In this document: positions 1-64,000 of the stretch, piece by piece
Layout of the letters: every line of letters starts with the position of its first letter
Position numbering within the stretch: the stretch's first letter is position 1
NCBI GenBank assembly: GCA_023269825.1
Contig: JAGDWI010000001.1
Span: 182,492 to 246,491, forward strand
Source of the DNA: Desulfurococcaceae archaeon
GTDB taxonomy: Archaea; Thermoproteota; Thermoprotei_A; Sulfolobales; Desulfurococcaceae
Direction: 5' to 3'
Length of the DNA stretch: 64,000 nt
Program-made: the position numbers and the translations under genes
The notes under the pieces: model-generated
What the model saw: the letters and a program-made list of their open reading frames with translations, nothing else
Told to the model about the DNA's origin: nothing
Database searches by the model: none

Positions 1-514
1 CGGATCCATGTATAGATACCATGTACTCTCCACTGATTTCATACCCCAAGGTCTTGCTCACTACGTATGGTAGAATGTGCTCTATTAAGCTAGCGAGTTG
101 ACTCAGTATACTAGTCTTTGCTTGCACTATGGTTGTTGATGGTGAATCTATTTTCACCATGCTTGACAAGTATAACGTTGTTAAATTATTGGTTATATTT
201 GTAGTAAATCCTCTTGGGATCAATAATCCTACTCCAGTGTCTTCTACCGCTTCTCTTATATTTGAATAAATTTTTACTCTTCCGCCCAGGGTCTCATTAA
301 TTGTTTTAACGAGCTCTTGCACGAATGCGGTGTTATCTTCAACAACGAAGCCTATATTCGATTGGAGAATTATTCTCTGGGTTTCCTCCGCGCTTCTCCG
401 CATTATTCCTCCCATAGCAGCGTAGAATGCGAATAGTATCACTAGAGATATAATGAAACCAGGGTTCTTGAGGAACGCTTTTATTTCTCTTTTAACTAGT
501 TGAGTTAAAACCAT
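1..514 (-). CDS. ABC-2 type transporter permease (C-terminal part outside window)
   Basis: Reading the minus strand from an ATG at 514 gives 171 open codons that run off the left edge. The protein opens with a short basic stretch (MVLTQLVKREIKAFLKN) and a hydrophobic helix at about residues 18-35, then a long extracytoplasmic-looking region rich in Asn and Thr. This is the layout of ABC-2 type permeases such as NatB or YhaP homologues: one N-terminal helix, a large outside loop, then several helices that would lie beyond the window. Its start is 4 bases past the stop of the ATPase gene upstream, so the two form a two-gene export operon. The substrate cannot be told from sequence. Confidence 0.75.
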   Translation of the reverse strand, partial: MVLTQLVKREIKAFLKNPGFIISLVILFAFYAAMGGIMRRSAEETQRIILQSNIGFVVEDNTAFVQELVKTINETLGGRVKIYSNIREAVEDTGVGLLIPRGFTTNITNNLTTLYLSSMVKIDSPSTTIVQAKTSILSQLASLIEHILPYVVSKTLGYEISGEYMVSIHGS

Positions 515-518
515 GGTT

Positions 519-1250
519 TTACACCTTTGCCTTAAGTTTAACGAATGCTTCTTCTAGGTTTTCAGCGTTTAGTGATTCTTTTATTTCTCTCGGGGTTCCC
601 TCACCAATGAGTTTTCCTCTGTATATGATGCCCACTCTGTGGGCAAGGTACTCGACTTCAAGCATATTGTGACTACTAAGTAGAACGGTTACGCCGAACT
701 CTCTATTATACTTCTTAATTAACTCTCTGACAAATAATGCTTTTTCAACATCTAGTCCTGCTGTTGGTTCATCGAGTATTAGTAGTTTTGGTTTACTAGC
801 TAAAACAACGCTTAAAGCTAGTGTTCTCTTCATGCCTTTACTGTATGTTCTAACAGGGCGCTTTAACTCTCTACCCAGACCACTAATACTTACTGCTTCT
901 TCAACCGCTTTCTCTAACTCGGGTTCTCTATATCGCATTGAGAGCATGAATTTTATGAAATCTTCTCCGGATAAATCTCTATAAGCTCCAGCTTCCTCGG
1001 GTAGGTAATTTATTAGACTTCGAACCTTCAATGGATCTTTAACCACGTTGACTCCAAATACCTCCACTAAACCTCTTGTTGGTTTAATTAAAGTAGCTAC
1101 AATTCTTAAAGTAGTTGTTTTACCGCTACCATTCGGCCCTATTAATGCGTATATTTCCCCCGGTTTAACTTCAAATGATAAACCATTCAGTGCAATTGTA
1201 CTCCTACTGTAAACCTTATATAGGTCCTTTACCAGTACAGCGGAATACAA
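519..1250 (-). CDS. ABC transporter ATP-binding protein (ABC-2/Nat type)
   Basis: A 243-residue ABC ATPase. Walker A is GPNGSGKTT near residue 38, the signature is the variant YSKGMKRT in place of LSGGQ (common in DrrA/NatA-type exporters), and Walker B is LLILDEP, followed by an H-loop SSH. Start choice: an in-frame TGA lies directly before the TTG at 1250, so TTG is the first possible codon; a GGTGAG Shine-Dalgarno sits about 8 bases ahead of it. The next gene, a membrane permease, follows after 4 bases, so this ATPase drives that exporter. The exported compound is unknown. Confidence 0.92.
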   Translation of the reverse strand: MYSAVLVKDLYKVYSRSTIALNGLSFEVKPGEIYALIGPNGSGKTTTLRIVATLIKPTRGLVEVFGVNVVKDPLKVRSLINYLPEEAGAYRDLSGEDFIKFMLSMRYREPELEKAVEEAVSISGLGRELKRPVRTYSKGMKRTLALSVVLASKPKLLILDEPTAGLDVEKALFVRELIKKYNREFGVTVLLSSHNMLEVEYLAHRVGIIYRGKLIGEGTPREIKESLNAENLEEAFVKLKAKV

Positions 1251-1341
1251 TCAAGTACTCACCTTCACTCCTCATTTACTTAATTAATCTTATGAAGTGT
1301 TATTAATCCTGAGCGATTTGATTAAAGTTAAGGGGTTGATT

Positions 1342-2616
1342 ATGAAGTATAGGTTACTCTACCTAGTGTTAGATGGAATGGCGGATAGTATTAACGATGA
1401 AGTCACCACGCTTGAATTAGCTGATAAACCGGGATTAGATGAATTAGCGAGGAAAAGCATCTGTGGATTAATGTACACTGTTGGAAAAGGAATCGCACCG
1501 GAGAGCGATGAAGCCGTTATATCTATACTTGGATATGATCCACACGAGGTTTATACAGGGAGAGGCCCCATTGAAGCGCTTGGTGCTGGCTTAAATATAA
1601 GAGAAGGATATGAAGTCGCTTTCAGAGCGAATTTCGCGACTATTGACCCAGTTACTCGTAAAATCATTGATAGAAGAGTTGGCAGGAATCTATCAACAAG
1701 TGAAGCGAGAGAGCTAGCCAGAGCACTAGACAACATGGAGATAAGTATTCATCAAGGATACGCTAAAGTTGTAGCTACAATAGGTCATAGAGCAGTAGTA
1801 GTAATAGGTAGCAGGACGAGGAAATTATCACCAATGGTTAGTAATAATGATCCAGCATACCAGCGGAAAGGCTTGGTCAGTATTGCTGTTGAAAACCCCA
1901 AGCCATACGTAGAGCCAATAACACCGCTTGATAATAGCGAGGAATCGAAAGCAGCAGCAGAGATAGCTAATGCGTTCTTCGAGAAAGCGGTTGAAATCTT
2001 AGATAAACACCCCGTTAACATTAAGAGAGTTGAGAATAAATTACTACCTGCAAACGCCTTACTTCTGAGAGACGCTGGTGGAAGTATACCTAAGGCTACT
2101 CCTCTAGGAGTTAAGTATAAATGCAGGTTTGCATTATTAGCTGAAATGCCCGTTGAAATTGGGATTGGAAGAGCGTTTGGCGCAGAAGTTATTCCATTAG
2201 AGCCTCCTACAGGAGACCCGAGAGTGGATTATGAGAAAAGGTTAAATACCACGTTGAAAGCGCTTGAGAAACACGACGTAGTTTATGTTCATTTAAAGGG
2301 ACCAGATGAACCTGGCCACGATGGGAAACCTGAATTGAAGAAACAGAAAATCGAAGAAATAGATAAGTATTATGTTCAACCATTGTTAAGTTACCTAGAT
2401 AAATATGCGATCATAGTTACAGCTGATCACGCGACTCCTCCCTCTAAGAAAACACATACAGATGACCCTGTTCCAATACTGTTCTACATGCCCGGATTAT
2501 TACCAGATAACATTGAAAAATTCACAGAGAAAAACTGCATGAGGGGTTCATTGGGAATACTTGAGCACGGATGGTTACTGCTTCCAACTATTATTGAGAA
2601 ATACTTGAAGAATTAG
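1342..2616 (+). CDS. apgM: 2,3-bisphosphoglycerate-independent phosphoglycerate mutase, archaeal type
   Basis: Interconverts 3- and 2-phosphoglycerate in glycolysis and gluconeogenesis. From the ATG at 1342 the protein has 424 residues, the usual size for the archaeal aPGAM family. Family marks: the N-terminal metal site LDGMADS, the segment PESDEAVISILGYDP carrying the catalytic Ser, VYTGRGPIEALGAG, and the C-terminal alkaline-phosphatase-fold metal motif TADHATPP followed by HTDDPVPI. A GTG at 1297 would add 15 residues, but the ATG has a GGGGTTG ribosome site in front and begins exactly where the conserved LYLVLDG strand is expected. A pantoate kinase gene follows 19 bases on. Confidence 0.95.
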   Translation: MKYRLLYLVLDGMADSINDEVTTLELADKPGLDELARKSICGLMYTVGKGIAPESDEAVISILGYDPHEVYTGRGPIEALGAGLNIREGYEVAFRANFATIDPVTRKIIDRRVGRNLSTSEARELARALDNMEISIHQGYAKVVATIGHRAVVVIGSRTRKLSPMVSNNDPAYQRKGLVSIAVENPKPYVEPITPLDNSEESKAAAEIANAFFEKAVEILDKHPVNIKRVENKLLPANALLLRDAGGSIPKATPLGVKYKCRFALLAEMPVEIGIGRAFGAEVIPLEPPTGDPRVDYEKRLNTTLKALEKHDVVYVHLKGPDEPGHDGKPELKKQKIEEIDKYYVQPLLSYLDKYAIIVTADHATPPSKKTHTDDPVPILFYMPGLLPDNIEKFTEKNCMRGSLGILEHGWLLLPTIIEKYLKN

Positions 2617-2635
2617 TTTTTATAATGGTGTCTCC

Positions 2636-3475
2636 TTGAAGATAATAATTCCTTCACATGTCTCTGGTATATGGGTACCATACTACGGAACTAACTCACT
2701 TGAATCCGGCAGTATTGGAGCAGGGTTAAATTTATCGCTTTACATGGAAGCATATGTGGTTCGAGGACCTTGTCGAGTGTTACTCAATAATCGCGAAGTA
2801 TTCAATGATCTCGCCGAGAAAATATGTCTTGAAACTGGTCTAAGAACTGAGACCAAAATTATTTCTCCCATAGATCTTGGATTAGGATTCGGGGTATCAG
2901 CGGGAATATTGATAGCACACGCACTTGGCTCATACTTACTGGCGAACAAGCCTTCGTTAAAAGCACTACAAAAAGCCCATGTCCTAGAAGTTGAGAATAA
3001 GACCGGACTAGGGGACGTCATAGCTGAGTATACGGGTGGATTAGCAATCCGAGTTAAACCGGGTGCTCCTGGAGTGGGATCAGCATACAGAGTTATACCT
3101 AGGGAAAAACTCCACTTGGTGATAACGAGTCTAAGTGAAATGGAGTCGACTCCCATGATGTTAAGTAGAATGAGCAGGGAGACGGTGGCTCTCGGCGAGA
3201 AACTCCTTGGAAAAATCATTGAAACAGAGGATGTGTCAATGTTTTTCGAGTATTCAAGGTGTTTTACGAGCAAGTTATTTAATTACGAGCTATTAAACAA
3301 CGTGTTGAGTGGACTCCGCGGAGTGATAGATTACTACTTGAAGAAATCCGCGTTAATAATCTGGGTTGAGAAAAGCTACATTAACGATGTCATCGAAGTA
3401 CTCAACAATAGAGGATTTAAAACTCACTATGCAACTATATCGCACATGGGTGTTACAGTTGAATATACCAGCTAA
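2636..3475 (+). CDS. Pantoate kinase (GHMP family)
   Basis: Phosphorylates pantoate with ATP to 4-phosphopantoate, the first archaeal-specific step toward coenzyme A. The 279-residue protein shows GHMP kinase marks: [11 protein letters not shown] near residue 25, and the Gly/Ser-rich phosphate loop GLGFGVSAG near residue 82, followed by a HALGSYLLA helix; [13 protein letters not shown] is typical of this subfamily (COG1829). The start is a TTG at 2636 with GGTG five bases upstream. The next gene, which encodes the enzyme using its product, overlaps its 3' end by 17 bases, so the pair is very probably translationally coupled. Confidence 0.9.
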
Positions 3476-4241
3476 TCATCCGAGGAGAAATAGTCTACTA
3501 ATACGGGAAAAACTCGTAGAGGGGTTCAAGAGAAAACTAGTCGTAGAGGAAGGATTGATCGCGCATGGACGCGGCGAATGCTTCGACTACTTATTAGGTG
3601 AGATTACTCAACCATTTGCTGTTAAAGCAATAGAGGCAGCTGTTGCAGCACTATTACTCGCAAAATACCCAGTTATATCTGTTAATGGTAATACAGCAGC
3701 ATTAGCGCCTAGGGAAATAGTTGAACTAGCTAAGAACGTGAACGCTAAAATAGAAGTAAATTTATTCTATAGAACAAGGGAGAGAGAGGAAGCCATCGCT
3801 GAATGGTTGAAAGAGCATGGAGCAACTGAGGTATTAGGTGTAGGCGAAGACGCATCTGCAACGATACCAGAGTTGTTCAGTGAGCGAAGACGCGTTAGTC
3901 CAAGGGGGATACTAGTAGCAGATGTTGTACTAGTGCCACTCGAGGATGGTGATAGAACAGAAGCTCTCCGTAGAATGGGTAAGACTGTTATAGCAATAGA
4001 TTTAAATCCTTTGTCGAGAACAGCGCGGGCTGCATCTATCACGATAGTAGACAACTTGGTTAGAGCTCTACCATTAATGATCGAGAAGGCGAAAAAGCTC
4101 AAAGATAAGTCACCTAGCGAACTCGAGCAAATCATAAAGCAATATGATAACAATGTAGTACTACAAGAAGCAGTATACCATTTGTTTAACAGGTTAAAAA
4201 CCCTTTACGAATCCAAACTGGCAATTGAATTCTGTCGTTAA
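3459..4241 (+). CDS. 4-phosphopantoate--beta-alanine ligase (archaeal phosphopantothenate synthetase)
   Basis: Joins 4-phosphopantoate and beta-alanine with ATP to make 4-phosphopantothenate. The 260-residue protein belongs to COG1701/DUF137: it opens [20 protein letters not shown], and carries [28 protein letters not shown] and [17 protein letters not shown], all strongly family-like. The frame is open up to 3366, but homology and a GGTG site at 3450 point to the TTG at 3459, inside the end of the pantoate kinase gene. With that gene and coaBC nearby, most of the archaeal pantoate-to-phosphopantetheine route is present here. Confidence 0.92.
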
Positions 4242-4388
4242 ATAATTGATCATTTCTTTTGGGCATTGTAAGTATTAGTTAAGAGCTTAACGATAATAAT
4301 TGGGAAAATAATCAACAGAACTAGTATATCAAGCATCTAACATATATTTTCGTAGACCATGAACTCATAAATGTTAAAGTGGTAAACC

Positions 4389-5303
4389 ATGCTTAGAATT
4401 AAAATACTAGATGCATGTATAGAAATAAATGTCGCGGACCCTGGAAAACTAGAATCATCTTTGAAATCGGAGTTTGCTAAGCGTTATCTACCAGCATTCA
4501 GGTTATCTGGGGATTGTTCAACCACTGATTCAACAATATACTGGTTGAAAAATGGAGACTTTGAAGTACTAACCACAAGTTACTCCGAGCATGGAAGAGA
4601 CATCTACGTGGTTAAAGGAGATCCACCGGAACCATACGTTAATGAGTCGCCTATATTTTTCATACTCCAGGTACTAGCTAGAAGTCTAGCGAAGAAAGGC
4701 CTTATAATGCTAACGGACTCCGTTGTGATATCCTCCGGGAATAAGAACGTATTACTACTTGGTTTTCCTCACACGGGTAAAAGCACGATGGCCTCAATTG
4801 CTGTAAGTAGAGGTTACAATGTTTACTCAACGGAGAACACCGTGGTGAAAATCGAGGAGAAGAAACTGATTGCTGTCAACGGTACGAGAGTACTGGTTTT
4901 TGACCCAGCTGTTAGAAGCTTGTTTGGCGTAAATATTCCACGGACTAATAAAACTAGGCATGGATACGATATATTGGATCTGGATCAATACATGGGGAAT
5001 GAATTCTACGAATTCGATGTCGCTATTGATGAAATATATGTGACTTATACTTCTTTTAGCTCTACTGGAGCATCAATAGTACCAGTTAAGGGTAGAAAAA
5101 TCGATAAACTATTATGGATTTTTGCAACGAGCATTATTAAAGGACTGGACTACTATCAACCGAGACATTTGGATACACCTCTGGATGGAAAAGTGTTAAA
5201 TACGTTAACTAAGTTCATTTCGGAGATAAGGGAGAACTACGCTGGTAGAATCTACGAGGCCTTTGGATCTCCTCTGGAAGTTCTAAAAGTGATCTTTAGT
5301 TAA
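4389..5303 (+). CDS. HPr-kinase-like P-loop protein of unknown function
   Basis: A 304-residue protein with no certain name. Residues 105-165 look like the core of HPr kinase/phosphorylase-type ATPases: a strand, the P-loop GFPHTGKST at 125-133, a helix, then GYNVYSTENTVV, where HPrK has an acidic pair. Here the acidic pair reads Thr-Glu (148-149), so chemistry may differ. The N-terminal 100 residues are unlike HPrK. The gene stands alone, 147 bases after phosphopantothenate synthetase and converging with coaBC (21-base overlap). Related ATPases also occur beside peptide-modification genes; none is seen here. Kinase or nucleotide-binding activity is likely, the substrate unknown. Confidence 0.6.
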   Translation: MLRIKILDACIEINVADPGKLESSLKSEFAKRYLPAFRLSGDCSTTDSTIYWLKNGDFEVLTTSYSEHGRDIYVVKGDPPEPYVNESPIFFILQVLARSLAKKGLIMLTDSVVISSGNKNVLLLGFPHTGKSTMASIAVSRGYNVYSTENTVVKIEEKKLIAVNGTRVLVFDPAVRSLFGVNIPRTNKTRHGYDILDLDQYMGNEFYEFDVAIDEIYVTYTSFSSTGASIVPVKGRKIDKLLWIFATSIIKGLDYYQPRHLDTPLDGKVLNTLTKFISEIRENYAGRIYEAFGSPLEVLKVIFS

Positions 5304-6542
5304 GTCTCCTCGACTCAGGTATTTTAATCCTTGATCCAGAATTATCCTGGCCACCTCGTATTTCGCTAGGAGACCTGATGCTACATCGCCACCGGAGCCT
5401 AGAATATAAGCGTCGAGGAACTCTTTGCCGAAGCCACCTAAATCGGATAAAATGTTGTTTGCGACTACTAGGTCTAATCCATAATCTAGTAATTTCTCCC
5501 TGGCTTTCTCAACTAATTGTTCTCCTTGAGCTGTTTCAGCCGCGAAACCTATTAATACGCGTGGTTTATTTGCCATGTTTTTTATTACTTTAGGTGTTGC
5601 CTCTAATTCCAGGGTTAAATGAGGATTCTTCCTTGTTTCTATTTTCACTTTGCTTACTTGAATAGGCTTGTAGTCAACTGGCGCTGCAGCGAATACAGCG
5701 ATGTCGTATTCAACTTTTTCCGTTAAACTCCTGACGATATTTGCCATATCCGTTGTTGTTTCAACTCGAATATTCTTAGTTAAGTAAGGAGGGTTAACGG
5801 TCATATTAGCGTGAACTAGGGTTACATCTGCTCCTCTGCACGCTGCTTCTCTAGCTACTAAGACCCCCATGAGTCCCGAGCTTGGATTAGTTATGACTCT
5901 GACGGGGTCTATGTATTCGCGTGTAGCTCCAGCTGTTACTAGGACTTTTAATCCCTCGAGGTCTCTTCCCCTATTGACAACTGCATCTACGCAGTGTGCT
6001 AGATCATCTATGGGTGGGTACTTCGCTTTGTCTTCTTCTATTAATGGAGGAATGATGATAACACCTTGTTCTTTTAAAATCACGCTTGCTCTCTTAAAGT
6101 GAGGAGAGTTCATTAACCTGATATTCATCGCAGGTACGACTAATACTTTTTTACCGTCTCCCATCATCGTGACGGCTGTTAGTGTTAATAACTCGTCGAG
6201 GATACCGTGTGCTAGTTTACTCATAGTGTTCAGAGTTGCAGGAGCTATGATCATCGCGTCGGCCCATCTTGCGAGATCAATATGCTCTGTTTCACCAGTC
6301 ATTTCACAGTATGGTTTACTGCCAGTAGCCCACTGAAACAGATCAGGTCCTATGAATCTCGTGGAGAACCTGGACATGATGACTTTAACGCTTGCACCTA
6401 TTCTAATGAGCTTTCTAGCTAAGTCTATAGATTTGTAAATTGATGAAGAACCTGTTACGCCTAGAATGATCTTCTTATTAGTTAATGGCTGGTAAACAGC
6501 TGCCCCAAGGTACTCAATGGATCTCGATTCCCCATACTCCAT
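5283..6542 (-). CDS. coaBC: Bifunctional phosphopantothenoylcysteine decarboxylase / phosphopantothenate--cysteine ligase
   Basis: Couples cysteine to 4-phosphopantothenate and decarboxylates the product to 4-phosphopantetheine. The N-terminal flavoprotein half starts KKIILGVTGSSSIYKS and has HIDLARWADAMIIAPATLNT and PAMNIRLM (the PxMNxxM substrate clamp). The C-terminal CoaB half has VTAGATREYIDPVRVITNPSSG and the KIETRKNPHLTLELEATPK strand. The frame opens at an ATG at 6560, but a TATA box at 6566-6572 would place transcription start near 6543, so I prefer the ATG at 6542, giving a leaderless message. The 3' end overlaps the convergent HPrK-like gene by 21 bases. Confidence 0.93.
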   Translation of the reverse strand: MEYGESRSIEYLGAAVYQPLTNKKIILGVTGSSSIYKSIDLARKLIRIGASVKVIMSRFSTRFIGPDLFQWATGSKPYCEMTGETEHIDLARWADAMIIAPATLNTMSKLAHGILDELLTLTAVTMMGDGKKVLVVPAMNIRLMNSPHFKRASVILKEQGVIIIPPLIEEDKAKYPPIDDLAHCVDAVVNRGRDLEGLKVLVTAGATREYIDPVRVITNPSSGLMGVLVAREAACRGADVTLVHANMTVNPPYLTKNIRVETTTDMANIVRSLTEKVEYDIAVFAAAPVDYKPIQVSKVKIETRKNPHLTLELEATPKVIKNMANKPRVLIGFAAETAQGEQLVEKAREKLLDYGLDLVVANNILSDLGGFGKEFLDAYILGSGGDVASGLLAKYEVARIILDQGLKYLSRGDLTKDHF

Positions 6543-6565
6543 AATAAATCCCTGTCTCATATTAG

Positions 6566-6572
6566 TATATAA
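6566..6572. promoter_or_regulatory. TATA box between divergent coaBC and acetyltransferase genes
   Basis: The short divergent gap holds the sequence TATATAA. On the minus strand its centre is about 26 bases before the coaBC ATG at 6542, the spacing expected for a leaderless transcript. On the plus strand a second A/T box, TAATAAAT at 6543-6550, would better serve the acetyltransferase, which has its own AGGGG ribosome site at 6572-6576. Assignment by spacing only. Confidence 0.45.
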
Positions 6573-6581
6573 GGGGTATTT

Positions 6582-7121
6582 ATGGAAGAGTTGAATATTT
6601 ACAATATATATGATGAAGCGCAGAGAAAACTAGCTGAAAAAGCTCCTGGATACAGGATACGTAATGCAACCTCAGACGATATCGACAAAGTTATAGGAAT
6701 AAATATGGTTGCTTTGCCAGAACATTACCCTCGCTCATTCTACGAGGATTTACTCGAAAACTGGGGTAAAGCATTCTATGTCGCTGAGTCGCCTGATGGT
6801 GAAATAGCTGGATATATCATGAATAGAGTGGAGATAAAACCAGGGTTTTTTAAGCTTTTCCTAGTTAGAAGCGGTCACGTAGTCAGTATAGCTGTCCTCG
6901 AAAACCATAGGAAAAAAGGCCTTGGCTACGCTTTAATGGCATACGCGATGAAAACAATGTACGAGGAGTATAAGTGTAGTGAAACATACCTCGAGGTCAG
7001 GGTTTCAAACACGCCTGCTATAACTCTATACGAGAAACTAGGTTACAGGAAAATCAAAGTAGAGAAAAACTATTATCTAGATGGCGAAGACGCTTACGTA
7101 ATGGCTAGGAAACTACCTTGA
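6582..7121 (+). CDS. GNAT N-acetyltransferase (RimI/Ard1-like)
   Basis: A 179-residue GNAT protein. Motif A for acetyl-CoA binding is VAVLENHRKKGLGYALMAYAM (here HRKKGLG fits the R/Q-x-x-G-x-G/A rule), followed by the typical YLEVRVSNTPAITLYEKLGY segment of RimI and archaeal N-terminal acetylases. In Saccharolobus the Ard1 homologue acetylates protein N-termini; the same role is likely here but rests on similarity. About 20 residues before the GNAT core are extra. Starts at ATG 6582 with AGGGG upstream. Divergent from coaBC. Confidence 0.85.
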   Translation: MEELNIYNIYDEAQRKLAEKAPGYRIRNATSDDIDKVIGINMVALPEHYPRSFYEDLLENWGKAFYVAESPDGEIAGYIMNRVEIKPGFFKLFLVRSGHVVSIAVLENHRKKGLGYALMAYAMKTMYEEYKCSETYLEVRVSNTPAITLYEKLGYRKIKVEKNYYLDGEDAYVMARKLP

Positions 7122-7284
7122 AGTGTTTAAATGATGATCACTTGTTCTCGAATTACATGATGATTTTTCTCAGGGAATACTTGCTTTGTTCATGGAGCTA
7201 ATAATGTTCTTTGATTATTCAACGCGTATTGATTAAGTATTAAAACAACGTAGTAGCTTAGAAATTAAACGAGGCATGATTTAC

Positions 7285-8583
7285 ATGGACTTCGTCTATG
7301 TGGAAGACATTATGAGAGATGATTGCGTGGATAAAAGAGTGTGTATTCGTGGATGGATATATAGGCGAAGCGTTGTAGGGAAAAAAGCTTTCGTTAGAGT
7401 GAGAGATTCGTCTGGCACTATACAAGTAGTTGTGGATGCTTCAAAACTCGGTGAAGCACTGGTAGATGAATTGAAGGATATAGGGTTAGAGGCAAGCGTG
7501 ATCGCGTGCGGTATCTTGAAAAAATCAGATAAAGCGCCTGGAGGATACGAGGTAGAAGCTGATGATTTCAAAATAATTGGTTATAGTCGAGATTTTCCAA
7601 TTAAGGGCGGTGAAGGAGTAGAGTACTTACTCGATAACAGGCATTTATGGATTAGGAGTCCAAAATACGCTAAAATATTCAAGATAAAGCATACTGTTCT
7701 ACGAGCTGGTAGAGAGTACTTTACTAGTAATGGATGGTGGGAGGTAACTCCACCAATAATTACGGCTTCAGCATGCGAGGGCGGAGCAACTCTCTTCCAA
7801 CTAGACTACTTTGGATCCAAGGCTTATCTAAGTCAGAGCGCCCAATTGTACCTTGAGGCATTAATATATGTTCTAGAAAAAGTCTTTAGTTTAACTCCTA
7901 GTTTCAGAGCTGAGAAATCTAGGACAAGGAGGCATTTAGCTGAATACTGGCATTTGGAGCCTGAGGCCGCATGGTACCATATGGATGATATGATGAGGGT
8001 AGCAGAGGAACTTGTAGCGTATATCGTGGAGAAAGTACTAGAGGAGAGGAGAAGCGAACTAGTTGAACTTGGACGAAACATTGAAATACTGAAAAAAGCA
8101 ACTAGTACACCGTATCCGAGAATAAAGTATGATGAAGCAATTGAAATACTGCAGAAGAAAGGCATCAATATCAAGTGGGGGGATGATTTGGGTGCAGACG
8201 AGGAAAGAGCTCTCACACTGGAATTCGATACCCCGGTATTCCTAACTCACTTCCCTAAGCAAATTAAGAGCTTCTACATGAAGCTGGATAGATCTAGACC
8301 AAACGTAGTTTTAGGTTTCGACTTGCTTGCCCCAGAAGGTTATGGTGAAATAATAGGTGGTGGAGAACGTGAAGACGACTACGAAACTCTCTATCGGAGA
8401 CTAATAGAGCAGGGATTAAACCCTGAAGAGTACAAGTGGTACTTAGATCTTAGAAAATATGGTAGTGTCCCTCATAGTGGTTTCGGTTTAGGAATAGAGA
8501 GAGCCGTGATGTGGATTGCGGGATTGGATCACATAAGGGAAACGATACCGTTCCCCAGGTTCAGAGAGCGAGCATATCCATAG
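7285..8583 (+). CDS. asnS: Asparagine--tRNA ligase (class II, AsnRS type)
   Basis: About 432 residues. An N-terminal OB-fold for the anticodon (RVCIRGWIYRRS through VRDSSGTIQVVVD) precedes a class II catalytic core. Motif 2 reads FRAEKSRTRRHLAEYWHLEPE, where the HLAEYW pattern is AsnRS-like; GEIIGGGEREDDYETL and motif 3 PHSGFGLGIERAVMW with IRETIPFPR are also AsnRS rather than AspRS in style. In archaea this family also includes AspRS and the AsnA-type asparagine synthetase, so direct tRNA-Asn charging is likely but not certain. Two close starts: ATG 7276 and ATG 7285; GAGG at 7271 is too close to the first, so the second is preferred. Confidence 0.88.
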   Translation: MDFVYVEDIMRDDCVDKRVCIRGWIYRRSVVGKKAFVRVRDSSGTIQVVVDASKLGEALVDELKDIGLEASVIACGILKKSDKAPGGYEVEADDFKIIGYSRDFPIKGGEGVEYLLDNRHLWIRSPKYAKIFKIKHTVLRAGREYFTSNGWWEVTPPIITASACEGGATLFQLDYFGSKAYLSQSAQLYLEALIYVLEKVFSLTPSFRAEKSRTRRHLAEYWHLEPEAAWYHMDDMMRVAEELVAYIVEKVLEERRSELVELGRNIEILKKATSTPYPRIKYDEAIEILQKKGINIKWGDDLGADEERALTLEFDTPVFLTHFPKQIKSFYMKLDRSRPNVVLGFDLLAPEGYGEIIGGGEREDDYETLYRRLIEQGLNPEEYKWYLDLRKYGSVPHSGFGLGIERAVMWIAGLDHIRETIPFPRFRERAYP

Positions 8584-8755
8584 TATTTCTGTTGCTTTTC
8601 GAGCACAATAAGTATCATATTTCTCTAATTTAATTAATCATAGTTAACGCGTTTTCAAAGACGAATTATGTCTTTTAAGCATAGAGAACTTTTCTTGAAT
8701 CAGTATTAGTTGTTTATACACAATAATTAATCATAGATTCTGGGAGGAAAACGCG

Positions 8756-9433
8756 ATGATCGGCGATGTAATACACAGGAAGCTCTCGGAGATATATGAA
8801 TTAAAGATAGATGAGAACATTGCTCCAAAGCTACGTGATCAAGGATTATTCGAGCTATTGGTAGCAGTTATGCTCAGTCAGAACACCAGTGATGAAAACG
8901 CTTGGAAAGCTTACGGTAATATAGTGAGTAAAGTTGGCTCAATAACACCTGAGAAAGTTTTAAGCATTAGTGTAGATGAATTAGCTGAATTAATTAAACC
9001 AGCGGGTATGCAGTACCAGAGGTCAAGGAAAATCAGGGATTTAGCCACGGTTTTTAAGTCAATTAACCCAGAGCAAGTAGTATTGGATCTGATTTCCCGA
9101 GGTGATTACGAAGAAGCTAGACGTTATTTAATGAGTTTACCTGGTGTGGGACCTAAAACAGCTGATGTTATATTATTGATGAAGTATGGTGCTCCATCTT
9201 TTCCAGTTGACACGCATATAACGCGAATAACGCTTAGAATGGGTTTCATCACTAAAAGAAACTATGAATCTATCAGGAGATTCTGGATGGAGAACACTAC
9301 GCCGAAACATTATCTATCGTTACATCTGCTATTAATAACGCATGGTAGAAAAACATGTAAAGCCCGGAAACCAACTTGTTCTAGTTGTGTGATAAGAGAA
9401 CACTGTGCAATGTATCTGGGAAGAGGAAAATGA
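8756..9433 (+). CDS. nth: Endonuclease III-type DNA glycosylase/AP lyase with [4Fe-4S] cluster
   Basis: Removes oxidised pyrimidines and nicks the abasic site. In 225 residues it has the helix-hairpin-helix LPGVGPKTAD (catalytic Lys134), the catalytic Asp152 in FPVDTHITR, and the C-terminal cluster ligands Cys201, Cys208, Cys211 and Cys217 (C-x6-C-x2-C-x5-C), the full Nth pattern. The start has GGGAGG about 8 bases before ATG 8756. The stop overlaps the next start as ATGA, so nth and the Trm5-like gene are coupled. A second, AlkA-like glycosylase lies at 31463. Confidence 0.94.
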   Translation: MIGDVIHRKLSEIYELKIDENIAPKLRDQGLFELLVAVMLSQNTSDENAWKAYGNIVSKVGSITPEKVLSISVDELAELIKPAGMQYQRSRKIRDLATVFKSINPEQVVLDLISRGDYEEARRYLMSLPGVGPKTADVILLMKYGAPSFPVDTHITRITLRMGFITKRNYESIRRFWMENTTPKHYLSLHLLLITHGRKTCKARKPTCSSCVIREHCAMYLGRGK

Positions 9434-10290
9434 CTAGGGGTAGTTTACTGAAGAAGATTGCCCTGGAATTAATTGGCGAAGACTTCGCTGAGAAGATCTG
9501 GAAGAGAGTTGAGTTCGTTGGAGACATCGCACTAATTAGAACACCTCTAGGAATGAATCCACAGGATCTTAAACCTCTTGCAGAGGAATTAGCTAAAAGG
9601 CTACCATACGTTAAAAGCGTGTGGGCAGCAATGCCAGGCGTGGAGGGAGAATATAGATTAAGGAGATATATCTGGTTAGCCGGGGAGGAAAGAAGTACAA
9701 CGATTTATAGGGAACATGGATGCATCTTTAAACTTGACATCTCCAAAGCGTACATATCACCTAGTTTAAATTACGAGCACATTAGGATCGCGAGGCTTAT
9801 TGCACCAGGAGAAGTAATTGTAAACATGTTTGCTGGAGTAGGCTTATTCAGTATTATAATAGCAAAACACGCGAAACCAGCTAGAGTTTACAGTATTGAC
9901 ATAAATCCTCACGCATACCAGTTCATGGTGGAAAACGTTAAGTTGAACAAAGTTGAAAACATTGTTGTGCCTCTACTTGGCGACGCTAAAGACATTATTG
10001 AAAAACACTTATTGAACACAGCGGACCGTGTATTAATGCCTTACCCGGAGTTAGCTATAGACTACCTGGTTTATGCTTTGAAAACTTTGAAGAATAGTAG
10101 AGGATGGGTCCACGTTTACCTACATGTTTTCACAAGTAAAGGTGAACACTGGAGGGAGAAATCCATGCTTATCCTCGCGGAGAAGATGAAGGAGATTGGA
10201 GTAATAGATTATTGTATTCACAATGTAAGAAAAATAAGGAATGTTGGACCCCGTACACACCAAGTTGTACTAGATATTTTTATTAGGTAA
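9430..10290 (+). CDS. Trm5/Tyw2-family tRNA (guanine37) methyltransferase
   Basis: Class I SAM-dependent methylase of 286 residues. The C-terminal domain has DISKAYISPSLNYEHIRIARL, the SAM loop VNMFAGVGLFSIIIAKHA, and YSIDINPHAYQFMVENVKLNKV, all typical of archaeal Trm5 (m1G37) and its relatives. Motif IV, NLP or NPP in many members, reads MPYP here, a form I associate with Trm5a/Taw22-like or Taw2 branches; which product it makes (m1G37, imG-14 methylation or wybutosine side chain) cannot be fixed from sequence. ATG 9430 overlaps the nth stop by four bases; the frame is open further up, but that part would read through nth. Confidence 0.85.
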   Translation: MTRGSLLKKIALELIGEDFAEKIWKRVEFVGDIALIRTPLGMNPQDLKPLAEELAKRLPYVKSVWAAMPGVEGEYRLRRYIWLAGEERSTTIYREHGCIFKLDISKAYISPSLNYEHIRIARLIAPGEVIVNMFAGVGLFSIIIAKHAKPARVYSIDINPHAYQFMVENVKLNKVENIVVPLLGDAKDIIEKHLLNTADRVLMPYPELAIDYLVYALKTLKNSRGWVHVYLHVFTSKGEHWREKSMLILAEKMKEIGVIDYCIHNVRKIRNVGPRTHQVVLDIFIR

Positions 10291-10318
10291 CGAATTTAAT
10301 TATCTGCAAGGTGTAATT

Positions 10319-11668
10319 TTGAATACGTGGAAGTATGTTTCACCATTGCTTTTAATAATGTTCCTTGTGTTCAACCCCCTGATATTGTTTAATGTATGCT
10401 CTGAACTACTTGGAAGCACCGGTAACTTTGATTGCTATACATTATATTTCATTAATGGTATTAGAGTATATAATTCAACTATAAGCGATGTTTTATATCT
10501 TGAAACACCCGTAAACCTTTCTCTGAGCGAAGGATTTGAGCAAAGAGTCGAACACATATTTCAATATAATGTAGTATACGATGAATCCGTGGACGCTTAC
10601 AAATTCGAAGTAGATTACAATAAATCATTTGAAGGATTCTTCTTATCAAGAGTCACAGTATGTAGTAAACCATTAAATGAATCCATGGGTCTCATAAAAA
10701 CCTCTTTGCTTGATCCAAGGGTGAGAACACCGGGTGAAACAATTATTCCAAGAGATGTGAATGAGTCATATGTAATGAGCCCTAACCCAAAGGTCGTGGA
10801 GGTCGTGGTTCCCGCTTATGAGTCATGGTTTAACCATCAATATGGATTTAGCCCTTCGAATGCTACTAGAATAGGGTTAGCTTCAACAGCTGCTCTCTTT
10901 ATATATAGCGTGTACATTAAATATGACCCAGGCGCGGTACCTAAGACAATTGAAGAAGTCGTTGAGACTCGTAGAGGAGACTGCGATGACATGTCAAGAG
11001 TTCTCGTGGAACTATTAAACTACTATGATATACCGGCAGCATTAGTATCAGGTTATGTTTACATAAGGGAATTCAAATACAATATCACAGTTGAAAACGT
11101 AACTTATTATTACTTAAATAACGGTCCCCACGCCTTCGCAGTGGCTTATATACCTGGTTATGGTTGGTTGTCGCTTGATCTACTCGCTGGTTCGCTCTTA
11201 TTGAACCCTATAATAGTTGAAGGATACACAAGGAATACGAGTGTTTCAAGTAAGGAAGTGGAGGAATTCTTGGATCTTCATAGAGCTTTGAAAGCTAAAC
11301 AAGCAATTGCTATACTGAGTGAAAATGAATTCAACAAAACCATTGGAGCTATGCTTCAACCCAGTAAAATTTACGAGTTCTTCAATAAACTACTGGAGGA
11401 ACAATCTGTGAATAACACGACAAGTGCTTCAACTAGTACAACCTCCATTGAGGAAACCACTAATTATACTATAGTGTATGGAAATGCCACACAATCAACA
11501 ACGAATAAATCATTGGTGATCAACAGCAGTAAACTAGCTACTAGTAGTACCATTGAGCAAATTAGTCGAGACTGGGAATCAGTACCAGTTATGTTGTTGA
11601 TGGTTTGCTTAATTGTGTTGGCTTTCACCGGTATAGTGTTTCTACATAGGACTAAATCTATGCATTAA
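10319..11668 (+). CDS. Membrane-anchored transglutaminase-like (TGc) surface protein
   Basis: A 449-residue extracytoplasmic protein. An N-terminal signal/anchor helix (residues 6-28) is followed by a region with many Asn-x-Thr/Ser sites, a transglutaminase-like fold with Cys222 in RRGDCDDM, His271 in GPHAFAVAY and Asp287 in WLSLDLL (the Cys-His-Asp triad), a Ser/Thr-rich stalk (about 366-420), and a C-terminal membrane helix ending in a basic tail. TGc domains in archaea are mostly thought to be peptidases; the substrate is unknown. Starts at TTG 10319 with AAGGTG five bases upstream. Lies between tRNA methylase and XPF genes without an obvious functional link. Confidence 0.75.
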   Translation: MNTWKYVSPLLLIMFLVFNPLILFNVCSELLGSTGNFDCYTLYFINGIRVYNSTISDVLYLETPVNLSLSEGFEQRVEHIFQYNVVYDESVDAYKFEVDYNKSFEGFFLSRVTVCSKPLNESMGLIKTSLLDPRVRTPGETIIPRDVNESYVMSPNPKVVEVVVPAYESWFNHQYGFSPSNATRIGLASTAALFIYSVYIKYDPGAVPKTIEEVVETRRGDCDDMSRVLVELLNYYDIPAALVSGYVYIREFKYNITVENVTYYYLNNGPHAFAVAYIPGYGWLSLDLLAGSLLLNPIIVEGYTRNTSVSSKEVEEFLDLHRALKAKQAIAILSENEFNKTIGAMLQPSKIYEFFNKLLEEQSVNNTTSASTSTTSIEETTNYTIVYGNATQSTTNKSLVINSSKLATSSTIEQISRDWESVPVMLLMVCLIVLAFTGIVFLHRTKSMH

Positions 11669-11753
11669 ATAATCTTTGATACGCTTATATAACTCCTCGC
11701 TAGATATATGGAATCCGTGTAGTAGTACTTGAAGAGCTTTCACGGTGTGAGAA

Positions 11754-12464
11754 TTGTCAGTTAAGCTACTGGTACCAGTCGACGTAATTATTGATAGCAG
11801 GGAGGATGCAAAACACCCTGAGTTCAGAGTTGCTTTAACCAGTGAGGGTGTAAGAGTAGCTGTTCAGGAATTACCTGCAGGTGATTTTCTACTATTAGCT
11901 CCACCTAATAAACAATGCATACTAGTCGAGCGTAAAACAGCTGATGATTTCGCTAACAGTATTAGGGATGGTAGGATATGGGATCAAAGTAGATTACTGA
12001 AGGAGGCAGCCTTAATGGATAGTCATAAACCATTAATAATAGTAGAGGGATCTTTGGAGAAATTAGAGAAATATAGGGGATGGAAAATTCAGAGTATTCT
12101 CAGAGTAATGGATGAATTAGTCTTAGACATGAACATACCCATCATATATACTCCTCACAAAGACGCTACCATAGCATGGATCATTGCTAAAGCGAAAAGC
12201 CTAGGTAAAACTGAAGATAAGAAAATAATGAGGATGCGCGTAGAGAAGAAACCAATGAGCCTCGAGGATAGAATACTCTATGTTGCTGAGGGAATCGTGG
12301 GACCGATCTTAGCGCGGAGACTCTTGGCGAAATTTAAAACACTAAGAAACATTGCCAACGCGTCTGTACACGAGTTGATGAGTGTTGAGGGTATTGGTGA
12401 GAAAAGAGCTCAGGAAATCTACGCTATCTTCAACACACAGTGGCGGGAAGAAGGTGTAAACTGA
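11754..12464 (+). CDS. xpf: XPF/Mus81-family structure-specific endonuclease, short crenarchaeal form
   Basis: Cuts branched DNA in repair and fork processing, normally as a PCNA-bound dimer. This 236-residue form has no helicase domain, as in other Crenarchaeota. The nuclease core shows IIDSRED, PAGDFLL and VERKTADDF (the GD...ERKxxxD active site, residues 43-65); a tandem helix-hairpin-helix follows at 170-225 with VEGIGEKRAQEIY. I see no clear PCNA-binding box at the C-terminus, which ends NTQWREEGVN. Starts at TTG 11754 with GGTG six to seven bases upstream; its stop overlaps the next ATG by one base. Confidence 0.92.
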   Translation: MSVKLLVPVDVIIDSREDAKHPEFRVALTSEGVRVAVQELPAGDFLLLAPPNKQCILVERKTADDFANSIRDGRIWDQSRLLKEAALMDSHKPLIIVEGSLEKLEKYRGWKIQSILRVMDELVLDMNIPIIYTPHKDATIAWIIAKAKSLGKTEDKKIMRMRVEKKPMSLEDRILYVAEGIVGPILARRLLAKFKTLRNIANASVHELMSVEGIGEKRAQEIYAIFNTQWREEGVN

Positions 12465-13474
12465 TGATCATGGAGTTCCTCCTACCAGCTGTGTTATCAG
12501 CTTTATCTATGAAAATTCTAATGGATTGGTGGTTGAGAACAGCTCCCAGGTTGGGTTTCCTAGGGAAAGACATGAATAAACCAGGTGAACACTATTCGGT
12601 TGAAGCAAGTGGAATTCTAGTTATTTTATCCTCGGTGTTCGGGATATTAGCTTACATAGCGCTTGAGACCTACAGTGATATGAGATCTGATCTTGTGCCA
12701 ATAATGTCGATATCTATGACTCTGCTTCTAGCTGGGTTACTGGGGTTCTTTGATGATATCCTGGGTTGGAAGAAGGGCATTAGTCCAGCTAAGAGAGTGT
12801 TATTTACAATACCGATATCAATACCATTAGTTGTAGTTAAAGCAGGTACAAGCACTGTTGAGCTCCCATTCATAGGTGTAATGGATCTAGGCTTAATTTA
12901 CCCGCTTGTAATCGTTCCAATCGGAATACTGGGTGCTAGCAACGCATTCAACATGATAGCAGGGTACAATGGCTTAGAGTCCTTGCAGGGATTAATTCTA
13001 CTTGCTTCAGCCTCAATACTCTGCTACTTAACTGGGAGAACTTACGCAGTGTACGTGGTTTCACCCGTTATAGTTGCTATTTTAATATTTTACTTACTCT
13101 ACAATAAGTATCCAGCTAAAGCTTTTCCAGGTAACTCGTTCACATATGGAATTGGAGCATTTTATGCATCACTAGCTGTATACTGGAATTTCGAAAAATA
13201 CGCAATACTATCTTTTACACTATATTTCGTTGAGTTATTCCTATTTATTCGCGGATTATTGAACGGCGTATATAAAGAAAACTTCGGCAAAGTGCAATCA
13301 GATGGTAGTCTTCTACCACCATACGAGAAAACTTATAGTTTAACTCACTTGGCAATAAAAATAGTGCGTAAAGTAAAGGGAAAATGTTATGAACCCGACG
13401 TGGTTAAAACCATTGCGATCATGCAGTTACTTGTCTGTGTTTCCTCATTTGCTACAGTTTTCTTAATAAGATGA
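12464..13474 (+). CDS. UDP-GlcNAc:dolichyl-phosphate GlcNAc-1-phosphate transferase-like (MraY/Alg7 family)
   Basis: A polytopic membrane enzyme of 336 residues that should move a sugar-1-phosphate from a UDP-sugar to a polyprenyl phosphate, the first step of N-glycan assembly. Family motifs: DMNKPGEH with the preceding cytosolic loop, LLGFFDDILGWKKG (the Asp-Asp magnesium site), the SNAFNMIAGYNGLE loop (N-x3-G-x-N-G), and AFPGNSFTYGIGA. These fit Alg7/AglH-type enzymes better than bacterial MraY. ATG 12464 shares one base with the XPF stop and has AAGGTG seven bases ahead. The 3' end overlaps the convergent MFS gene by 23 bases. Confidence 0.88.
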   Translation: MIMEFLLPAVLSALSMKILMDWWLRTAPRLGFLGKDMNKPGEHYSVEASGILVILSSVFGILAYIALETYSDMRSDLVPIMSISMTLLLAGLLGFFDDILGWKKGISPAKRVLFTIPISIPLVVVKAGTSTVELPFIGVMDLGLIYPLVIVPIGILGASNAFNMIAGYNGLESLQGLILLASASILCYLTGRTYAVYVVSPVIVAILIFYLLYNKYPAKAFPGNSFTYGIGAFYASLAVYWNFEKYAILSFTLYFVELFLFIRGLLNGVYKENFGKVQSDGSLLPPYEKTYSLTHLAIKIVRKVKGKCYEPDVVKTIAIMQLLVCVSSFATVFLIR

Positions 13475-14696
13475 AGTATAAGTAAATGCAACTCATTAAT
13501 CCAATTAAACCAGATGATATGAATGACTCATCGTAACCGAGGATTATGTAAAATGCTGCAGCTACTTGTGAAGCTATTGAAGCACCTATGTTATCCAGAA
13601 GCCTCTGAATACCGATAGCTCTTCCACGTATTTCCACGGGTAGTATTTTAGTCAACATAGCTGAAATAGTTGATCCTAATATATTTGAAGCAATGCTAAT
13701 GACGAGTGAGATAACTACGAGTAACCCTATTTTTATATAGTTGTTACTAATGTAAGATGGCACAGCTAGAGCGAGCAATGACGTCGAGATCACTATAGCT
13801 GATTGGAATGAGTATTTCTCAATGTTTACTTTAGCTCCAACGAGATAAAGAGATGATAATATTGTTCCAAGCGTTGAGAACGCTGATATTGTGCCCCAAG
13901 TCAACTTAGTTAATTTCAATACATCTACGACGTACAGAGACATATAAGTATTATATACTCCCATTGTTACCTGCCACAGTATTGAAGTAAATACGTATAG
14001 TTTCAGTGCCTTAGATAATATACCCCTATAACCAGCAAGTTCCAGTATTATTCTACTAAGGTCTTTGTCTCTTGGAATAAATGTTTCTCTGAGAGCTTTA
14101 ATTCTTAATAATAATACTATTATAGCGACGATGCCTTGCAGAAGAAACCCTAATCTTACACCAGTGACTCCTATCTCATCATATAGTAATCCGCCTATTA
14201 TTGGCATGAATAAACCTGGTATGGTGCTGACGATGTTTAAGCCGAGGAAACCCTTGAATTCTTCTCCTCGATTAAGTGAATCCATAACGATAGCTGTTAA
14301 CGCTGGTTGGTAAAAGTGAGCAGCGGTATCCACTACGTATACGATTGTTAGAAACCTCCAATCCGGGGAGAACGCGTAGAGGAATTGCATTATTGAAATT
14401 AAACCTGTACCAATTAATATGACTTTTACGCGGCCAAGGTAATCAGTTAAAATACCTCCAGGTATGAGTGAAACCGCTAATGCTAACATACCTAGACTAC
14501 GCATTAATGCAACATCGTAGTCGCCAGCTCCAAGGTCCTTCGCGTACTTGGCGAAAAACGGGTTTATTAGGGAACCCGTGAGCGAGAACAACAACCAGGA
14601 TAGTGCTATTGCTCCAACATTTCCTCTAAATATAGTCTTCAATTCCTTCAAGTTATCCCTTAACGTCTTCACTAAATTAGCTTGATTACTGTACAT
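13452..14696 (-). CDS. Major facilitator superfamily transporter
   Basis: A 414-residue protein of about 12 hydrophobic helices. After TM2 it carries GGILTDYLGRVKVILIG, the MFS loop motif A (G-x3-D-x2-G-R), and a second-half counterpart near LPVEIRGRAIGIQRLLDNIGAS. These place it among drug- or metabolite-type MFS carriers but do not reveal the substrate. It lies alone on the minus strand between the convergent GlcNAc-1-P transferase (23-base 3' overlap) and HMG-CoA reductase, whose stop is 28 bases upstream of this start, so it may be the second gene of that transcript. Confidence 0.85.
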   Translation of the reverse strand: MYSNQANLVKTLRDNLKELKTIFRGNVGAIALSWLLFSLTGSLINPFFAKYAKDLGAGDYDVALMRSLGMLALAVSLIPGGILTDYLGRVKVILIGTGLISIMQFLYAFSPDWRFLTIVYVVDTAAHFYQPALTAIVMDSLNRGEEFKGFLGLNIVSTIPGLFMPIIGGLLYDEIGVTGVRLGFLLQGIVAIIVLLLRIKALRETFIPRDKDLSRIILELAGYRGILSKALKLYVFTSILWQVTMGVYNTYMSLYVVDVLKLTKLTWGTISAFSTLGTILSSLYLVGAKVNIEKYSFQSAIVISTSLLALAVPSYISNNYIKIGLLVVISLVISIASNILGSTISAMLTKILPVEIRGRAIGIQRLLDNIGASIASQVAAAFYIILGYDESFISSGLIGLMSCIYLYFILLRKL

Positions 14697-14724
14697 GAGG
14701 CATCAGTTACCTTAGAACAGTGTT

Positions 14725-16011
14725 TTATAATGGTTCTCCATGTAGAGCTTTCTCAACTAGTTCCTTAGCGTAGTCATACCTTATTCTGCCGTCCTTGATC
14801 ATCTTCTCCGCTACTTTATCTATTAATTCCCCTTGAGCACCAGCCATGATCGCCAGGTTTCTTGCATGTAGTTTCATGTGTCCTTTCTGTATGCCCTCGG
14901 TTACAAGCGCTCTCAACGCTGCTAGGTTTTGAGCCAAACCCACTGCAGCCATTACTTCAGCTAGTTCTTTAGCTGATGAAACCCCCAGTATTTTCAGTGA
15001 TATCCTAGCTATTGGGTGAACTCTTGTAGCGCCACCAACTATTCCGACTTGCAATGGTAATTCCAAGTATCCGCAGAGGAAGTTTTCTTCGTCGACTTCC
15101 CACGTGCTAAGGGGCTTATATATGCCCATTTTACAAGCATACGCGTGGGCACCTGCTTCAATGGCCCGGTGATCTTGAGCAGTTGCTAGAGCAACTGCGA
15201 TAACCCCATTCATTATTCCCTTATTATGTGTCACAGCTCTGTATGGATCTGCTTCAGCGAGAATACTTGCTTCCTCTATCTTCCTGGCTACATCTAATCC
15301 ACCGACGTTTTCAACTGGTGTCCTAGCCCATGCTCTAACTATTCTTCTCGTTGCGTAATTAGATAGAATCCTTAACCTAGCTTGTCCACCCGTTAATTTT
15401 TCCAATATTGGAGCAATGGATTCAACCATGGTATTTACAGCGTTAGCGCCCATGGCATCTCTTACGTCGACTATTAAGTGCACTACTATTGCTGCTCCTT
15501 TCCTTGTATCTATAACTCTGACTTCTAAGTCTCTTGGGCCCCCTCCCTGCTTTAATAATATAGGATCCTGTTGCGAAGCGTAATCAAGTATTTCGCTTTT
15601 ATGCTCTAATATTTTAGCGGCTTTAGAGTAAGGTGCGGTAACGTTAACAATGTGTACTTGCCCAATCATTTCTTGTGGACCAGCTAAAGCAATTATTCCC
15701 TTATCGTGTCTCAACATTTTAGCAGCGTTACTAGCTGCGGCTACAACGCTAGCCTCCTCGATTACCATTGGAACAAGGTAATCTCTACCATTAATGAGAA
15801 AGTTCACTGCTATTGCATATGGATAAGTCATTCCACCTACGACGTTCTCGATCATCCGCTCTCCAATATCACGTGGTAAATTACCGAGATTAGAAAGAAT
15901 ACTTACTTCTTCGTCTGTTAAATTAGCCCATTCTTTAACTATTTTAATTCTCTCATCTAGTGGAAGCTTGTAGAAGCCCTCGATCCGACTACTCTTTGAA
16001 CGACTACTCAT
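14725..16011 (-). CDS. mvaA: Hydroxymethylglutaryl-CoA reductase, class II
   Basis: Reduces HMG-CoA to mevalonate (or the reverse) for isoprenoid lipids. From ATG 16011 the protein has 428 residues and no membrane region. Catalytic sites are visible: Glu in VPMVIEEASVV, Lys in THNKGIMNG, Asp in ATAQDHRAIEAGAHAYA and His in GHMKLHARN. ENVVGGMTYPYAIAVNFLING and DAMGANAVNT mark the class II, Pseudomonas mevalonii type, rather than the class I enzyme of most archaea. The open frame reaches 16080, but GAGGTG six bases before ATG 16011 and the family N-terminus decide the start. It is divergent from hypA. Confidence 0.92.
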   Translation of the reverse strand: MSSRSKSSRIEGFYKLPLDERIKIVKEWANLTDEEVSILSNLGNLPRDIGERMIENVVGGMTYPYAIAVNFLINGRDYLVPMVIEEASVVAAASNAAKMLRHDKGIIALAGPQEMIGQVHIVNVTAPYSKAAKILEHKSEILDYASQQDPILLKQGGGPRDLEVRVIDTRKGAAIVVHLIVDVRDAMGANAVNTMVESIAPILEKLTGGQARLRILSNYATRRIVRAWARTPVENVGGLDVARKIEEASILAEADPYRAVTHNKGIMNGVIAVALATAQDHRAIEAGAHAYACKMGIYKPLSTWEVDEENFLCGYLELPLQVGIVGGATRVHPIARISLKILGVSSAKELAEVMAAVGLAQNLAALRALVTEGIQKGHMKLHARNLAIMAGAQGELIDKVAEKMIKDGRIRYDYAKELVEKALHGEPL

Positions 16012-16071
16012 CAATGACACCTCAATATTAAATAATATATTTATTTTAAAATATTCGTGGTGGATACATGT

Positions 16072-16464
16072 ATGGTTCATGAATGGGCTCTCGCGGAGTC
16101 AATTGTACTGTATGTTTCTAATAAAGGTGTCCGGAAAGCACGTAGAATAAAAGTGAGAATTGGCGCACTTCAATCCATAGATAAAGAGATACTGAGTTTC
16201 GCGCTCAACGAGTTACTTAAAGAATATAATATTAAAGTAGATAACATTGAGATATTGGAGGAGCAGCCAGTTCTAAAATGCAATAGATGCGGATTTGAGT
16301 GGAGTATAGATACAACTAGCGTCAATGAAGACTTGCGTGAATCAATACACTTCTTACCTGAATCAATATATGCTTATTACAGGTGCCCTAAGTGCGGAAG
16401 TGTGGACTATGAGATTTTGAAGGGTAGAGGCCTTGGAGAAGTGGTGATAGAAGACTATGAGTAG
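16072..16464 (+). CDS. hypA: Hydrogenase/urease nickel incorporation protein HypA
   Basis: Nickel metallochaperone for [NiFe] hydrogenase maturation. The 130-residue protein begins M-V-H-E-W-A-L-A-E, one residue longer than the usual M-H-E start, so the conserved His that binds nickel is residue 3. The zinc site has two CxxC pairs, CNRCGFEW and YRCPKCGS, separated by a long insert as in Thermococcus HypA. ATG 16072 has GGTGG eight bases upstream; the frame is also open from a GTG at 16057. Its 3' end overlaps the next gene, an Mrp/MinD-like ATPase, as in hypA-hypB(AT) pairs. No hydrogenase subunit gene lies in this window. Confidence 0.92.
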   Translation: MVHEWALAESIVLYVSNKGVRKARRIKVRIGALQSIDKEILSFALNELLKEYNIKVDNIEILEEQPVLKCNRCGFEWSIDTTSVNEDLRESIHFLPESIYAYYRCPKCGSVDYEILKGRGLGEVVIEDYE

Positions 16465-17209
16465 AGATCCAAGAATACTAAAAGCTGTTCAAAACTTGAG
16501 GAAACTAAGACGAGTTTACGCTGTTATCAGTAGTAAGGGAGGCGTAGGTAAAACAACTGTTTCAACTCTTCTAGCACTATACACTAGCAACTTGCATTGT
16601 CCAACAGGGTTAATAGATTTAGACTTCGTTAATCCATCCACTCATGTGATCCTTGGTTTAAAACCCGAAGAAGTAAAATACGTTGAAGAAAAAGGGATTT
16701 TACCATACAGAGCTCACGTTAACTTATACTATTTCACAATAGTATCGTATACCAGAGATAGGTCAATGGCTCTCCGCGGATTATCAGCAAGGAATGCATT
16801 GTGGGAGGTGTTGTCAATAATCGATTGGAGAGATGTAAGTGTACTATACATTGACACACCGCCAGGTATAGGGGATGAACACTTAGATTTACTATATGAC
16901 TTAAAAGAAGTGTTAAAACCAATAGTGGTAACTACGCCGAACCTTCTCTCTATGCATTCCGCGGAGAAAATAATTGAGATTCTGAAGGAGCTCGGTTACA
17001 ATGAAATATATTTAATTGAAAACATGGGCCACGGTTCGCTACTAGATTACGCTGGGAAACATGGTTTAATTTATTTAGGGCACATACCGTTCTCTAATAA
17101 CATGGAATCAGTAGTAGGCGAGATAAGTAGATTATTCAACCTTGATGTGAGAACCCACGTCGAGGAGATCGCTTGGAAATTACTGAAATTGAATCAAATG
17201 AATTATTAG
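16457..17209 (+). CDS. ATPase-type HypB (Mrp/MinD-family P-loop ATPase), HypA partner
   Basis: A 250-residue SIMIBI-class ATPase. The deviant Walker A SSKGGVGKTT (residues 25-34), LIDLDFVNPST and YIDTPPGIGDEHLDL are Mrp/MinD-like, and unlike the GTPase form of HypB. In Thermococcus kodakarensis an ATPase-type HypB of this family binds HypA and raises its nickel affinity; the eight-base overlap with hypA here argues for the same role. I see no CxxC of the Mrp/Nbp35 iron-sulfur scaffold, which speaks against a cluster carrier. Confidence 0.85.
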   Translation: MSRDPRILKAVQNLRKLRRVYAVISSKGGVGKTTVSTLLALYTSNLHCPTGLIDLDFVNPSTHVILGLKPEEVKYVEEKGILPYRAHVNLYYFTIVSYTRDRSMALRGLSARNALWEVLSIIDWRDVSVLYIDTPPGIGDEHLDLLYDLKEVLKPIVVTTPNLLSMHSAEKIIEILKELGYNEIYLIENMGHGSLLDYAGKHGLIYLGHIPFSNNMESVVGEISRLFNLDVRTHVEEIAWKLLKLNQMNY

Positions 17210-17229
17210 GAAAAATCCATATGTTTAAA

Positions 17230-18504
17230 TCAAGCCGTTGATTCAACTACGTCATTATACTCTAAGTACTCTAATCCAAGCAATGTTGCAACTGCTTTCA
17301 AATCTTCTCTTACATCTCCTGGTATTAATACATGGTGATTGGATACTGCGATAACTGGTATTTTCTCGGCTTGTAACCCAAGGTCTAGTATTGCCTGCGT
17401 TCTACACATTGATCCATACAGTAAACCACTAGTAATTACTCTACCTAACCCCGATACTAGTATGGAGTAATCTGGACTCAGCGATGTAATTGTGTACACG
17501 TTGTTCGTTAATGTACCGGTAATTGAGAATGGTTGACCGGATTCAAAGTGAGAAACCACCATGGGATTATTAACCATGTTTAAAGCTATCGTACAGTGGG
17601 AGAAGTAGGCTTTTTCTCCTTCGAAAGCAGTTGCGTTAGCTATCCAGCCACTAACACCTGTTAATGACTTAGAGATCATCATTAATACTAGAGATAACAA
17701 ATCCCCTTCACACGCAGCTATTAAACCTTCGGAGTTTAGTAGTGCTAGAGCTAAGCAAGGAGTTAACTTATACTTCATTAAGTAGGGGAAACAATTGACT
17801 GCCACGGCATCGTATTCACCTTCTTCAATAATGGATTTTACTACCGCGTAGAATCTCGCGACATTTATGAGTCCATCTTTGTGTATCTTAAAATTCACTT
17901 CATCAAATTTTGTTAGAAAATGATCCACGAGATCCTTTCTAGCGGATTCCAGCTTCGAAGCCACTTTATCCATAGAAATGACTTCAACCGTCGCGTTAAA
18001 CTTTGACTCGAAGTCATCAGCTTGCTCTGGTTTCTCTTCATTAGGGTTGATCAAAAGTATCTTTGAATTTAGAATCGATGAAACAGATCTAGCGATCCTC
18101 AGCATTCGTTGAATCTCTATAAAGCAATTAATTGAATCAATGTTCTTACAGTGGAACAGCCAGGTCCAAGCACCATTGATATCTAGCTTAGATCTAGCTG
18201 AAATCGCTGAAGGCAGACTATTGTGTTCACCGTGTCCAAATATAATTAAACTTTCATAGTTTGCGACTTGAGCAAATTTCTGCATAAGAGCGCTTGTTCC
18301 TCCAGTTAAAGCAACCAGTATTGGATACATGTCCTTGTATTTCAACGCTGTTTCTCTGGCTTCATCTTCGCTGGTTAAAACAGGTGTGAACTCGATATTG
18401 GTTTCAACGCGAGTAACGTATTCACGTATTTTCTCATAGATCGAGGAATAGTAGCTCTCACCATGTAATTTTGAAGCAAACGAAGCCAATACTATTCTCT
18501 TCAT
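17230..18504 (-). CDS. L-fucose/arabinose isomerase-like protein, paralogue 1
   Basis: About 424 residues. The C-terminal half carries the isomerase-fold signature LALALLNSEGLIAACEGD, then AYFSHCTIALNM, SHFESGQP and SNHHVLIPGD. Acidic and His residues in these motifs match the metal site of L-fucose isomerase. The N-terminal half (GGTSALMQKF, FGHGEHNSLPSA) fits the substrate-binding domains. Archaeal members are only called fucose-isomerase-like and no sugar pathway lies nearby, so the true substrate is open. A GTG at 18513 is possible, but GGTGA a few bases before ATG 18504 favours the latter. A second copy lies at 21897. Confidence 0.75.
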   Translation of the reverse strand: MKRIVLASFASKLHGESYYSSIYEKIREYVTRVETNIEFTPVLTSEDEARETALKYKDMYPILVALTGGTSALMQKFAQVANYESLIIFGHGEHNSLPSAISARSKLDINGAWTWLFHCKNIDSINCFIEIQRMLRIARSVSSILNSKILLINPNEEKPEQADDFESKFNATVEVISMDKVASKLESARKDLVDHFLTKFDEVNFKIHKDGLINVARFYAVVKSIIEEGEYDAVAVNCFPYLMKYKLTPCLALALLNSEGLIAACEGDLLSLVLMMISKSLTGVSGWIANATAFEGEKAYFSHCTIALNMVNNPMVVSHFESGQPFSITGTLTNNVYTITSLSPDYSILVSGLGRVITSGLLYGSMCRTQAILDLGLQAEKIPVIAVSNHHVLIPGDVREDLKAVATLLGLEYLEYNDVVESTA

Positions 18505-18599
18505 CTTAGTCACCGCAATATCGTATTATGGCTTAATATTAACACCTTTAATTAACTTTACCTACTTTAATTTCAAAAGTTTTATCGCGTTTCCCCGGA

Positions 18600-19340
18600 A
18601 TCATCTTTTTTCCTCCTGGGGTATAGGCATAGATCTTGTTGCAGCAATGTTGTCGCCGACCCGTACACCTGAGGGGATGAAAGTGTAATCTGATTCGAAC
18701 AGCATTCTCTTTGCTCCAAAAACGCATAAGCGCACATTAACCTTACAACCCGGTTTCCTCCATGTAGTGCTTTGTCTCCATAGATTTGCCTGAAGCATGA
18801 TTCAAGAGGTCTCTTTAACTTAACACCCATAGTTGATCCAATATACACAGCACCAGAGTACCTTCTTCCCGCAAAATATGGAGCATCCACTCCAAGTGAT
18901 TAGTAACTATTTTCAATCCCGAAAACTTATCTAATACACTACCCATATCATCCTCTAAACAGCTTGCGTAGTGTCGAAGTGTCATCCAAAAACAAAAACT
19001 AGTTTCCAGTCTTTAACTAAGGTGTCACCTTTCCAGTGTATGGGATGTAGGAATAGAGGTACATCATACTTAACTATTCTTTCGTAAATTGGGTAAAATT
19101 CCCCCCGATCTAATCCTTTACCATTAATAATTGTTGGAATAGTAGCTCATTTCATGCCGAGGTCTTTAATAACTCTATCAAATTCCTCAACTGCGTTACC
19201 AATATCCATCATTGATAGCATAATACACCCAACGAATCTATCTGGGTATTTTTCTCACACATTAGCTACTATGTTGAATCACCATTTTGAATTAAAGGTA
19301 GTAATTAATATGTGTTTATCGCTTTGCATGGATTCAATAC
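18600..19340 (-). pseudogene. Decayed amidohydrolase (Amidohydro_2/PF04909-like) gene
   Basis: Pieces of one protein can be followed on the minus strand in shifting frames: KYPDRFVGCIMLSMMDIGNA and EEFDRVIKDLGMK (19250-19150), then stop, ATIPTIINGKGLDRGEFYPI, DVPLFLHPIHWKGDT, stop, HFDTTQA, shift, LDKFSGLKIVTNHL, shift, LGVDAPYFAGRR and LKRPLESCFRQIYGDKALHGG, shift, FGAKRMLFESDYTF and SMPIPQEEKR. This order is that of metal-dependent amidohydrolases of the aminocarboxymuconate decarboxylase-like group. At least two in-frame stops and three frameshifts are needed, and the N-terminal third (with the HxH metal site) and the last residues are missing. Not translatable as one protein. Confidence 0.85.
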
Positions 19341-19425
19341 CGCGTAAAAGATTATTTGATTCCCAGTAAAGGATGAAATAGATAATAAGCCTCTGGCTCA
19401 TAAATTAATTCACGCGAATGAATCG

Positions 19426-20022
19426 GTGGGAACTTTGGATTTCATTGCGTTGATCATCGTTATTATATTACTCATTATAACTGTATCCATAGTCGCTTTT
19501 TACATCGGAGTATACAATAGGTTCATGAAGCTTAGTAACGCAGCATCAGCTACACTTGGCCAAATAAGAGTTGCACTGCGTAAACGCTTGGATCTAATAT
19601 CGTCTCTCGTTGAAAGCGTCGGCTCCTACGCTAAATTCGAGAAAGAAACACTGGAAAATATTACCAGGTTGAGAGCATCGATAGGTTCCTCGTCACCCGA
19701 AGAAATAATTAAGGCTGAGCGTGAAACCAGAGATATTCTCTCAAGGTTACTCGCTGTCGTGGAAAGATACCCTGAGCTTAAGACAGCAGAGGTTGTTAAG
19801 AAACTGATGGATACATCGCGTGAAATAGAAGACGAGATCGCTAGACATAGGTATACTTACAATAACATTGTACAAGAATATAACACGATGGTTGATACGA
19901 TTCCAAGCAAGTTCATAGCTTTAATTCATGGTTTTAAAAAATTACCGTATCTTGAAGTTGGAGGCGAGGAGATCGAGCGAAGACCGAGTTTAACATTCTA
20001 TGGTGAAACTAGTGCAAGATGA
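19426..20022 (+). CDS. lemA: LemA family protein
   Basis: A 198-residue membrane-anchored protein: one N-terminal helix (about 4-27), then a long helical-bundle domain with LSNAASATLGQIRVALRKRLDLISSLVESV, the LemA core. Function is not settled in any organism; in bacteria LemA proteins are tied to envelope stress. The next gene is a DUF2207 membrane protein overlapping by 23 bases, the standard partner in archaea and many bacteria. GTG 19426 is given; TTG 19435 (just before the helix) fits the upstream GGTGGG site equally well or better. Confidence 0.85.
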   Translation: MGTLDFIALIIVIILLIITVSIVAFYIGVYNRFMKLSNAASATLGQIRVALRKRLDLISSLVESVGSYAKFEKETLENITRLRASIGSSSPEEIIKAERETRDILSRLLAVVERYPELKTAEVVKKLMDTSREIEDEIARHRYTYNNIVQEYNTMVDTIPSKFIALIHGFKKLPYLEVGGEEIERRPSLTFYGETSAR

Positions 20023-21850
20023 GGTTAAAGTACTATTGGTATATACTTTTATTCTCTCAGTTATTTCAATCGCTTCTTTTTACTTGGTTCCATTAACATT
20101 GACTTCTACGGGCTCTATTTACGCTGATTATTACGCTATAATATACAGTAATCTCACTCTCATAGAGAAGTATGTATACTACGTTAACGAAGCAGGTAAA
20201 ACAATGCTCTATAGGTACTGGGATGCTCCTCTATACGTAGTTAATGATTCTTCACTGACTGGGGATCCATACATATTGCTATTGGGGATTTCATGCCCTG
20301 ACAATGCAATTGGATACGTTAAAGATGCTAGAGGCGACGTACATGTTTTCACACCACTCAACGAGAACACGATTTCACTAGGTATCTCGGGATATATTAA
20401 TAGCGTTGCATTTAACAATGAAGCTGGCTGCTATTTCCCAAGTGGAGTACCGTTAGGAGAACACGTCGTTGAGTTCACGTTTAAGCTTGTTCCACCCATC
20501 AATATTGATTCCAATAGTGAGTACGCTCACTTGAACCTCATGTTAGCTGATGAACACGTCCCCTATAGGTTTGTTAAAATTGAGTTAAATGGCTTTAAAC
20601 CATATAAACTATTCGTACGCATTCCGGAACTAGAAATTAAAAGCTATGCTGACAACGTATTGATAACGGGTAGTGTACCTGGTAATACTTTACTTGAAGT
20701 AGAATTAGTATTTCCCAAGTCCAACATTGGATCAGCATCTTATATTCCATTAACCGTGGATGACATGTTATCAAGAGTAGATAAAGCTAATGCAAACTAT
20801 TATTACTCATATAGTGCTCTGAGAATACTTTATTACGCGGTTGCAGCTGTTCTCCTAGTTTACCCTATATACCTAGTCACCAAGTATTTTAGAGTAGGTA
20901 GGGAAAAAGAGTACATTGTACCTGAGTACGTTAGTTACGTGCCTAACCCCTCACGTAAGCCATGGGAGGTTAACCTTCTATTTTATAAAGACGTGTTAGA
21001 TATGGATGAGAATGCTTTATACTCAACTATAATGGATTTCGCGAAGCGGGGTATTATTGAAATCAGGAGGGCTGATAGTGATGATGTTGTATTATATGTT
21101 AAAGAACAAAGGATTGATACACTAGATATTTACGAAACTAGAGTTTATAGGTTTCTTAAAAGCTACGCTAGTAATGGTGTTTTTAGCTTCAAATCTTTCT
21201 CACAGCTATTGGAATTAGAATCCAAGGCTAATCTAAGGAGTGCTCGAAGGTATTTTGAGGAGATTAAAAGCATCATGGGAGTTTTCCCTGAAGCCAAGAA
21301 GTATGCTAGGAGATTTATTGAACCAAGAAAACCAGTTTCATTGTTAACGATCTTCATTGTATTTGTTGTTTTCACGGGTTCTCTAACTCTTTTGAGTCTT
21401 GGCCGTGAATATGGCCTTTATCCGCTGGGCATAGTGGCGTTCAATGGAGTATTGGTACTAGAAGTGCTAGTATCGTATACTATGCCATCATATGTTTATG
21501 GTAGATGGAGAGAAGACTATTACCGCGAGAAACTCGAATGGCAGGGTTTCAGGAACTTACTAAAGGACTTAGCTAAGTTGAATCAATATGCACCCCAAGA
21601 CCTAATTATATGGAAGGATTGGCTTATCTACGCAACAGCCCTCGGAGTTGCAGATAAAGTAGTTGAGGCAATGAGTAAAATAGGTTTGAAAGCACCAGTG
21701 GAAGCATATGTGCCGATTTACGCGAGGCCCATTATGGTTCACACCATGCGCGTCATAACAGCATCAAGCACGTCGAGTAGAACAGGTGCGAGAGGAGGGG
21801 GATTTGGTGCCCGCGGAGGTTTTGGAGGCGGTGGAGGCGGGGTAAGGTAA
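20000..21850 (+). CDS. DUF2207 family membrane protein, LemA partner
   Basis: A 616-residue membrane protein in the usual DUF2207 layout: an N-terminal helix, a beta-rich outside domain of about 250 residues, a helix near 275-292 (YYAVAAVLLVYPIYLV), a winged-helix-like cytosolic part (DENALYSTIMDFAKRGIIEI), two more helices near 450-495, and a Gly-rich tail (ending GGFGGGGGGVR) typical of the family. The first codons overlap lemA by 23 bases, so they are probably made together. The role of this pair is unknown; envelope upkeep is only a guess. Converges with the second isomerase-like gene. Confidence 0.8.
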   Translation: MVKLVQDEVKVLLVYTFILSVISIASFYLVPLTLTSTGSIYADYYAIIYSNLTLIEKYVYYVNEAGKTMLYRYWDAPLYVVNDSSLTGDPYILLLGISCPDNAIGYVKDARGDVHVFTPLNENTISLGISGYINSVAFNNEAGCYFPSGVPLGEHVVEFTFKLVPPINIDSNSEYAHLNLMLADEHVPYRFVKIELNGFKPYKLFVRIPELEIKSYADNVLITGSVPGNTLLEVELVFPKSNIGSASYIPLTVDDMLSRVDKANANYYYSYSALRILYYAVAAVLLVYPIYLVTKYFRVGREKEYIVPEYVSYVPNPSRKPWEVNLLFYKDVLDMDENALYSTIMDFAKRGIIEIRRADSDDVVLYVKEQRIDTLDIYETRVYRFLKSYASNGVFSFKSFSQLLELESKANLRSARRYFEEIKSIMGVFPEAKKYARRFIEPRKPVSLLTIFIVFVVFTGSLTLLSLGREYGLYPLGIVAFNGVLVLEVLVSYTMPSYVYGRWREDYYREKLEWQGFRNLLKDLAKLNQYAPQDLIIWKDWLIYATALGVADKVVEAMSKIGLKAPVEAYVPIYARPIMVHTMRVITASSTSSRTGARGGGFGARGGFGGGGGGVR

Positions 21851-21867
21851 AAATATTTACACTGAAA

Positions 21868-21900
21868 AGCCAAGCCCCTTTAGGGCGGGGAGGAGGTCAG
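21868..21900. mobile_element. IS200/IS605-like terminal hairpin, solitary relic
   Basis: The plus strand reads AAGCCAAGCCCC, TTTA, GGGCGGGG, AGGAGGTCAG. A GC-rich arm, a TTTA loop, a GC-rich arm and a GGAGG-x-GTCA tail is the pattern I know from right ends of archaeal IS200/IS605 elements. The left arm looks about four bases short. No transposase or TnpB gene is within reach, so it is a leftover end or a deletion scar. It also supplies the TGA stop of the neighbouring minus-strand gene. It could double as a terminator for the convergent genes. Recognised from memory, not by search. Confidence 0.5.
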
Positions 21901-23123
21901 TAGAAATAATCTACTTTAATTCCCAGAATATCCGATATTAATTGCAATTCCTCCACGTGATCTCCGAGGACTAAAACATAGTGGTTTCCAATACTTTCAC
22001 TAACTATCTTACCCGCGTTTTTCAACTTTAATTTGACCTGTGTTCTACACATGGAGGGTGACCAGGAATGAGGCGTGATTTCGCCAACACCTAGCCTTGC
22101 AATAGATAAATTCGAGTCTAACCTGTAAACAGTTGCTTTTTCGCCAACCGGGTAATGTACTCTAACGCCTACTCCTCTTCCGCTTTCAAAGTGAGTGTAT
22201 AAACAGTAATTACCGGTCAAGCAACTTGTACAGTGTGCGAATACTACCTCGTCATTATTCACGTCAGCTGGATTAGCCATAAATACTGGTCTACCCGTAA
22301 CCCACGTAGCAATAGCCATTGAATATAATAGGGGGATATCTCCTTCACACGCTGCAGGAAAAAGCTCGCTATTTAGGAGAGATAATGCTAAACAAGCAGT
22401 AATATCATGTTCTTCTATTAGATCAAAACACTTGATTGTTAAACCCGATAACCCATATCTCCTAATGATGTTTTTCAAAGCACTGTATAGTCTTATTGCT
22501 TCTGAAACAGCGCCCTCGGGATTCTGTAGATCAACTATTTCAGCACCACTCAGGATTTTTCTAGTTAAAACAAAGTCTCCTCTAACTCTTTTTAACTCCT
22601 CATATAGTTCTCTAACCTCGATGTAAATTAATTCACCAAAACTTTTTGCTTTTATTTGATCTTCAGTTACTTTACTATATATGAGCCAAGGACTTACCCC
22701 TCCTATGACCCCGAATTTTCCAGTCCTTAGTCTAATGTATGCTTCAGATACTAGGTTAAGCTTAGCTACTACTTGTTTAAGGTTATCTATACCCATATAC
22801 TTTTTAGAGCGCACCCTAAAACCTCTACTCCTTAAGTATGCTAATGCTTCTATCGTTGCAGGTAAACTATTGTACTTATCCAGATAGAGAAGGTAGGTGA
22901 ATTGAGAATTCTCAGCGATCTTTGAGATTAAGTGTTCTGTTCCACCAGTAGCAACGAGTACTACGTGTATTAAACTATGTGGAACATTCTCAATGTTTTC
23001 ATCCGTTATCACACCTAGCAAAGATTCCCTGATAAATGGGTCAGATAGTAATTCCTCATGGTATTTTCTCCCAACACCAATTCCTAGCTTAGATGAAACA
23101 ATAGATAATAACAAGTTTTTCAA
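21897..23123 (-). CDS. L-fucose/arabinose isomerase-like protein, paralogue 2
   Basis: A 408-residue relative of the protein at 17230: LALSLLNSELFPAACEGD, VVFAHCTSCLTG, YTHFESGRG and GNHYVLVLGD line up with its C-terminal half, and GGTEHLISKI with its N-terminal half. The metal-site Glu, Asp and His positions are kept in both. It ends about seven residues earlier than its paralogue (LGIKVDYFY, then stop), and the stop codon lies within the IS-like end at 21891-21900, so the C-terminus may have been trimmed by that insertion. Starts at TTG 23123 with AAGGTG five bases ahead. Substrate unknown. Confidence 0.75.
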   Translation of the reverse strand: MKNLLLSIVSSKLGIGVGRKYHEELLSDPFIRESLLGVITDENIENVPHSLIHVVLVATGGTEHLISKIAENSQFTYLLYLDKYNSLPATIEALAYLRSRGFRVRSKKYMGIDNLKQVVAKLNLVSEAYIRLRTGKFGVIGGVSPWLIYSKVTEDQIKAKSFGELIYIEVRELYEELKRVRGDFVLTRKILSGAEIVDLQNPEGAVSEAIRLYSALKNIIRRYGLSGLTIKCFDLIEEHDITACLALSLLNSELFPAACEGDIPLLYSMAIATWVTGRPVFMANPADVNNDEVVFAHCTSCLTGNYCLYTHFESGRGVGVRVHYPVGEKATVYRLDSNLSIARLGVGEITPHSWSPSMCRTQVKLKLKNAGKIVSESIGNHYVLVLGDHVEELQLISDILGIKVDYFY

Positions 23124-23213
23124 GTAATCACCTTAATTGTAAATTAAACGTGTATTCTTATAATAAATAGCTCTTGAAACACTTGGTTTAGAAGTGTTTA
23201 AAGGCACATATAA

Positions 23214-23230
23214 CTATAACATTGTTATAG
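23214..23230. promoter_or_regulatory. Perfect 17-bp palindrome, likely operator
   Basis: CTATAAC-ATT-GTTATAG, two exact 7-base arms. It directly follows a CATATAAC TATA-like box (23207-23214) and lies 11 bases before the TTG of the small Cys-rich ORF, between TATA box and expected transcription start, the usual place for an archaeal repressor. The Lrp gene at 23448 is a possible source of the binding protein, but the site is not a typical Lrp consensus I can vouch for. Confidence 0.5.
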
Positions 23231-23241
23231 GGGGATTTGAA

Positions 23242-23358
23242 TTGAAAAACAATAGTAGAATAAAGAAGAATCCGCGAGAATTTAATGAAGAAGACTTATA
23301 TTATGAGCTAGCAGGAGATCAGTGCTCAGGTTGTCCTCTGAGAGGCATATGTGGATAA
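23242..23358 (+). CDS. Small Cys-rich protein (38 aa), unknown
   Basis: A short ORF from TTG 23242, preceded by GGGGGA (spacing about 7), a TATA-like box and a palindrome, so it has all the trappings of an expressed gene. The product is charged in its first 24 residues (RIKKNPREFNEEDLYYEL) and ends with GDQCSGCPLRGICG, a C-x2-C-x5-C cluster that could bind zinc, iron or an iron-sulfur centre with a partner. No family is recognised. The codons after its TAA on the plus strand are antisense to the Lrp gene and are not coding. It may also be the truncated head of a lost gene. Confidence 0.4.
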   Translation: MKNNSRIKKNPREFNEEDLYYELAGDQCSGCPLRGICG

Positions 23359-23447
23359 TGTATGGTAAAAATGTAAAAATTATACCCTGGAAACCCTTCT
23401 CCGAGAGGGAGTTTTTCCAATCTTTGTTCACGACTCCATTTAACTCA

Positions 23448-23927
23448 TCAACCAGGGGATCCTATGGGTGGTTGAATACTCTCTTTAACTGTTCTAAACA
23501 CTATGCTTGTCCTAGTTTGCTTTATATGGGGATGCTGTAGTAGCCACTTCACGAAGTTGTCGAGTTCACTTATTGTCCTAAATGTAACGAGTACTGCTAC
23601 ATCGAATTCACCAGTAATATCGTACACTGCGAGAACATTTGGATGTGATGCAATGTACTTTTCTACTTCAACAATGTGTTTCCCATCGACGTTTATCAAT
23701 ATGAGGGCTTTGACTTGGTAGCCTAGTTTTTCATAGTCTATTAATACTGTGAACTTTCTTACTAATCCTCGGGATATAATTCGCTTCATTCTTTCATGAA
23801 TAGTGGAGACAGGTTTACCGGTTTTCATTGATAATTCTTTTAGGCTAATCCTACTATCATCCCGGAGGATTTCCAATATTTTGAGGTCTAATTCATCTAT
23901 ATTTGAATATTTTACATTTTTTCCCAT
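23448..23927 (-). CDS. Lrp/AsnC family transcriptional regulator
   Basis: A 159-residue regulator with an N-terminal winged HTH (LDLKILEILRDDSRISLKELSMKTGKPVSTIHERMKRI) and a RAM effector domain (VKALILINVDGK, VLAVYDITGEFDVAVLV). Lrp-type proteins sense amino acids and control their metabolism. It is divergent from a glutamine synthetase gene with only 80 bases between the starts, and one A/T box (TATTTAAAT, 23964-23972) can serve both directions, so it probably regulates that gene and itself. Starts at ATG 23927 with a short leader. Confidence 0.9.
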   Translation of the reverse strand: MGKNVKYSNIDELDLKILEILRDDSRISLKELSMKTGKPVSTIHERMKRIISRGLVRKFTVLIDYEKLGYQVKALILINVDGKHIVEVEKYIASHPNVLAVYDITGEFDVAVLVTFRTISELDNFVKWLLQHPHIKQTRTSIVFRTVKESIQPPIGSPG

Positions 23928-24007
23928 GGGAAATCACACATTATACAATAATTTGAGTATTAGTTATTTAAATCTTTACAACTGTTACACTTACAAACGT
24001 GATATAT

Positions 24008-25297
24008 ATGCGGGTGAAAGTTCACAGAATAGTGTTCACTGATCTACTTGGGGTTCATAGAGAAGTAGTACACATAGGGGCAAATAACAAGTACGAGCAA
24101 TTAAACATAGTTATAGGTGTAGATGGCTCAAGTATTTATGGATTTTCCCGAGTTGAGAAAAGCGATGTCTTCGTTAAACCTGTACAAGATAGTTGTATAA
24201 GTATACGTGAAGACGAGAGTAATCTATGTGCTGGAGTAATCTGCCTCGACCCTGATTGCCTTGAGATCCATCGATTCGACCCCAGAAGAGTGCTTGAAAA
24301 CACTATGGATCACATTAAAAAACACGGTTACGAAGCATTACTAGGTGTGGAGCTAGAATTCTATGTAGTGAAAGACCTGGATGTATCCGTTGAAAAAACA
24401 CAGCAAGAACTATACATTGAGGCAATTAGTCAAAGCAGCGGAGGAGAAGTAGTTAAAACGTATGCTGGGTCAACTTTAGACCATGTAAAGGAAGAAGTTG
24501 TTGACGTACTACTAGAGTACTCGGGTTGCTTCTCTATATCGAAGGTTCACAGAGAGAATGGGCGTTTAGGTCAATTTGAAGCAGCTTTTGGACCCATGAA
24601 TCCAGTTAAAGTAGCTGATAGTGTTTTACTTGCAGTAAACACGTTGAAAAGAGCTCTTAGGTATCGTGGATTAAAGCCCATTTTCCTCCCCAAGCCTTTC
24701 CTTCAGGATTACGGCAGTGGTTTACATGTGCATGTGAGTTTGTGGAGTAAAGGAGTGAATTTATTCGAGATGAGGGGACGCAATGTACCTGAGGAGGCCT
24801 TGTACTTTATTGGTGGATTACTTGAACATGCTTCGAGTTTATCAGCTTTAACTAACCCAAGTATAAACAGTTACAGGAGATTAGTTGAAGGCTTTGAGGC
24901 CCCAGTATACTTATCATGGGGGATAGCTAATAGAACAACAATGATTAGGGTACCCTTAGGAGGTAACAGAGTAGAAGTGAGAAATCCGGATGCCTCGATG
25001 AATCCATACCTAGGTTTAGCAGCTATATTATTAGCTGGTTTAGATGGGTTAAAGAAAAAGATTAATCCAGGAGACCCAATCGAATACAACGTATACAGAA
25101 ACAATGGAAAATTAGCTAAGCTCCCGCGTAGTCTAGAGGAAGCATTAGATCACTTGGAAAACGATAATGATTACTTGAAACCCATCTTCACAAAGGAATT
25201 ACTTGAAACCTATATTGAGTTGAAACGAGAAGAGGCTAAAAAAGCTAGATCAATACCTACACCAATAGATTACGTACTTCTCTCACACTTATCCTGA
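24008..25297 (+). CDS. glnA: Glutamine synthetase (type I family)
   Basis: About 429 residues. Ammonia is fixed onto glutamate with ATP. Motifs in order: FTDLLGVHRE, DGSSIYGFSRVEKSDV, the metal-binding LLGVELEFYVV, HRENGRLGQFEAAFG, LPKPFLQDYGSGLHVHVSLW, SALTNPSINSYRRLVEGFEAPVYLSWGIANRTTMIRVP, and NRVEVRNPDASMNPYL. The catalytic core is complete. The HHE of bacterial GSI is HRE here, so a paralogue acting on another amine cannot be excluded, but proximity to an Lrp regulator favours nitrogen metabolism. ATG 24008 has GTGAT close upstream; an in-frame GTG lies at 23999. The message is probably almost leaderless. Confidence 0.88.
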   Translation: MRVKVHRIVFTDLLGVHREVVHIGANNKYEQLNIVIGVDGSSIYGFSRVEKSDVFVKPVQDSCISIREDESNLCAGVICLDPDCLEIHRFDPRRVLENTMDHIKKHGYEALLGVELEFYVVKDLDVSVEKTQQELYIEAISQSSGGEVVKTYAGSTLDHVKEEVVDVLLEYSGCFSISKVHRENGRLGQFEAAFGPMNPVKVADSVLLAVNTLKRALRYRGLKPIFLPKPFLQDYGSGLHVHVSLWSKGVNLFEMRGRNVPEEALYFIGGLLEHASSLSALTNPSINSYRRLVEGFEAPVYLSWGIANRTTMIRVPLGGNRVEVRNPDASMNPYLGLAAILLAGLDGLKKKINPGDPIEYNVYRNNGKLAKLPRSLEEALDHLENDNDYLKPIFTKELLETYIELKREEAKKARSIPTPIDYVLLSHLS

Positions 25298-25355
25298 ATA
25301 GAGGTTCTTTCCCTAATCAGCTTTATGATACCTCAATTAATTGTTTTCAGTGTTA

Positions 25356-25442
25356 CCCAGCAACTTGTTGACCTAAATAAGTTGAGCGTAGAAAATCAAG
25401 CACTCAGTATGTTCTATCTGTAACTTTCCCGGCAACCTGTTG
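25356..25442. repeat. Two copies of CCCRGCAACYTGTTG, 72 bases apart
   Basis: CCCAGCAACTTGTTG (25356-25370) and CCCGGCAACCTGTTG (25428-25442) differ at two of 15 positions. Each holds CAAC-xx-GTTG, an inverted repeat. They lie just upstream of the TATA box of the amidohydrolase gene at 25515, so a pair of regulator sites is a fair reading; small hairpins after the glnA stop are the alternative. Confidence 0.4.
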
Positions 25443-25460
25443 TTTCAACTTATACAATGA

Positions 25461-25470
25461 TTTTATATAA
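25461..25470 (+). promoter_or_regulatory. TATA box of the amidohydrolase gene
   Basis: TTTTATATAA at 25461-25470, centred about 27 bases before 25493. This puts transcription start next to the first in-frame ATG (25494) and gives a leader of about 22 bases, with GGTG inside, for the ATG at 25515. Confidence 0.5.
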
Positions 25471-25514
25471 TTGTTCCAGATTTAACAATTCACATGTTGC
25501 ACGGTGTAGATGCA

Positions 25515-26792
25515 ATGGAATCATGGATCGTTATAAAGGGTGCAAGGTTGTTTGATGGAAAAAATAAATTAATTGAGAACTCCGTTGTAGTGGTTTCTCC
25601 AGATGGTTTAATATATGACGTTGGGACAGAAGGCTCTGTTGAATTACCGAAAGGAGTTAATACAGTTGAAATATACGGTAAAGGACACACTGTACTACCA
25701 GGCTTAATAGACGCTCACATGCATTTATCTGGTTTGAGAACAGGCGATGTTGTTAAAGAACCATTATTAACACCATATGAAACACTTGTAGCGAGATGCG
25801 TGAAGGATCTTCAATCCTTGATCGAAGCTGGATTTACAACAATAGTTGATGCAGGAAGCATTATCGCACTGGGCCTTAAGCAAGCCGTGGAAGAAAATAG
25901 TGTAACGGGCCCCAGAATAGTTGCAGCTGGTTTACCGCTTTCCCAGACATTTGGCCACGGGGATACTCATTATTTACCGCTCGAGTATGTAGATTATAGA
26001 ACTAGTAAGTTAAATGATTCAATAAAAAGCTTGATCTGCGATGGAGTAGATGAATGCAGGAAAGCAGCAAGATACGCTTTACGAATGGGAAGCGACTTCA
26101 TAAAAATATTTACAACTGGTGGAGTAATGTCTCAACGCGACCGCCCAGATTACACGCAGTTCACGCTAGAGGAAATAAAGGCAATTGTTTACGAAGCAGA
26201 AGCCGCTGGTAAATTTGTTCATGCTCACGCTGAGGGAAACAAAGGAATAATCAACGCGTTAATGGGAGGCGTCAAAGTAATAGCTCACGCTGATATGATA
26301 GATGAAGATGGAATAGAGTTAGCATTAGAGAAAAACGCTATCATAGTGCCAACACTATCAGTCTCCGAGCACATAATAAACTATGGAAAAGAGTTAGGAT
26401 TACCCAGTTGGGCTATAGAGAAGGAGAGCGAACTATACAGATTCCACGTTGATAACGTACGCAGGGCTTATAAACGCGGAGTAAAAATCGCTACAGGGAC
26501 AGATTTCTGGGGTGGAGTAAAAGCATTCAGACACGGCGATAACGCACTTGAAATAGCATTATTCGTAGAAAAACTAGGTATGACCCCCGTTGAAGCCATA
26601 AAATCAGCTACATCTGTGGCTGCTGAGGCAGCGGGTTTGAAGAACACAGGTATCATTGAGAAAGGTAAGTTAGCTGATTTAATACTAGTTGAAGGAAATC
26701 CAATAGATGATGTAAGAACATTGATGGCTAGAGATAAGGTGAAACTAGTTATCAAAAACGGTAAAATACTGAAAAATACGCTCACCGCATAG
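25515..26792 (+). CDS. Metal-dependent amidohydrolase (imidazolonepropionase/prolidase-like, COG1228)
   Basis: A 425-residue TIM-barrel hydrolase. The metal centre reads: PGLIDAHMHL (HxH), FIKIFTTGG (bridging Lys), VHAHAEG (His), VIAHADMIDEDG (His) and IATGTDFWGG (Asp). C-terminal TSVAAEAAGLKNTGIIEKGKLADLILVEGNP closes the small beta domain. Members of this group include Xaa-Pro dipeptidases and carboxypeptidases as well as deaminases; with peptide importers in the window a peptidase role is attractive but unproven. ATG 25515 is chosen because GGTG lies eight bases before it; ATG 25494, right at the expected transcription start, is the leaderless alternative. Confidence 0.85.
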   Translation: MESWIVIKGARLFDGKNKLIENSVVVVSPDGLIYDVGTEGSVELPKGVNTVEIYGKGHTVLPGLIDAHMHLSGLRTGDVVKEPLLTPYETLVARCVKDLQSLIEAGFTTIVDAGSIIALGLKQAVEENSVTGPRIVAAGLPLSQTFGHGDTHYLPLEYVDYRTSKLNDSIKSLICDGVDECRKAARYALRMGSDFIKIFTTGGVMSQRDRPDYTQFTLEEIKAIVYEAEAAGKFVHAHAEGNKGIINALMGGVKVIAHADMIDEDGIELALEKNAIIVPTLSVSEHIINYGKELGLPSWAIEKESELYRFHVDNVRRAYKRGVKIATGTDFWGGVKAFRHGDNALEIALFVEKLGMTPVEAIKSATSVAAEAAGLKNTGIIEKGKLADLILVEGNPIDDVRTLMARDKVKLVIKNGKILKNTLTA

Positions 26793-26871
26793 AACACTAA
26801 GCGAAAATAGGGAATATATGAAAAAATAAATATAGTTAAAAGCATAGCAGCGTAATTTCTCATTTTAAGGA

Positions 26872-26931
26872 TTATTTCTTTTTCTCTTCCTTTTTCTCTT
26901 CTTTCTTTTCCTCTTTCTTCTTCTTGCTCAT
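26872..26931 (-). CDS. Micro-ORF, 19-residue Lys/Glu-only peptide
   Basis: From ATG 26931 the minus strand encodes Met-Ser followed by 17 residues that are only Lys and Glu, in the pattern KKKKEE-KKEE-KKEE-KKK. A TATA box (GATATATATG on that strand, 26951-26960) sits about 26 bases before the ATG, ideal for a leaderless transcript, and GGGGAT lies close upstream too. Next to nothing can be said of function; such a peptide would be extremely charged and helical. Against it: the plus strand here is a 57-base nearly pure pyrimidine tract after the amidohydrolase gene, which could be a terminator. Confidence 0.4.
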   Translation of the reverse strand: MSKKKKEEKKEEKKEEKKK

Positions 26932-26950
26932 GGGGTATCCCCAAATAAAC

Positions 26951-26960
26951 CATATATATC
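26951..26960 (-). promoter_or_regulatory. TATA box in front of the Lys/Glu micro-ORF
   Basis: Minus-strand GATATATATG; centre near 26955, so transcription would begin around 26929-26931, at the ATG itself. Nothing else reads leftward from here except the micro-ORF. Confidence 0.4.
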
Positions 26961-27157
26961 AAGGGAATTTAAATAAAGTTTATATACTGGTTACTTATTT
27001 ATGTTATACTTCTTTATCCAATGAAATTATTTTCAATGTGCAAAGAATACGGTGCCATAGCTTAATAAATAATTTATTTGATGCATCAAAATTGTTTTTC
27101 AGATTTATAAGTAAGTTTAAGTTTCTGCTTCGTATTGGTTTTGTGAGCTGATGGAAT

Positions 27158-28054
27158 ATGAGTAGTAATGGAATGAAAGCTAGACAAAAAACTGCTTATC
27201 TCGAGGGTTTTGTATCGATTTTAGTCAACACGGTTCTATTTATTCTCAAATACTATGTAGGTGTAATGTTTAATTCTATTGCAGTGATAGCTGATGCTTT
27301 TCACACATTATCTGATTCCTTGACATCCTTGGTTTTAATTATAGGTTACAGGATTGCTGGTAAACCACCTGACCGAGAACACCCATTTGGTCACGGGAGA
27401 GCTGAGTTTATTGGTGGCTTAGTGATAGGTGTTCTGCTGGGTGTAGTTGGAGCCGAGTTCACTATTTCAAGTATTGAAAAAATAGTTAGCAAGCTGTCAC
27501 TCACTTACTCAGATATAATTGTGGGGGTGTTATTGCTTTCAACAATCGCGAAATTATTGCTTACTATTTGGGCTTATAAAATAGGTAAAAAAGTTGACTC
27601 ACAACCAGTTATAGCTGATGCGTGGCATCACTTAAGTGACACTTTTGCAACGGGGCTACTATCAGTCGCGATATTTATTGGTAGAAGTTACTGGTGGATT
27701 GACGGAGTACTAGGATTAATCATATCTGGTTTAATCATGTTTACGGCTATGGAAGTAGTTTACGGAGCATCCAGCGAGTTGATTGGGAAAGCACCTGCGA
27801 GTAAAGAGTTGGAGAAACTAGTGAAAGTTATCAAAGAGGAGTATCCTAACGTGAAGAGAATTCATCACGTGCATTTCCATAGGTACGGGGATCACGTCGA
27901 GGTCACTTTTCACGTTGATTTACCTGGAAATATTACGTTGAGAGAAGCCCATGAAGTAGCCACGAGGTTAGAGAATGCTGTTAGGAGAAAATTAGGCTAC
28001 GAAGCTACAGTACACGTAGAACCAGGTGAATACTCGGAGGGCCACGTTGATTAA
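27158..28054 (+). CDS. Cation diffusion facilitator (CDF) metal efflux protein
   Basis: A 298-residue CDF transporter with about six membrane helices and a cytosolic C-terminal domain. The metal sites ADAFHTLSD in TM2 and ADAWHHLSD in TM5 (D-x2-H/W-H-x3-D patterns) are intact, and HPFGHGRAEF is the standard loop. The C-terminal domain is His-rich (RIHHVHFHRYGDH), as in zinc, iron or manganese exporters. Which metal is moved cannot be told. Starts at ATG 27158. A divergent second CDF-like protein is at 33508. Confidence 0.92.
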   Translation: MSSNGMKARQKTAYLEGFVSILVNTVLFILKYYVGVMFNSIAVIADAFHTLSDSLTSLVLIIGYRIAGKPPDREHPFGHGRAEFIGGLVIGVLLGVVGAEFTISSIEKIVSKLSLTYSDIIVGVLLLSTIAKLLLTIWAYKIGKKVDSQPVIADAWHHLSDTFATGLLSVAIFIGRSYWWIDGVLGLIISGLIMFTAMEVVYGASSELIGKAPASKELEKLVKVIKEEYPNVKRIHHVHFHRYGDHVEVTFHVDLPGNITLREAHEVATRLENAVRRKLGYEATVHVEPGEYSEGHVD

Positions 28055-28152
28055 TAAACATTATACGCGTCTTGGAGAATAGAGATACATAGGTTTAATC
28101 AGTGAAAATTGCTTTCCTCCACTGTCACCAATATTATCCTCCACTATGTGGT

Positions 28153-28971
28153 TTACTTCTCTTCACGCACTATTATTTTAGATTCCAGTTTCGAGATAAG
28201 CTCCGTTAATCTACGTATTTGTTGATTTAGCAACTGCAATGCTTCTTGCAGGTTTTTGAATTGCTCCTCATACGACTTCACGACTTCAATGAGTTTTTTG
28301 CTTTCCTCAAGAGCGCTTGTCACGCTTTGCTTCTGTATTAGTAATTGAACTACTCTTTTCACAGTGTTGTATTTTGTAGCCCACTTAGGTATTATTCCCT
28401 GCTTCTTGAGCTCTTCTATTTTACGAGCCAATGCTGCAACGTCTACTCCTAGTTTACTTGCGGCTTCATCGATTGTTGAAGAACTATATATTGCACTTAA
28501 GACATCTAAGTGCTCTGGTTTCATTTGGGGACTATATCCATAGAATACCTCTAAGTAATCCGTCAATGTTTCCTCTATGACTTCCCTCATGATAGTATAT
28601 ATTTCCTCGCTTTCAACAAGAAAAACATCCGATAACTGCACAACTTTAACTCCCAGTTTATCAGCGAGTTCCCTAGCGGCATCATCAGCGAACCCCTTAC
28701 ATATAACCATGGGTAACGCTCCAAGGATCAGTGAATTCACATATGCTTGCCTTATTCCACTTACATCTATTTTACCAGCTTTTACTTCTACAGCATATAG
28801 TTTCCCCGAGTCATCTGTAGCTAGTACATCGACTTCTCCCACTTCGACACCGTTGATTTCTATTTTCCTACTTGTTTCGAGGACACGGTAGCCGAGTTCT
28901 TCGAGAACTCCTAGCGCTATTCTCTCGCTTGCAACCCATCTTCTACGAGCAGATAAACTACTACTGTTCAT
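28153..28971 (-). CDS. RecB-family (PD-(D/E)xK) nuclease, crenarchaeal, with coiled coil
   Basis: 272 residues in three parts: residues 1-110 hold the nuclease fold with GEVDVLATDDSGKLYAVEVKAGK (Asp, then Glu-x-Lys catalytic motif) after ERIALGVLEELGYRVL; 140-205 look like a winged helix (HLDVLSAIYSSSTIDEAASKLGVDVAALARKIEELKKQGII); and 215-272 form a long coiled coil. This layout matches predicted nucleases restricted to Crenarchaeota (COG4998-like). A role in DNA repair is assumed, not shown. Monocistronic. Confidence 0.8.
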   Translation of the reverse strand: MNSSSLSARRRWVASERIALGVLEELGYRVLETSRKIEINGVEVGEVDVLATDDSGKLYAVEVKAGKIDVSGIRQAYVNSLILGALPMVICKGFADDAARELADKLGVKVVQLSDVFLVESEEIYTIMREVIEETLTDYLEVFYGYSPQMKPEHLDVLSAIYSSSTIDEAASKLGVDVAALARKIEELKKQGIIPKWATKYNTVKRVVQLLIQKQSVTSALEESKKLIEVVKSYEEQFKNLQEALQLLNQQIRRLTELISKLESKIIVREEK

Positions 28972-29090
28972 GAATTCTCAATCCCTAATTTAGGTGAAAA
29001 CAAAGTAAGTTACTTCGTCGACATTAATTATTGTAGATTATAGATTTAAATATATATATTGATACTTTTATGCATGTTACTGGTGGTTAA

Positions 29091-29978
29091 ATGAAAGCAT
29101 TCTACGCACTACTACTAATGATAATGATTATTATCCCTGGATCTCTCTCAGCGCAATTATTGCAGATTAAAAGCATTTATTACCAGATCGTATATGACCC
29201 AGTTGAGAATACTGGTTTACTAAGCATCAATGCTGAAATATCTACAGCAGATTGCTCCATTATCTACATACCTGTGAACATTGCTGGAGAAGCAGAATAC
29301 GTGTTCCTAAACTATACTGCTGAAGGGGGACTCATCGTAGATGGCACTAACTATGATGCAAGCAATGGTTATTTCGAGTTCTTTACCTGTGGTTCCGGCG
29401 TATTAACATTATTATTCTCTATGAGTAATATGTTCGAGGAGCTGGGCCCATTATCATATCATGCATTGATTGATACGAGTGTACTGGAGAATACAGGTAT
29501 AGTGGTCCAAGTCGATTTAACTATCTACGGTAATTTCACATTGTTAATTAACAATTATGGTGGCACAGTGGTTTACTTCGATAAATCCAGTAATACTATT
29601 AGGGTACAGGGGCCAGGTGAAGTGGATATTGTTTTAATGAGCAGCCTTGAAGAAGTAGAAGCAGTCAACACTACTGTTCCAACAACGATTAATACGCAAA
29701 CACATAGCATTATCACCACTAGATCTATCACAACGTCTACTACATCTCCGCAAGCTTCAACCACTTCTCCTATATCGACTGAACAAGGTTCTCCAAGCAC
29801 GGGAACCACTTCTTATATGACTTCTACACCATACACGATGAGAGAATCAATTACTATGAGTCCCAGTAGTTACATGGGTGAAGGTAAAGGATTAGTTGAT
29901 TATACTTCAATACTAATTATTCTAGCACTATTTGTAATCGCTATACTCATATATATTCTGCGAAGGAGTAGACAGTAA
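29091..29978 (+). CDS. Secreted, membrane-anchored protein with Ser/Thr stalk, unknown
   Basis: 295 residues: a signal peptide (MKAFYALLLMIMIIIPGSLSA), a beta-rich ectodomain of about 170 residues with several Asn-x-Ser/Thr sites, a stalk made mostly of Thr, Ser and Pro (about 195-258), and a C-terminal membrane helix followed by RRSRQ. A surface protein held by its C-terminus. No known domain is recognised. TATA-rich DNA at 29044-29058 and GGTGG just before ATG 29091 make it a single-gene transcript. Its layout is shared with the proteins at 10319 and 43258. Confidence 0.7.
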   Translation: MKAFYALLLMIMIIIPGSLSAQLLQIKSIYYQIVYDPVENTGLLSINAEISTADCSIIYIPVNIAGEAEYVFLNYTAEGGLIVDGTNYDASNGYFEFFTCGSGVLTLLFSMSNMFEELGPLSYHALIDTSVLENTGIVVQVDLTIYGNFTLLINNYGGTVVYFDKSSNTIRVQGPGEVDIVLMSSLEEVEAVNTTVPTTINTQTHSIITTRSITTSTTSPQASTTSPISTEQGSPSTGTTSYMTSTPYTMRESITMSPSSYMGEGKGLVDYTSILIILALFVIAILIYILRRSRQ

Positions 29979-30080
29979 TATCCATGAATACTTAACGTAT
30001 CCAATATTAGAGACTATGGATAATTTGATTAAAAAATGTTAATGTTTACAATATAAAACATTATTTTAATGCGAGATGTT

Positions 30081-31031
30081 CTACCATGTTACATAAGTTA
30101 TCTTAATGGATTTACTTAGTTCATCTATTAATCTCCAGTCCTCATATGATAACTCCCATCCTACAGCTCCAGCGTTCTCTAGTACTTGGTCCGGTGTTTT
30201 AGCACCTGGTATAGGTACCATTGTTGGACTATACTTCAGTAACCAGTTTAGAGTGATCTGCGCTGGTGTTTTACTGTATTTATCCGCTAGTTTCTTCAAG
30301 GCATTAATCAAGTCACTCGTTTTCTTGAAGTTCTCCAAGTAGAATACTGCTTCACCACTTCTGAGATCAGTGAACTGTGGAGGATTTTCAGGTGTATATT
30401 TACCCGTTAAAGCACCTTTAGCTAGTGGACTCCAAGGTATAAACGTTAAATCATTTGCTTCAGCGTAAGGTATTAATTCCACCTCGGCCCATCTCTCAAG
30501 TAGGTTGAATCTATACTGCATGCTCACAATATCCGTGAATGAGAAGTATGATCTTAGTTCTTCAATTAGAGCAACGGGGTAATTGCTTACACCGATGAAG
30601 CCTATTTTACCAATGGCCACCAGTCTCTCTAGAGCACGTGCATATGAAGCAGTTGGGTAATTATGCCAGCAAGGAGGCCAGTGTAGTTGAAGCAAATCGA
30701 TGGAACTTACCCCCAATCTCTTTAATGATTTATCTACAGCTCTAAACACGTCATCAGGGTTGAGGAATTCACCAGGTATCTTGGTTGCGATTACCACATC
30801 ATCTCTCGGAACATTTAACTCCTTTAGTGCTTTTCCGAGGAACTCCTCGCTTAACCCCTTCCCATAAACCATAGCTGTATCAAAGAAATTTATACCAACC
30901 TCTATGGCTTTAGCTATCACGTTCCTCGCTGCATCGTAGTTCACTAATCCCCATGTTTCACTGAATTGCCATGTTCCAAGCCCCACTCTAGATATTTTTA
31001 AATCAGTCCATCCCAAGTTAGTGTACTCCAT
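30081..31031 (-). CDS. Aldo/keto reductase
   Basis: A 316-residue TIM-barrel NAD(P)H oxidoreductase. The catalytic tetrad is visible as FFDTAMVYGKG (Asp, Tyr), VVIATKI (Lys) and LLQLHWP (His); SPLAKGALTGKY and PIPGAKTPDQVLENAGA form the cofactor-binding C-terminal part. Close to the AKR11/YakC-like group; the substrate is unknown. GGTG lies five bases before ATG 31031, and TTTATAA at about 31063-31069 is a fitting TATA box. Confidence 0.92.
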   Translation of the reverse strand: MEYTNLGWTDLKISRVGLGTWQFSETWGLVNYDAARNVIAKAIEVGINFFDTAMVYGKGLSEEFLGKALKELNVPRDDVVIATKIPGEFLNPDDVFRAVDKSLKRLGVSSIDLLQLHWPPCWHNYPTASYARALERLVAIGKIGFIGVSNYPVALIEELRSYFSFTDIVSMQYRFNLLERWAEVELIPYAEANDLTFIPWSPLAKGALTGKYTPENPPQFTDLRSGEAVFYLENFKKTSDLINALKKLADKYSKTPAQITLNWLLKYSPTMVPIPGAKTPDQVLENAGAVGWELSYEDWRLIDELSKSIKITYVTW

Positions 31032-31462
31032 GATTACACCACGATATATAGACGTTGAGATGGGTTATAAAGACAACGCGGTTACATAACCCCTGATCAT
31101 CCTTTCCACGTAAACAAATATGTAGCTCGTTTACTTTTCCACTTTCATGATCATGGGTGTTACGTGCACTTACTCCTTTAAAACATTGAAACATGCAGTA
31201 TAGTACGGCGATTCAATGTCGCGCCTTATTTGCTTCGCTAAGTTCATTGTTAAAATCAGCTTAATGCTTATTACTGTGTGGATCATAAGTTCAAGGTTAC
31301 TAGTACACGTTTATTCATGTCTAAGTGAATATGTTCTAGGTGAATTAATAACTGTTTTTTATACACCTCTCCTGCTGTTTACAGTTGATTGAGACACCCC
31401 GTTAGAAGCTGTAGCAGAGTTATTTATCAACTATGCTTGATTATTAATCTTCATAGTAGTTA
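31032..31462. other. Intergenic region without a recognisable gene
   Basis: 431 bases between divergent genes. Apart from the aldo/keto reductase promoter near 31063 and A/T-rich DNA (TTTTTTATACAC near 31353) that could promote the glycosylase gene, I see no ORF with a ribosome site, RNA fold or repeat. Confidence 0.4.
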
Positions 31463-32440
31463 ATGCTGGTGTTCATAGAGTTGCATGATGGAAAGAAACT
31501 GAAACTCTGTTTCGATGGTGATTTACCCGGAAAACTACTCGACTACAGGTTAATTGGTTCAGTTTATAATTTATGTTTCTGGGTTGATGACTATAAGTCA
31601 ATCATATTTATACCCGGCTTGGATTACTCTGTGGTAGTATTATACTTTAACGGTAAATATGAATTATACTCTGAGAGTTGTTGCTGCGAAGACCTTGTGA
31701 AAAAGTTTCATTTCACTATTGGATTAAACGAAGACATTGGTGGATTAATAAAGCTAGCTTCACGTGATCCTCTTCTCGGCGAATTTTTAAGAACATATAG
31801 AGGTTGGAGACTTAGATCAACTAGTTTATGGTGGGCCATAGTAACCGGTATATGTCAACAAAACGTTAGTTTCAAGCAAGGTTGGAGAATGCTACACAAT
31901 ATTGTTAAAAACTATGAGAGAATTATTCAAGTAGGTGAATTGAAGGTTTTAAGGCCTCCTGAGCCACGAGAAGTGCTCGATGATCCAGATCCATTGTTCA
32001 ACTCCGGCCTAGGATACCGCGCGAAAACAGTGGTTAACGTTGCTAAAGCCTTTGTTAATGGAGATGTTGATGAAGAAGCAATCAATGAGGGAACACCTGT
32101 TTATGCAGAGAGTGTTCTCCGCGAGTTAAAGGGCATAGGCCCATACACTGCGAGACTCGCCATAGCTTTATCTATGAGGAAATACGATCTACCTCCAATT
32201 GATAGGTGGCTGAAGAAAATAATCAGCGTAGTTTACGGAATAGATGAAAAATTCGCTGAGGAATTCTGGGTTGAAAAATGGAGGATGTGGTCTGCACTTA
32301 CCTCGATAATGGTGACTATAGCTTTAGATGCTGAACCCTTGAATAAAGCGCTTCAAAGAATACATAGGAGAGAGATTTTACCGAGTCCCAGCGTTAAACC
32401 TTCCCCGATGAACATGAGGTCTTTTTGTGAAATTGAATGA
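31463..32440 (+). CDS. HhH-GPD DNA glycosylase, AlkA/OGG-like
   Basis: 325 residues. The N-terminal 100 residues resemble the beta-domain of AlkA/OGG enzymes; the core has WWAIVTGICQQNVSFKQGW, the hairpin ELKGIGPYTARLAIAL, and the catalytic Asp in PPIDRWLKKI. The residue before the Asp region that is Lys in OGG lyases is not obvious, so it is probably a monofunctional glycosylase for alkylated or deaminated bases. No cysteine cluster. Its stop abuts that of the convergent KaiC-like gene with no gap. Confidence 0.82.
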   Translation: MLVFIELHDGKKLKLCFDGDLPGKLLDYRLIGSVYNLCFWVDDYKSIIFIPGLDYSVVVLYFNGKYELYSESCCCEDLVKKFHFTIGLNEDIGGLIKLASRDPLLGEFLRTYRGWRLRSTSLWWAIVTGICQQNVSFKQGWRMLHNIVKNYERIIQVGELKVLRPPEPREVLDDPDPLFNSGLGYRAKTVVNVAKAFVNGDVDEEAINEGTPVYAESVLRELKGIGPYTARLAIALSMRKYDLPPIDRWLKKIISVVYGIDEKFAEEFWVEKWRMWSALTSIMVTIALDAEPLNKALQRIHRREILPSPSVKPSPMNMRSFCEIE

Positions 32441-33268
32441 TTACTCAGTAGTTAATATTAATCCTCTGCCTTCAACTATGTCTAGTTTGAATGCTTTTCT
32501 TCTGTGATTAGTCATTCTCATTTTCTTAATTATCATGTATCTTTTAACTTCATGTGTTGATTCAACATCCTCCATCCATAAATGGAATACCCCATCAGCG
32601 ATGTGTTCAAGGCCGAAACCAAACGTTGACCTGGTTGTCATCGCGTACTGCGAGACAAGGTATGCTGTCACGTTTTCCCTATGTGTCGCTATTTTCAAGT
32701 CATAACTGTACTTTCTCGCCATTGCTGGTTTATCAGCCCAGAATGCACTCAGGGAATCTATTATTAATCTAACGTGTTTATATGGAGATTTCGCTTTATC
32801 ATCACGCAGTACTCCGAGAACTCTGTACGCTTCATGTATCGCTGCTATAAGAGTTTGAATATCCAGTGCAGCGTATCGTTTCCTCCTAATGTTTTCGGGT
32901 TCTAATGGATTCTGCTCACTCATTTGCCTCGCTATTTTAAGTAAACCAAAAATATCTATTACAACAATGTCGGGTGATTGGCTGTATTCCTGCTTACTCG
33001 ATAAGTCCAGTATTCTGTAAGATTCGAAATCCATTGCAAACATTTTAGCCTGCCTTACTATGTCTCTGAACTCGGCTTCCGTAGTTACATATACTACTGG
33101 GTCGCCTGCGAGTAAACCCGCCCATGCGAAATGCATGCACATTATTGATTTACCTGTACCTGGTTCACCAGTAATAGCTACCCAGCTACCCTTCGGTATA
33201 CCTCCCTCGAGCGCCTCATCTAGTTCACGTATCCCCGTTGAAATTCTAATAGTGCCTGTGTGAGCCAT
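32441..33268 (-). CDS. KaiC/RadA-like RecA-superfamily ATPase
   Basis: A single-domain KaiC-type ATPase of 275 residues: IRELDEALEGGIPKGSWVAITGEPGTGKS (Walker A 34-41), a catalytic Glu in VTTEAEFRD, and a Walker B at LIIDSLSAFW. Archaeal KaiC-like proteins of this kind have been linked to signalling with protein kinases and to cell appendage control; no partner is found here. A 20-residue insert region (MSEQNPLEPENIRRKR) lies mid-protein. Inverted repeats with TTCTAATTGAA lie upstream of its start. Confidence 0.85.
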   Translation of the reverse strand: MAHTGTIRISTGIRELDEALEGGIPKGSWVAITGEPGTGKSIMCMHFAWAGLLAGDPVVYVTTEAEFRDIVRQAKMFAMDFESYRILDLSSKQEYSQSPDIVVIDIFGLLKIARQMSEQNPLEPENIRRKRYAALDIQTLIAAIHEAYRVLGVLRDDKAKSPYKHVRLIIDSLSAFWADKPAMARKYSYDLKIATHRENVTAYLVSQYAMTTRSTFGFGLEHIADGVFHLWMEDVESTHEVKRYMIIKKMRMTNHRRKAFKLDIVEGRGLILTTE

Positions 33269-33360
33269 GATTCCACTACAATCCTAGATTTAACTACTGA
33301 TACATTTATACCAAGTTAAACATAGAGAGTTTCCTTGTATTAAATCAATAAAGGGGTAGA

Positions 33361-33425
33361 TTCTAATTGAACGATGAAATTAGTAATATGCGCTCAATAA
33401 TGAAAACTATATGTTTCAATTAGAA
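33361..33425. repeat. 11-bp inverted repeat TTCTAATTGAA upstream of KaiC-like gene
   Basis: TTCTAATTGAA (33361-33371) and its exact reverse complement TTCAATTAGAA (33415-33425), 43 bases apart, with a partial third copy (TTCTAATT, 33458-33465). All lie in the 239-base gap between the KaiC-like gene and the divergent CDF-like gene upstream, in A/T-rich DNA. Protein binding sites or a large stem are both possible. Confidence 0.35.
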
Positions 33426-33507
33426 CAAAAGCCGCACACTTGGATGTTTTGTCGTAGTTCTAATTCAGTATAGTTGAATCGTGTTTTAACCTCGATAAAT
33501 TAGGACT

Positions 33508-34404
33508 TTATTTTCTTTTCCTTGCTGGTATAGGGTATATTCTTACCTCCACGTGGTATATTAACCCGGATTCCTCTATTATGCTTTTAATTATCTTCTT
33601 TCTTAATCTGTGGACGGTTGATATCTTTGTGTTTGGTTCAACACCTATTTTTGCTTCCACGGTGTAGAATGAACCTATTTTCCGTGCTACTACGTCATCT
33701 ACCACTATGTTAGAGTATTCTCCAATCAGTTTCTTGTATAATTTTATACTCAACTCATGATCTATGTTGGTCCCCGTTATTGTTTTCACTACATCACGCA
33801 TTATTTCTATTAAGCTATGTATGATGAATGTCATTGATATAAACACGAACAATATTTCTATGTTGCTGCTTCTAGTAAAGTACACTGCTATAATACCCGC
33901 TGTGGAGACAATTGCCGCTATGAGATCTATTAGTGCATGAGTGTAATCAATTTTCAATACCTCCAACTCGAACTTTTCGTAGTTTTTCTTCTGGACAATG
34001 AAAGCTAGTAGTGTGAATAATCCTCCTAGAATTGTTCCAGATGCTGATAGTATATTATTCGTCGTCACAGACCCAGCTGTGTATTCTGTCACCATGTAAC
34101 TAGCAAATGAAACCATGTATATTCCAATCGCCATGGTTATAGATAAAAGCATTACTGCTCCCTCTAATACTAGGACACCCCAGGGGAATCTGCGCCCCAC
34201 TCTGATAGCGTAGTAAATGGCGACAAACCCAAATATTTCTAGAACAGTGTCAACAGTCCAGTGAATTATATCAGTGAACAATATTATACTTCCCCATAGG
34301 AGGAAAACTACTACCTCTAGAATCAAACCTAGCGCTGAGAACAATGCAGAGTACATGAAACCCCTATATGCACCCCTCAACCTATCTACAACATTGGTGC
34401 TCAT
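33508..34404 (-). CDS. Divergent CDF-fold cation transporter
   Basis: 298 residues with six membrane helices and a C-terminal alpha/beta domain. Both metal motifs of CDF carriers survive in changed form: FTDIIHWTVDT in TM2 and IDYTHALIDLI in TM5 (D-x2-H-x3-D each). The HPFGHGR loop is replaced by VGRRFPWG, so it belongs to a distant branch. GTG 34419 opens the frame, but GGTGGG six bases before ATG 34404 marks the latter as start. Metal unknown. Confidence 0.72.
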   Translation of the reverse strand: MSTNVVDRLRGAYRGFMYSALFSALGLILEVVVFLLWGSIILFTDIIHWTVDTVLEIFGFVAIYYAIRVGRRFPWGVLVLEGAVMLLSITMAIGIYMVSFASYMVTEYTAGSVTTNNILSASGTILGGLFTLLAFIVQKKNYEKFELEVLKIDYTHALIDLIAAIVSTAGIIAVYFTRSSNIEILFVFISMTFIIHSLIEIMRDVVKTITGTNIDHELSIKLYKKLIGEYSNIVVDDVVARKIGSFYTVEAKIGVEPNTKISTVHRLRKKIIKSIIEESGLIYHVEVRIYPIPARKRK

Positions 34405-34419
34405 GAATACCCACCACAC

Positions 34420-34849
34420 TTAAACACGTTTTGATCAACGAAATCTAGGCAACCAATTGAACTAAAAACAATGAACCATAAGCAAACACAATCATAATAA
34501 TTAAATTAAAAACCAATTAATAATCATAACGCAGCTTCCACAGAATTGAACTAACAGAGTGAACTCGAAAACTTGTTAATAATATATAAGCATTATTAAA
34601 GCACAGCTAACAAAGAGCAAGGATCATGTACTCTGAATAAAAGCCCGAAACACAATTACGCCATATTCACCGTAACAAGCATCTAAACTAATCAAATAGG
34701 GGACCAAATTCCATGAGAATAATTTATTCGCACAATTGAAATTAATCATGGAGACTCATAGTTACCTATAAACGGAATCCAGGTAAGACGAGGACAGTAA
34801 ATAATAAACACCAGTTAACATAAAAATGAAACAAGTGAACTAAAACATG
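34420..34849. other. A-rich intergenic region before tRNA-Arg
   Basis: About 430 bases with no supportable gene. The plus strand has far more A than T throughout (runs such as AACTAAAAACAATGAACC), an unusual skew compared with flanking intergenic DNA. A TATA-like stretch near 34819-34828 fits the tRNA promoter. No repeats or hairpins of note. Confidence 0.4.
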
Positions 34850-34924
34850 GGGCCCGTCGCCTAGCATGGATAGGGCGCCGGCCTCCGGAGCCGGAGGACC
34901 CGGGTTCAAGTCCCGGCGGGCCCG
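34850..34924 (+). tRNA. tRNA-Arg (anticodon CCG)
   Basis: A full cloverleaf can be drawn by hand: acceptor GGGCCCG/CGGGCCC, D-arm from GCCT, anticodon stem CCGGC/GCCGG with loop CTCCGGA (anticodon CCG, reading CGG), variable loop AGGAC, and T-arm CCGGG-TTCAAGT-CCCGG; discriminator G. No intron, no encoded CCA. G+C rich stems in A+T rich surroundings agree with a hyperthermophile. A T-rich stretch (TCCTTTTA) follows as terminator. Confidence 0.95.
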
Positions 34925-34971
34925 CTATCCTTTTACATGACTGTTTAAACTCCAGCTTATTAGGGTCTGTG

Positions 34972-35000
34972 GTTCACGCCTCCACGGGAGGGGTGTGAAC
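34972..35000. other. Strong isolated hairpin downstream of tRNA-Arg
   Basis: GTTCACGCCTC pairs with GAGGGGTGTGAAC-side bases to form a stem of about 11 pairs (two G-T) around a short loop. It lies in the convergent gap between tRNA-Arg and the DGC-domain gene, followed by CTCATGGGTGTACTCACGAG, another possible pairing. No poly-T follows on either strand, so it is not a plain terminator. Could be a small RNA or a mobile-element scar. Confidence 0.4.
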
Positions 35001-35042
35001 TCATGGGTGTACTCACGAGTGATGTATCCTCCGCGGAGTGAC

Positions 35043-35483
35043 TTAGATATTAGCTTGATTGTGTTGATTATTAATGTTCTTTTGGAGGAATTCATTGACT
35101 ATTTTTTCCGCTATTTTCTCTACTTCCTCGTCTGTGTAGTCTAGTGATGGTAGCTTATTGACTCCCTCCTTCGCCACTACTATTTCATAAGTGATCTTTA
35201 AACCCCTCTGCCTTAATATATTAGAAGCACACATTAATTGGCAGCCATTAATAACGATGACCGCTTTAGCTTCTCGGAAGACTTTTATATGTGTTTCGCT
35301 TCCAGCACTAACAGCTGATAAACAACACATTCTAACACTATCCGGGTACTTCTTAGTCAATCTTCTTGCAACTTCGTTACCGATTTGCCCAACCGTGGAT
35401 GCACCGTCGCATGTTGCTACAATAACTAAGTCTTTAGCGTGGGTGGCACAGTGTGGTAGTAGTTGATACCTAGATCCACTCAT
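35043..35483 (-). CDS. DGC-domain putative zinc-binding protein
   Basis: 146 residues. Four conserved Cys-bearing motifs fit the DGC family (PF08859): VATCDGASTVGQIGNEVARRL, RMCCLSAVSAG, VINGCQLMCA and the C-terminal CAS. Such proteins are annotated as putative metal-binding and their function is unknown; some lie beside redox or selenium genes. Here it has no co-directional partner. Starts at ATG 35483. Confidence 0.75.
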   Translation of the reverse strand: MSGSRYQLLPHCATHAKDLVIVATCDGASTVGQIGNEVARRLTKKYPDSVRMCCLSAVSAGSETHIKVFREAKAVIVINGCQLMCASNILRQRGLKITYEIVVAKEGVNKLPSLDYTDEEVEKIAEKIVNEFLQKNINNQHNQANI

Positions 35484-35922
35484 GTATAATCACCATATAG
35501 GATATAGGATAAATTATTCTGCATTTATAAACTTTTCTGGCTTCTAGGATGAGCGATGAATGTTTTGTGTTGATGAGGAAGATGTAGAAGTTTCCAGATT
35601 GGTTTAGAAGAATAATTCATATATCATTGAGAGTTTCGAGGAAACTGGGGCTGGAATTGAAGTATGAGATGGCACTTAAGGTGATGTGGAGCCAGTGTTT
35701 CACGTGAGGAGATGTTAATGGAGATATGCTGAAAAAGCATTAAATAAATCTAAGTGTGTTTTGGGGCAGTCCATAGATTTCTCAGCGTGGTTCTCGGTAC
35801 TCATGTATATTTTTTGTTACCGAGTTGTTGACTATGAGTTTATCAGAAATAGAATAATATGGGGATAGTGTTCAAAAATGAGTCTGTATGGTGAAAAAAT
35901 TGCTTGGTTTTTAACTATTGAT
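35484..35922. other. Intergenic region with a possible decayed coding stretch
   Basis: On the plus strand one frame from about 35580 to 35760 gives protein-like text broken by four stops: ...SYIIESFEETGAGIEV, stop, GDVEPVFHVRRC, stop, WRYAEKALNKSK. The pattern suggests an old gene remnant, but I cannot name a family. The remainder is A/T-rich and holds no gene I can support. Confidence 0.3.
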
Positions 35923-37527
35923 CTACGAGTTTAACGCCAGGTTTAAAGCTGAATAAGCATCTACTAATCCGTATCCATATTGTTCATCGTATCCTTTTAC
36001 TCCTAGGTCTATAGCTGTGGATATCAGTATTTGTCTTACTTGGTCTGGTGTGAGTTTTCCTAGACCAGCCTGTAGCCTCATTGCCTGCAGTATTGCAACT
36101 ACCCCTGATACGTGGGGGCAAGCCATTGATGTACCACTCTTATACCCATAAGTATTGCCGGGAAGCGTTGAATATATTGTTACACCTGGAGCCACTAGAT
36201 CAGGGTTTCTATTGCTCCAGGTTGGAACATTATAGTTAGAGTCTATTGCTCCAACCGCTATTACCTCTGGATAGCCTGCTGGATAACTCGGTGTTGAAGC
36301 GCCTTCATTTCCAGCAGCTGCCACTAGAACCACCCCATTATTGTAAGCGTACTTCACAGCATCGTACAGTATACTACTACTCGGCCCACCCAAGGACATC
36401 GATATAATGTCAGCATCGTCCTCGGTGCCTAGTATATCATCCGGCCCCTTAACGGCTTCAACTATCCCTCTTGCTATATCAGAGGAGTAGCCTGAACCAG
36501 AATCGCTTAGCACTTTAACAGCGTAGATGACTACGTAGGGCGCGACGCCAGCAATGCTCATATTGTTGATTCTCGCAGCGATTATTCCAGCTACATGAGT
36601 TCCATGACCATATACATCCATGCACTGGGAGAGATCATAGCCCTCGTAAACAGTGGAGCCAGAGTTAAGGAACTTAGCGCACCATACTACATTCCCGTTC
36701 AGCTCTTGGTGGCCGTAATCTATACCAGTGTCTAATACAGCGACCTGGATCGATTTGTGGTAGCCTAGGGCAGCGTAACCATAGGTTCTATTGTAATTGT
36801 GCCATATATCCGGGGCCCTTACATACTTTATGTTCCAGGTAACTGTGTCGTTGTAGACTGGAACTTCTGAGGATGGAGGAGTAGGTGTAGGCGACGGGTT
36901 TTCTACTTGTGCAGTTACATTTAGGTAGACGATTTCGCTATCATAAACCATTGACTGATCGAGTGCATTCAATAAGACTAAACTCCATGCATATAATCCA
37001 GGTGTATCAGGAGCCGTAAACGTTAGTGAACCCGTAGCACTGCCTCTAGCTGGAATCACATGCTGATTCGATGCAACTAGTTCCCCGGTCTCACTAATCA
37101 ACTCAACGATCACCGAAACTTGTTGCTTCGCATTATTGTTTTTTACAGTGTAGGATACCGTGGTGGTGGAACTCGCAACAGTTGCAGTGTTCTGAGTGTA
37201 ATTCGTGAAGTAAACTTTTCCAGTACTGGGTTTCGCTAGTGCAGTAACTATTACGTCTTCCTCAACATACTTCGCGAACGGTTGACTCCTAAGGTGTCCT
37301 ACGAGACTAGCGGGTACTGAGACAACAATGGCGTTTAACTCGGGTATAACACTCAGCACTCTACCATATGAACCCAGATACTGCACTACTACGCGGATAT
37401 CAAATCCTTGTTTAACCCCCACTATTACTCTTGTATGTGATACTATCACACTCTGAGTTTCTATCACCGAGCTCATAGTACATAGCAGTAACGCTAATAC
37501 CAAGACAATGAAGGCTAGAATTCTCAC
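35923..37527 (-). CDS. Secreted subtilisin-like serine protease (S8)
   Basis: 534 residues. Order: signal peptide (1-25), an inhibitor I9-like propeptide (about 30-95: VIVGVKQGFDI through YVEEDVIVTALA), an immunoglobulin-like beta domain (about 104-206), a Pro/Thr linker, and the catalytic domain with Asp266 in VAVLDTGIDYGH, His308 in GHGTHVAG, Asn407 in AAAGNEG and Ser467 in SGTSMACPH. The triad is complete, so it should be active outside the cell, feeding the peptide importers. The beta domain between propeptide and protease is unusual. Starts at GTG 37527. No C-terminal anchor. Confidence 0.93.
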   Translation of the reverse strand: MRILAFIVLVLALLLCTMSSVIETQSVIVSHTRVIVGVKQGFDIRVVVQYLGSYGRVLSVIPELNAIVVSVPASLVGHLRSQPFAKYVEEDVIVTALAKPSTGKVYFTNYTQNTATVASSTTTVSYTVKNNNAKQQVSVIVELISETGELVASNQHVIPARGSATGSLTFTAPDTPGLYAWSLVLLNALDQSMVYDSEIVYLNVTAQVENPSPTPTPPSSEVPVYNDTVTWNIKYVRAPDIWHNYNRTYGYAALGYHKSIQVAVLDTGIDYGHQELNGNVVWCAKFLNSGSTVYEGYDLSQCMDVYGHGTHVAGIIAARINNMSIAGVAPYVVIYAVKVLSDSGSGYSSDIARGIVEAVKGPDDILGTEDDADIISMSLGGPSSSILYDAVKYAYNNGVVLVAAAGNEGASTPSYPAGYPEVIAVGAIDSNYNVPTWSNRNPDLVAPGVTIYSTLPGNTYGYKSGTSMACPHVSGVVAILQAMRLQAGLGKLTPDQVRQILISTAIDLGVKGYDEQYGYGLVDAYSALNLALNS

Positions 37528-37690
37528 TCACACCCCTGTAACGAGGATACCATAATAAACGACTTTTAAATAAGCGGAGGCACTAACAAGCACAATGATA
37601 AGAATTAGATCCCTTGGAAAATAGCATTCGAGAAAACATGTATAAAAAAGAGTTTAAAAATGAACTTTCATTATGCGTGTATTTTTCACA

Positions 37691-38680
37691 TTAACTACAC
37701 GTATATGTGTCTACTTCTGCATGGATTGCCACGTATAGTTGGCTAGCAGCCTGCTCACTGGAGTCTAAAGATATATATGCATCGTAAAACGTTGTTATAC
37801 CCGTGAAATCCACTTTATATTCGAAGTTGCCTGGTATTGGGTTACCATTGGCTTGTGGTATACCGCTCAGGTTTGTTGCAACATGTATGTGTAGTTTGGT
37901 GAGGGCGTATCCTGGCTTCATTACTATTCTCACTACTAGAGAGTCTCCGTCTCTCCAAATGTATACATCTCCGACGTATTCGTTTTGGCCGCGTAGCAAG
38001 GTTGTCGATTGGTTTCCACCATTGTATACAACATATGTTGCCCAGTTCCTTCCAGGGAATTCATATCCATTTGCCCATGCTGTTCTGGCGTTACCACTGA
38101 GATAGCATACTTGCTCTGGTACATATTGCTCGCATATAATATTGTATGTGAAGTACATTCCCCAGTTTCCTCTAGTAGTGAACCTTGTTCCGTTTCCCCA
38201 TGCTGTCTCTGTTTGTACAGTGTACCCATACTCGTCGACTTTAGCGACATCTGCGTGTGCTGCTATGTATATAGTTGTTTGATTACTTGCTGGACAAGTG
38301 AGTCCAAAGACATCTGTGAGGTTTATTGTGAACTCGTATTCTTTGGTCCATAATCCAGTAGCAGAGTATGGGAATAGGCCTGGTATCGGGTTACCAGTCT
38401 TTGTTCTTGGTATACCGCTCAGGCTTGTATTTACTGCTAAGTGAACTTCTGTTAGATACCACGCGGTATCATTTATCACGTATTTAACGTGGAGAATCAA
38501 TGCTCCACTGATATTTTCATGCCACGTTTCCACGTAGCCAATCGTCATATATTGCCCAGCTATTAATGGAGTAATGTATGAATTACTTGCCTTAACATTA
38601 GTTATCGATGGTGAAATCATGGTCATCGTAAACACTAACAAAAGTATTGTAGCTATTATACTTATAGGTTTAATATTCAA
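37691..38680 (-). CDS. Secreted protein with duplicated domain, unknown
   Basis: About 330 residues after a TTG start at 38680 (AAGGTG six bases upstream; a GTG at 38689 is the alternative). A signal peptide is followed by two related beta-rich domains: LTEVHLAVNTSLSGIPRTKTGNPIPG and LTKLHIHVATNLSGIPQANGNPIPG head the copies, and IYIAAHADV / LYVAIHAEV end them. Between the copies lie two shorter repeats, ETAWGNGTRF-x-RGNWGMYFTY and RTAWANGYEF-x-GRNWATYVVY. No family name is recalled with confidence. It lies 163 bases upstream of, and in line with, the subtilase gene. Confidence 0.6.
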   Translation of the reverse strand: MNIKPISIIATILLLVFTMTMISPSITNVKASNSYITPLIAGQYMTIGYVETWHENISGALILHVKYVINDTAWYLTEVHLAVNTSLSGIPRTKTGNPIPGLFPYSATGLWTKEYEFTINLTDVFGLTCPASNQTTIYIAAHADVAKVDEYGYTVQTETAWGNGTRFTTRGNWGMYFTYNIICEQYVPEQVCYLSGNARTAWANGYEFPGRNWATYVVYNGGNQSTTLLRGQNEYVGDVYIWRDGDSLVVRIVMKPGYALTKLHIHVATNLSGIPQANGNPIPGNFEYKVDFTGITTFYDAYISLDSSEQAASQLYVAIHAEVDTYTCS

Positions 38681-39418
38681 ATTTTTCACCTTAATTACTA
38701 AAATTGGAAAAGGGGTTAATAAAGCTTACAGTGATAAATAAGTAAGTTGATCAATAAGTGAATAAATTAATTTTTTCAAACCTGAAGAGATCATTTTGTT
38801 AAATGCGAATACCAGTAATCATTCCTATGAGTGTACTATGTTTTTGAATTAAAATCCCATATTATTAGCATTTAATGATAAGCTTGTTTACTGTACAATT
38901 ATTCATCAACGGTGGGATCGCGATTCCGCTCATTCTTTCAAAGCATTGGAGGCTTTTCATCATGGTTAATAATTAAGGGTGCCTGCTAATGGCGGATTAT
39001 TTCCGATAATTTGGTTTATTAGAATCCTATGATGGATTGCTTTACTATGTAATCGGCTGATTTTGAGTAAAAGTAAACCCATAACTGGTCTTAGTTGTGA
39101 CTACGTTTAGTTAAATGTTGCAGTAAACTAGGTATTGTTCAAAGTCACCGCGTTGTCAATGGATGCATCTAATTCAAGACAATAACATCAACTCTTAGTC
39201 TTCTTCGAGTCACAAGTTACTATGCTAGGAGTTAATACAGTCTTCTTTTAAGGTTCATCGTTGACGCATTAATTAAGCAGCATGGAAACACTGCTAAGCA
39301 TATTGCGGGGTTTAAAGTAAGGAGGTATTATGTAAGCAAAATGTATTGTTTATTGAATGAATCTGTATTTCTATCACTTTATAAGTAGAGTTATCGTGTT
39401 TTGATTTTGGCTTTAATT
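38681..39418. other. 738-base intergenic region
   Basis: No intact gene. A weak plus-strand stretch at 39240-39390 reads RFIVDALIKQHGNTAKHIAGFKVRRYYVSK, reminiscent of a helix-turn-helix, but it has no start or ribosome site and stops after 45 codons. The rest is A/T-rich, with possible minus-strand TATA elements ahead of the secreted protein. Confidence 0.3.
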
Positions 39419-40192
39419 CTATTTCTTCCTGAGTTTCAGGAGTGCTTTTAGAAGCTCTAAATCGCCTTGATAATCTCCCGCACATGTTGCTATGATCCCG
39501 TCAACAAGTCCTTCTAGTTTCTCAGCGAACTCAGCGGCTTTATCAATTGTTGTTGTTGGCTGCCAACCAATTTTCTTCAATATTTCTATGTTACGTGTAG
39601 TTTGAATTAAGAAATATGCGTATATTGGTTTAGCAAGCTTCTTCATTTCCATGGATACTTCTTCTAGTGTTGATAAGGACTCTGGTGTAAGTCTTGCGAA
39701 TAATGCAAAGTCCCAGCCAGTCTTTACTCTATCAATCATATCTTGAGCAGTAAAACCTGCTTTTGCTTTTTCACCATACCTTTCTTTAGAAGGTCTCGGT
39801 GATAAGAGACATCCAAGTTTCAGCGTCTTTATTTTAATCTTTTCTCTTAAGAAATCTCTCGCATTCTCAGTTTTACCCCAATACTTTGAACCCAGGGGCT
39901 CTCCATATATGGGTTCGTCACCCATCGTTAAAACTACTCCATCAAGACCCACGGCTTCAGCTGCTAGTGCTAGTGCACCCGCTTCTACTGGGCCTTTATA
40001 ATTTAGAATAAATATTGGTATCACTACTTTATCAGGATATTTTGTTTTTAAAACACAGCCTACAGCTACACCGCTCGGTGCAGGAACACCTGCTGCGCTA
40101 TCAGTTATATTCCAACCGTCTACTAGATCCTTTGTCTCCTCAGCCATTTTCAGGAATTTTCTCGTAGGTACAAACTCATGTAAGATCCTCAC
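39419..40192 (-). CDS. Methylenetetrahydrofolate reductase-like (MetF superfamily) protein
   Basis: About 257 residues of a TIM barrel. NITDSAAGVPAPSGVAVGCVLK matches the start of MetF-type barrels, and GALALAAEAVGLDGVVLTMGDEPIYG the substrate region. It is shorter than bacterial MetF (about 300 residues) and close to archaeal homologues that may act on folate or a methanopterin-like C1 carrier. No partner gene is adjacent. The frame opens at TTG 40204, but GGGGTG four bases before GTG 40192 makes the latter the likely start. Confidence 0.75.
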   Translation of the reverse strand: MRILHEFVPTRKFLKMAEETKDLVDGWNITDSAAGVPAPSGVAVGCVLKTKYPDKVVIPIFILNYKGPVEAGALALAAEAVGLDGVVLTMGDEPIYGEPLGSKYWGKTENARDFLREKIKIKTLKLGCLLSPRPSKERYGEKAKAGFTAQDMIDRVKTGWDFALFARLTPESLSTLEEVSMEMKKLAKPIYAYFLIQTTRNIEILKKIGWQPTTTIDKAAEFAEKLEGLVDGIIATCAGDYQGDLELLKALLKLRKK

Positions 40193-40718
40193 AGAGCACC
40201 CCAAGCTAATTTAACCAAATCTAGTTAAAAATACTTCAGTTTGAATTGTTTAGGAGGCATGCACTCCGTGCCATAGATAAATAAAAGTTCTTCGAGGGCC
40301 GCATTCATCACCAAGAGAATTCTCCTTTGGCACTATTTGCCTAATATAATTTTATATCTCAACCCCCCTTTAGGACTCGGTTGTTAGATGATTAAACATT
40401 TCATAAATGGTACCTTTACTCCTTGGATACGTAGATCGCTTCTACTGTCTCTAATTGTTTTTAGTAAGAGTAGTTGATACGGTGAAAGCTTCATTATTCT
40501 CGAATAGATAAATGTTTCTGTATGTAGTAAGAATTCTTCCTAATAACTCTATGACAGCTTTAGACAGCGTATGAGAAATTCTTTGACAACCATACGACTA
40601 ACATTCATGATGAGGTCTACGGTAACAAAATAATAATCGCTTCCCTTAAAAGTCAATAAATTTAATAAAATTTATATTTTTAGTATACTTATCTATATGT
40701 AGGAATACGGGAAGAGTT
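40193..40718. other. 526-base intergenic region with a possible coding relic
   Basis: On the minus strand, 40410-40600, an open stretch without a start codon reads ...SKAVIELLGRILTTYRNIYLFENNEAF, and a second frame reads SPYQLLLLKTIRD; both could come from one lost regulator gene. Upstream of the next gene, A/T-rich DNA at 40660-40690 (TTTATATTTTTAG) can serve as its promoter. Confidence 0.3.
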
Positions 40719-41267
40719 ATGAATAGATCACTGGTTGCTTTTTTAATTCTTTCAGTACTCATCGCTACTTCGGTTTCACTATTGGCTACTATTTACAGAT
40801 CTTCGAAGAAGGAACCCGGCGTTGTCATCGTGAAGCCAAAAGATCCATTTGAAACTAGTTCTTATACTTGGTATATGGCAGATGTATACGTTAACGATCA
40901 AATTGTAAAAACAATAGGGGTAAGAGTGAGTAAGCCTGGGTTCGAGGGGGAGTTATGGGTCTCACTATGGGGTGATGCAGCTGTTAAAAGCATACAAGTC
41001 GAGTTCATTGCACCGTTTAACAGAGTACCGGATGTGGCTTGGATCGCGGAACTCGGATTTACTCCATCAATTAGATTCTACAGGGATGGAAACACGGTTA
41101 CATGGGAATGCAGTGACTTGCCTTCCTATGAAGAAAAACCGGGTGTGACTTGGACTTGGAGGTTTATTCCGCTAGATGATTTAAGCGGTTACAGTATACA
41201 CGTTAAAGCAGTACTGATCTATGATGGTGCAACGTATCAAGCTGAGTATACGTTCAGAATACCTTAA
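40719..41267 (+). CDS. Small membrane-anchored extracytoplasmic protein, unknown
   Basis: 182 residues: an N-terminal membrane helix (residues 4-26) with a short basic head, then a beta-rich domain with many Trp and Tyr (TWYMADVYVND, WVSLWGDAAVK, TWTWRFIPLDD). Two strands plus a hydrophobic C-terminal strand (YEVKAVLIYDGATYQAEYTF-like) suggest an Ig-like sandwich. No family recognised. It stands alone; the next gene, 195 bases on, starts the ECF operon. Confidence 0.6.
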   Translation: MNRSLVAFLILSVLIATSVSLLATIYRSSKKEPGVVIVKPKDPFETSSYTWYMADVYVNDQIVKTIGVRVSKPGFEGELWVSLWGDAAVKSIQVEFIAPFNRVPDVAWIAELGFTPSIRFYRDGNTVTWECSDLPSYEEKPGVTWTWRFIPLDDLSGYSIHVKAVLIYDGATYQAEYTFRIP

Positions 41268-41462
41268 TCTACTTAGTTGAATCTCAGCGCTGTTTAGGTT
41301 GAAGAAAGAATAGTTTAAACCATAGTGTTCTTTAAATTGCGGATTCTTGCTTTGAATCGTATTATTGCGTTGAGGGATTTCACGGGAAGATTTTTAAGAT
41401 AATGTTATCCAGATATTTTATCCTATTGCAAAGTATATTAGTGTAATAATTGGTGATTAGAG

Positions 41463-41951
41463 ATGAAAATGCTTAGCACTGTTAAAGCCGCTGTAATCGC
41501 TGGTCTCTACGCGGCTCTAGTCACGTTTCTAGCTCCAATAAGCTTTTATGTTTTTCAGTTCAGAGTTGCTGACTCTCTTCTATTGCTACCCTTCCTCGAC
41601 TTCTTCGGGTTTCCTGGTGTTATTGGTCTCACAGTGGGTTGCGCTATTGCGAACGTTTACTCACCGTTCGGAATAGTTGACGTGTTATTTGGTTCACTAG
41701 CTAATTTCGCTGCTGGTTTAGTGGCTTTGCTTATTGGTAGAAGAAGTAAAAGCATGGTTTCCTTGGTGGCAACCGCTATCGTTGAATCATTAATAGTATC
41801 AGCGATAATCGGCTATTTCGTTCTCCACTTGTTCGGTGGATTAGATATACTCATAGCTTTCACAGGTGTTCTATTAGGAAGCGTTTTCAGCATTAGTATA
41901 TTAGGAGTCGCACTAGTCGTGTTCTTAATGAAGGGGTTGAAGGTAAGTTGA
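41463..41951 (+). CDS. queT: QueT-family ECF transporter S component (queuosine/archaeosine precursor uptake)
   Basis: A 162-residue membrane protein of five or six helices. APISFYVFQFRVADSLLLLPFL and GLTVGCAIANVYSPFGIVDVLFGSLANFAAG are the two signature stretches of QueT/DUF988. In bacteria QueT imports a queuine precursor such as preQ1; in an archaeon the likely cargo is a 7-deazaguanine (preQ0, preQ1 or a salvaged base) for archaeosine in tRNA. GGTGAT lies just before ATG 41463. Ends in a TTGA overlap with the ATPase gene, so the three ECF parts form one operon. Confidence 0.85.
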   Translation: MKMLSTVKAAVIAGLYAALVTFLAPISFYVFQFRVADSLLLLPFLDFFGFPGVIGLTVGCAIANVYSPFGIVDVLFGSLANFAAGLVALLIGRRSKSMVSLVATAIVESLIVSAIIGYFVLHLFGGLDILIAFTGVLLGSVFSISILGVALVVFLMKGLKVS

Positions 41952-42649
41952 TACTAGTTGAAGATGTCACCATAGCATACAATGGTCAAACCGTAATCAG
42001 AAACATTAACCTCGAGTTTAAACCTGGATTACACATTGTTCTAGGTAGAAATGGCTCCGGTAAGTCGACACTACTGAAAACCATTGCTGGCTTACTAAAA
42101 CCATTAAAAGGCAGAGTACTAATCTCAGGTAGAGATATCCATAGATTGCCGAGGAAAGAAGCAGTTAAACTCGTCGGTTACACGTGGCAAAATCCCTACG
42201 CAGGCTTCGTTGAGACAACAGTTAGAGACGAATTGGAGTTCACTTCACGAGTCTCAGGTGTGCCTTTAAAGCAGGAAATAGTAGAGTTACTTGTACCTAG
42301 GTCTCTTATGAACAAAAACCCATTTAACTTAAGTGGCGGTGAAGCCAAGAGGGTTTCAATAGCCAGTATACTAGCTATAGATCAACCTGTGTGGCTTCTT
42401 GATGAACCATTCGACTACCTTGATGCTGAAGGCGTTGAATCATTAATTAAAATAATTAATTATGGTTTAACCGAGAATAAAACAATAATCATTGCATCAG
42501 CTAACCTAGCTTACTTACATATGCTTGAAGGCAGCCAAGTATTAGTGTTATCTAGCGGGGAAATAGTTTTCAGGGGTTCACTAAGAGATCTCAACAATAG
42601 TTCATTAAAAGAACACGGCATACCAACAAGGATACTGATGTGTGGTTGA
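41948..42649 (+). CDS. Energy-coupling factor (ECF) transporter ATPase
   Basis: 233 residues: Walker A LGRNGSGKST, Q-loop GYTWQNPYAGFVETTVRDELEF (characteristic of EcfA), signature NLSGGEAKR and Walker B VWLLDEPFDYLD. Only one ATPase gene is present, so the pump must use a homodimer instead of the EcfA1/A2 pair. Starts at TTG 41948, overlapping queT by four bases, with AAGG ahead. Confidence 0.9.
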   Translation: MILVEDVTIAYNGQTVIRNINLEFKPGLHIVLGRNGSGKSTLLKTIAGLLKPLKGRVLISGRDIHRLPRKEAVKLVGYTWQNPYAGFVETTVRDELEFTSRVSGVPLKQEIVELLVPRSLMNKNPFNLSGGEAKRVSIASILAIDQPVWLLDEPFDYLDAEGVESLIKIINYGLTENKTIIIASANLAYLHMLEGSQVLVLSSGEIVFRGSLRDLNNSSLKEHGIPTRILMCG

Positions 42650-43220
42650 ATTGATAAAGGAGACCGTAGAATTACAGGCGAAGACAACAATACTCCACGA
42701 TTATAAAGCGATATACTTTAAGATCGCATTATTAGTTTTAACAATGTTATCTAGAGCAATGAACCTTTACTTGATCCTCGCTTTGATGGCATTAAACTTA
42801 GCACTACTACTGTACGTAGGTGCGAGAAAATTAATCGTACTCACATCTTTATCATGGTTTACACTATCATCCATTATAATTCTATTAAACATGGTTCTCT
42901 CAACATTCAAAGTAAACATAGTTATAAATTTAATCTACGCTTACACGACGTTTACGTCACTTGTATTATTCTATGTTACTACACCTCCTGGACACATTAG
43001 GAAACTACTGGGTTTCAACGTTGTTTCTTTAACATATTTATTCGTAGGATACTCCGCGAGAATATTGGCAGATACTGTGAACGCATTGAGAGCGAGAGGG
43101 TTAAATTCATTCTACAGGTATTCTAACTACAAGTATTTACTTAGAGCATTCATGGTTCTACTAGTCACGAGGGTAATGGAAGCTGAGGAAGCTTTGAAAG
43201 CTAGAGGAGTAGGAGATTGA
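42642..43220 (+). CDS. ECF transporter transmembrane component EcfT
   Basis: 192 residues, about four or five helices. The two Ala-Arg-Gly coupling-helix motifs that bind the ATPases are present: NALRARGLNSF and EALKARGVGD. Shorter than many EcfT (about 260), as is common in archaea. Starts at GTG 42642, overlapping the ATPase gene by eight bases. With queT and the ATPase it completes a group I ECF importer. Confidence 0.85.
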   Translation: MVELIKETVELQAKTTILHDYKAIYFKIALLVLTMLSRAMNLYLILALMALNLALLLYVGARKLIVLTSLSWFTLSSIIILLNMVLSTFKVNIVINLIYAYTTFTSLVLFYVTTPPGHIRKLLGFNVVSLTYLFVGYSARILADTVNALRARGLNSFYRYSNYKYLLRAFMVLLVTRVMEAEEALKARGVGD

Positions 43221-43257
43221 ACACGTGAACTACGAAGCATTTTCGCAATATATATTT

Positions 43258-44643
43258 TCAACGCTTCTTCTCAGGAGTTAGTACTGATAATATTGCGATT
43301 GCAGCAACTGCTAAAATTAACGCTATTAAAGTAGAGACTATTGAGGAAACTATTTGCTCTATGGGTGTAGTGGTATATATATGTGTTGTTGTAGAAACCT
43401 CGGTTAGTACTTGGATCGAAGTCTTTGTAACCGGGTTAATCTGAGTTGTTACCAGTGTGGTGGGAACAGTTGTGGTTACAACAGTAGAGTGCGTAATGGT
43501 CTCGATTCTAGTTGTTGTGATTGTTTCAGGTGGAGCACTGGTTACTACAGTTGTCGTCAACGTGACTGGGTTCGTAACAGTTTGCGTCGTAGTGTAAGTT
43601 GTCGTAATGGTCTTAATTACGGTAGTGGTGTAAATGTAGAAGGTAGAATTACTTGGATTCATAAAAGAGGAGTATTTTAATGGGTAATAATCTATGTTCC
43701 AATTATTGAGAACTAGTGGTTGATCGCAGAAACCATCCTTGTTTTCGTCACTACAGGTTTGAGAGTAACCATTATTGCCTGAGAGTAAATAAGCGTTTCC
43801 TCCAATGAAGTTTCCTCCCAATATGTTAACTCCTTGAACCGGTTGTGTATTCCAGTTGTTTATTCCCGCGTTCACGTAGTAGTTTGACTCCTGGTTGTCG
43901 AACAAATTATTATAGATCGCGTTGTTATCGGATAATAATAGGAATATGCCAAATCTTCCCTTAACCACATTATGTGCTATTGTGGAATATCTAATTGCAT
44001 AAAGGTAGAGTCCACTAAAGCAGTTACTGCAGTAAATGGAGTTATAGGTGATTAGGAGGTTTCTTGAGCTATAGACCTTGATTGCTTGGTAAGTTTCCAT
44101 AAATAAATTGAAGGAAACATCAACGAACGTGGAGTTTGATATCATGATGCCCCAGAAAACACTGTCTGAGATTATGTTGTCCATAAATGATATATTTACT
44201 GAATTGTATATTGAGACGCCTTGATCTATTCTAATCATTAAATTACTTTTTATTTTTACATTGCTGGAATTACTAATACTAATTGCTTCTTCAAAAGCCT
44301 CTATTTTAAAGTTCTCGATTGTAACATTGAACCTGTTACTTAGTTGAATAGCTGTCTCCATGGAACCATAGTGATACCCGTATATCCGGTACCCTCTTCC
44401 ATCTAATACTATATTGTCTTTTTCAATGATGATTTTTCCTAAGATATCTCCGGTTAAATAATATAAGTCACCTACTCTACGTATATTAACATCTATCCCG
44501 GGTGGATCAGTTTCGATTGCCCCGCTTCCTCTAATATATATCTTAATAAATGTTCCCTGAGTCTCTACGGGTGTAACAATATAAGGAGTCAGTAACAATA
44601 AAGCTACCAAAATTAGTAAAATAAAATCGCGGCACCGACTCAT
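43258..44643 (-). CDS. Surface-anchored right-handed beta-helix (NosD-like) protein
   Basis: 461 residues: signal peptide (6-28), a parallel beta-helix of about 20-residue turns (IIIEKDNIVLDGRGYRIYGY, then repeats rich in Asn and Ser such as NVTIENFKIEAFEEAISISN) to about residue 325, a long Thr-rich stalk (TTTVIKTITTTYTTTQ onward, 345-430) and a C-terminal membrane helix with KKR tail. The NosD/PbH1 fold is common in archaeal surface proteins that bind or cut glycans; the role here is unknown. TATA box near 44675-44682 fits ATG 44643. Confidence 0.8.
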   Translation of the reverse strand: MSRCRDFILLILVALLLLTPYIVTPVETQGTFIKIYIRGSGAIETDPPGIDVNIRRVGDLYYLTGDILGKIIIEKDNIVLDGRGYRIYGYHYGSMETAIQLSNRFNVTIENFKIEAFEEAISISNSSNVKIKSNLMIRIDQGVSIYNSVNISFMDNIISDSVFWGIMISNSTFVDVSFNLFMETYQAIKVYSSRNLLITYNSIYCSNCFSGLYLYAIRYSTIAHNVVKGRFGIFLLLSDNNAIYNNLFDNQESNYYVNAGINNWNTQPVQGVNILGGNFIGGNAYLLSGNNGYSQTCSDENKDGFCDQPLVLNNWNIDYYPLKYSSFMNPSNSTFYIYTTTVIKTITTTYTTTQTVTNPVTLTTTVVTSAPPETITTTRIETITHSTVVTTTVPTTLVTTQINPVTKTSIQVLTEVSTTTHIYTTTPIEQIVSSIVSTLIALILAVAAIAILSVLTPEKKR

Positions 44644-45065
44644 TTATTCCAACCGTTTATTTAATGTTACCGAGAAATATATAAGTTTACCACATGATCA
44701 TTTCTCTAATTTAATGATATTGATTTAATAGATCTACGGTGAAGAAACAACGAATTATATATTATTGAGCTTGGTTTTCGATGAAACACTGGCTGTCTTT
44801 AAATAATTGTATTGAATAACGTAAACTCCTCTTAGCCTAAAAGCAGTAAATCCAATCAGATATATGATGTTAAGTCATGTTAATTTCATGCATTCAAACC
44901 TGGACTTTTACTCGTTAAATTGTCAATTGTGAACATGATCATTGCGAATTATCACTAGATTGATCTACGATGTATTCGAACCTAGTATGTTGGATTAAAC
45001 CAAGCTAAGTTTTATTAAGAGATTCTTTATCAATATTTTATGCAATTTTTATCTAGGTGTTTGGC
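44644..45065. other. Intergenic region between divergent genes
   Basis: About 420 bases, strongly A/T. A minus-strand TATA box (ACTTATATAT, around 44677) belongs to the beta-helix gene. I find no ORF, RNA fold or repeat that I can support in the remainder. Confidence 0.4.
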
Positions 45066-45461
45066 GTGGTTTTAGCTCACGGATTATTGGTGAGGGTGAA
45101 CGCTTCATTTGAAAGAGTTATAGACGTGTTTAAACCAGGTAGAGAGTTCTCTAATGTATATTTTGAAGTATTAAAAACAAGGCCTAGGATCGCAATTGCC
45201 GTGGGGGAAAAATACTTCTTTAGAGCTGGGAATTACTTAACTGTAACAATGATACTTATCGAAGAAGATCGTTCAACACTTGTGAAAGCTATTGCCACGG
45301 GCGGGAGGAGGGGTTTAATGGATTTCTTTGATCTGGGCTCATCGAGAGACTATGCGCGTGAATCAATTAATAATATTTGTGCGTTGACTCGGGCGACGTG
45401 CGAAGTGTTGAGGGAGGTAGAGTACCTTGATGCATCTAAATCGGAACTTCTTAAAACATAG
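45066..45461 (+). CDS. Small conserved-looking protein, unknown
   Basis: 131 residues, alpha/beta in pattern: LAHGLLVRVNASFERVIDVFK, RIAIAVGEKYFFRAGNYLTVTMILIEE, VKAIATGGRRGLMDFFDLGSSRDYARES. The KYFFRAGNYLTVT - GGRRG order recalls DUF6054-type proteins, but this is a weak memory match. No membrane helix or signal. GTG 45057 opens the frame; AGGTG six bases before GTG 45066 favours the latter. A 21-codon ORF follows directly at 45469 with GGTG in front. Confidence 0.55.
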   Translation: MVLAHGLLVRVNASFERVIDVFKPGREFSNVYFEVLKTRPRIAIAVGEKYFFRAGNYLTVTMILIEEDRSTLVKAIATGGRRGLMDFFDLGSSRDYARESINNICALTRATCEVLREVEYLDASKSELLKT

Positions 45462-45650
45462 GTGATCTATGGAGAAACATGGTATACTTTTAGGCGAAGT
45501 TCCTGTGTTTGCAAAATGCGGGTTTCGAATGTAATGTGGAAAATTAAGCTAATTCAATTTGATCGTGTATGGAGCGTGGGTAATTTATTGTTTTATATGG
45601 TTTAAAAACTTATAAACACCGAGATTTAACAATTATAGCGGTGTAAACTA

Positions 45651-46427
45651 TTGAAAATAACTAGAACAATCATTATAGCTCTATTAGTGATATTAGTTGT
45701 AGTTGTTGGCCTATTAGTTTATTATCTCTACGTGCAGCCTACAACCGTTAAGAGAGTTCTAAGAGTAGGCACTAGCCCGGATTTCCCGCCTTTTGAATTC
45801 ATAAATGAAACAACTAATGAAATCGTTGGAATAGACATAGATCTTGTTAAATTAGTTGCGCAGAAAATAGGTTACGAAGTCGAAATCGTACCAATAGATT
45901 TCGATGGGTTAATACCTGCTCTACAAGCTGGTCAAATAGACATTGTTGCATCAGGTATGACTATCACAGAGGATCGCTCCAAAGTAGTGGATTTCTCTAT
46001 ACCCTACTGGGAGGCGAATCAAGCCATATTGATTGTTAAAGGCAGTCAATTCAAACCAAGGGGTTTAGAAGATCTTAATGGGAAAGTAGTTGGCGTCCAA
46101 ACAGGTACAACTGCAGAGGAGTTGGTAACAAAGTACATTAATGAAACAAGTGCGAATATCCAAGTGAAAAGTTACACTAGTTATATTTTAGCTACTCAAG
46201 ACCTATTGAATGGGAGAATAGATGTAGTAATAGTTGATGAACCAGTTGCTCGAGCACTACAGAGAACATATAACGTGGAGACTTCTGCAACCATAGAGAC
46301 TGGGGAGAGATATGGTTTCGCAGTTAGAAAAGGGAACACCGAGTTACTGAGTGCAATAAACAAAGCTCTCAGCGAAATACTGAGTAGTCAGGAATGGATT
46401 AATATTATCTCAAAGTACACGGGCTGA
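45651..46427 (+). CDS. Polar amino acid ABC transporter substrate-binding protein
   Basis: 258 residues. An N-terminal membrane helix (7-27) anchors a type 3 periplasmic-binding fold: LRVGTSPDFPPFEFINE, IVGIDIDLVKLVAQKIGYEVEIVPIDFDGLIPALQAGQIDIVASGMTIT, and VVGVQTGTTAEELV. This is the binding lobe for basic or polar amino acids. TTG 45651 has GGTG seven bases upstream and a TATA box near 45607-45614. First of a four-gene importer operon. Confidence 0.92.
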   Translation: MKITRTIIIALLVILVVVVGLLVYYLYVQPTTVKRVLRVGTSPDFPPFEFINETTNEIVGIDIDLVKLVAQKIGYEVEIVPIDFDGLIPALQAGQIDIVASGMTITEDRSKVVDFSIPYWEANQAILIVKGSQFKPRGLEDLNGKVVGVQTGTTAEELVTKYINETSANIQVKSYTSYILATQDLLNGRIDVVIVDEPVARALQRTYNVETSATIETGERYGFAVRKGNTELLSAINKALSEILSSQEWINIISKYTG

Positions 46428-46431
46428 ACAA

Positions 46432-47097
46432 ATGAACTCCATTGAACAATTATTAACAGCACTTATTATCATAGTACGATACGGGCTAAGTAACTCGATA
46501 CTGGTATCTACACTAGCTTTTTTTCTCGGATTAATCCTCGGCCTTATTTTCGTGTTTATAGAGGTGCTTGGAGGACGTTTGGCTTCTTGGACAGTAAACT
46601 TACTGGTAGTAATACTTAGAGGTATACCGCCTGTTCTACTATTATTCATTATCTTCTATGGTTTACCATCTATAGGTATTAGCTTGAACAACGTGGTTTC
46701 AGCTATAATAGGGTTAGGGCTTATAAGTGGTGCTTATCAGTCTCAAATACTGAGATCATCTATTCAAGCAGTAGCAGCGAGACAGATGGAGGCTGCACTC
46801 TCAATAGGTTTAAGCAAGTGGAGTGCTTATACATCAGTTATATTTCCACAAGCATTGAGATTATCGTTGCCTGGATTAGTGAACGAATACACTATTATAT
46901 TGAAGGATTCTAGCTTAGCGTACGCTATAGGAGTAGTTGAAGCATTTACTCAGGCAGTTCACATTGCTCAAGCTAGATTCGAGTACTTTACTCCATTATT
47001 AGCAGTTGCCTTACTTTACTTAGCGATATGTTTCTCCTTGTCTCAAGTCGTGAACTATATATACTTAAAGCTAAGGGTGCTTGGTTATGGGCAGTGA
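46432..47097 (+). CDS. Polar amino acid ABC transporter permease 1
   Basis: 221 residues, five helices, HisM/GlnP type. ILRGIPPVLLLFIIFYGLP and the ATPase-contact EAA loop EAALSIGLSKWSAYTSVIFPQALRLSLPGLVNEY are present. Starts four bases after the binding-protein stop. The ATPase gene overlaps its end. Probably pairs with permease 2 at 47848 as a heterodimer, or the two serve as alternative membrane parts. Confidence 0.92.
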   Translation: MNSIEQLLTALIIIVRYGLSNSILVSTLAFFLGLILGLIFVFIEVLGGRLASWTVNLLVVILRGIPPVLLLFIIFYGLPSIGISLNNVVSAIIGLGLISGAYQSQILRSSIQAVAARQMEAALSIGLSKWSAYTSVIFPQALRLSLPGLVNEYTIILKDSSLAYAIGVVEAFTQAVHIAQARFEYFTPLLAVALLYLAICFSLSQVVNYIYLKLRVLGYGQ

Positions 47098-47845
47098 TAA
47101 ACTCCTATTTATCGAGGATTTACACAAGTATTATGGTAAACACCACGTGTTGAAGGGAGTAAATCTCGCCGTAAACGAAGGGGAATCAGTGGTTATTATT
47201 GGTCCATCAGGTTCAGGTAAATCCACACTGCTGCGGTGCATAAACCTGCTTGTTAAACCAGATAAGGGTAGAATAGTTTTTGACAACGAGGAAATAACTA
47301 CAGGTAAAATTGACGTTAGAAGAGTTAGAGAAAAAATAGGTTTCGTATTCCAACACTTTAATCTATTCTTGCATTTAACAGCAATAGAGAACGTTATGTT
47401 AGGGTTGATAAAAGTGAAGAATTATCCTAGAGAGAAAGCGAGAAGAATTGCTGAAGAAGCACTTTTATCCGTAGGGATAACGGAAGAGCTTTGGAACAAG
47501 TACCCAGCGCAATTAAGTGGTGGACAACAGCAGAGAGTAGCGATAGCGAGAGCTATAGCAATGGAACCAAAACTACTATTATTCGATGAACCAACATCTG
47601 CACTAGACCCTGAACTCATAGGTGAAGTACTCAAAGTTATGGAGAAACTAGCTAATGAGGGGAGAACAATGATTGTTGTCACGCATGAAATAGGCTTCGC
47701 TCTTAAAGCTGCTGATAGGGTGGTTTTCTTCGATGATGGAAAAATCATCGAAGAAGGTTCCCCAGAGCAAGTTATTTTAAACCCGAAAACTGAGAGAGCT
47801 AGGAGATTTCTATTTAGTATAAGGGAACTCTACAGGCTTGAGTAA
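47087..47845 (+). CDS. Polar amino acid ABC transporter ATP-binding protein
   Basis: 252 residues, GlnQ/HisP type. Walker A IGPSGSGKST, Q-loop FVFQHFNLFLHLTAIENV, signature LSGGQQQRVAIARA, Walker B LLLFDEPTSALDPE, H-loop VVTHE. TTG 47081 opens the frame, but AGGGTG seven bases before ATG 47087 fits better. Lies between the two permease genes of the same operon. Confidence 0.94.
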   Translation: MGSDKLLFIEDLHKYYGKHHVLKGVNLAVNEGESVVIIGPSGSGKSTLLRCINLLVKPDKGRIVFDNEEITTGKIDVRRVREKIGFVFQHFNLFLHLTAIENVMLGLIKVKNYPREKARRIAEEALLSVGITEELWNKYPAQLSGGQQQRVAIARAIAMEPKLLLFDEPTSALDPELIGEVLKVMEKLANEGRTMIVVTHEIGFALKAADRVVFFDDGKIIEEGSPEQVILNPKTERARRFLFSIRELYRLE

Positions 47846-47847
47846 TC

Positions 47848-48534
47848 ATGGGATTCGCTGAGGAGATAGTTTACCTGGTTTCAACGTATGGAGTAAGCTT
47901 ATTTAACGCTATGTTGTTAACTCTCGAAATCACCTCTATAGGTTTCACTCTCGGAGTACTATTAGGGTTACCGATTTCACTGGGGAGAGTTTACGGGCCT
48001 CTACCACTTAAAGCATTACTCGCAGCATACATCGAGTTGATTCGTGGAACCCCTATGATTGTTCAATTATTCTTCATATATTACGCTTTACCATTAGTAG
48101 GTATTAAACTAGATGCATTCACAGCGAGCATTATAGCTATAGGATTAAACTCAGCTGCTTACCAAGCTGAGTACTTTAGAATGGCGTTTGGAGCTGTTCC
48201 ACGTGAACAATGGGAGGCGGCATTATCAATTGGTTTAAGCAAATGGAGCACGATTACAAACGTGATTATTCCGCAGGGTGTTAGAATAGCTATACCAGCT
48301 CTCACCAACGAATTAATTTATTTACTGAAATATAGTTCAATAGCGTACTTCGTAACAGTGCCGGAAACAGTGTACGTTAGTAAAGTAATAGGTGCAAAAA
48401 CACTGCTACATATACAAATATACACTATAACCGCAGTTTTCTACATATTGGTTGCTGTAGTATTAACGAAGTCTGCGAAGAAGCTCGAGGAAAGAGTATC
48501 TATACCAGGGCTCGTGGTTAAAGGGAGGATTTAG
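47848..48534 (+). CDS. Polar amino acid ABC transporter permease 2
   Basis: 228 residues, same family as permease 1: IELIRGTPMIVQLFFIYYALP and the loop EAALSIGLSKWSTITNVIIPQGVRIAIPAL, nearly identical to its partner in the coupling region. Begins two bases after the ATPase stop. Last gene of the importer operon. Confidence 0.92.
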   Translation: MGFAEEIVYLVSTYGVSLFNAMLLTLEITSIGFTLGVLLGLPISLGRVYGPLPLKALLAAYIELIRGTPMIVQLFFIYYALPLVGIKLDAFTASIIAIGLNSAAYQAEYFRMAFGAVPREQWEAALSIGLSKWSTITNVIIPQGVRIAIPALTNELIYLLKYSSIAYFVTVPETVYVSKVIGAKTLLHIQIYTITAVFYILVAVVLTKSAKKLEERVSIPGLVVKGRI

Positions 48535-48667
48535 TGATCACATAGTTATCTCTAGAGCAAGCAATGAACAACTTGTTTTCAACGGTATAATATTACGGGC
48601 TATCAATAACTCAACTCGAAAAACACTATTCAAAACTCCCTGCTTAGTTTCTGTTAACTTAACAGAG

Positions 48668-49078
48668 TTAATAATTTCTACAGTTATCTAACATTAACTC
48701 ATATGCTTCACGTAGTTTATCAAACCATTTTAGTGCTTCCTCTAAGAGCTCTAGTTCACCTTCACTTAAATCATTTGTAGCTCGCGAATCTATAGCTACA
48801 AATGTAATTATAAAACTAGCAAGAATAATGGCTGAGATAGCGTTAATTAAGGGCGAGGCTTTGCTCATTACACGCGTCACAGTCATTAAGGGTAAACTCA
48901 GCAATGAGGCTGAAACAATGTCCTCTGATAAGAGTTTACTCGGTTGCCCAGATCTAAGCTCGTTTATTTTCTGCTCTATTAAATCTATTATTTTTAAGAC
49001 CTCAAGGTACTTTACGTGTATGAGATAACATAGATCACAGTTATCCCTATCAATGCATGACTCCGCATCAATAGACAT
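48668..49078 (-). CDS. Small membrane protein with Cys cluster, unknown
   Basis: 136 residues. The first 20 hold four cysteine-region residues (SCIDRDNCDLCYL), followed by a helix, two hydrophobic segments (about 55-70 and 80-96) and a charged C-terminal helix with a last Cys. ATG 49078 has GGTGAT seven bases upstream, so it is likely expressed. No family recognised. It lies alone between the amino acid importer and purB. Confidence 0.5.
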   Translation of the reverse strand: MSIDAESCIDRDNCDLCYLIHVKYLEVLKIIDLIEQKINELRSGQPSKLLSEDIVSASLLSLPLMTVTRVMSKASPLINAISAIILASFIITFVAIDSRATNDLSEGELELLEEALKWFDKLREAYELMLDNCRNY

Positions 49079-49222
49079 TTAATTTATCACCATTAGTTTT
49101 ATTCGCTGATTAAACATATTTAAGAAGCAGGTGTCAACGACTGTTTATTGTAACTAGTTCATCTAGTAGGAGATTTACACGTTTACTATTAAACGCGGTA
49201 TTGAAATACCTTGCTTTAATTT

Positions 49223-50584
49223 TCAATTACTGCATTTACTTGGAGAAGCTTCAGAAACAGTTCTTTGAGCATAGTTCAATGCGCGTTCAATTAGTTTCTT
49301 AGTGTTCCTTGTAGCGTACTCAGGGTTTAATGTGCTCCGTAATTCGCCCTCAGTGAAGTAACTGGATAAATCAGGGTCTCTTAGTATTGCTTCAACTAAG
49401 TCTTCTCCATGAAGGTTCTCAACTATCTTTTTTACTTTCATATATGCTTCATGCCTAGCCCAGCCTTTCTCAACGAGTTTTGCAACAACTAGTTCACTGT
49501 ACACTGCTCCACGCGTGAGATCTAAGTTAAATCTAGCTTTTTCCTCATCAATTCTAATAACTGAGAGCAACTTGATTGTGTCTTCGAGCATTTGGTCAAC
49601 TGTGAGGAGTATATGAGGTATAACTACTCTCTCACTTGAACTATTCGTTAAATCTCTCTCGTGCATTAAAACTATGTTCTCCAGAGCAGCGGCTACTAGG
49701 CTACGAGCCACCTTAGCAAGCCCAGATATTCTCTCCGCTGTTACAGGGTTTCTTTTATGCGGCATAACGCTGCTTCCAACTCTCTCCACTGCTTCATATA
49801 CTTCACTTATCTCTGTTCTAGAAAGCTCTCTAACCTCTAATGCTAACCTATCGAGTTGTGATGCAAGTATTGCGAGAGCCGCCGCTAATTCCGCGAAGCC
49901 ATCTCTCGGCGCAACTTGAGTTGTTATTTGGTGTGGTTCAAGACAAAGTTCTCTTCCAACATGTTCTTCAATTAAGAATCCTTTATCACCCCACGAGGCC
50001 ATTGTGCCCACTGAGCCACTCATTTTTAGTCTCACAAGTCTTTTCTCTAGTTCAACGAGTCTCTCGTAGCTTCTGGAGAACTCGTATACGTAGTTAGCGA
50101 ACTTAAAACCGAACGTGATTGGTAACGCGTGTTGACCATGTGTTCTCCCAATTACATATGTATCAGCGTGTTCCAATGCGAGCTTCCCGGTTTTCTCAAT
50201 AACGTTCTTAAGTTTTCTCCTGATGATGTTTAGTGCGTCGCGCAATATTAGAGCCCAAGCAGTATCCACAATATCGTAGCTCGTTGCGCCTAAATGCACG
50301 TATTTACCGCATTCACCGCATTTTTCTCCCAGTATGAAAGATAATGCGGCGATGTCGTGGCCTATCACGGCCTCTCTCCGGTAGATCTCCATGGGGTCTA
50401 TTTCATTAGCACACTTCTCGACCTCTAAGAAGCATTGACTTGGAGCAATCCCAGCTTCTCCAAGTGCTTTTAAAAGAGCTACTTCTACTCTAATATAATT
50501 CTTCACGATGTTCTCAACAGTGAATAATCTCCTTAATTCCGGTGAACCATACCTCCAGTTGAAAACACATACGTTACCAATCAT
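49223..50584 (-). CDS. purB: Adenylosuccinate lyase
   Basis: 453 residues of the fumarase/aspartase superfamily. Splits SAICAR to AICAR and adenylosuccinate to AMP, releasing fumarate. Marks: HLGATSYDIVDT, GRTHGQHALPITFG with the catalytic His, and the flexible loop GSSVMPHKRNPVTAE with the catalytic Ser. GTG 50593 opens the frame, but AGGTGG five bases before ATG 50584 sets the start. Third gene of the purA - FAD oxidoreductase - purB operon, nine bases after the second. Confidence 0.95.
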   Translation of the reverse strand: MIGNVCVFNWRYGSPELRRLFTVENIVKNYIRVEVALLKALGEAGIAPSQCFLEVEKCANEIDPMEIYRREAVIGHDIAALSFILGEKCGECGKYVHLGATSYDIVDTAWALILRDALNIIRRKLKNVIEKTGKLALEHADTYVIGRTHGQHALPITFGFKFANYVYEFSRSYERLVELEKRLVRLKMSGSVGTMASWGDKGFLIEEHVGRELCLEPHQITTQVAPRDGFAELAAALAILASQLDRLALEVRELSRTEISEVYEAVERVGSSVMPHKRNPVTAERISGLAKVARSLVAAALENIVLMHERDLTNSSSERVVIPHILLTVDQMLEDTIKLLSVIRIDEEKARFNLDLTRGAVYSELVVAKLVEKGWARHEAYMKVKKIVENLHGEDLVEAILRDPDLSSYFTEGELRSTLNPEYATRNTKKLIERALNYAQRTVSEASPSKCSN

Positions 50585-50593
50585 TCCTACCAC

Positions 50594-52012
50594 CTATAGA
50601 TTTGCAGCGATACCTCTCGCAGCTAAAACACCGGTGGCAGCTGCGATGTTGATGCCTCGAGATAAACCTGCTCCATCGCCAGCTACGTGGATTCCACGAA
50701 CGTTTGTCTCGAAATTATGGTTTATTTTAGCTTTCACACTGTAGTACTTTATCTCTGGGGCGTAGAGAAGTGTCTGTGGTGAAGCAACACCTGGGTAAAC
50801 AACATCTAGTCTATTCAATGCTTCAATGATGTTTTCAACTACTCTATGAGGCAAAGCAAGGCTAATATCCCCTGGTGTAACATCTCTAAGTGTGGGTGTT
50901 ATAACGCTCCTCATTATTCGCTCCCATGTACTCCTTCTTCCTTTCTCTAAGTCTCCGAGTCTCTGCACTATTGGTCTCCCGATTCCGAGTTTAGTGGCCA
51001 TAACTGCTATGGATTTACCGAGTTCTAGGACATCTGTGTATGGCATAGTTAACTTGAGAGTTACGAGTAATGCGAAATTCGTGTTCTTAGATTTGGTTTC
51101 CCTGTAGGTTTCACCGTTAACTCCAACAGTTCCATCATCATAGTACTCTTTTAGAACAAATCCTTGAGGATTAGTGCAAAATGTTCTAACCATGTCATCG
51201 TACGACTTCGTGTACAAGATTATCTTAGGGTCATAGTTCACGCTTGTAATATGCTCAGTCACATAGTAAGGTACTTCAACGCGGACACCTATGTCAAGTG
51301 GCCCGGGTTCAACTTCTATTCCAAGTTTATCAGATATGTTCTTGAACCAGTGTGCTCCCCCACGACCAGGAGATAATAGGATTCTACGGGCGTAGAATTC
51401 TCCCCTACTTGTTTCAACTCTAAATAATCCTTGATCCCTGTTTATGTTGTAAACAGTTGTGAAAGTGTGTATTTCAACATGGTTTTCCTCCAGGAATTTA
51501 ACTATGTTTTCCACTACTTTGATCACGTTCTCTGTTCCCAGGACTCTTTGAGGAGTAGGTATGAATTTAGCTCCAGCTTTCGCTGCCAATCTCTCAATGG
51601 ATTTCACTCTCTTTGGATCTGGTTCTATGAGTGTTTCGCTTGGTGCACCGAACTCAACTATTAACTTATCAATATACCTTACTATCTCCTCAGCTTTCTC
51701 CCAGCTACTAAGTAGCTTATCCAGGTCTCCTCCCACATCTGGTCTAAGGTTCACTATTCCACTGCTAAACGTCCCCGCGCCACCTATACCGTAGAGTATG
51801 TGGCATATTTTACAGGCCCCACACCCTCCTACGTCTCTATTATATATTGGTCTTAACGCGCCTAGAGTTAGAGGACAGCGTCTCTCATTTACCTTGCCTC
51901 CCTTATCAATTAAGGCTACTCTTAGTTTTCCACTAGTTAATTTAACTAGTTCGACAGCAGCAAATAATCCAGCTGGGCCTCCACCAACTATGATTACATC
52001 GAACTCTCTCAA
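50594..52012 (-). CDS. FAD-dependent dehydrogenase (COG2509-like) within the pur operon
   Basis: 472 residues. The dinucleotide fold VIIVGGGPAGLFAAVEL opens the protein; RRCPLTLG, then GGCGACKICHILYGIGGAGTFSSG carries four Cys in a C-P...C-x2-C-x2-C pattern found in this group; the FAD-closing GIHVAGDGAGLSRGINIAAATGV ends it. The substrate and electron partner are unknown. TTG 52012 overlaps the purA stop as TTGA and purB follows nine bases later, so the three are co-made; the link to AMP synthesis (perhaps the fumarate or redox side) is inference only. Confidence 0.8.
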   Translation of the reverse strand: MREFDVIIVGGGPAGLFAAVELVKLTSGKLRVALIDKGGKVNERRCPLTLGALRPIYNRDVGGCGACKICHILYGIGGAGTFSSGIVNLRPDVGGDLDKLLSSWEKAEEIVRYIDKLIVEFGAPSETLIEPDPKRVKSIERLAAKAGAKFIPTPQRVLGTENVIKVVENIVKFLEENHVEIHTFTTVYNINRDQGLFRVETSRGEFYARRILLSPGRGGAHWFKNISDKLGIEVEPGPLDIGVRVEVPYYVTEHITSVNYDPKIILYTKSYDDMVRTFCTNPQGFVLKEYYDDGTVGVNGETYRETKSKNTNFALLVTLKLTMPYTDVLELGKSIAVMATKLGIGRPIVQRLGDLEKGRRSTWERIMRSVITPTLRDVTPGDISLALPHRVVENIIEALNRLDVVYPGVASPQTLLYAPEIKYYSVKAKINHNFETNVRGIHVAGDGAGLSRGINIAAATGVLAARGIAANL

Positions 52013-53022
52013 AGCTCCATCCCCAACTCTCTTGTTCTATCTACTATTTCCTCGACTTCTTCTCCTGTTCCAATGAGAGTTACAGGGATCTTTAATACGG
52101 ATTCTATTTCCTCAATCCACTTCTTAGCCTCTGATGGTAGTTTATCCCATGATCTAACTCCTTTAACTTCCGGGAATAAAGCATCTAGTTTAGTTAACGC
52201 TATTTGAGTAGCTGAGTTTAACATAATTGATTTTCTGGCTAACTCGAAGTTGAATGGTGCTACTCGCCTCGGTCTCCCGGTAACTGTACCCTTCTCAATC
52301 CATCCTCGTTTAACTGCTTCCTCATAGTTTAGTTCACCATCTAGTGGCCCCTCTCCTACTCTAGTAACGTAGGCCTTGAAGACAACTATCACCTCGCTCA
52401 CTCTCTTAGGGCCTATGCCGGCCTCGGATAGTAAAGCTGGGGCAGTTGTATCCCTACTTGTTACATAGGGGTATGTTCCATGATACAGGGAGAGAAATGT
52501 TCCCTGAGTCCCCTCAACTAGAACTTTTTCACCTCGATCCAGTGCTTTATTAAGTATGAATGGGGCATCGCATAAATATTTTTCTAGTTCTTTGAAATCT
52601 CTTGCTAACCTAAGTCTCCTGAGAACTCTGTCAGACATTGCAGCCCCAACCCCTTGGAACGTTGAACCAATAGATGCTAAAACCGAATCGCTTCTCTCAC
52701 GTTCAACGTGTATTGCCTCAATAATACCAGTGTTGTAATCAACCATTACCCTGTTCTCAACTCCAAGCTCTTTGACTTCATTAAAGAATACATCTAGTCT
52801 AATTAATGCTCCAGGAGGAATAATCAACTTCGTTTTCTCATTAACGAATCCAGCTGATACTACTCGTAACTTAAATTTCCTACTACGAAAAACCACAGTG
52901 TGCCCTGCGTTAATAGCACCCGTTCTCACAGCGTAATCGTAGCTCTTTGCTAGAGATACATAAGCCGATATTTTACCTTTACCTTCATCCCCGAAGAATC
53001 CTCCAACAATTAACGTCAACAA
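52009..53022 (-). CDS. purA: Adenylosuccinate synthetase, short archaeal form
   Basis: 337 residues, about 90 shorter than bacterial PurA, as in other hyperthermophilic archaea. GFFGDEGKGKISAYVS is the GTP loop with the catalytic Asp; NAGHTVVF holds the catalytic His; VEGTQGTFLSLYHGTYPYVTSRDTT is the IMP site; TGRPRRVAPFN and LTKLDALF close the base-binding part. Makes adenylosuccinate from IMP and Asp. Two TTG codons (53022, 53019) follow AGGTGAT; the first is given. Heads the purA-FAD-purB operon. Confidence 0.94.
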   Translation of the reverse strand: MLTLIVGGFFGDEGKGKISAYVSLAKSYDYAVRTGAINAGHTVVFRSRKFKLRVVSAGFVNEKTKLIIPPGALIRLDVFFNEVKELGVENRVMVDYNTGIIEAIHVERERSDSVLASIGSTFQGVGAAMSDRVLRRLRLARDFKELEKYLCDAPFILNKALDRGEKVLVEGTQGTFLSLYHGTYPYVTSRDTTAPALLSEAGIGPKRVSEVIVVFKAYVTRVGEGPLDGELNYEEAVKRGWIEKGTVTGRPRRVAPFNFELARKSIMLNSATQIALTKLDALFPEVKGVRSWDKLPSEAKKWIEEIESVLKIPVTLIGTGEEVEEIVDRTRELGMEL

Positions 53023-53168
53023 CGGGCGATCACCTCTCTTTTACTCACACCCAGATAACATTTATCAACGCAGAATAAAAGTATTTATCGAGTTAGATTA
53101 CTCATTGCTAAGAGCATTAAATTGAAGAAGTCGCGAACCCAATAATGGGACCATGAGGTGCTTTATGA

Positions 53169-53414
53169 GTGAAGGAAACGGATACTGAGAGAATTATTAA
53201 GCAAATACTCTCTAGAAGGGATCCCTTCGGTTACTTCATAGTTGTCGCTGTCAATAGTGTTGAATCGAGAAAAATAATAGATAAGTATACTCGAGACGGG
53301 TCAATCATAGTTGAGTACGTGGGTGACGTGATCATTATTCGCGGGAAATCCAGGAGAATGCTAGAGGATTTAGCACGTGATCTTATTGTAAGAAATTTGT
53401 TAGCTGAACTATAG
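53169..53414 (+). CDS. Small alpha/beta protein, unknown
   Basis: 81 residues, no membrane part: a basic helix (TERIIKQILSRRDP), a strand (YFIVVAVNS), a helix (VESRKIIDKYTRDG), a hairpin (SIIVEYVGDVIIIRGKS) and a final helix (RRMLEDLARDLIVRNLLAEL). It could bind nucleic acid, but no family is recognised. GTG 53169 has GAGGTG eight bases upstream. Divergent from purA and convergent with dppF. Confidence 0.6.
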   Translation: MKETDTERIIKQILSRRDPFGYFIVVAVNSVESRKIIDKYTRDGSIIVEYVGDVIIIRGKSRRMLEDLARDLIVRNLLAEL

Positions 53415-53446
53415 TTTCAGGCATTATTTACCGTGGATCAAAGCTT

Positions 53447-54412
53447 TTACTTGTAGTATAACCAGCATTTAACAGATCTCCCATTTCCAACTTCTATTAA
53501 CGGCGGTTCCCTCGACTTGCATTCTTCGAGTACAAGTGGGCATCTTGGATGTAAGCGGCAGCCGCGCGGCGGGTTAGCAGGATCACCGATTTCCCCTTTC
53601 AAATACACCTTCTCGAGACCTATTTGACTACTTATAAGTGGTATTGCGCTGAGTAAAGCCTTCGTGTAGGGGTGTAAAGGCTCCTTTATGACTTGTTCAA
53701 CTGATCCTTCTTCAACTAATTGCGCTAAGTACATAACACCTATCCTATTAGCTATTAGGCTCAGTAGAGCGATATCGTGCGTTATGAATAATATTGATTG
53801 ATCATACTTCTCCCGGAAGTCCAGTAGAAGCTTTATTACCGATGTCCTTATAGAAGCGTCAAGATTACTTGTTGGCTCATCGGCTACTATGTACTTTGGT
53901 CTCAGAATCATTGCTCTGGCGATAACAGCTCTTTGGAGTTGTCCACCGCTTAGCTCCATAGGTCTTCTATCCATGAAATCCTCGGGTGGGATAAGTCCAA
54001 CTTCCTCGAGTGCTCTGCACGCCCTGTTAAAGGCCTCCTCCTTACTCGTGTTGAAGTGGACTTGCAATGGTTCAATGAGTGCTTCACCTATTGTTTGAGC
54101 AGGGTTAATGGCGCCGTAGGGGTCTTGAGGTATTAATTGCATTTCTCTTCTTAAAGGCCTGATTACTCTCTCAGGTAAATAAGTAATGTCTTTATTCTCG
54201 AATATCACTTTCCCCTTGACTGGTTTATATAACCTAAGCGATACTCGCCCAAGCGTTGATTTCCCACTACCGCTTTCTCCAACTAACCCATATATTTCTC
54301 CTTTGTTGATTCTAAGGGAAACACGGTCTACTGCTCTCACTTTCTGCTTTCTACCCAATGAACTGGTCTCGAAATCCATAACTACATCTAATAATTCAAC
54401 AATAGTGCTCAA
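53447..54412 (-). CDS. dppF: Oligopeptide/dipeptide ABC transporter ATPase (DppF type)
   Basis: 321 residues. Walker A GESGSGKST, Q-loop QLIPQDPYGAINPAQTIGEALIEPL, signature LSGGQLQRAVIARA, Walker B YIVADEPTSNLD, plus the C-terminal oligopeptide-ABC extension with RGCRLHPRCPLVLEECKSREPP, a Cys pattern that can bind an iron-sulfur cluster in this family. Starts at TTG 54412, six bases after dppD. Last gene of the dppBCDF operon. Confidence 0.92.
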   Translation of the reverse strand: MSTIVELLDVVMDFETSSLGRKQKVRAVDRVSLRINKGEIYGLVGESGSGKSTLGRVSLRLYKPVKGKVIFENKDITYLPERVIRPLRREMQLIPQDPYGAINPAQTIGEALIEPLQVHFNTSKEEAFNRACRALEEVGLIPPEDFMDRRPMELSGGQLQRAVIARAMILRPKYIVADEPTSNLDASIRTSVIKLLLDFREKYDQSILFITHDIALLSLIANRIGVMYLAQLVEEGSVEQVIKEPLHPYTKALLSAIPLISSQIGLEKVYLKGEIGDPANPPRGCRLHPRCPLVLEECKSREPPLIEVGNGRSVKCWLYYK

Positions 54413-54418
54413 TTGTTT

Positions 54419-55366
54419 TCACCCATAAAGGTGACATGCAACAATGTGATCCTTTGATACTTCAATTAATGGAGGTTTCTCGGACTTGCATTTCTCCATC
54501 GCGAACTCGCATCTCGGGTGAAAAACGCACCCTGGCGGTGGATAACGTAGATCAGGCGGATTCCCCGGTAGGGATTTTGGTAGAGTTTTCTGAAGTATTC
54601 TCGGTAAAGCCTCAAATAGCCCTCTCGTATACGGGTGCTTCATGTTACCATACAGCTCTGTTTTCCCAGCGTACTCCATTATATTGCCACCATACATGAC
54701 CATTACTGTGTCCGCTCTCTCGAGGGCTAAAGCAAGGTCATGGGTTATCAGCACTATGGATGACTTATACTTCTCTTTAATGGAATCCACTAAGTCCATT
54801 ATCTGTTTCTGAACAATTACATCTAGTGCTGTTGTGGGCTCATCAGCTACTACTACCTGGGGGTTTAAGGCTATAGCCATTGCGATTGAAACCCTTTGCT
54901 TCTGGCCTCCGCTTAGTTGATGAGGGTAGGAGTACATGACTCTCTCAGGTAAACCAACTGCCTCCAAGTACTCTTTTATGATACTACGGGCTCTTGTTTT
55001 ATCTACTCCATGCTCGATTAGGAATTCCTCGAATTGATCGACTATTTTCCTCAGAGGATCAAGTGTTGTAAATGGGTCTTGGAACACCATGGATATCCTG
55101 CTTCCACGTATTTTCATGATCTCGCGGGGACTTGATTTAAGGATATTTACTCCATCTAATATCACTTCACCTCGCTCAATTCTACCTGGTTTTGGAACCA
55201 TGTTTAGTAATGCTAATCCAAGCGTTGATTTCCCACTACCGCTTTCTCCAACTATTGCTAACATTTCGCTTTTTCTAAGCTTGAACGAAACCCCTGAAAC
55301 AGCTGATACGATGCCGCTGATAGTGTAGTATTTGACCCATAGGTCGTTTACAGTTAAAACCTCCAT
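54419..55366 (-). CDS. dppD: Oligopeptide/dipeptide ABC transporter ATPase (DppD type)
   Basis: 315 residues. Walker A GESGSGKST, Q-loop VFQDPFTTLDPL, signature LSGGQKQRVSIAMA, Walker B VVVADEPTTALD and the C-terminal GCVFHPRCEFAMEKCKSEKPPL extension. GTG 55375 opens the frame, but AAAAGGTG six bases before ATG 55366 sets the start, itself inside the overlap of the dppC stop region. Confidence 0.92.
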   Translation of the reverse strand: MEVLTVNDLWVKYYTISGIVSAVSGVSFKLRKSEMLAIVGESGSGKSTLGLALLNMVPKPGRIERGEVILDGVNILKSSPREIMKIRGSRISMVFQDPFTTLDPLRKIVDQFEEFLIEHGVDKTRARSIIKEYLEAVGLPERVMYSYPHQLSGGQKQRVSIAMAIALNPQVVVADEPTTALDVIVQKQIMDLVDSIKEKYKSSIVLITHDLALALERADTVMVMYGGNIMEYAGKTELYGNMKHPYTRGLFEALPRILQKTLPKSLPGNPPDLRYPPPGCVFHPRCEFAMEKCKSEKPPLIEVSKDHIVACHLYG

Positions 55367-55371
55367 GTAAT

Positions 55372-56205
55372 TCACCTTTTACGAGCAGTAATTAGAGTTG
55401 ATACTCCTTCACTTATGAGAGCGAATCCTACTGCGAGTAGAGGTATGGATAGGCCTGGAAACAACATTATCCACCAGTACCCGAGTAGAATAAAGCCTCT
55501 ACCCTTGTATAAGTCGAATCCCCAGTCAGGTGTTGGTGGTTGAACAGTTAAACCCATAAAGCTGAGGGCTGCCTCAGTTAGTATTGCATCAGCGCTATTC
55601 ATGCTGAAAACAACCATCAGCGTTCTTGTAACATGTGGCAGTATGTGTTTCAAAACAATCCTAATTGAAGGCAATCCAAGAGCTTTAGCCATTTCGATAT
55701 AGGTCTCATTCTTAATGCTTAGAACTTGTCCTCTCACCATTCTGAAATATGTAGGAACATAAACTACAGCTATAGCTATTGCGGCATTAATTGGGCTTGC
55801 TCCAAGCGCTACTGATAGTGAAATAGCCAGTATCAGTGAAGGGAAAGCGTATATGGAATCCATTATGAAGGATAAAACTCTATCCAGTAATCCACCCAGG
55901 TAACCGCTTATCAAACCCAGCATGGTACCAATAGCTCCACTCATAGCTACCGCTATGGCAACAATCATGAGCATTATTCTTGAACCATACACTATCCTCG
56001 AGAACACGTCTCGCCCAAGGTTATCGGTTCCCATGAAGTAATCGCGGCTTGGTGGTTGGAGAGGTGGGCCAGCTGGATCCACGGGTGAATAAAGGGATAT
56101 AATGTCAGCTAGAATAGCCATAAATACGAACACTAGTACTATGATTAACCCAGTAGAAATATACTTGTTTTTAAGTATTGTGAAGATGCTTTGAGCTCTC
56201 ATCAT
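55372..56205 (-). CDS. dppC: Oligopeptide/dipeptide ABC transporter permease (DppC type)
   Basis: 277 residues, six helices. PPSRDYFMGTDNLGRDVFSRIVYGSR is the DppC/OppC N-terminal mark; the coupling loop is EMAKALGLPSIRIVLKHILPHV. GAGGT precedes the first of two ATG codons. Stops inside the start region of dppD and follows dppB by two bases. Confidence 0.93.
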   Translation of the reverse strand: MMRAQSIFTILKNKYISTGLIIVLVFVFMAILADIISLYSPVDPAGPPLQPPSRDYFMGTDNLGRDVFSRIVYGSRIMLMIVAIAVAMSGAIGTMLGLISGYLGGLLDRVLSFIMDSIYAFPSLILAISLSVALGASPINAAIAIAVVYVPTYFRMVRGQVLSIKNETYIEMAKALGLPSIRIVLKHILPHVTRTLMVVFSMNSADAILTEAALSFMGLTVQPPTPDWGFDLYKGRGFILLGYWWIMLFPGLSIPLLAVGFALISEGVSTLITARKR

Positions 56206-56207
56206 AA

Positions 56208-57227
56208 CTAATACCTCACTCTTGGATCGATTAGAGCATATAAGATATCGACGATCAGACTGGTTAATCCCACGATGATTGCGAATATGATTATTACTGC
56301 TTGTATAGCAGTATAATCCCTGTACATTACTTTATCCACTAAGTATGTTCCAATACCAGGCCAGTTAAATGTGGTCTCAGTTAACACGGCGCCACCCATA
56401 AGTAATGAGAATTGTAAACCAGTGTAAGTTGTAACTGGTACAAGTACGTGTCTAAATGCGTGTCTCAGTATCTTACTATCTCTTACGCCTCGTGCTCGAT
56501 ACGCTTCAATCATTTTGGACTCCATTATCTCCTCCATGTTATTTAACGTGAGTCGCATGTATGGTCCAGAAATAACTAACCCTAAAGTTAATGCTGGGAG
56601 AACAATGTGTTTAAGAGCATCAATGAACACTGGGATATCTAATCGTAGAAGCGCATCCAGAGTATAAATGCCTGTTATGGGTTTAAAGTAACCTGTTGTT
56701 GATAATCTACCACCTGTTGGTAGTAATCCTAGATACTTCGAGAATAATAATTGAAGACTTAGTCCAAGAGCGGGTATGAATATAACGAATACTATTGAAC
56801 CAGTTAATCTTATAATGGCTTTAACTCGATCACTCCTCGCCCTAGCCCCCAGGTATCCTAACCCCACTCCAATAATTAAACTAAATATAATTGACCATAT
56901 GGATAATTCAAGTGTTGCAGGTAATTTATCCACAATGTCGCTAGCTATGGGCCTCCCACGAATGATCATTGATTTACCCATGTCTCCTTTAATGAAGTTT
57001 ACTAGGTAGTCGAAGTACTGCACATAGAGTGGTTTATCTAAGCCGAGTTCTCTCATTAATGCTTGTAACTGCTCCTCAGGTATATTCTTAGTACCTAGGG
57101 CCGCTAAAACAGGGTTGCCGGGAAGAACTCTTAGAACTATGAATACTAACGTGTACAGTATAAGCACTGTTGGAATAATCATTAAGGCTCTTATAGCAGT
57201 GTATCTAAGTAGTCCCACTTTTAGCAC
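56208..57227 (-). CDS. dppB: Oligopeptide/dipeptide ABC transporter permease (DppB type)
   Basis: 339 residues, six helices: VLRVLPGNPVLAALG and LGLDKPLYVQYFDYLVNFIKGDMGKS are the usual DppB head; the coupling loop is AYRARGVRDSKILRHAFRHVLVPVTTY. First gene of dppBCDF, divergent from the binding-protein gene over a gap of about 95 bases that must hold both promoters. GTG 57227 is used; GTG 57218 with AAGGTG eight bases upstream is the alternative. Confidence 0.93.
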   Translation of the reverse strand: MLKVGLLRYTAIRALMIIPTVLILYTLVFIVLRVLPGNPVLAALGTKNIPEEQLQALMRELGLDKPLYVQYFDYLVNFIKGDMGKSMIIRGRPIASDIVDKLPATLELSIWSIIFSLIIGVGLGYLGARARSDRVKAIIRLTGSIVFVIFIPALGLSLQLLFSKYLGLLPTGGRLSTTGYFKPITGIYTLDALLRLDIPVFIDALKHIVLPALTLGLVISGPYMRLTLNNMEEIMESKMIEAYRARGVRDSKILRHAFRHVLVPVTTYTGLQFSLLMGGAVLTETTFNWPGIGTYLVDKVMYRDYTAIQAVIIIFAIIVGLTSLIVDILYALIDPRVRY

Positions 57228-57322
57228 ACCTTAAAATCATCCCCTATTTTTACAATAGAATTAATGAGAATAAGCTTATAACCCTTTCATGTATATTATT
57301 TAGTGTTAAGTGGGTGGGAGTA

Positions 57323-58957
57323 ATGAATAAAACAGTCATTGCAATAGCTGTACTACTAGTAGTCGTGATCGCAGCTGCATTACTTTATGTGTTAATGAAT
57401 TATCCAACTGCTCCAGCGACTCCGACTACTCCTACAACGCCAGTAACTACGCCTACAACGACTACTCCAACTGTAATTACACCAGTTTACGCTGATACTA
57501 TAATTATTGGAGTAACGGATAAAGTAACGGATTTAGATCCATCGAATGCATACGATTTCTTTACTTGGGAGGTATTAACCAATGTAATGGAGGGATTAGT
57601 TAAATACAAACCTGGGACAGATGAGCTAATTCCAGGTATTGCGGAGAGATGGGAGGTTTCCAGTGATGGTTCAACGTGGACTTTTTACTTAAAGAAGAAC
57701 GTATCATTCTGTGATGGGAAACCGGTTAAAGCACAAGACGTTGTTAGAAGCATAAAAAGAGTGATGACTATTAATGGTGACCCAGCCTGGTTAGTAACGG
57801 AGTTCGTGGAAGATGTTGTAGCAGTTGATGATTACACAGTTAAATTCATTTTGAAGACTCCAGCCAGCTACTTCTTAGCTGTAGCAGCTACTCCACCATA
57901 TTTCCCAGTTCACCCCAGTTATCCCCAAGAACAAATAGTCAGCGATGCTGTATGGGGAGGAGCTGGTGCATACTGCATTAAAGAATTCAAGAGAGACGAA
58001 TACATGGTTTTAGAGGCTAATCCATACTACCATGGCGAGAAACCTTTAACCAAAAGAATAACTGTAAAGTTTTACCGTGACGCAACAGCTCTGAGATTAG
58101 CTCTAGAAACAGGTGAAGTCGACGTAGCGTGGAGAACTCTTAGACCACAAGACTACGTAGACCTCAGTAAAAACCCGAATTTCGTAGTTAAATCGATACC
58201 AGGATCCTTCATAAGGTATATAATTGTAAACACGAAAATGGAGCCCGTTAATAATGTATTAGTTAGAAAAGCCATTGCAGCAGCCATAAATAGAGCCGAG
58301 CTAGCTGAGAAAGTCTTCTTCAACACTATGACTCCACTATATAGTCTCATACCTGCTGGAATGTGGAGTCACATAGAGGCATTTAAAGAAGCATATGGGC
58401 CTGGACCAAACTTAACGCTTGCTAGAAGCTTGTTAAGTCAAGCAGGTTACAGTGAAAACAATAAGTTAGTTATAGAACTATGGTACACTCCAACACACTA
58501 CGGTGACACGGAAGCTGACGTAGCAACTCTAATTAAGAATCAACTCGAAGCAACGGGCATGATCAAAGTTGAGATCAAAAGCGCTGAGTGGGCAACATAT
58601 GTTGATAATGCTAGGAACGCTAGAATGATGCTGAGTCTGTTCGGATGGTACCCAGATTACATCGACCCCGACGACTTCACTTCACCATTCCTCATGAGCA
58701 CGGCGAACAAGTGGACTGGTTCTCAATACGCTAATCCAACTGTGGATGATTTACTCAGACAGGCTATGGTTAAAGTGGATCAGAGCGAGAGAGCTAAACT
58801 ATACGAGCAAGTGCAAAGAATTCTAGCAGATGAGGTACCATTCATACCATTATTACAAGGAAACCTAATGATTGTTTATGCGAAGAACGTGCATGGAATC
58901 GAAGTAGGTCCACCAATGTTACTACCGTACTCAACTATTTATAAAGTAGTGAGTTAA
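57323..58957 (+). CDS. dppA: Oligopeptide/dipeptide ABC transporter substrate-binding protein
   Basis: 544 residues. An N-terminal membrane anchor (5-25) and a Thr/Pro linker (to about 50) hold the large family 5 binding domain: LTNVMEGLVKYKPGTDELIPGIAERWEVSSDGSTWTFYLKKNVSFCDGKPVKAQDVVRS, and a C-terminal LYEQVQRILADEVPFIPLLQ. Binds peptides outside the cell for DppBCDF; some archaeal relatives bind oligosaccharides instead. GTG 57314 opens the frame, but GGTGGG close before ATG 57323 favours the latter. Anchored binding proteins replace lipoproteins in Crenarchaeota. Confidence 0.92.
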   Translation: MNKTVIAIAVLLVVVIAAALLYVLMNYPTAPATPTTPTTPVTTPTTTTPTVITPVYADTIIIGVTDKVTDLDPSNAYDFFTWEVLTNVMEGLVKYKPGTDELIPGIAERWEVSSDGSTWTFYLKKNVSFCDGKPVKAQDVVRSIKRVMTINGDPAWLVTEFVEDVVAVDDYTVKFILKTPASYFLAVAATPPYFPVHPSYPQEQIVSDAVWGGAGAYCIKEFKRDEYMVLEANPYYHGEKPLTKRITVKFYRDATALRLALETGEVDVAWRTLRPQDYVDLSKNPNFVVKSIPGSFIRYIIVNTKMEPVNNVLVRKAIAAAINRAELAEKVFFNTMTPLYSLIPAGMWSHIEAFKEAYGPGPNLTLARSLLSQAGYSENNKLVIELWYTPTHYGDTEADVATLIKNQLEATGMIKVEIKSAEWATYVDNARNARMMLSLFGWYPDYIDPDDFTSPFLMSTANKWTGSQYANPTVDDLLRQAMVKVDQSERAKLYEQVQRILADEVPFIPLLQGNLMIVYAKNVHGIEVGPPMLLPYSTIYKVVS

Positions 58958-59141
58958 TCCTAGATTATTTTTTAATGCTTTTCTTCATCAACATACAATA
59001 ATGAATCATGCCTTTACTTTTTAATTAGTATAGTGAATTACTGTTCAACATTAATGTATGAATCGCGATTAGAGCTATAGGTGTTTAAAAAACCTTGAGC
59101 AGACTCTATTAGATTAAAACCGTTTGAAGCCTGTTGCTCCA

Positions 59142-60626
59142 TTAGATTTCTCCCAGCTGTTTCTCGTATGCTTCCATAAGCCTTGATCCCCAGTTGTCTT
59201 GATCCAATAGTATTCCTTCGAAGAATCTTAGAACTGGTGGCTCATAGATCCATTTAAGGCCTTTCACTAAGTCCTTGTTCTCGAACAACCATGTTAACCT
59301 ATCCAATAGGTAGTCCAAGTGGCTTTGTAAATATGTTTTTCTCGGCATAGCTAGTCTAACTAAGTCTAATTCAACGGGTATTTCCTTCCATGTCTCAGGG
59401 TCTCTATCCATTGATAACTGGCCTCTCTCCATTCCTCTAATACCTGACACCAAGTACAATGCACATGCTAGAGCTCCAGCTGGGTAACCTCCCTTTTCGC
59501 CATTAGGGATTAACGGTACATGAGGTAGAAATCTCCTAGCATCCACGTGTACTCCGAGTCCCCCCGGCGGCTTAATAACAGGTACTCCTCTCTCATCGAG
59601 TTTTTCAACAGTGTATTTAATCTGCTCTAGCTCATAAAAAGGTAGATCATCGTCGAAGGCCATTTTCAAGCCATCTATTAGCATCGCAACCTCTTTGAGG
59701 CTCATGCCCCCGTAGCTCGTGTGTCCTTCAAAGACCACTTGCCAAGACCTGATCTCTTCGTATAATTCCTTGTTATCTTTAACAGTAATAAATCCACCGC
59801 GAACATAGAATCCTTTCCTAGCACTAGCGTATGATAAATCTGTTAACTCCATGAGCTCGTTAATGATTTCAGCAGCGGATTTCCCTGACACCATTGGGTC
59901 GCGTTTCTTCATTAAGGCTATTTGCCAATCAGCCATACTTATATCTGCGATTAAAGGCAACCCGTACTTATCGCATATTTCTTTTGTTTCATAGTAGTTT
60001 TTCATGCTGAAGGGTTGGCCGCCAAGAAGGTTTGATGCATACTCTATTCTAACAGCTGCTATGTTATCTGGCCTCAATCTCCGTATTTCATCCTCGAGTT
60101 TTGCTACATCAATGTTTCCTTTAAACTCGTATAGGTTATCTGGGTTGAAGGCCTCAGGTACTGGTAACTCTATTATTCTACCTCCATAAACTCTTTCAAC
60201 TATGGCTCTTGTTGTTGTAAAGTGCACGTTTGTCAATACATATGGTTTTTTACCGTTCTTCATTAATGCCTTGAAAACCAAGTTTTCAGCGGCTCTACCC
60301 TGGTGTGCTAGAACAATGTATTCATGCGGAAAGAACTCTTTGAACACGTTGATCAACTTGTAGAATGCTCTATTTCCCGCGTACGCATCCTCTAGCCCCA
60401 ATCCCAGCATATCAGATAATTGCTCTAAACTAATAGCGTTAACCCCGCTATCCGTCAACAAGTCTATGTATACTTTTTCAACCGGTATTCTGAAGGTATT
60501 CCAACCACTCTCCTTCAACACCATGTATCTTTCTTTGAGAGTTGGCAGCTTCAGCTTTTGAAACACGCGAACTCTGAAATCAGCCACGTAGAATGGGTCT
60601 CCTCCACTATTCTTTAAGTAGACCAT
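59142..60626 (-). CDS. Tyrosine phenol-lyase / tryptophanase family beta-eliminating lyase (TPL-like)
   Basis: 494-residue PLP enzyme that cleaves an aromatic amino acid to pyruvate, ammonia and the ring compound. The PLP Lys is Lys271 in SYASARKG (SAKKD in bacteria; the first Lys is Arg and the Asp is Gly here). Two spots that differ between the enzymes favour TPL: VHFTTTRA (TPL has FTTTR, tryptophanase FDTT) and GIRGMERGQLS with Arg401 (TPL MERG; tryptophanase VEIG). A short extra loop, PLIPNGEKGGY, sits before the PAGALACALY helix. Tyrosine to phenol is predicted but not proven. Alone, minus strand. Confidence 0.85.
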   Translation of the reverse strand: MVYLKNSGGDPFYVADFRVRVFQKLKLPTLKERYMVLKESGWNTFRIPVEKVYIDLLTDSGVNAISLEQLSDMLGLGLEDAYAGNRAFYKLINVFKEFFPHEYIVLAHQGRAAENLVFKALMKNGKKPYVLTNVHFTTTRAIVERVYGGRIIELPVPEAFNPDNLYEFKGNIDVAKLEDEIRRLRPDNIAAVRIEYASNLLGGQPFSMKNYYETKEICDKYGLPLIADISMADWQIALMKKRDPMVSGKSAAEIINELMELTDLSYASARKGFYVRGGFITVKDNKELYEEIRSWQVVFEGHTSYGGMSLKEVAMLIDGLKMAFDDDLPFYELEQIKYTVEKLDERGVPVIKPPGGLGVHVDARRFLPHVPLIPNGEKGGYPAGALACALYLVSGIRGMERGQLSMDRDPETWKEIPVELDLVRLAMPRKTYLQSHLDYLLDRLTWLFENKDLVKGLKWIYEPPVLRFFEGILLDQDNWGSRLMEAYEKQLGEI

Positions 60627-60947
60627 TGCTAGAACACCCTGCTATTTTCTCACAATAGTTTAGGTGTTTCAGTGTATACATGGTTCCTAACTATTGAGGA
60701 TAGAGGTATAGAGTACTTTCTTTTAGGTTCATGTTCTTTACATATATGGATTAATATTGGTGCATCTACATCACCTAGTATCATTGAAATATAGGAGTGG
60801 GTTTAAAAATTTTATGTTCTAACTTGGAACAATTATAGATATATACATTGATACCCTTGTTGAAGCATACTCATATAAGCCTGGTTTAATTAATATTTCT
60901 CCTTACACTCATCTAGTTCTCTTAAATAACGAGTATTAAAAGTTCAA
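60627..60947. other. Intergenic region without a recognisable gene
   Basis: 321 bases between two minus-strand genes. Holds A/T-rich promoter-like DNA (TTTTTAAACC on the minus strand around 60812) and nothing else I can support. Confidence 0.4.
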
Positions 60948-61337
60948 TTATCTATGATTAAATACTCTTAATAGATCCTCATCTAACTCTATTAGAAACA
61001 CTTCTAGGAACGGTAGCACAACGCCTTTCACTAAGTGGCCTCCAACGACATTGTCTTGTGTTGCTAGAGTAGCGTGTAAGTGAATGCTCACGCTTCCATC
61101 TTGTTTAACAATGTAATTACCTAGTAGTGATGTAACTTCTAATGTGGTTTCGCCCGCGTTAAGCTTTCTAATCGAGTAAGTTCTTGTTGAAGGATTATAG
61201 TAACCTATTTCAGCGTACTCTAATCCACCTATGCCTATAATTACTCCGTTTCTCAGGTTGTGTGTCAATATGAATTCCTTGAGGAAATCGTGGACAACCG
61301 ATTTCTCAGGCATTTTAACTGGAATAATGTTTTTCAT
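60948..61337 (-). CDS. PPC/DUF296-domain protein
   Basis: 129 residues of a single PPC (DUF296) domain: GVIIGIGGLEYAEIGYYN near the N-terminus and SIHLHATLATQDNVVGGHLVKGVVLPFLEVFLIEL with the GGH motif and metal-binding His cluster. In plants this domain sits with AT-hooks; the stand-alone archaeal forms are trimers of unknown function, perhaps DNA-binding. GGTG lies shortly before ATG 61337. Confidence 0.88.
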   Translation of the reverse strand: MKNIIPVKMPEKSVVHDFLKEFILTHNLRNGVIIGIGGLEYAEIGYYNPSTRTYSIRKLNAGETTLEVTSLLGNYIVKQDGSVSIHLHATLATQDNVVGGHLVKGVVLPFLEVFLIELDEDLLRVFNHR

Positions 61338-61581
61338 AACTCACACCTATTTTACATGTATGTATACGTGAAATCATTAAAATAGATTGTTCAATAATAG
61401 ACCTAGTATGTTACTGTAAATAAAAGAGATCAACGGTTAGGTTAAACAATTAACCAACTGGAAATCGACTATACTCTAATCCATGAAATTAACAGGTGTT
61501 GAAGTCATGATGATTCATTAACACACAGTGCTGTGAATGCTTTAATATACTTGTTGCAATTGATTATTATTCGGTGGACAC

Positions 61582-61785
61582 ATGCCCGTAGTCACTATAT
61601 ATATGTGGAGTGGTGTTTCACCTGAGGCCAAGAAAAAGATTGTTAATGGTGTTACAAAAGTCTTTGAAGATCTAAATATTCCTCGTGAAGCAGTGGAAGT
61701 AATCATAGTTGAGACACCTAAGGAGAATTGGGGTGTAGCCGGAGAACTAGCTAGTGAGAAATTTAAGCACGCGAAAACTCCATAG
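61582..61785 (+). CDS. 4-oxalocrotonate tautomerase family protein
   Basis: 67 residues. Pro2, which becomes the catalytic N-terminal base after Met removal, begins MPVVTIYMW; SPEAKKKIVNGVTKVFEDLNIPREAVEVIIVETPKENWGVAG follows the family closely. Acts on 2-hydroxymuconate-type enols in bacteria; the archaeal substrate is unknown. GGTGG lies four bases before ATG 61582. No aromatic degradation genes are near except the TPL-like lyase a kilobase upstream on the other strand. Confidence 0.88.
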   Translation: MPVVTIYMWSGVSPEAKKKIVNGVTKVFEDLNIPREAVEVIIVETPKENWGVAGELASEKFKHAKTP

Positions 61786-61811
61786 TAGACACGACTTTAA
61801 ATTCTGAAACC

Positions 61812-62244
61812 AGGTATTTTTATTTTCCACACTGGTGTTTTAACGTAGGCCACTGCGGAGCTGGCATGAGCACTTATACTTGCAGTTGCTCGTAGAATTG
61901 TTGGAGCATAACACTATGTTAGATGGGGAGAGTGGGAGAGCAAGAACAGCGTGGCATCCATTAATAATGCTTGGCTTAGAGTTGAAGGAAAAGTACTCGG
62001 CGTTATTGGAGCAGGGTAAATTGGTTTGAGAGTTGCTGAGATAAGGGCAAAGAGGTTTAGTATGAGAACCATATATTACACTAAGTTGAGTAAAGAAAAC
62101 TTAGAGAAGGAATTAAACGCTGAGTATAGAGAACTACATCAACTTTTACGAGAAGCTGATATCGTCACAGTGCATGTTTCAATGGCTAATGAAACAAAGC
62201 ACATGAACAATGAAGAGAAATTGGGGAATATGTATGAACCTTGA
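61812..62244 (+). pseudogene. Decayed D-2-hydroxyacid dehydrogenase (glyoxylate reductase-like) fragment
   Basis: One plus-strand frame gives GVLT-stop-ATAELA-stop-ALILAVARRIVGA-stop-HYVRWGEWES, LRVEGKVLGVIGAG-stop-IGLRVAEI, RAKRFSMRTIYYTKLSKENLEKELNAEYRELHQLLREADIVTVHVSMANETKHMNNEEKL. This follows the middle of GyaR/SerA-type enzymes, including the NAD loop GxGxxG, whose third position is now a stop. Four stops (61846 TAG, 61867 TGA, 61909 TAA, 62017 TAA) sit in an otherwise unshifted frame. The substrate domain and the C-terminal catalytic residues are gone. The 72-codon tail after 62017 has no ribosome site. Confidence 0.88.
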
Positions 62245-62274
62245 TTTCAATTAAATTACGGAATTAGTTCCACT

Positions 62275-62841
62275 CTAATCATGTAAACCGAGCTTAACTT
62301 CATATACTAGGAGCTCTTTCTCTAATTCCCTGTAGTTTTTGAATTGTTTTTCAACGCAAGACCAGAATTCTTGATTATGCCTTAATTCAACTAAGTGGCA
62401 TACTTCATGGTATGCTAGATACGATATCAAGTATTCTGGTAGATGCTTTGCCAGCTCATTTACTGTAATGGTTTTTCTTATACTACAACTAGCCCATCTA
62501 GTCCTCATTTTCCTTATATTTATTTTACAGGGGTTTTCACCCAGGATCTTTAAAGCAGCTTCCTCCACATATTTTTCAACGAGTTCTCTAAGTTCTTTTC
62601 TGCTCCTATGCATTAACTTCACTTTCCTCGAATATTCATATGCAATACGTAACTCCTCATGCTTCTTTAGAATCCATTTTTCGTGTTTTTTAAAAATCTT
62701 ATAAGCAACCTCCTCGCGGAAAGGAGCGGGTAAAACAATTAAAACACCCCAAGTTTTCACAATTAATCTTGGTCGTTTCACTCTTGCTCTTCTCACTTCG
62801 ATCCGTAGTTTACTTCGATTACTACTACTTATGGCGATCAC
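62275..62841 (-). CDS. YgjP/DUF45-type metal-dependent hydrolase
   Basis: 188 residues of the YgjP (M48-like) group: LIVKTWGVLIVLPAPFREEVAYKIFKKHEKWILKK, MRTRWASCSIRKTITVNELAKHLP, and the zinc site YLAYHEVCHLVELRHNQEFW (HExxH plus third His). Function is unclear in all organisms; often beside restriction genes, not here. Given start GTG 62841 lies within an AAGGTGATC context, so the ribosome site would overlap it; no better start is seen. Encodes a very basic N-terminus. Confidence 0.85.
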   Translation of the reverse strand: MIAISSSNRSKLRIEVRRARVKRPRLIVKTWGVLIVLPAPFREEVAYKIFKKHEKWILKKHEELRIAYEYSRKVKLMHRSRKELRELVEKYVEEAALKILGENPCKINIRKMRTRWASCSIRKTITVNELAKHLPEYLISYLAYHEVCHLVELRHNQEFWSCVEKQFKNYRELEKELLVYEVKLGLHD

Positions 62842-63012
62842 CTTGACACATATTTAACTAGGTGACCTCGAGTATTCTAAACCAACGAGAGCGCTTTGAA
62901 GCGCATTACGTGAACATATAGGGATTCGATATTCTGTAAGTGAACTCATGCTCGTTGAGATGAGAAAATTAACTACGTTGAGAATCCCTGAATTAAAGGA
63001 TATATTTTAATT

Positions 63013-63495
63013 TTAATCATATATGTATTCTTCGAGTAGTTTTATTAATTCGCTAGTTGAATTCACGGTGATTAATTTCCGTGCAAGTACTTTCGCGCCC
63101 AGTTGATCAGCCAACCACTTAGTGAGATATTCCTTCCTCAAATGATGTAGAACGATGTTTTCAGGAACTAGCTTATATTTTAATATAACGTAGAGTTTCT
63201 CGATACTATCGAACTTTACAGGTACCGGTGCGCCGTTTTCATCTGTGAAGACGTATGAGTACTTATCTTCCACTATCTTCTCTTTGACTCTAGAGCCCTC
63301 AAGTATAAGTGATCCCTCCTCGGTTAAAGCGTACTTATTATCCGATATCTTGGTCACTATACCTAATTTAATCATCTCGGATAAGTATTTCTTCGCGGTC
63401 CTAGGTGAAATACCTGCTTTAAGTGTAATATCCTCTAAGGCGAACTCCTCGCCTAGTAGACTAATGATCTTTTTTAAACGCGCAGTTATCATCAA
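63013..63495 (-). CDS. Winged-helix DNA-binding protein, unknown target
   Basis: 160 residues. An N-terminal wHTH (LKKIISLLGEEFALEDITLKAGISPRTAKKYLSEMIKLGIVTKISDNKYALTEEG) followed by a domain of about 90 residues, VFTDENGAPVPVKFDSIEKLYVILKYKLVPENIVLHHL, that I do not recognise. Likely a transcription regulator of the crenarchaeal type. TTG 63495 and ATG 63492 both follow AAGGTG; a TATA box lies near 63528-63538. Its closest neighbour is the ribbon-helix-helix gene upstream. Confidence 0.75.
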   Translation of the reverse strand: MMITARLKKIISLLGEEFALEDITLKAGISPRTAKKYLSEMIKLGIVTKISDNKYALTEEGSLILEGSRVKEKIVEDKYSYVFTDENGAPVPVKFDSIEKLYVILKYKLVPENIVLHHLRKEYLTKWLADQLGAKVLARKLITVNSTSELIKLLEEYIYD

Positions 63496-63706
63496 AAATA
63501 CACCTTAGCTAATATGAAGTTTAAACAATTATATATAGTTTTCCAATATCCCATACCCAAATATGTATATTTTACTTTGGTGCGTAAATTCTACTCCAGG
63601 TTTTGAACGATCTGTAGTTTCCGATATGCGAGCATTATTTTATTGTTTTCATCGATCCTGATTGAAGATTCTACGACAAAGTGTAAAGGCCATCAATAAT
63701 CCTCAT

Positions 63707-64000
63707 TTAGCCTGCTTTATCTTCTTCTTTTTTACCTAGTTCTCTCATGACATGGTCTCTGAGTTCTCTTATTTTAGCTAGGTGCTCTCTCACTTTTTCC
63801 AACCAATCTCTTGAAGCCTCTATACCTTTCCTCGTGAAGAAAGCCACTGCTTCACTCCTACTCTTGAATACGCCGGCTTCAACTAATTCATCTATTATTT
63901 TTGCATCTTCCTCTCTAAGTCTGATCGATGATACAACGGTTGAAGCGTACTCCAAGGCTCTTCTCGTTTCATCTAGTGCTTGTTTAATGGCGTCACTGAC
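63707..64000 (-). CDS. Ribbon-helix-helix (RHH) domain protein, N-terminus beyond window
   Basis: The minus-strand frame is open to the window edge, 97 codons, so the start is probably outside, although a TTG at 63955 exists. The core VVSSIRLREEDAKIIDELVEAGVFKSRSEAVAFFTRKGIEAS is an RHH fold as in CopG/antitoxin-like regulators: strand, two helices with the GxFxSRSEAV turn. The C-terminal 40 residues form a charged helix (WLEKVREHLAKIRELRDHVMRELG). It may be an autoregulator; no toxin gene is visible in the window. Confidence 0.75.
   Translation of the reverse strand, partial: VSDAIKQALDETRRALEYASTVVSSIRLREEDAKIIDELVEAGVFKSRSEAVAFFTRKGIEASRDWLEKVREHLAKIRELRDHVMRELGKKEEDKAG

Follow-up and report, generated by a model that had tools for sequence, protein, structure and literature searches.

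Bacterial IscR and SufR are Fe-S-sensing repressors of the suf and isc operons, whilst the Fur, PerR and Zur boxes, with their 7-1-7 inverted-repeat geometry, serve iron- and redox-related targets. At the level of individual proteins, the CxxCxxCC proteins of Pfam family PF03692 (YkgJ, FliB-type) are poorly understood, although a cysteine motif related to PF03692 binds a [4Fe-4S] cluster in FliB (PMC8598068). Zinc micro-proteins that carry C(P)xCG motifs are also known from archaea (PMC6562870, PMC10716476). For the Desulfurococcales, searches of an open-access library turned up no Fe-S regulon or regulator, nor did they yield a description of the micro-protein, operator or candidate regulator considered below.

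Here, we report on a 38-codon gene found within a 64-kb stretch of DNA (hereafter ‘the window’) from a hot-spring archaeon, the genome of which we call G000; a second species of the same genus, G003, serves as the closest point of comparison. We propose, at a probability of roughly 0.6, that the gene encodes an Fe-S- or metal-binding accessory micro-protein, placed under a lineage-specific Fe-S/redox regulon; we infer its role, its ligand and its regulator from sequence and comparison.

Results

The micro-protein gene runs on the forward strand from a TTG start at 23242 to a TAA stop at 23356-23358 (23242-23358 in all), and its product, LKNNSRIKKNPREFNEEDLYYELAGDQCSGCPLRGICG, ends in a C28-x2-C31-x5-C37 tail, the codons for which occupy 23323-23352. 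Upstream, on the same strand, a TATA-like element, GTTTAAAG, is predicted by sequence reading at 23196-23203, with a perfect 17-bp palindrome, CTATAACATTGTTATAG, beginning ~10 bp beyond it (23214-23230); a purine-rich Shine-Dalgarno-like GGGGGAT (23230-23236, forward strand) then sits 5 nt ahead of the TTG. Downstream, a hairpin, CCCTTCTCCGAGAGGG, followed by a run of T (23394-23416, forward strand), may mark the end of the transcript. No RNA element in Rfam matched at the locus. A phage origin for the micro-protein was considered and set aside, tblastn having returned weak and partial matches only.

Four of these elements, namely the C-x2-C-x5-C tail, the TATA-like box, the palindrome and the ribosome site, had been picked out by an initial annotation, which reasoned that short ORFs arising by chance seldom possess them all; each is indeed in place, and comparison carries the argument beyond chance. 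In G003, the ORF, ribosome site, start and palindrome follow one another in identical order, with the DNA further upstream having diverged. Over the 11 codons that lead up to the stop, ten of the 11 residues are identical between the two species, with a single replacement set against six silent changes, which argues for purifying selection on the tail. An alternative in-frame GTG at 23194 (giving 54 aa) was rejected, as the reading frame would cross the palindrome and the resulting protein is not conserved; we favour the start at 23242 because the ribosome site of G003, GAGGTGAT, and its start codon both align there. That the gene is real is therefore well supported by comparison, and regulatory context here allows even a 38-codon ORF to be identified as a gene.

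A first search, with the protein as query against 61 genomes, returned short ORFs with a matching C-terminus from members of the archaeal family to which G000 belongs; 17 of these were then combined into a profile, which placed homologues, whose absence had been named in advance as grounds for rejection, in 34 of the 40 genomes of that family (22 of the 23 of good quality). All members carry the C-terminal C-x2-C-x5-C motif, typically as CSxCP[LF][RK]GxCG, and the 17-sequence alignment shows no variation in the columns of C28, C31, P32 and C37. As defined here, the family comprises proteins of ~38-60 aa with a charged N-terminus and the C-x2-C-x5-C motif near the stop, a description that the product of the window ORF fits on each count. 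Most family proteins stop at the last cysteine or within a few residues of it, which indicates that the window ORF encodes a complete protein rather than the head of a longer one.

No model in Pfam or NCBIfam scores over its cut-off for the micro-protein; FhuF_C reaches 14.3 bits and EndIII_4Fe-2S 12.7 bits, both below cut-offs of 20.5, and the micro-protein has three cysteines where four are needed. It also fails the PF03692 profile, which its partner protein (see below) passes. Each micro-protein has a single C-x2-C-x5-C set, with the second C(P)xCG absent. Searching the sequences of the PDB with the micro-protein and PF03692 profiles gave no match. On these grounds, the family appears to be undescribed. 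Candidate homologues from outside the archaeal family were rejected, being motif-only matches in winged-helix-like proteins and radical-SAM tails. We observe separately that, in other families of the order, a CSxCPLxxxCG motif lies inside winged-helix-like proteins of ~100 aa (L210-L213 and L215), which call to mind the FeoC-like Fe-S regulators.

In most relatives, the micro-ORF is found directly 5' of a gene for a ~180-aa PF03692 (CxxCxxCC, YkgJ-type) protein, at a spacing of approximately -3 to +34 nt, such that the two often abut or overlap. This arrangement is usual rather than universal: the copy in the window stands ‘solo’, with its own promoter and no adjacent PF03692 gene, and G010, G019 and G027 likewise carry a micro-ORF unaccompanied by such a neighbour. 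The window genome also has a linked copy (C2:850585-850719, with the tail CARCIFKNFCGKFK), which precedes ykgJ (C2:850058-850561) in the usual manner. A PF03692 gene is present in all eight genomes of the genus; in those that were read, a short frame ending in a C-x2-C-x5-C tail, often of diverged sequence, comes before it. A solo copy was found in two of the eight. PF03692 orthologues of Bathyarchaeota, Nezhaarchaeota and Methanomethylicota have no micro-ORF.

Between G000 and G003, the solo copies agree at 16 of 26 C-terminal residues. They share 13-15 of the 26 with proteins of a different genus, g6, as against 6-8 with the linked copy that each genome also carries, and are thus not recent duplicates of the latter. 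Synteny between the two solo copies was considered and discounted, since they have just one neighbouring gene in common (42% identity), which lies ~4 kb off in G003. In the window, this neighbour occupies 21897-23123 on the reverse strand, divergent from the micro-ORF, and encodes a 408-aa protein with a weak match to the C-terminal part of L-fucose isomerase (the relative is found at L030:2142-3362).

The palindrome, CTATAACAnTGTTATAG, can be written as CTATAACA-T-TGTTATAG, a perfect 8-1-8 arrangement, and is the sole such site within the window. Its counterpart in G003 is likewise perfect, and is held at an equal distance despite the divergence of the flanking DNA. Whilst the expectation that a homologous ORF would be found in related genomes has been borne out, that of finding it at the same place holds in a narrower sense, as only two species combine a solo copy with a perfect palindrome. 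In three genomes of genus g6 (G012, G024 and G032), a palindrome with one mismatch in its 15-bp core lies 13-14 bp ahead of the micro-ykgJ operon; it is missing before the window genome's own ykgJ-linked micro-ORF, and before most linked copies outside g6.

Across 35 micro-ORF promoters, we found five sites with at most one mismatch as against 0.00 in dinucleotide shuffles, three of the five being from congeners, and ten with at most three mismatches as against 0.84. Genomic counts were controlled with a reversed pattern of equal composition: allowing one mismatch, the 17-mer gave nine sites in the genomes of the genus (reversed, 0); the exact 15-mer gave 14 across 40 genomes (reversed, 2); and 85 sites with at most one mismatch in 25 genomes compare with 21 for the reversed pattern, such that roughly a quarter of the one-mismatch sites may be background. 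Some of these sit inside genes, or ahead of unrelated genes for exported proteins (G021, G029), and part of the sites must accordingly be noise or have another use. Genus g15 provides an instance of this kind, with many one-mismatch sites located 50-110 bp ahead not of Fe-S genes but of genes encoding exported or membrane proteins (L227-L233 in G021; L251-L256 in G029), reflecting either a different use or chance. Taken as a whole, comparison provides good support for the palindrome as a regulon operator, with protein binding to it being predicted.

A search for the palindrome elsewhere in the genome, as had been recommended, shows that it recurs before other genes. Those beside the sites were read by eye, with 20 of them named by Pfam and the remaining names resting on our reading of the sequence; the 20 were hand-picked from amongst the nearest genes, and so speak to coherence rather than to formal enrichment. 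The palindrome is found upstream of sufC/B, sufS, NifU, NUBPL, hypF, hypE, wyosine radical-SAM, FTR1 and OsmC genes, and Pfam confirms SufBD, NifU_N, a cysteine-desulfurase-type Aminotran_5, NUBPL, HypF, a HypE-like AIRS protein and the Wyosine_form radical SAM amongst the targets, along with FTR1, OsmC, a sulfur transporter, Oxidored_q6, a lipoate ligase and a thioredoxin-reductase-type oxidoreductase. Amongst the genes so read is that for a SufC-type ABC protein, followed by SufB. Others are distributed over hypF (G000, G001, G002 and G029), hypE (G012 and G024), the wyosine radical SAM (G003 and G016), the FTR1 iron permease (G018 and G039), OsmC (G013 and G039), a molybdopterin-type radical SAM gene that neighbours an ARMT1-like gene (G000 and G016), and a PLP enzyme (G012, G018 and G034), along with a hydrogenase-type subunit and a sulfur transporter. 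In G000, G003 and G007, the palindrome falls 2-10 bp before the start of a gene for a small GNAT protein (PF14542; L081:685-1056, L076:3601-3960 and L171:~2017-2390). A further radical-SAM-like gene, intact in G006 and apparently split into two frames in the window genome, has a palindrome ~145 bp upstream (L080:2826-3648, L078:3415-4233).

As a test of prediction, sufC orthologues were fetched by protein alone: five of 12 promoters contain a site with at most two mismatches, where 0.02 would be expected, and of these five sites only that of G003 was known beforehand, the other four having played no part in defining the motif. Within the genus, five of the six sufC genes found, including that of the window genome, have the palindrome at one fixed position (at most two mismatches). 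A shared operator in front of suf genes, the hallmark by which an IscR/SufR-like Fe-S regulon may be recognised, is thus present here. A similar test on orthologous promoters removed trxB from the core targets, as a perfect site occurs only in G003, with a weaker one in G009.

The initial annotation had envisaged a metal- or redox-responsive micro-protein with its own operator. The cysteine-rich protein and the operator both stand, as does the connection to metal and redox functions, given the presence of this palindrome ahead of genes for Fe-S, iron, sulfur and hydrogenase functions; the operator, however, is not private to the micro-protein, but is a site of the regulon.

Turning to what might bind the operator, regulation by Fur was ruled out, since no Fur-family protein scores over cut-off in the eight genomes of the genus, where control profiles matched in 14 of 14 cases. 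One palindrome overlaps the start of a small helix-turn-helix (HTH) gene, the window genome's copy of which lies on the minus strand at G000:C1:~99880-100080 (L280; relatives, L263-L292). It encodes an XRE-type protein of ~110-135 aa, with an invariant Cys-Glu and CxxC, towards its N- and C-terminus respectively, that are common to most relatives; the copies in G011, G020 and G021 are without part of this cysteine set. In G000, G007, G016 and G022, a palindrome with at most two mismatches lies at or just before the start of the gene, and those HTH promoters that could be anchored yield eight sites with at most three mismatches, where 0.63 would be expected and the reversed pattern gives 0. An AF2 model of the protein is all-helical (pLDDT 85.6), and gave no significant match in a fold search of the PDB. 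A cysteine-bearing HTH protein, with the palindrome at its own start and within an Fe-S regulon, makes this the best candidate for the regulator. Judged as an autoregulated sensor of the IscR/SufR type, it has a site at its own gene and three invariant cysteines, with both DNA binding and a cluster predicted. We consider it likely, on sequence grounds, to be the autoregulated regulator, though another transcription factor could own the operator.

Discussion

Bringing these observations together, we propose a model for the locus. Iron or an Fe-S cluster is the most likely ligand of the three-cysteine, C-terminal tail of the charged micro-protein, with a fourth cluster ligand perhaps supplied by the PF03692 partner or by another molecule. 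Its ancestral role would probably have been that of a small partner for the downstream PF03692 protein, for example by completing, loading or protecting its cluster; in the window genome, a second copy is found by itself, with a promoter of its own. The palindrome between the TATA box and start, probably located at the transcription start, would serve as the operator, and repression is suggested by its position between TATA box and ribosome site. As the operator is common to SUF, hydrogenase-maturation, radical-SAM, and iron and sulfur genes, the micro-protein would be made along with the machinery of Fe-S supply. In this model, an HTH repressor would release the site on a change in its own cluster or thiols, in response to Fe-S supply or redox state, such that the micro-protein is produced together with the SUF proteins and the maturation factors of cluster enzymes; the same regulator would be autoregulated through the palindrome at its own start.

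Three cysteines, of themselves, are no proof of Fe-S binding, and their use in zinc or disulfide chemistry, which such a tail fits too, is possible. A stress-induced, zinc- or thiol-redox micro-protein with no Fe-S cluster, brought under common control with Fe-S genes by chance, would sit well with the OsmC-, flavodiiron- and thioredoxin-reductase-type targets, with their thiol and oxidant functions, and with the C(P)xCG motifs carried by known archaeal zinc micro-proteins (PMC6562870, PMC10716476). We nevertheless hold this to be unlikely, if deserving of some weight: the protein has one C-x2-C-x5-C set and no second C(P)xCG, its cysteines are spaced as are the final three ligands in known Fe-S motifs (the weak, below-cut-off FhuF_C and EndIII_4Fe-2S matches), and its partner gene encodes a PF03692 protein, the motif of which binds [4Fe-4S] in FliB (PMC8598068). 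An altogether different doubt attaches to the solo copy, which might be a drifting remnant, namely the operator, promoter and first cistron of a transferred or duplicated micro-ykgJ operon from which the second gene was lost. The usual position of the micro-ORF before a PF03692 gene, the nearness of the solo copies to the operator-bearing g6 version and their restriction to two of eight genomes all favour such an origin, and the suggestion that the ORF is the ‘head of a lost gene’, contradicted for the protein by homologues that stop at the same residue, may in this altered form hold for the operon, with its PF03692 cistron missing. As an account of the present-day copy, though, it appears distinctly improbable, since the ORF and its palindrome, ribosome site, start and stop have all persisted in two diverged species, and most changes in the motif are silent, all of which speaks for selection; and micro-ORFs without an adjoining PF03692 gene also occur in G010, G019 and G027.

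The palindrome might instead be a shared core-promoter sequence of the TATA or initiator type, recurring through base composition and functioning as no operator at all; it is AT-rich, it adjoins the TATA box, and AT-rich genomes hold many one-mismatch sites. Yet reversing the pattern, which leaves its composition unchanged, gives far fewer sites, dinucleotide-shuffled promoters yield almost none, and the targets are functionally coherent, which leaves this reading with very little probability. Finally, a chance ORF without product, to which the very short length and TTG start might point, is refuted by comparison, given the breadth of the homologues, the invariant motif and the conserved end, and we regard its likelihood as negligible.

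Returning to our preferred reading of an Fe-S- or metal-binding accessory micro-protein within a regulon, we also put forward, more tentatively and at somewhat less than even odds, a wider proposal: that a new class of Fe-S-sensing repressor, a small XRE-type HTH protein with Cys-Glu and CxxC elements, governs Fe-S assembly, hydrogenase maturation, and iron and sulfur genes in this archaeal family via TATAACAnTGTTATA, with a new family of Fe-S micro-proteins amongst its outputs. Were this correct, the 17-bp motif, first noticed in a single window, would give work on Fe-S homeostasis in these hyperthermophiles a testable operator, a list of targets and a candidate sensor, and would place in a functional context both the PF03692 proteins and a micro-protein family that passes no Pfam or NCBIfam cut-off.

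Set against known systems, the regulon most resembles those of IscR and SufR, in that one operator serves SUF, Fe-S and redox genes together with the gene for a regulator that has conserved cysteines; it differs in operator sequence, in its archaeal setting, in having an XRE-type HTH candidate rather than an Rrf2 (IscR) or SufR family protein, in targets that extend to hypF, hypE and molybdopterin genes, and in that sensing is, in our case, predicted from sequence. Fur, PerR and Zur boxes share the inverted-repeat geometry and the iron and redox targets, but belong to a family of regulators with no member over cut-off in the genus. The micro-protein has the very small size and cysteine motif of the haloarchaeal zinc micro-proteins, which have two C(P)xCG motifs, whereas here a single C-x2-C-x5-C lies at the extreme C-terminus. 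To the CxxCxxCC proteins of PF03692 it is tied by gene adjacency in most relatives, and by the [4Fe-4S]-binding motif of FliB (PMC8598068); it is not, however, itself a PF03692 protein, and the copy in the window stands apart from any such gene, under an operator that it appears to share with the Fe-S genes of its lineage.
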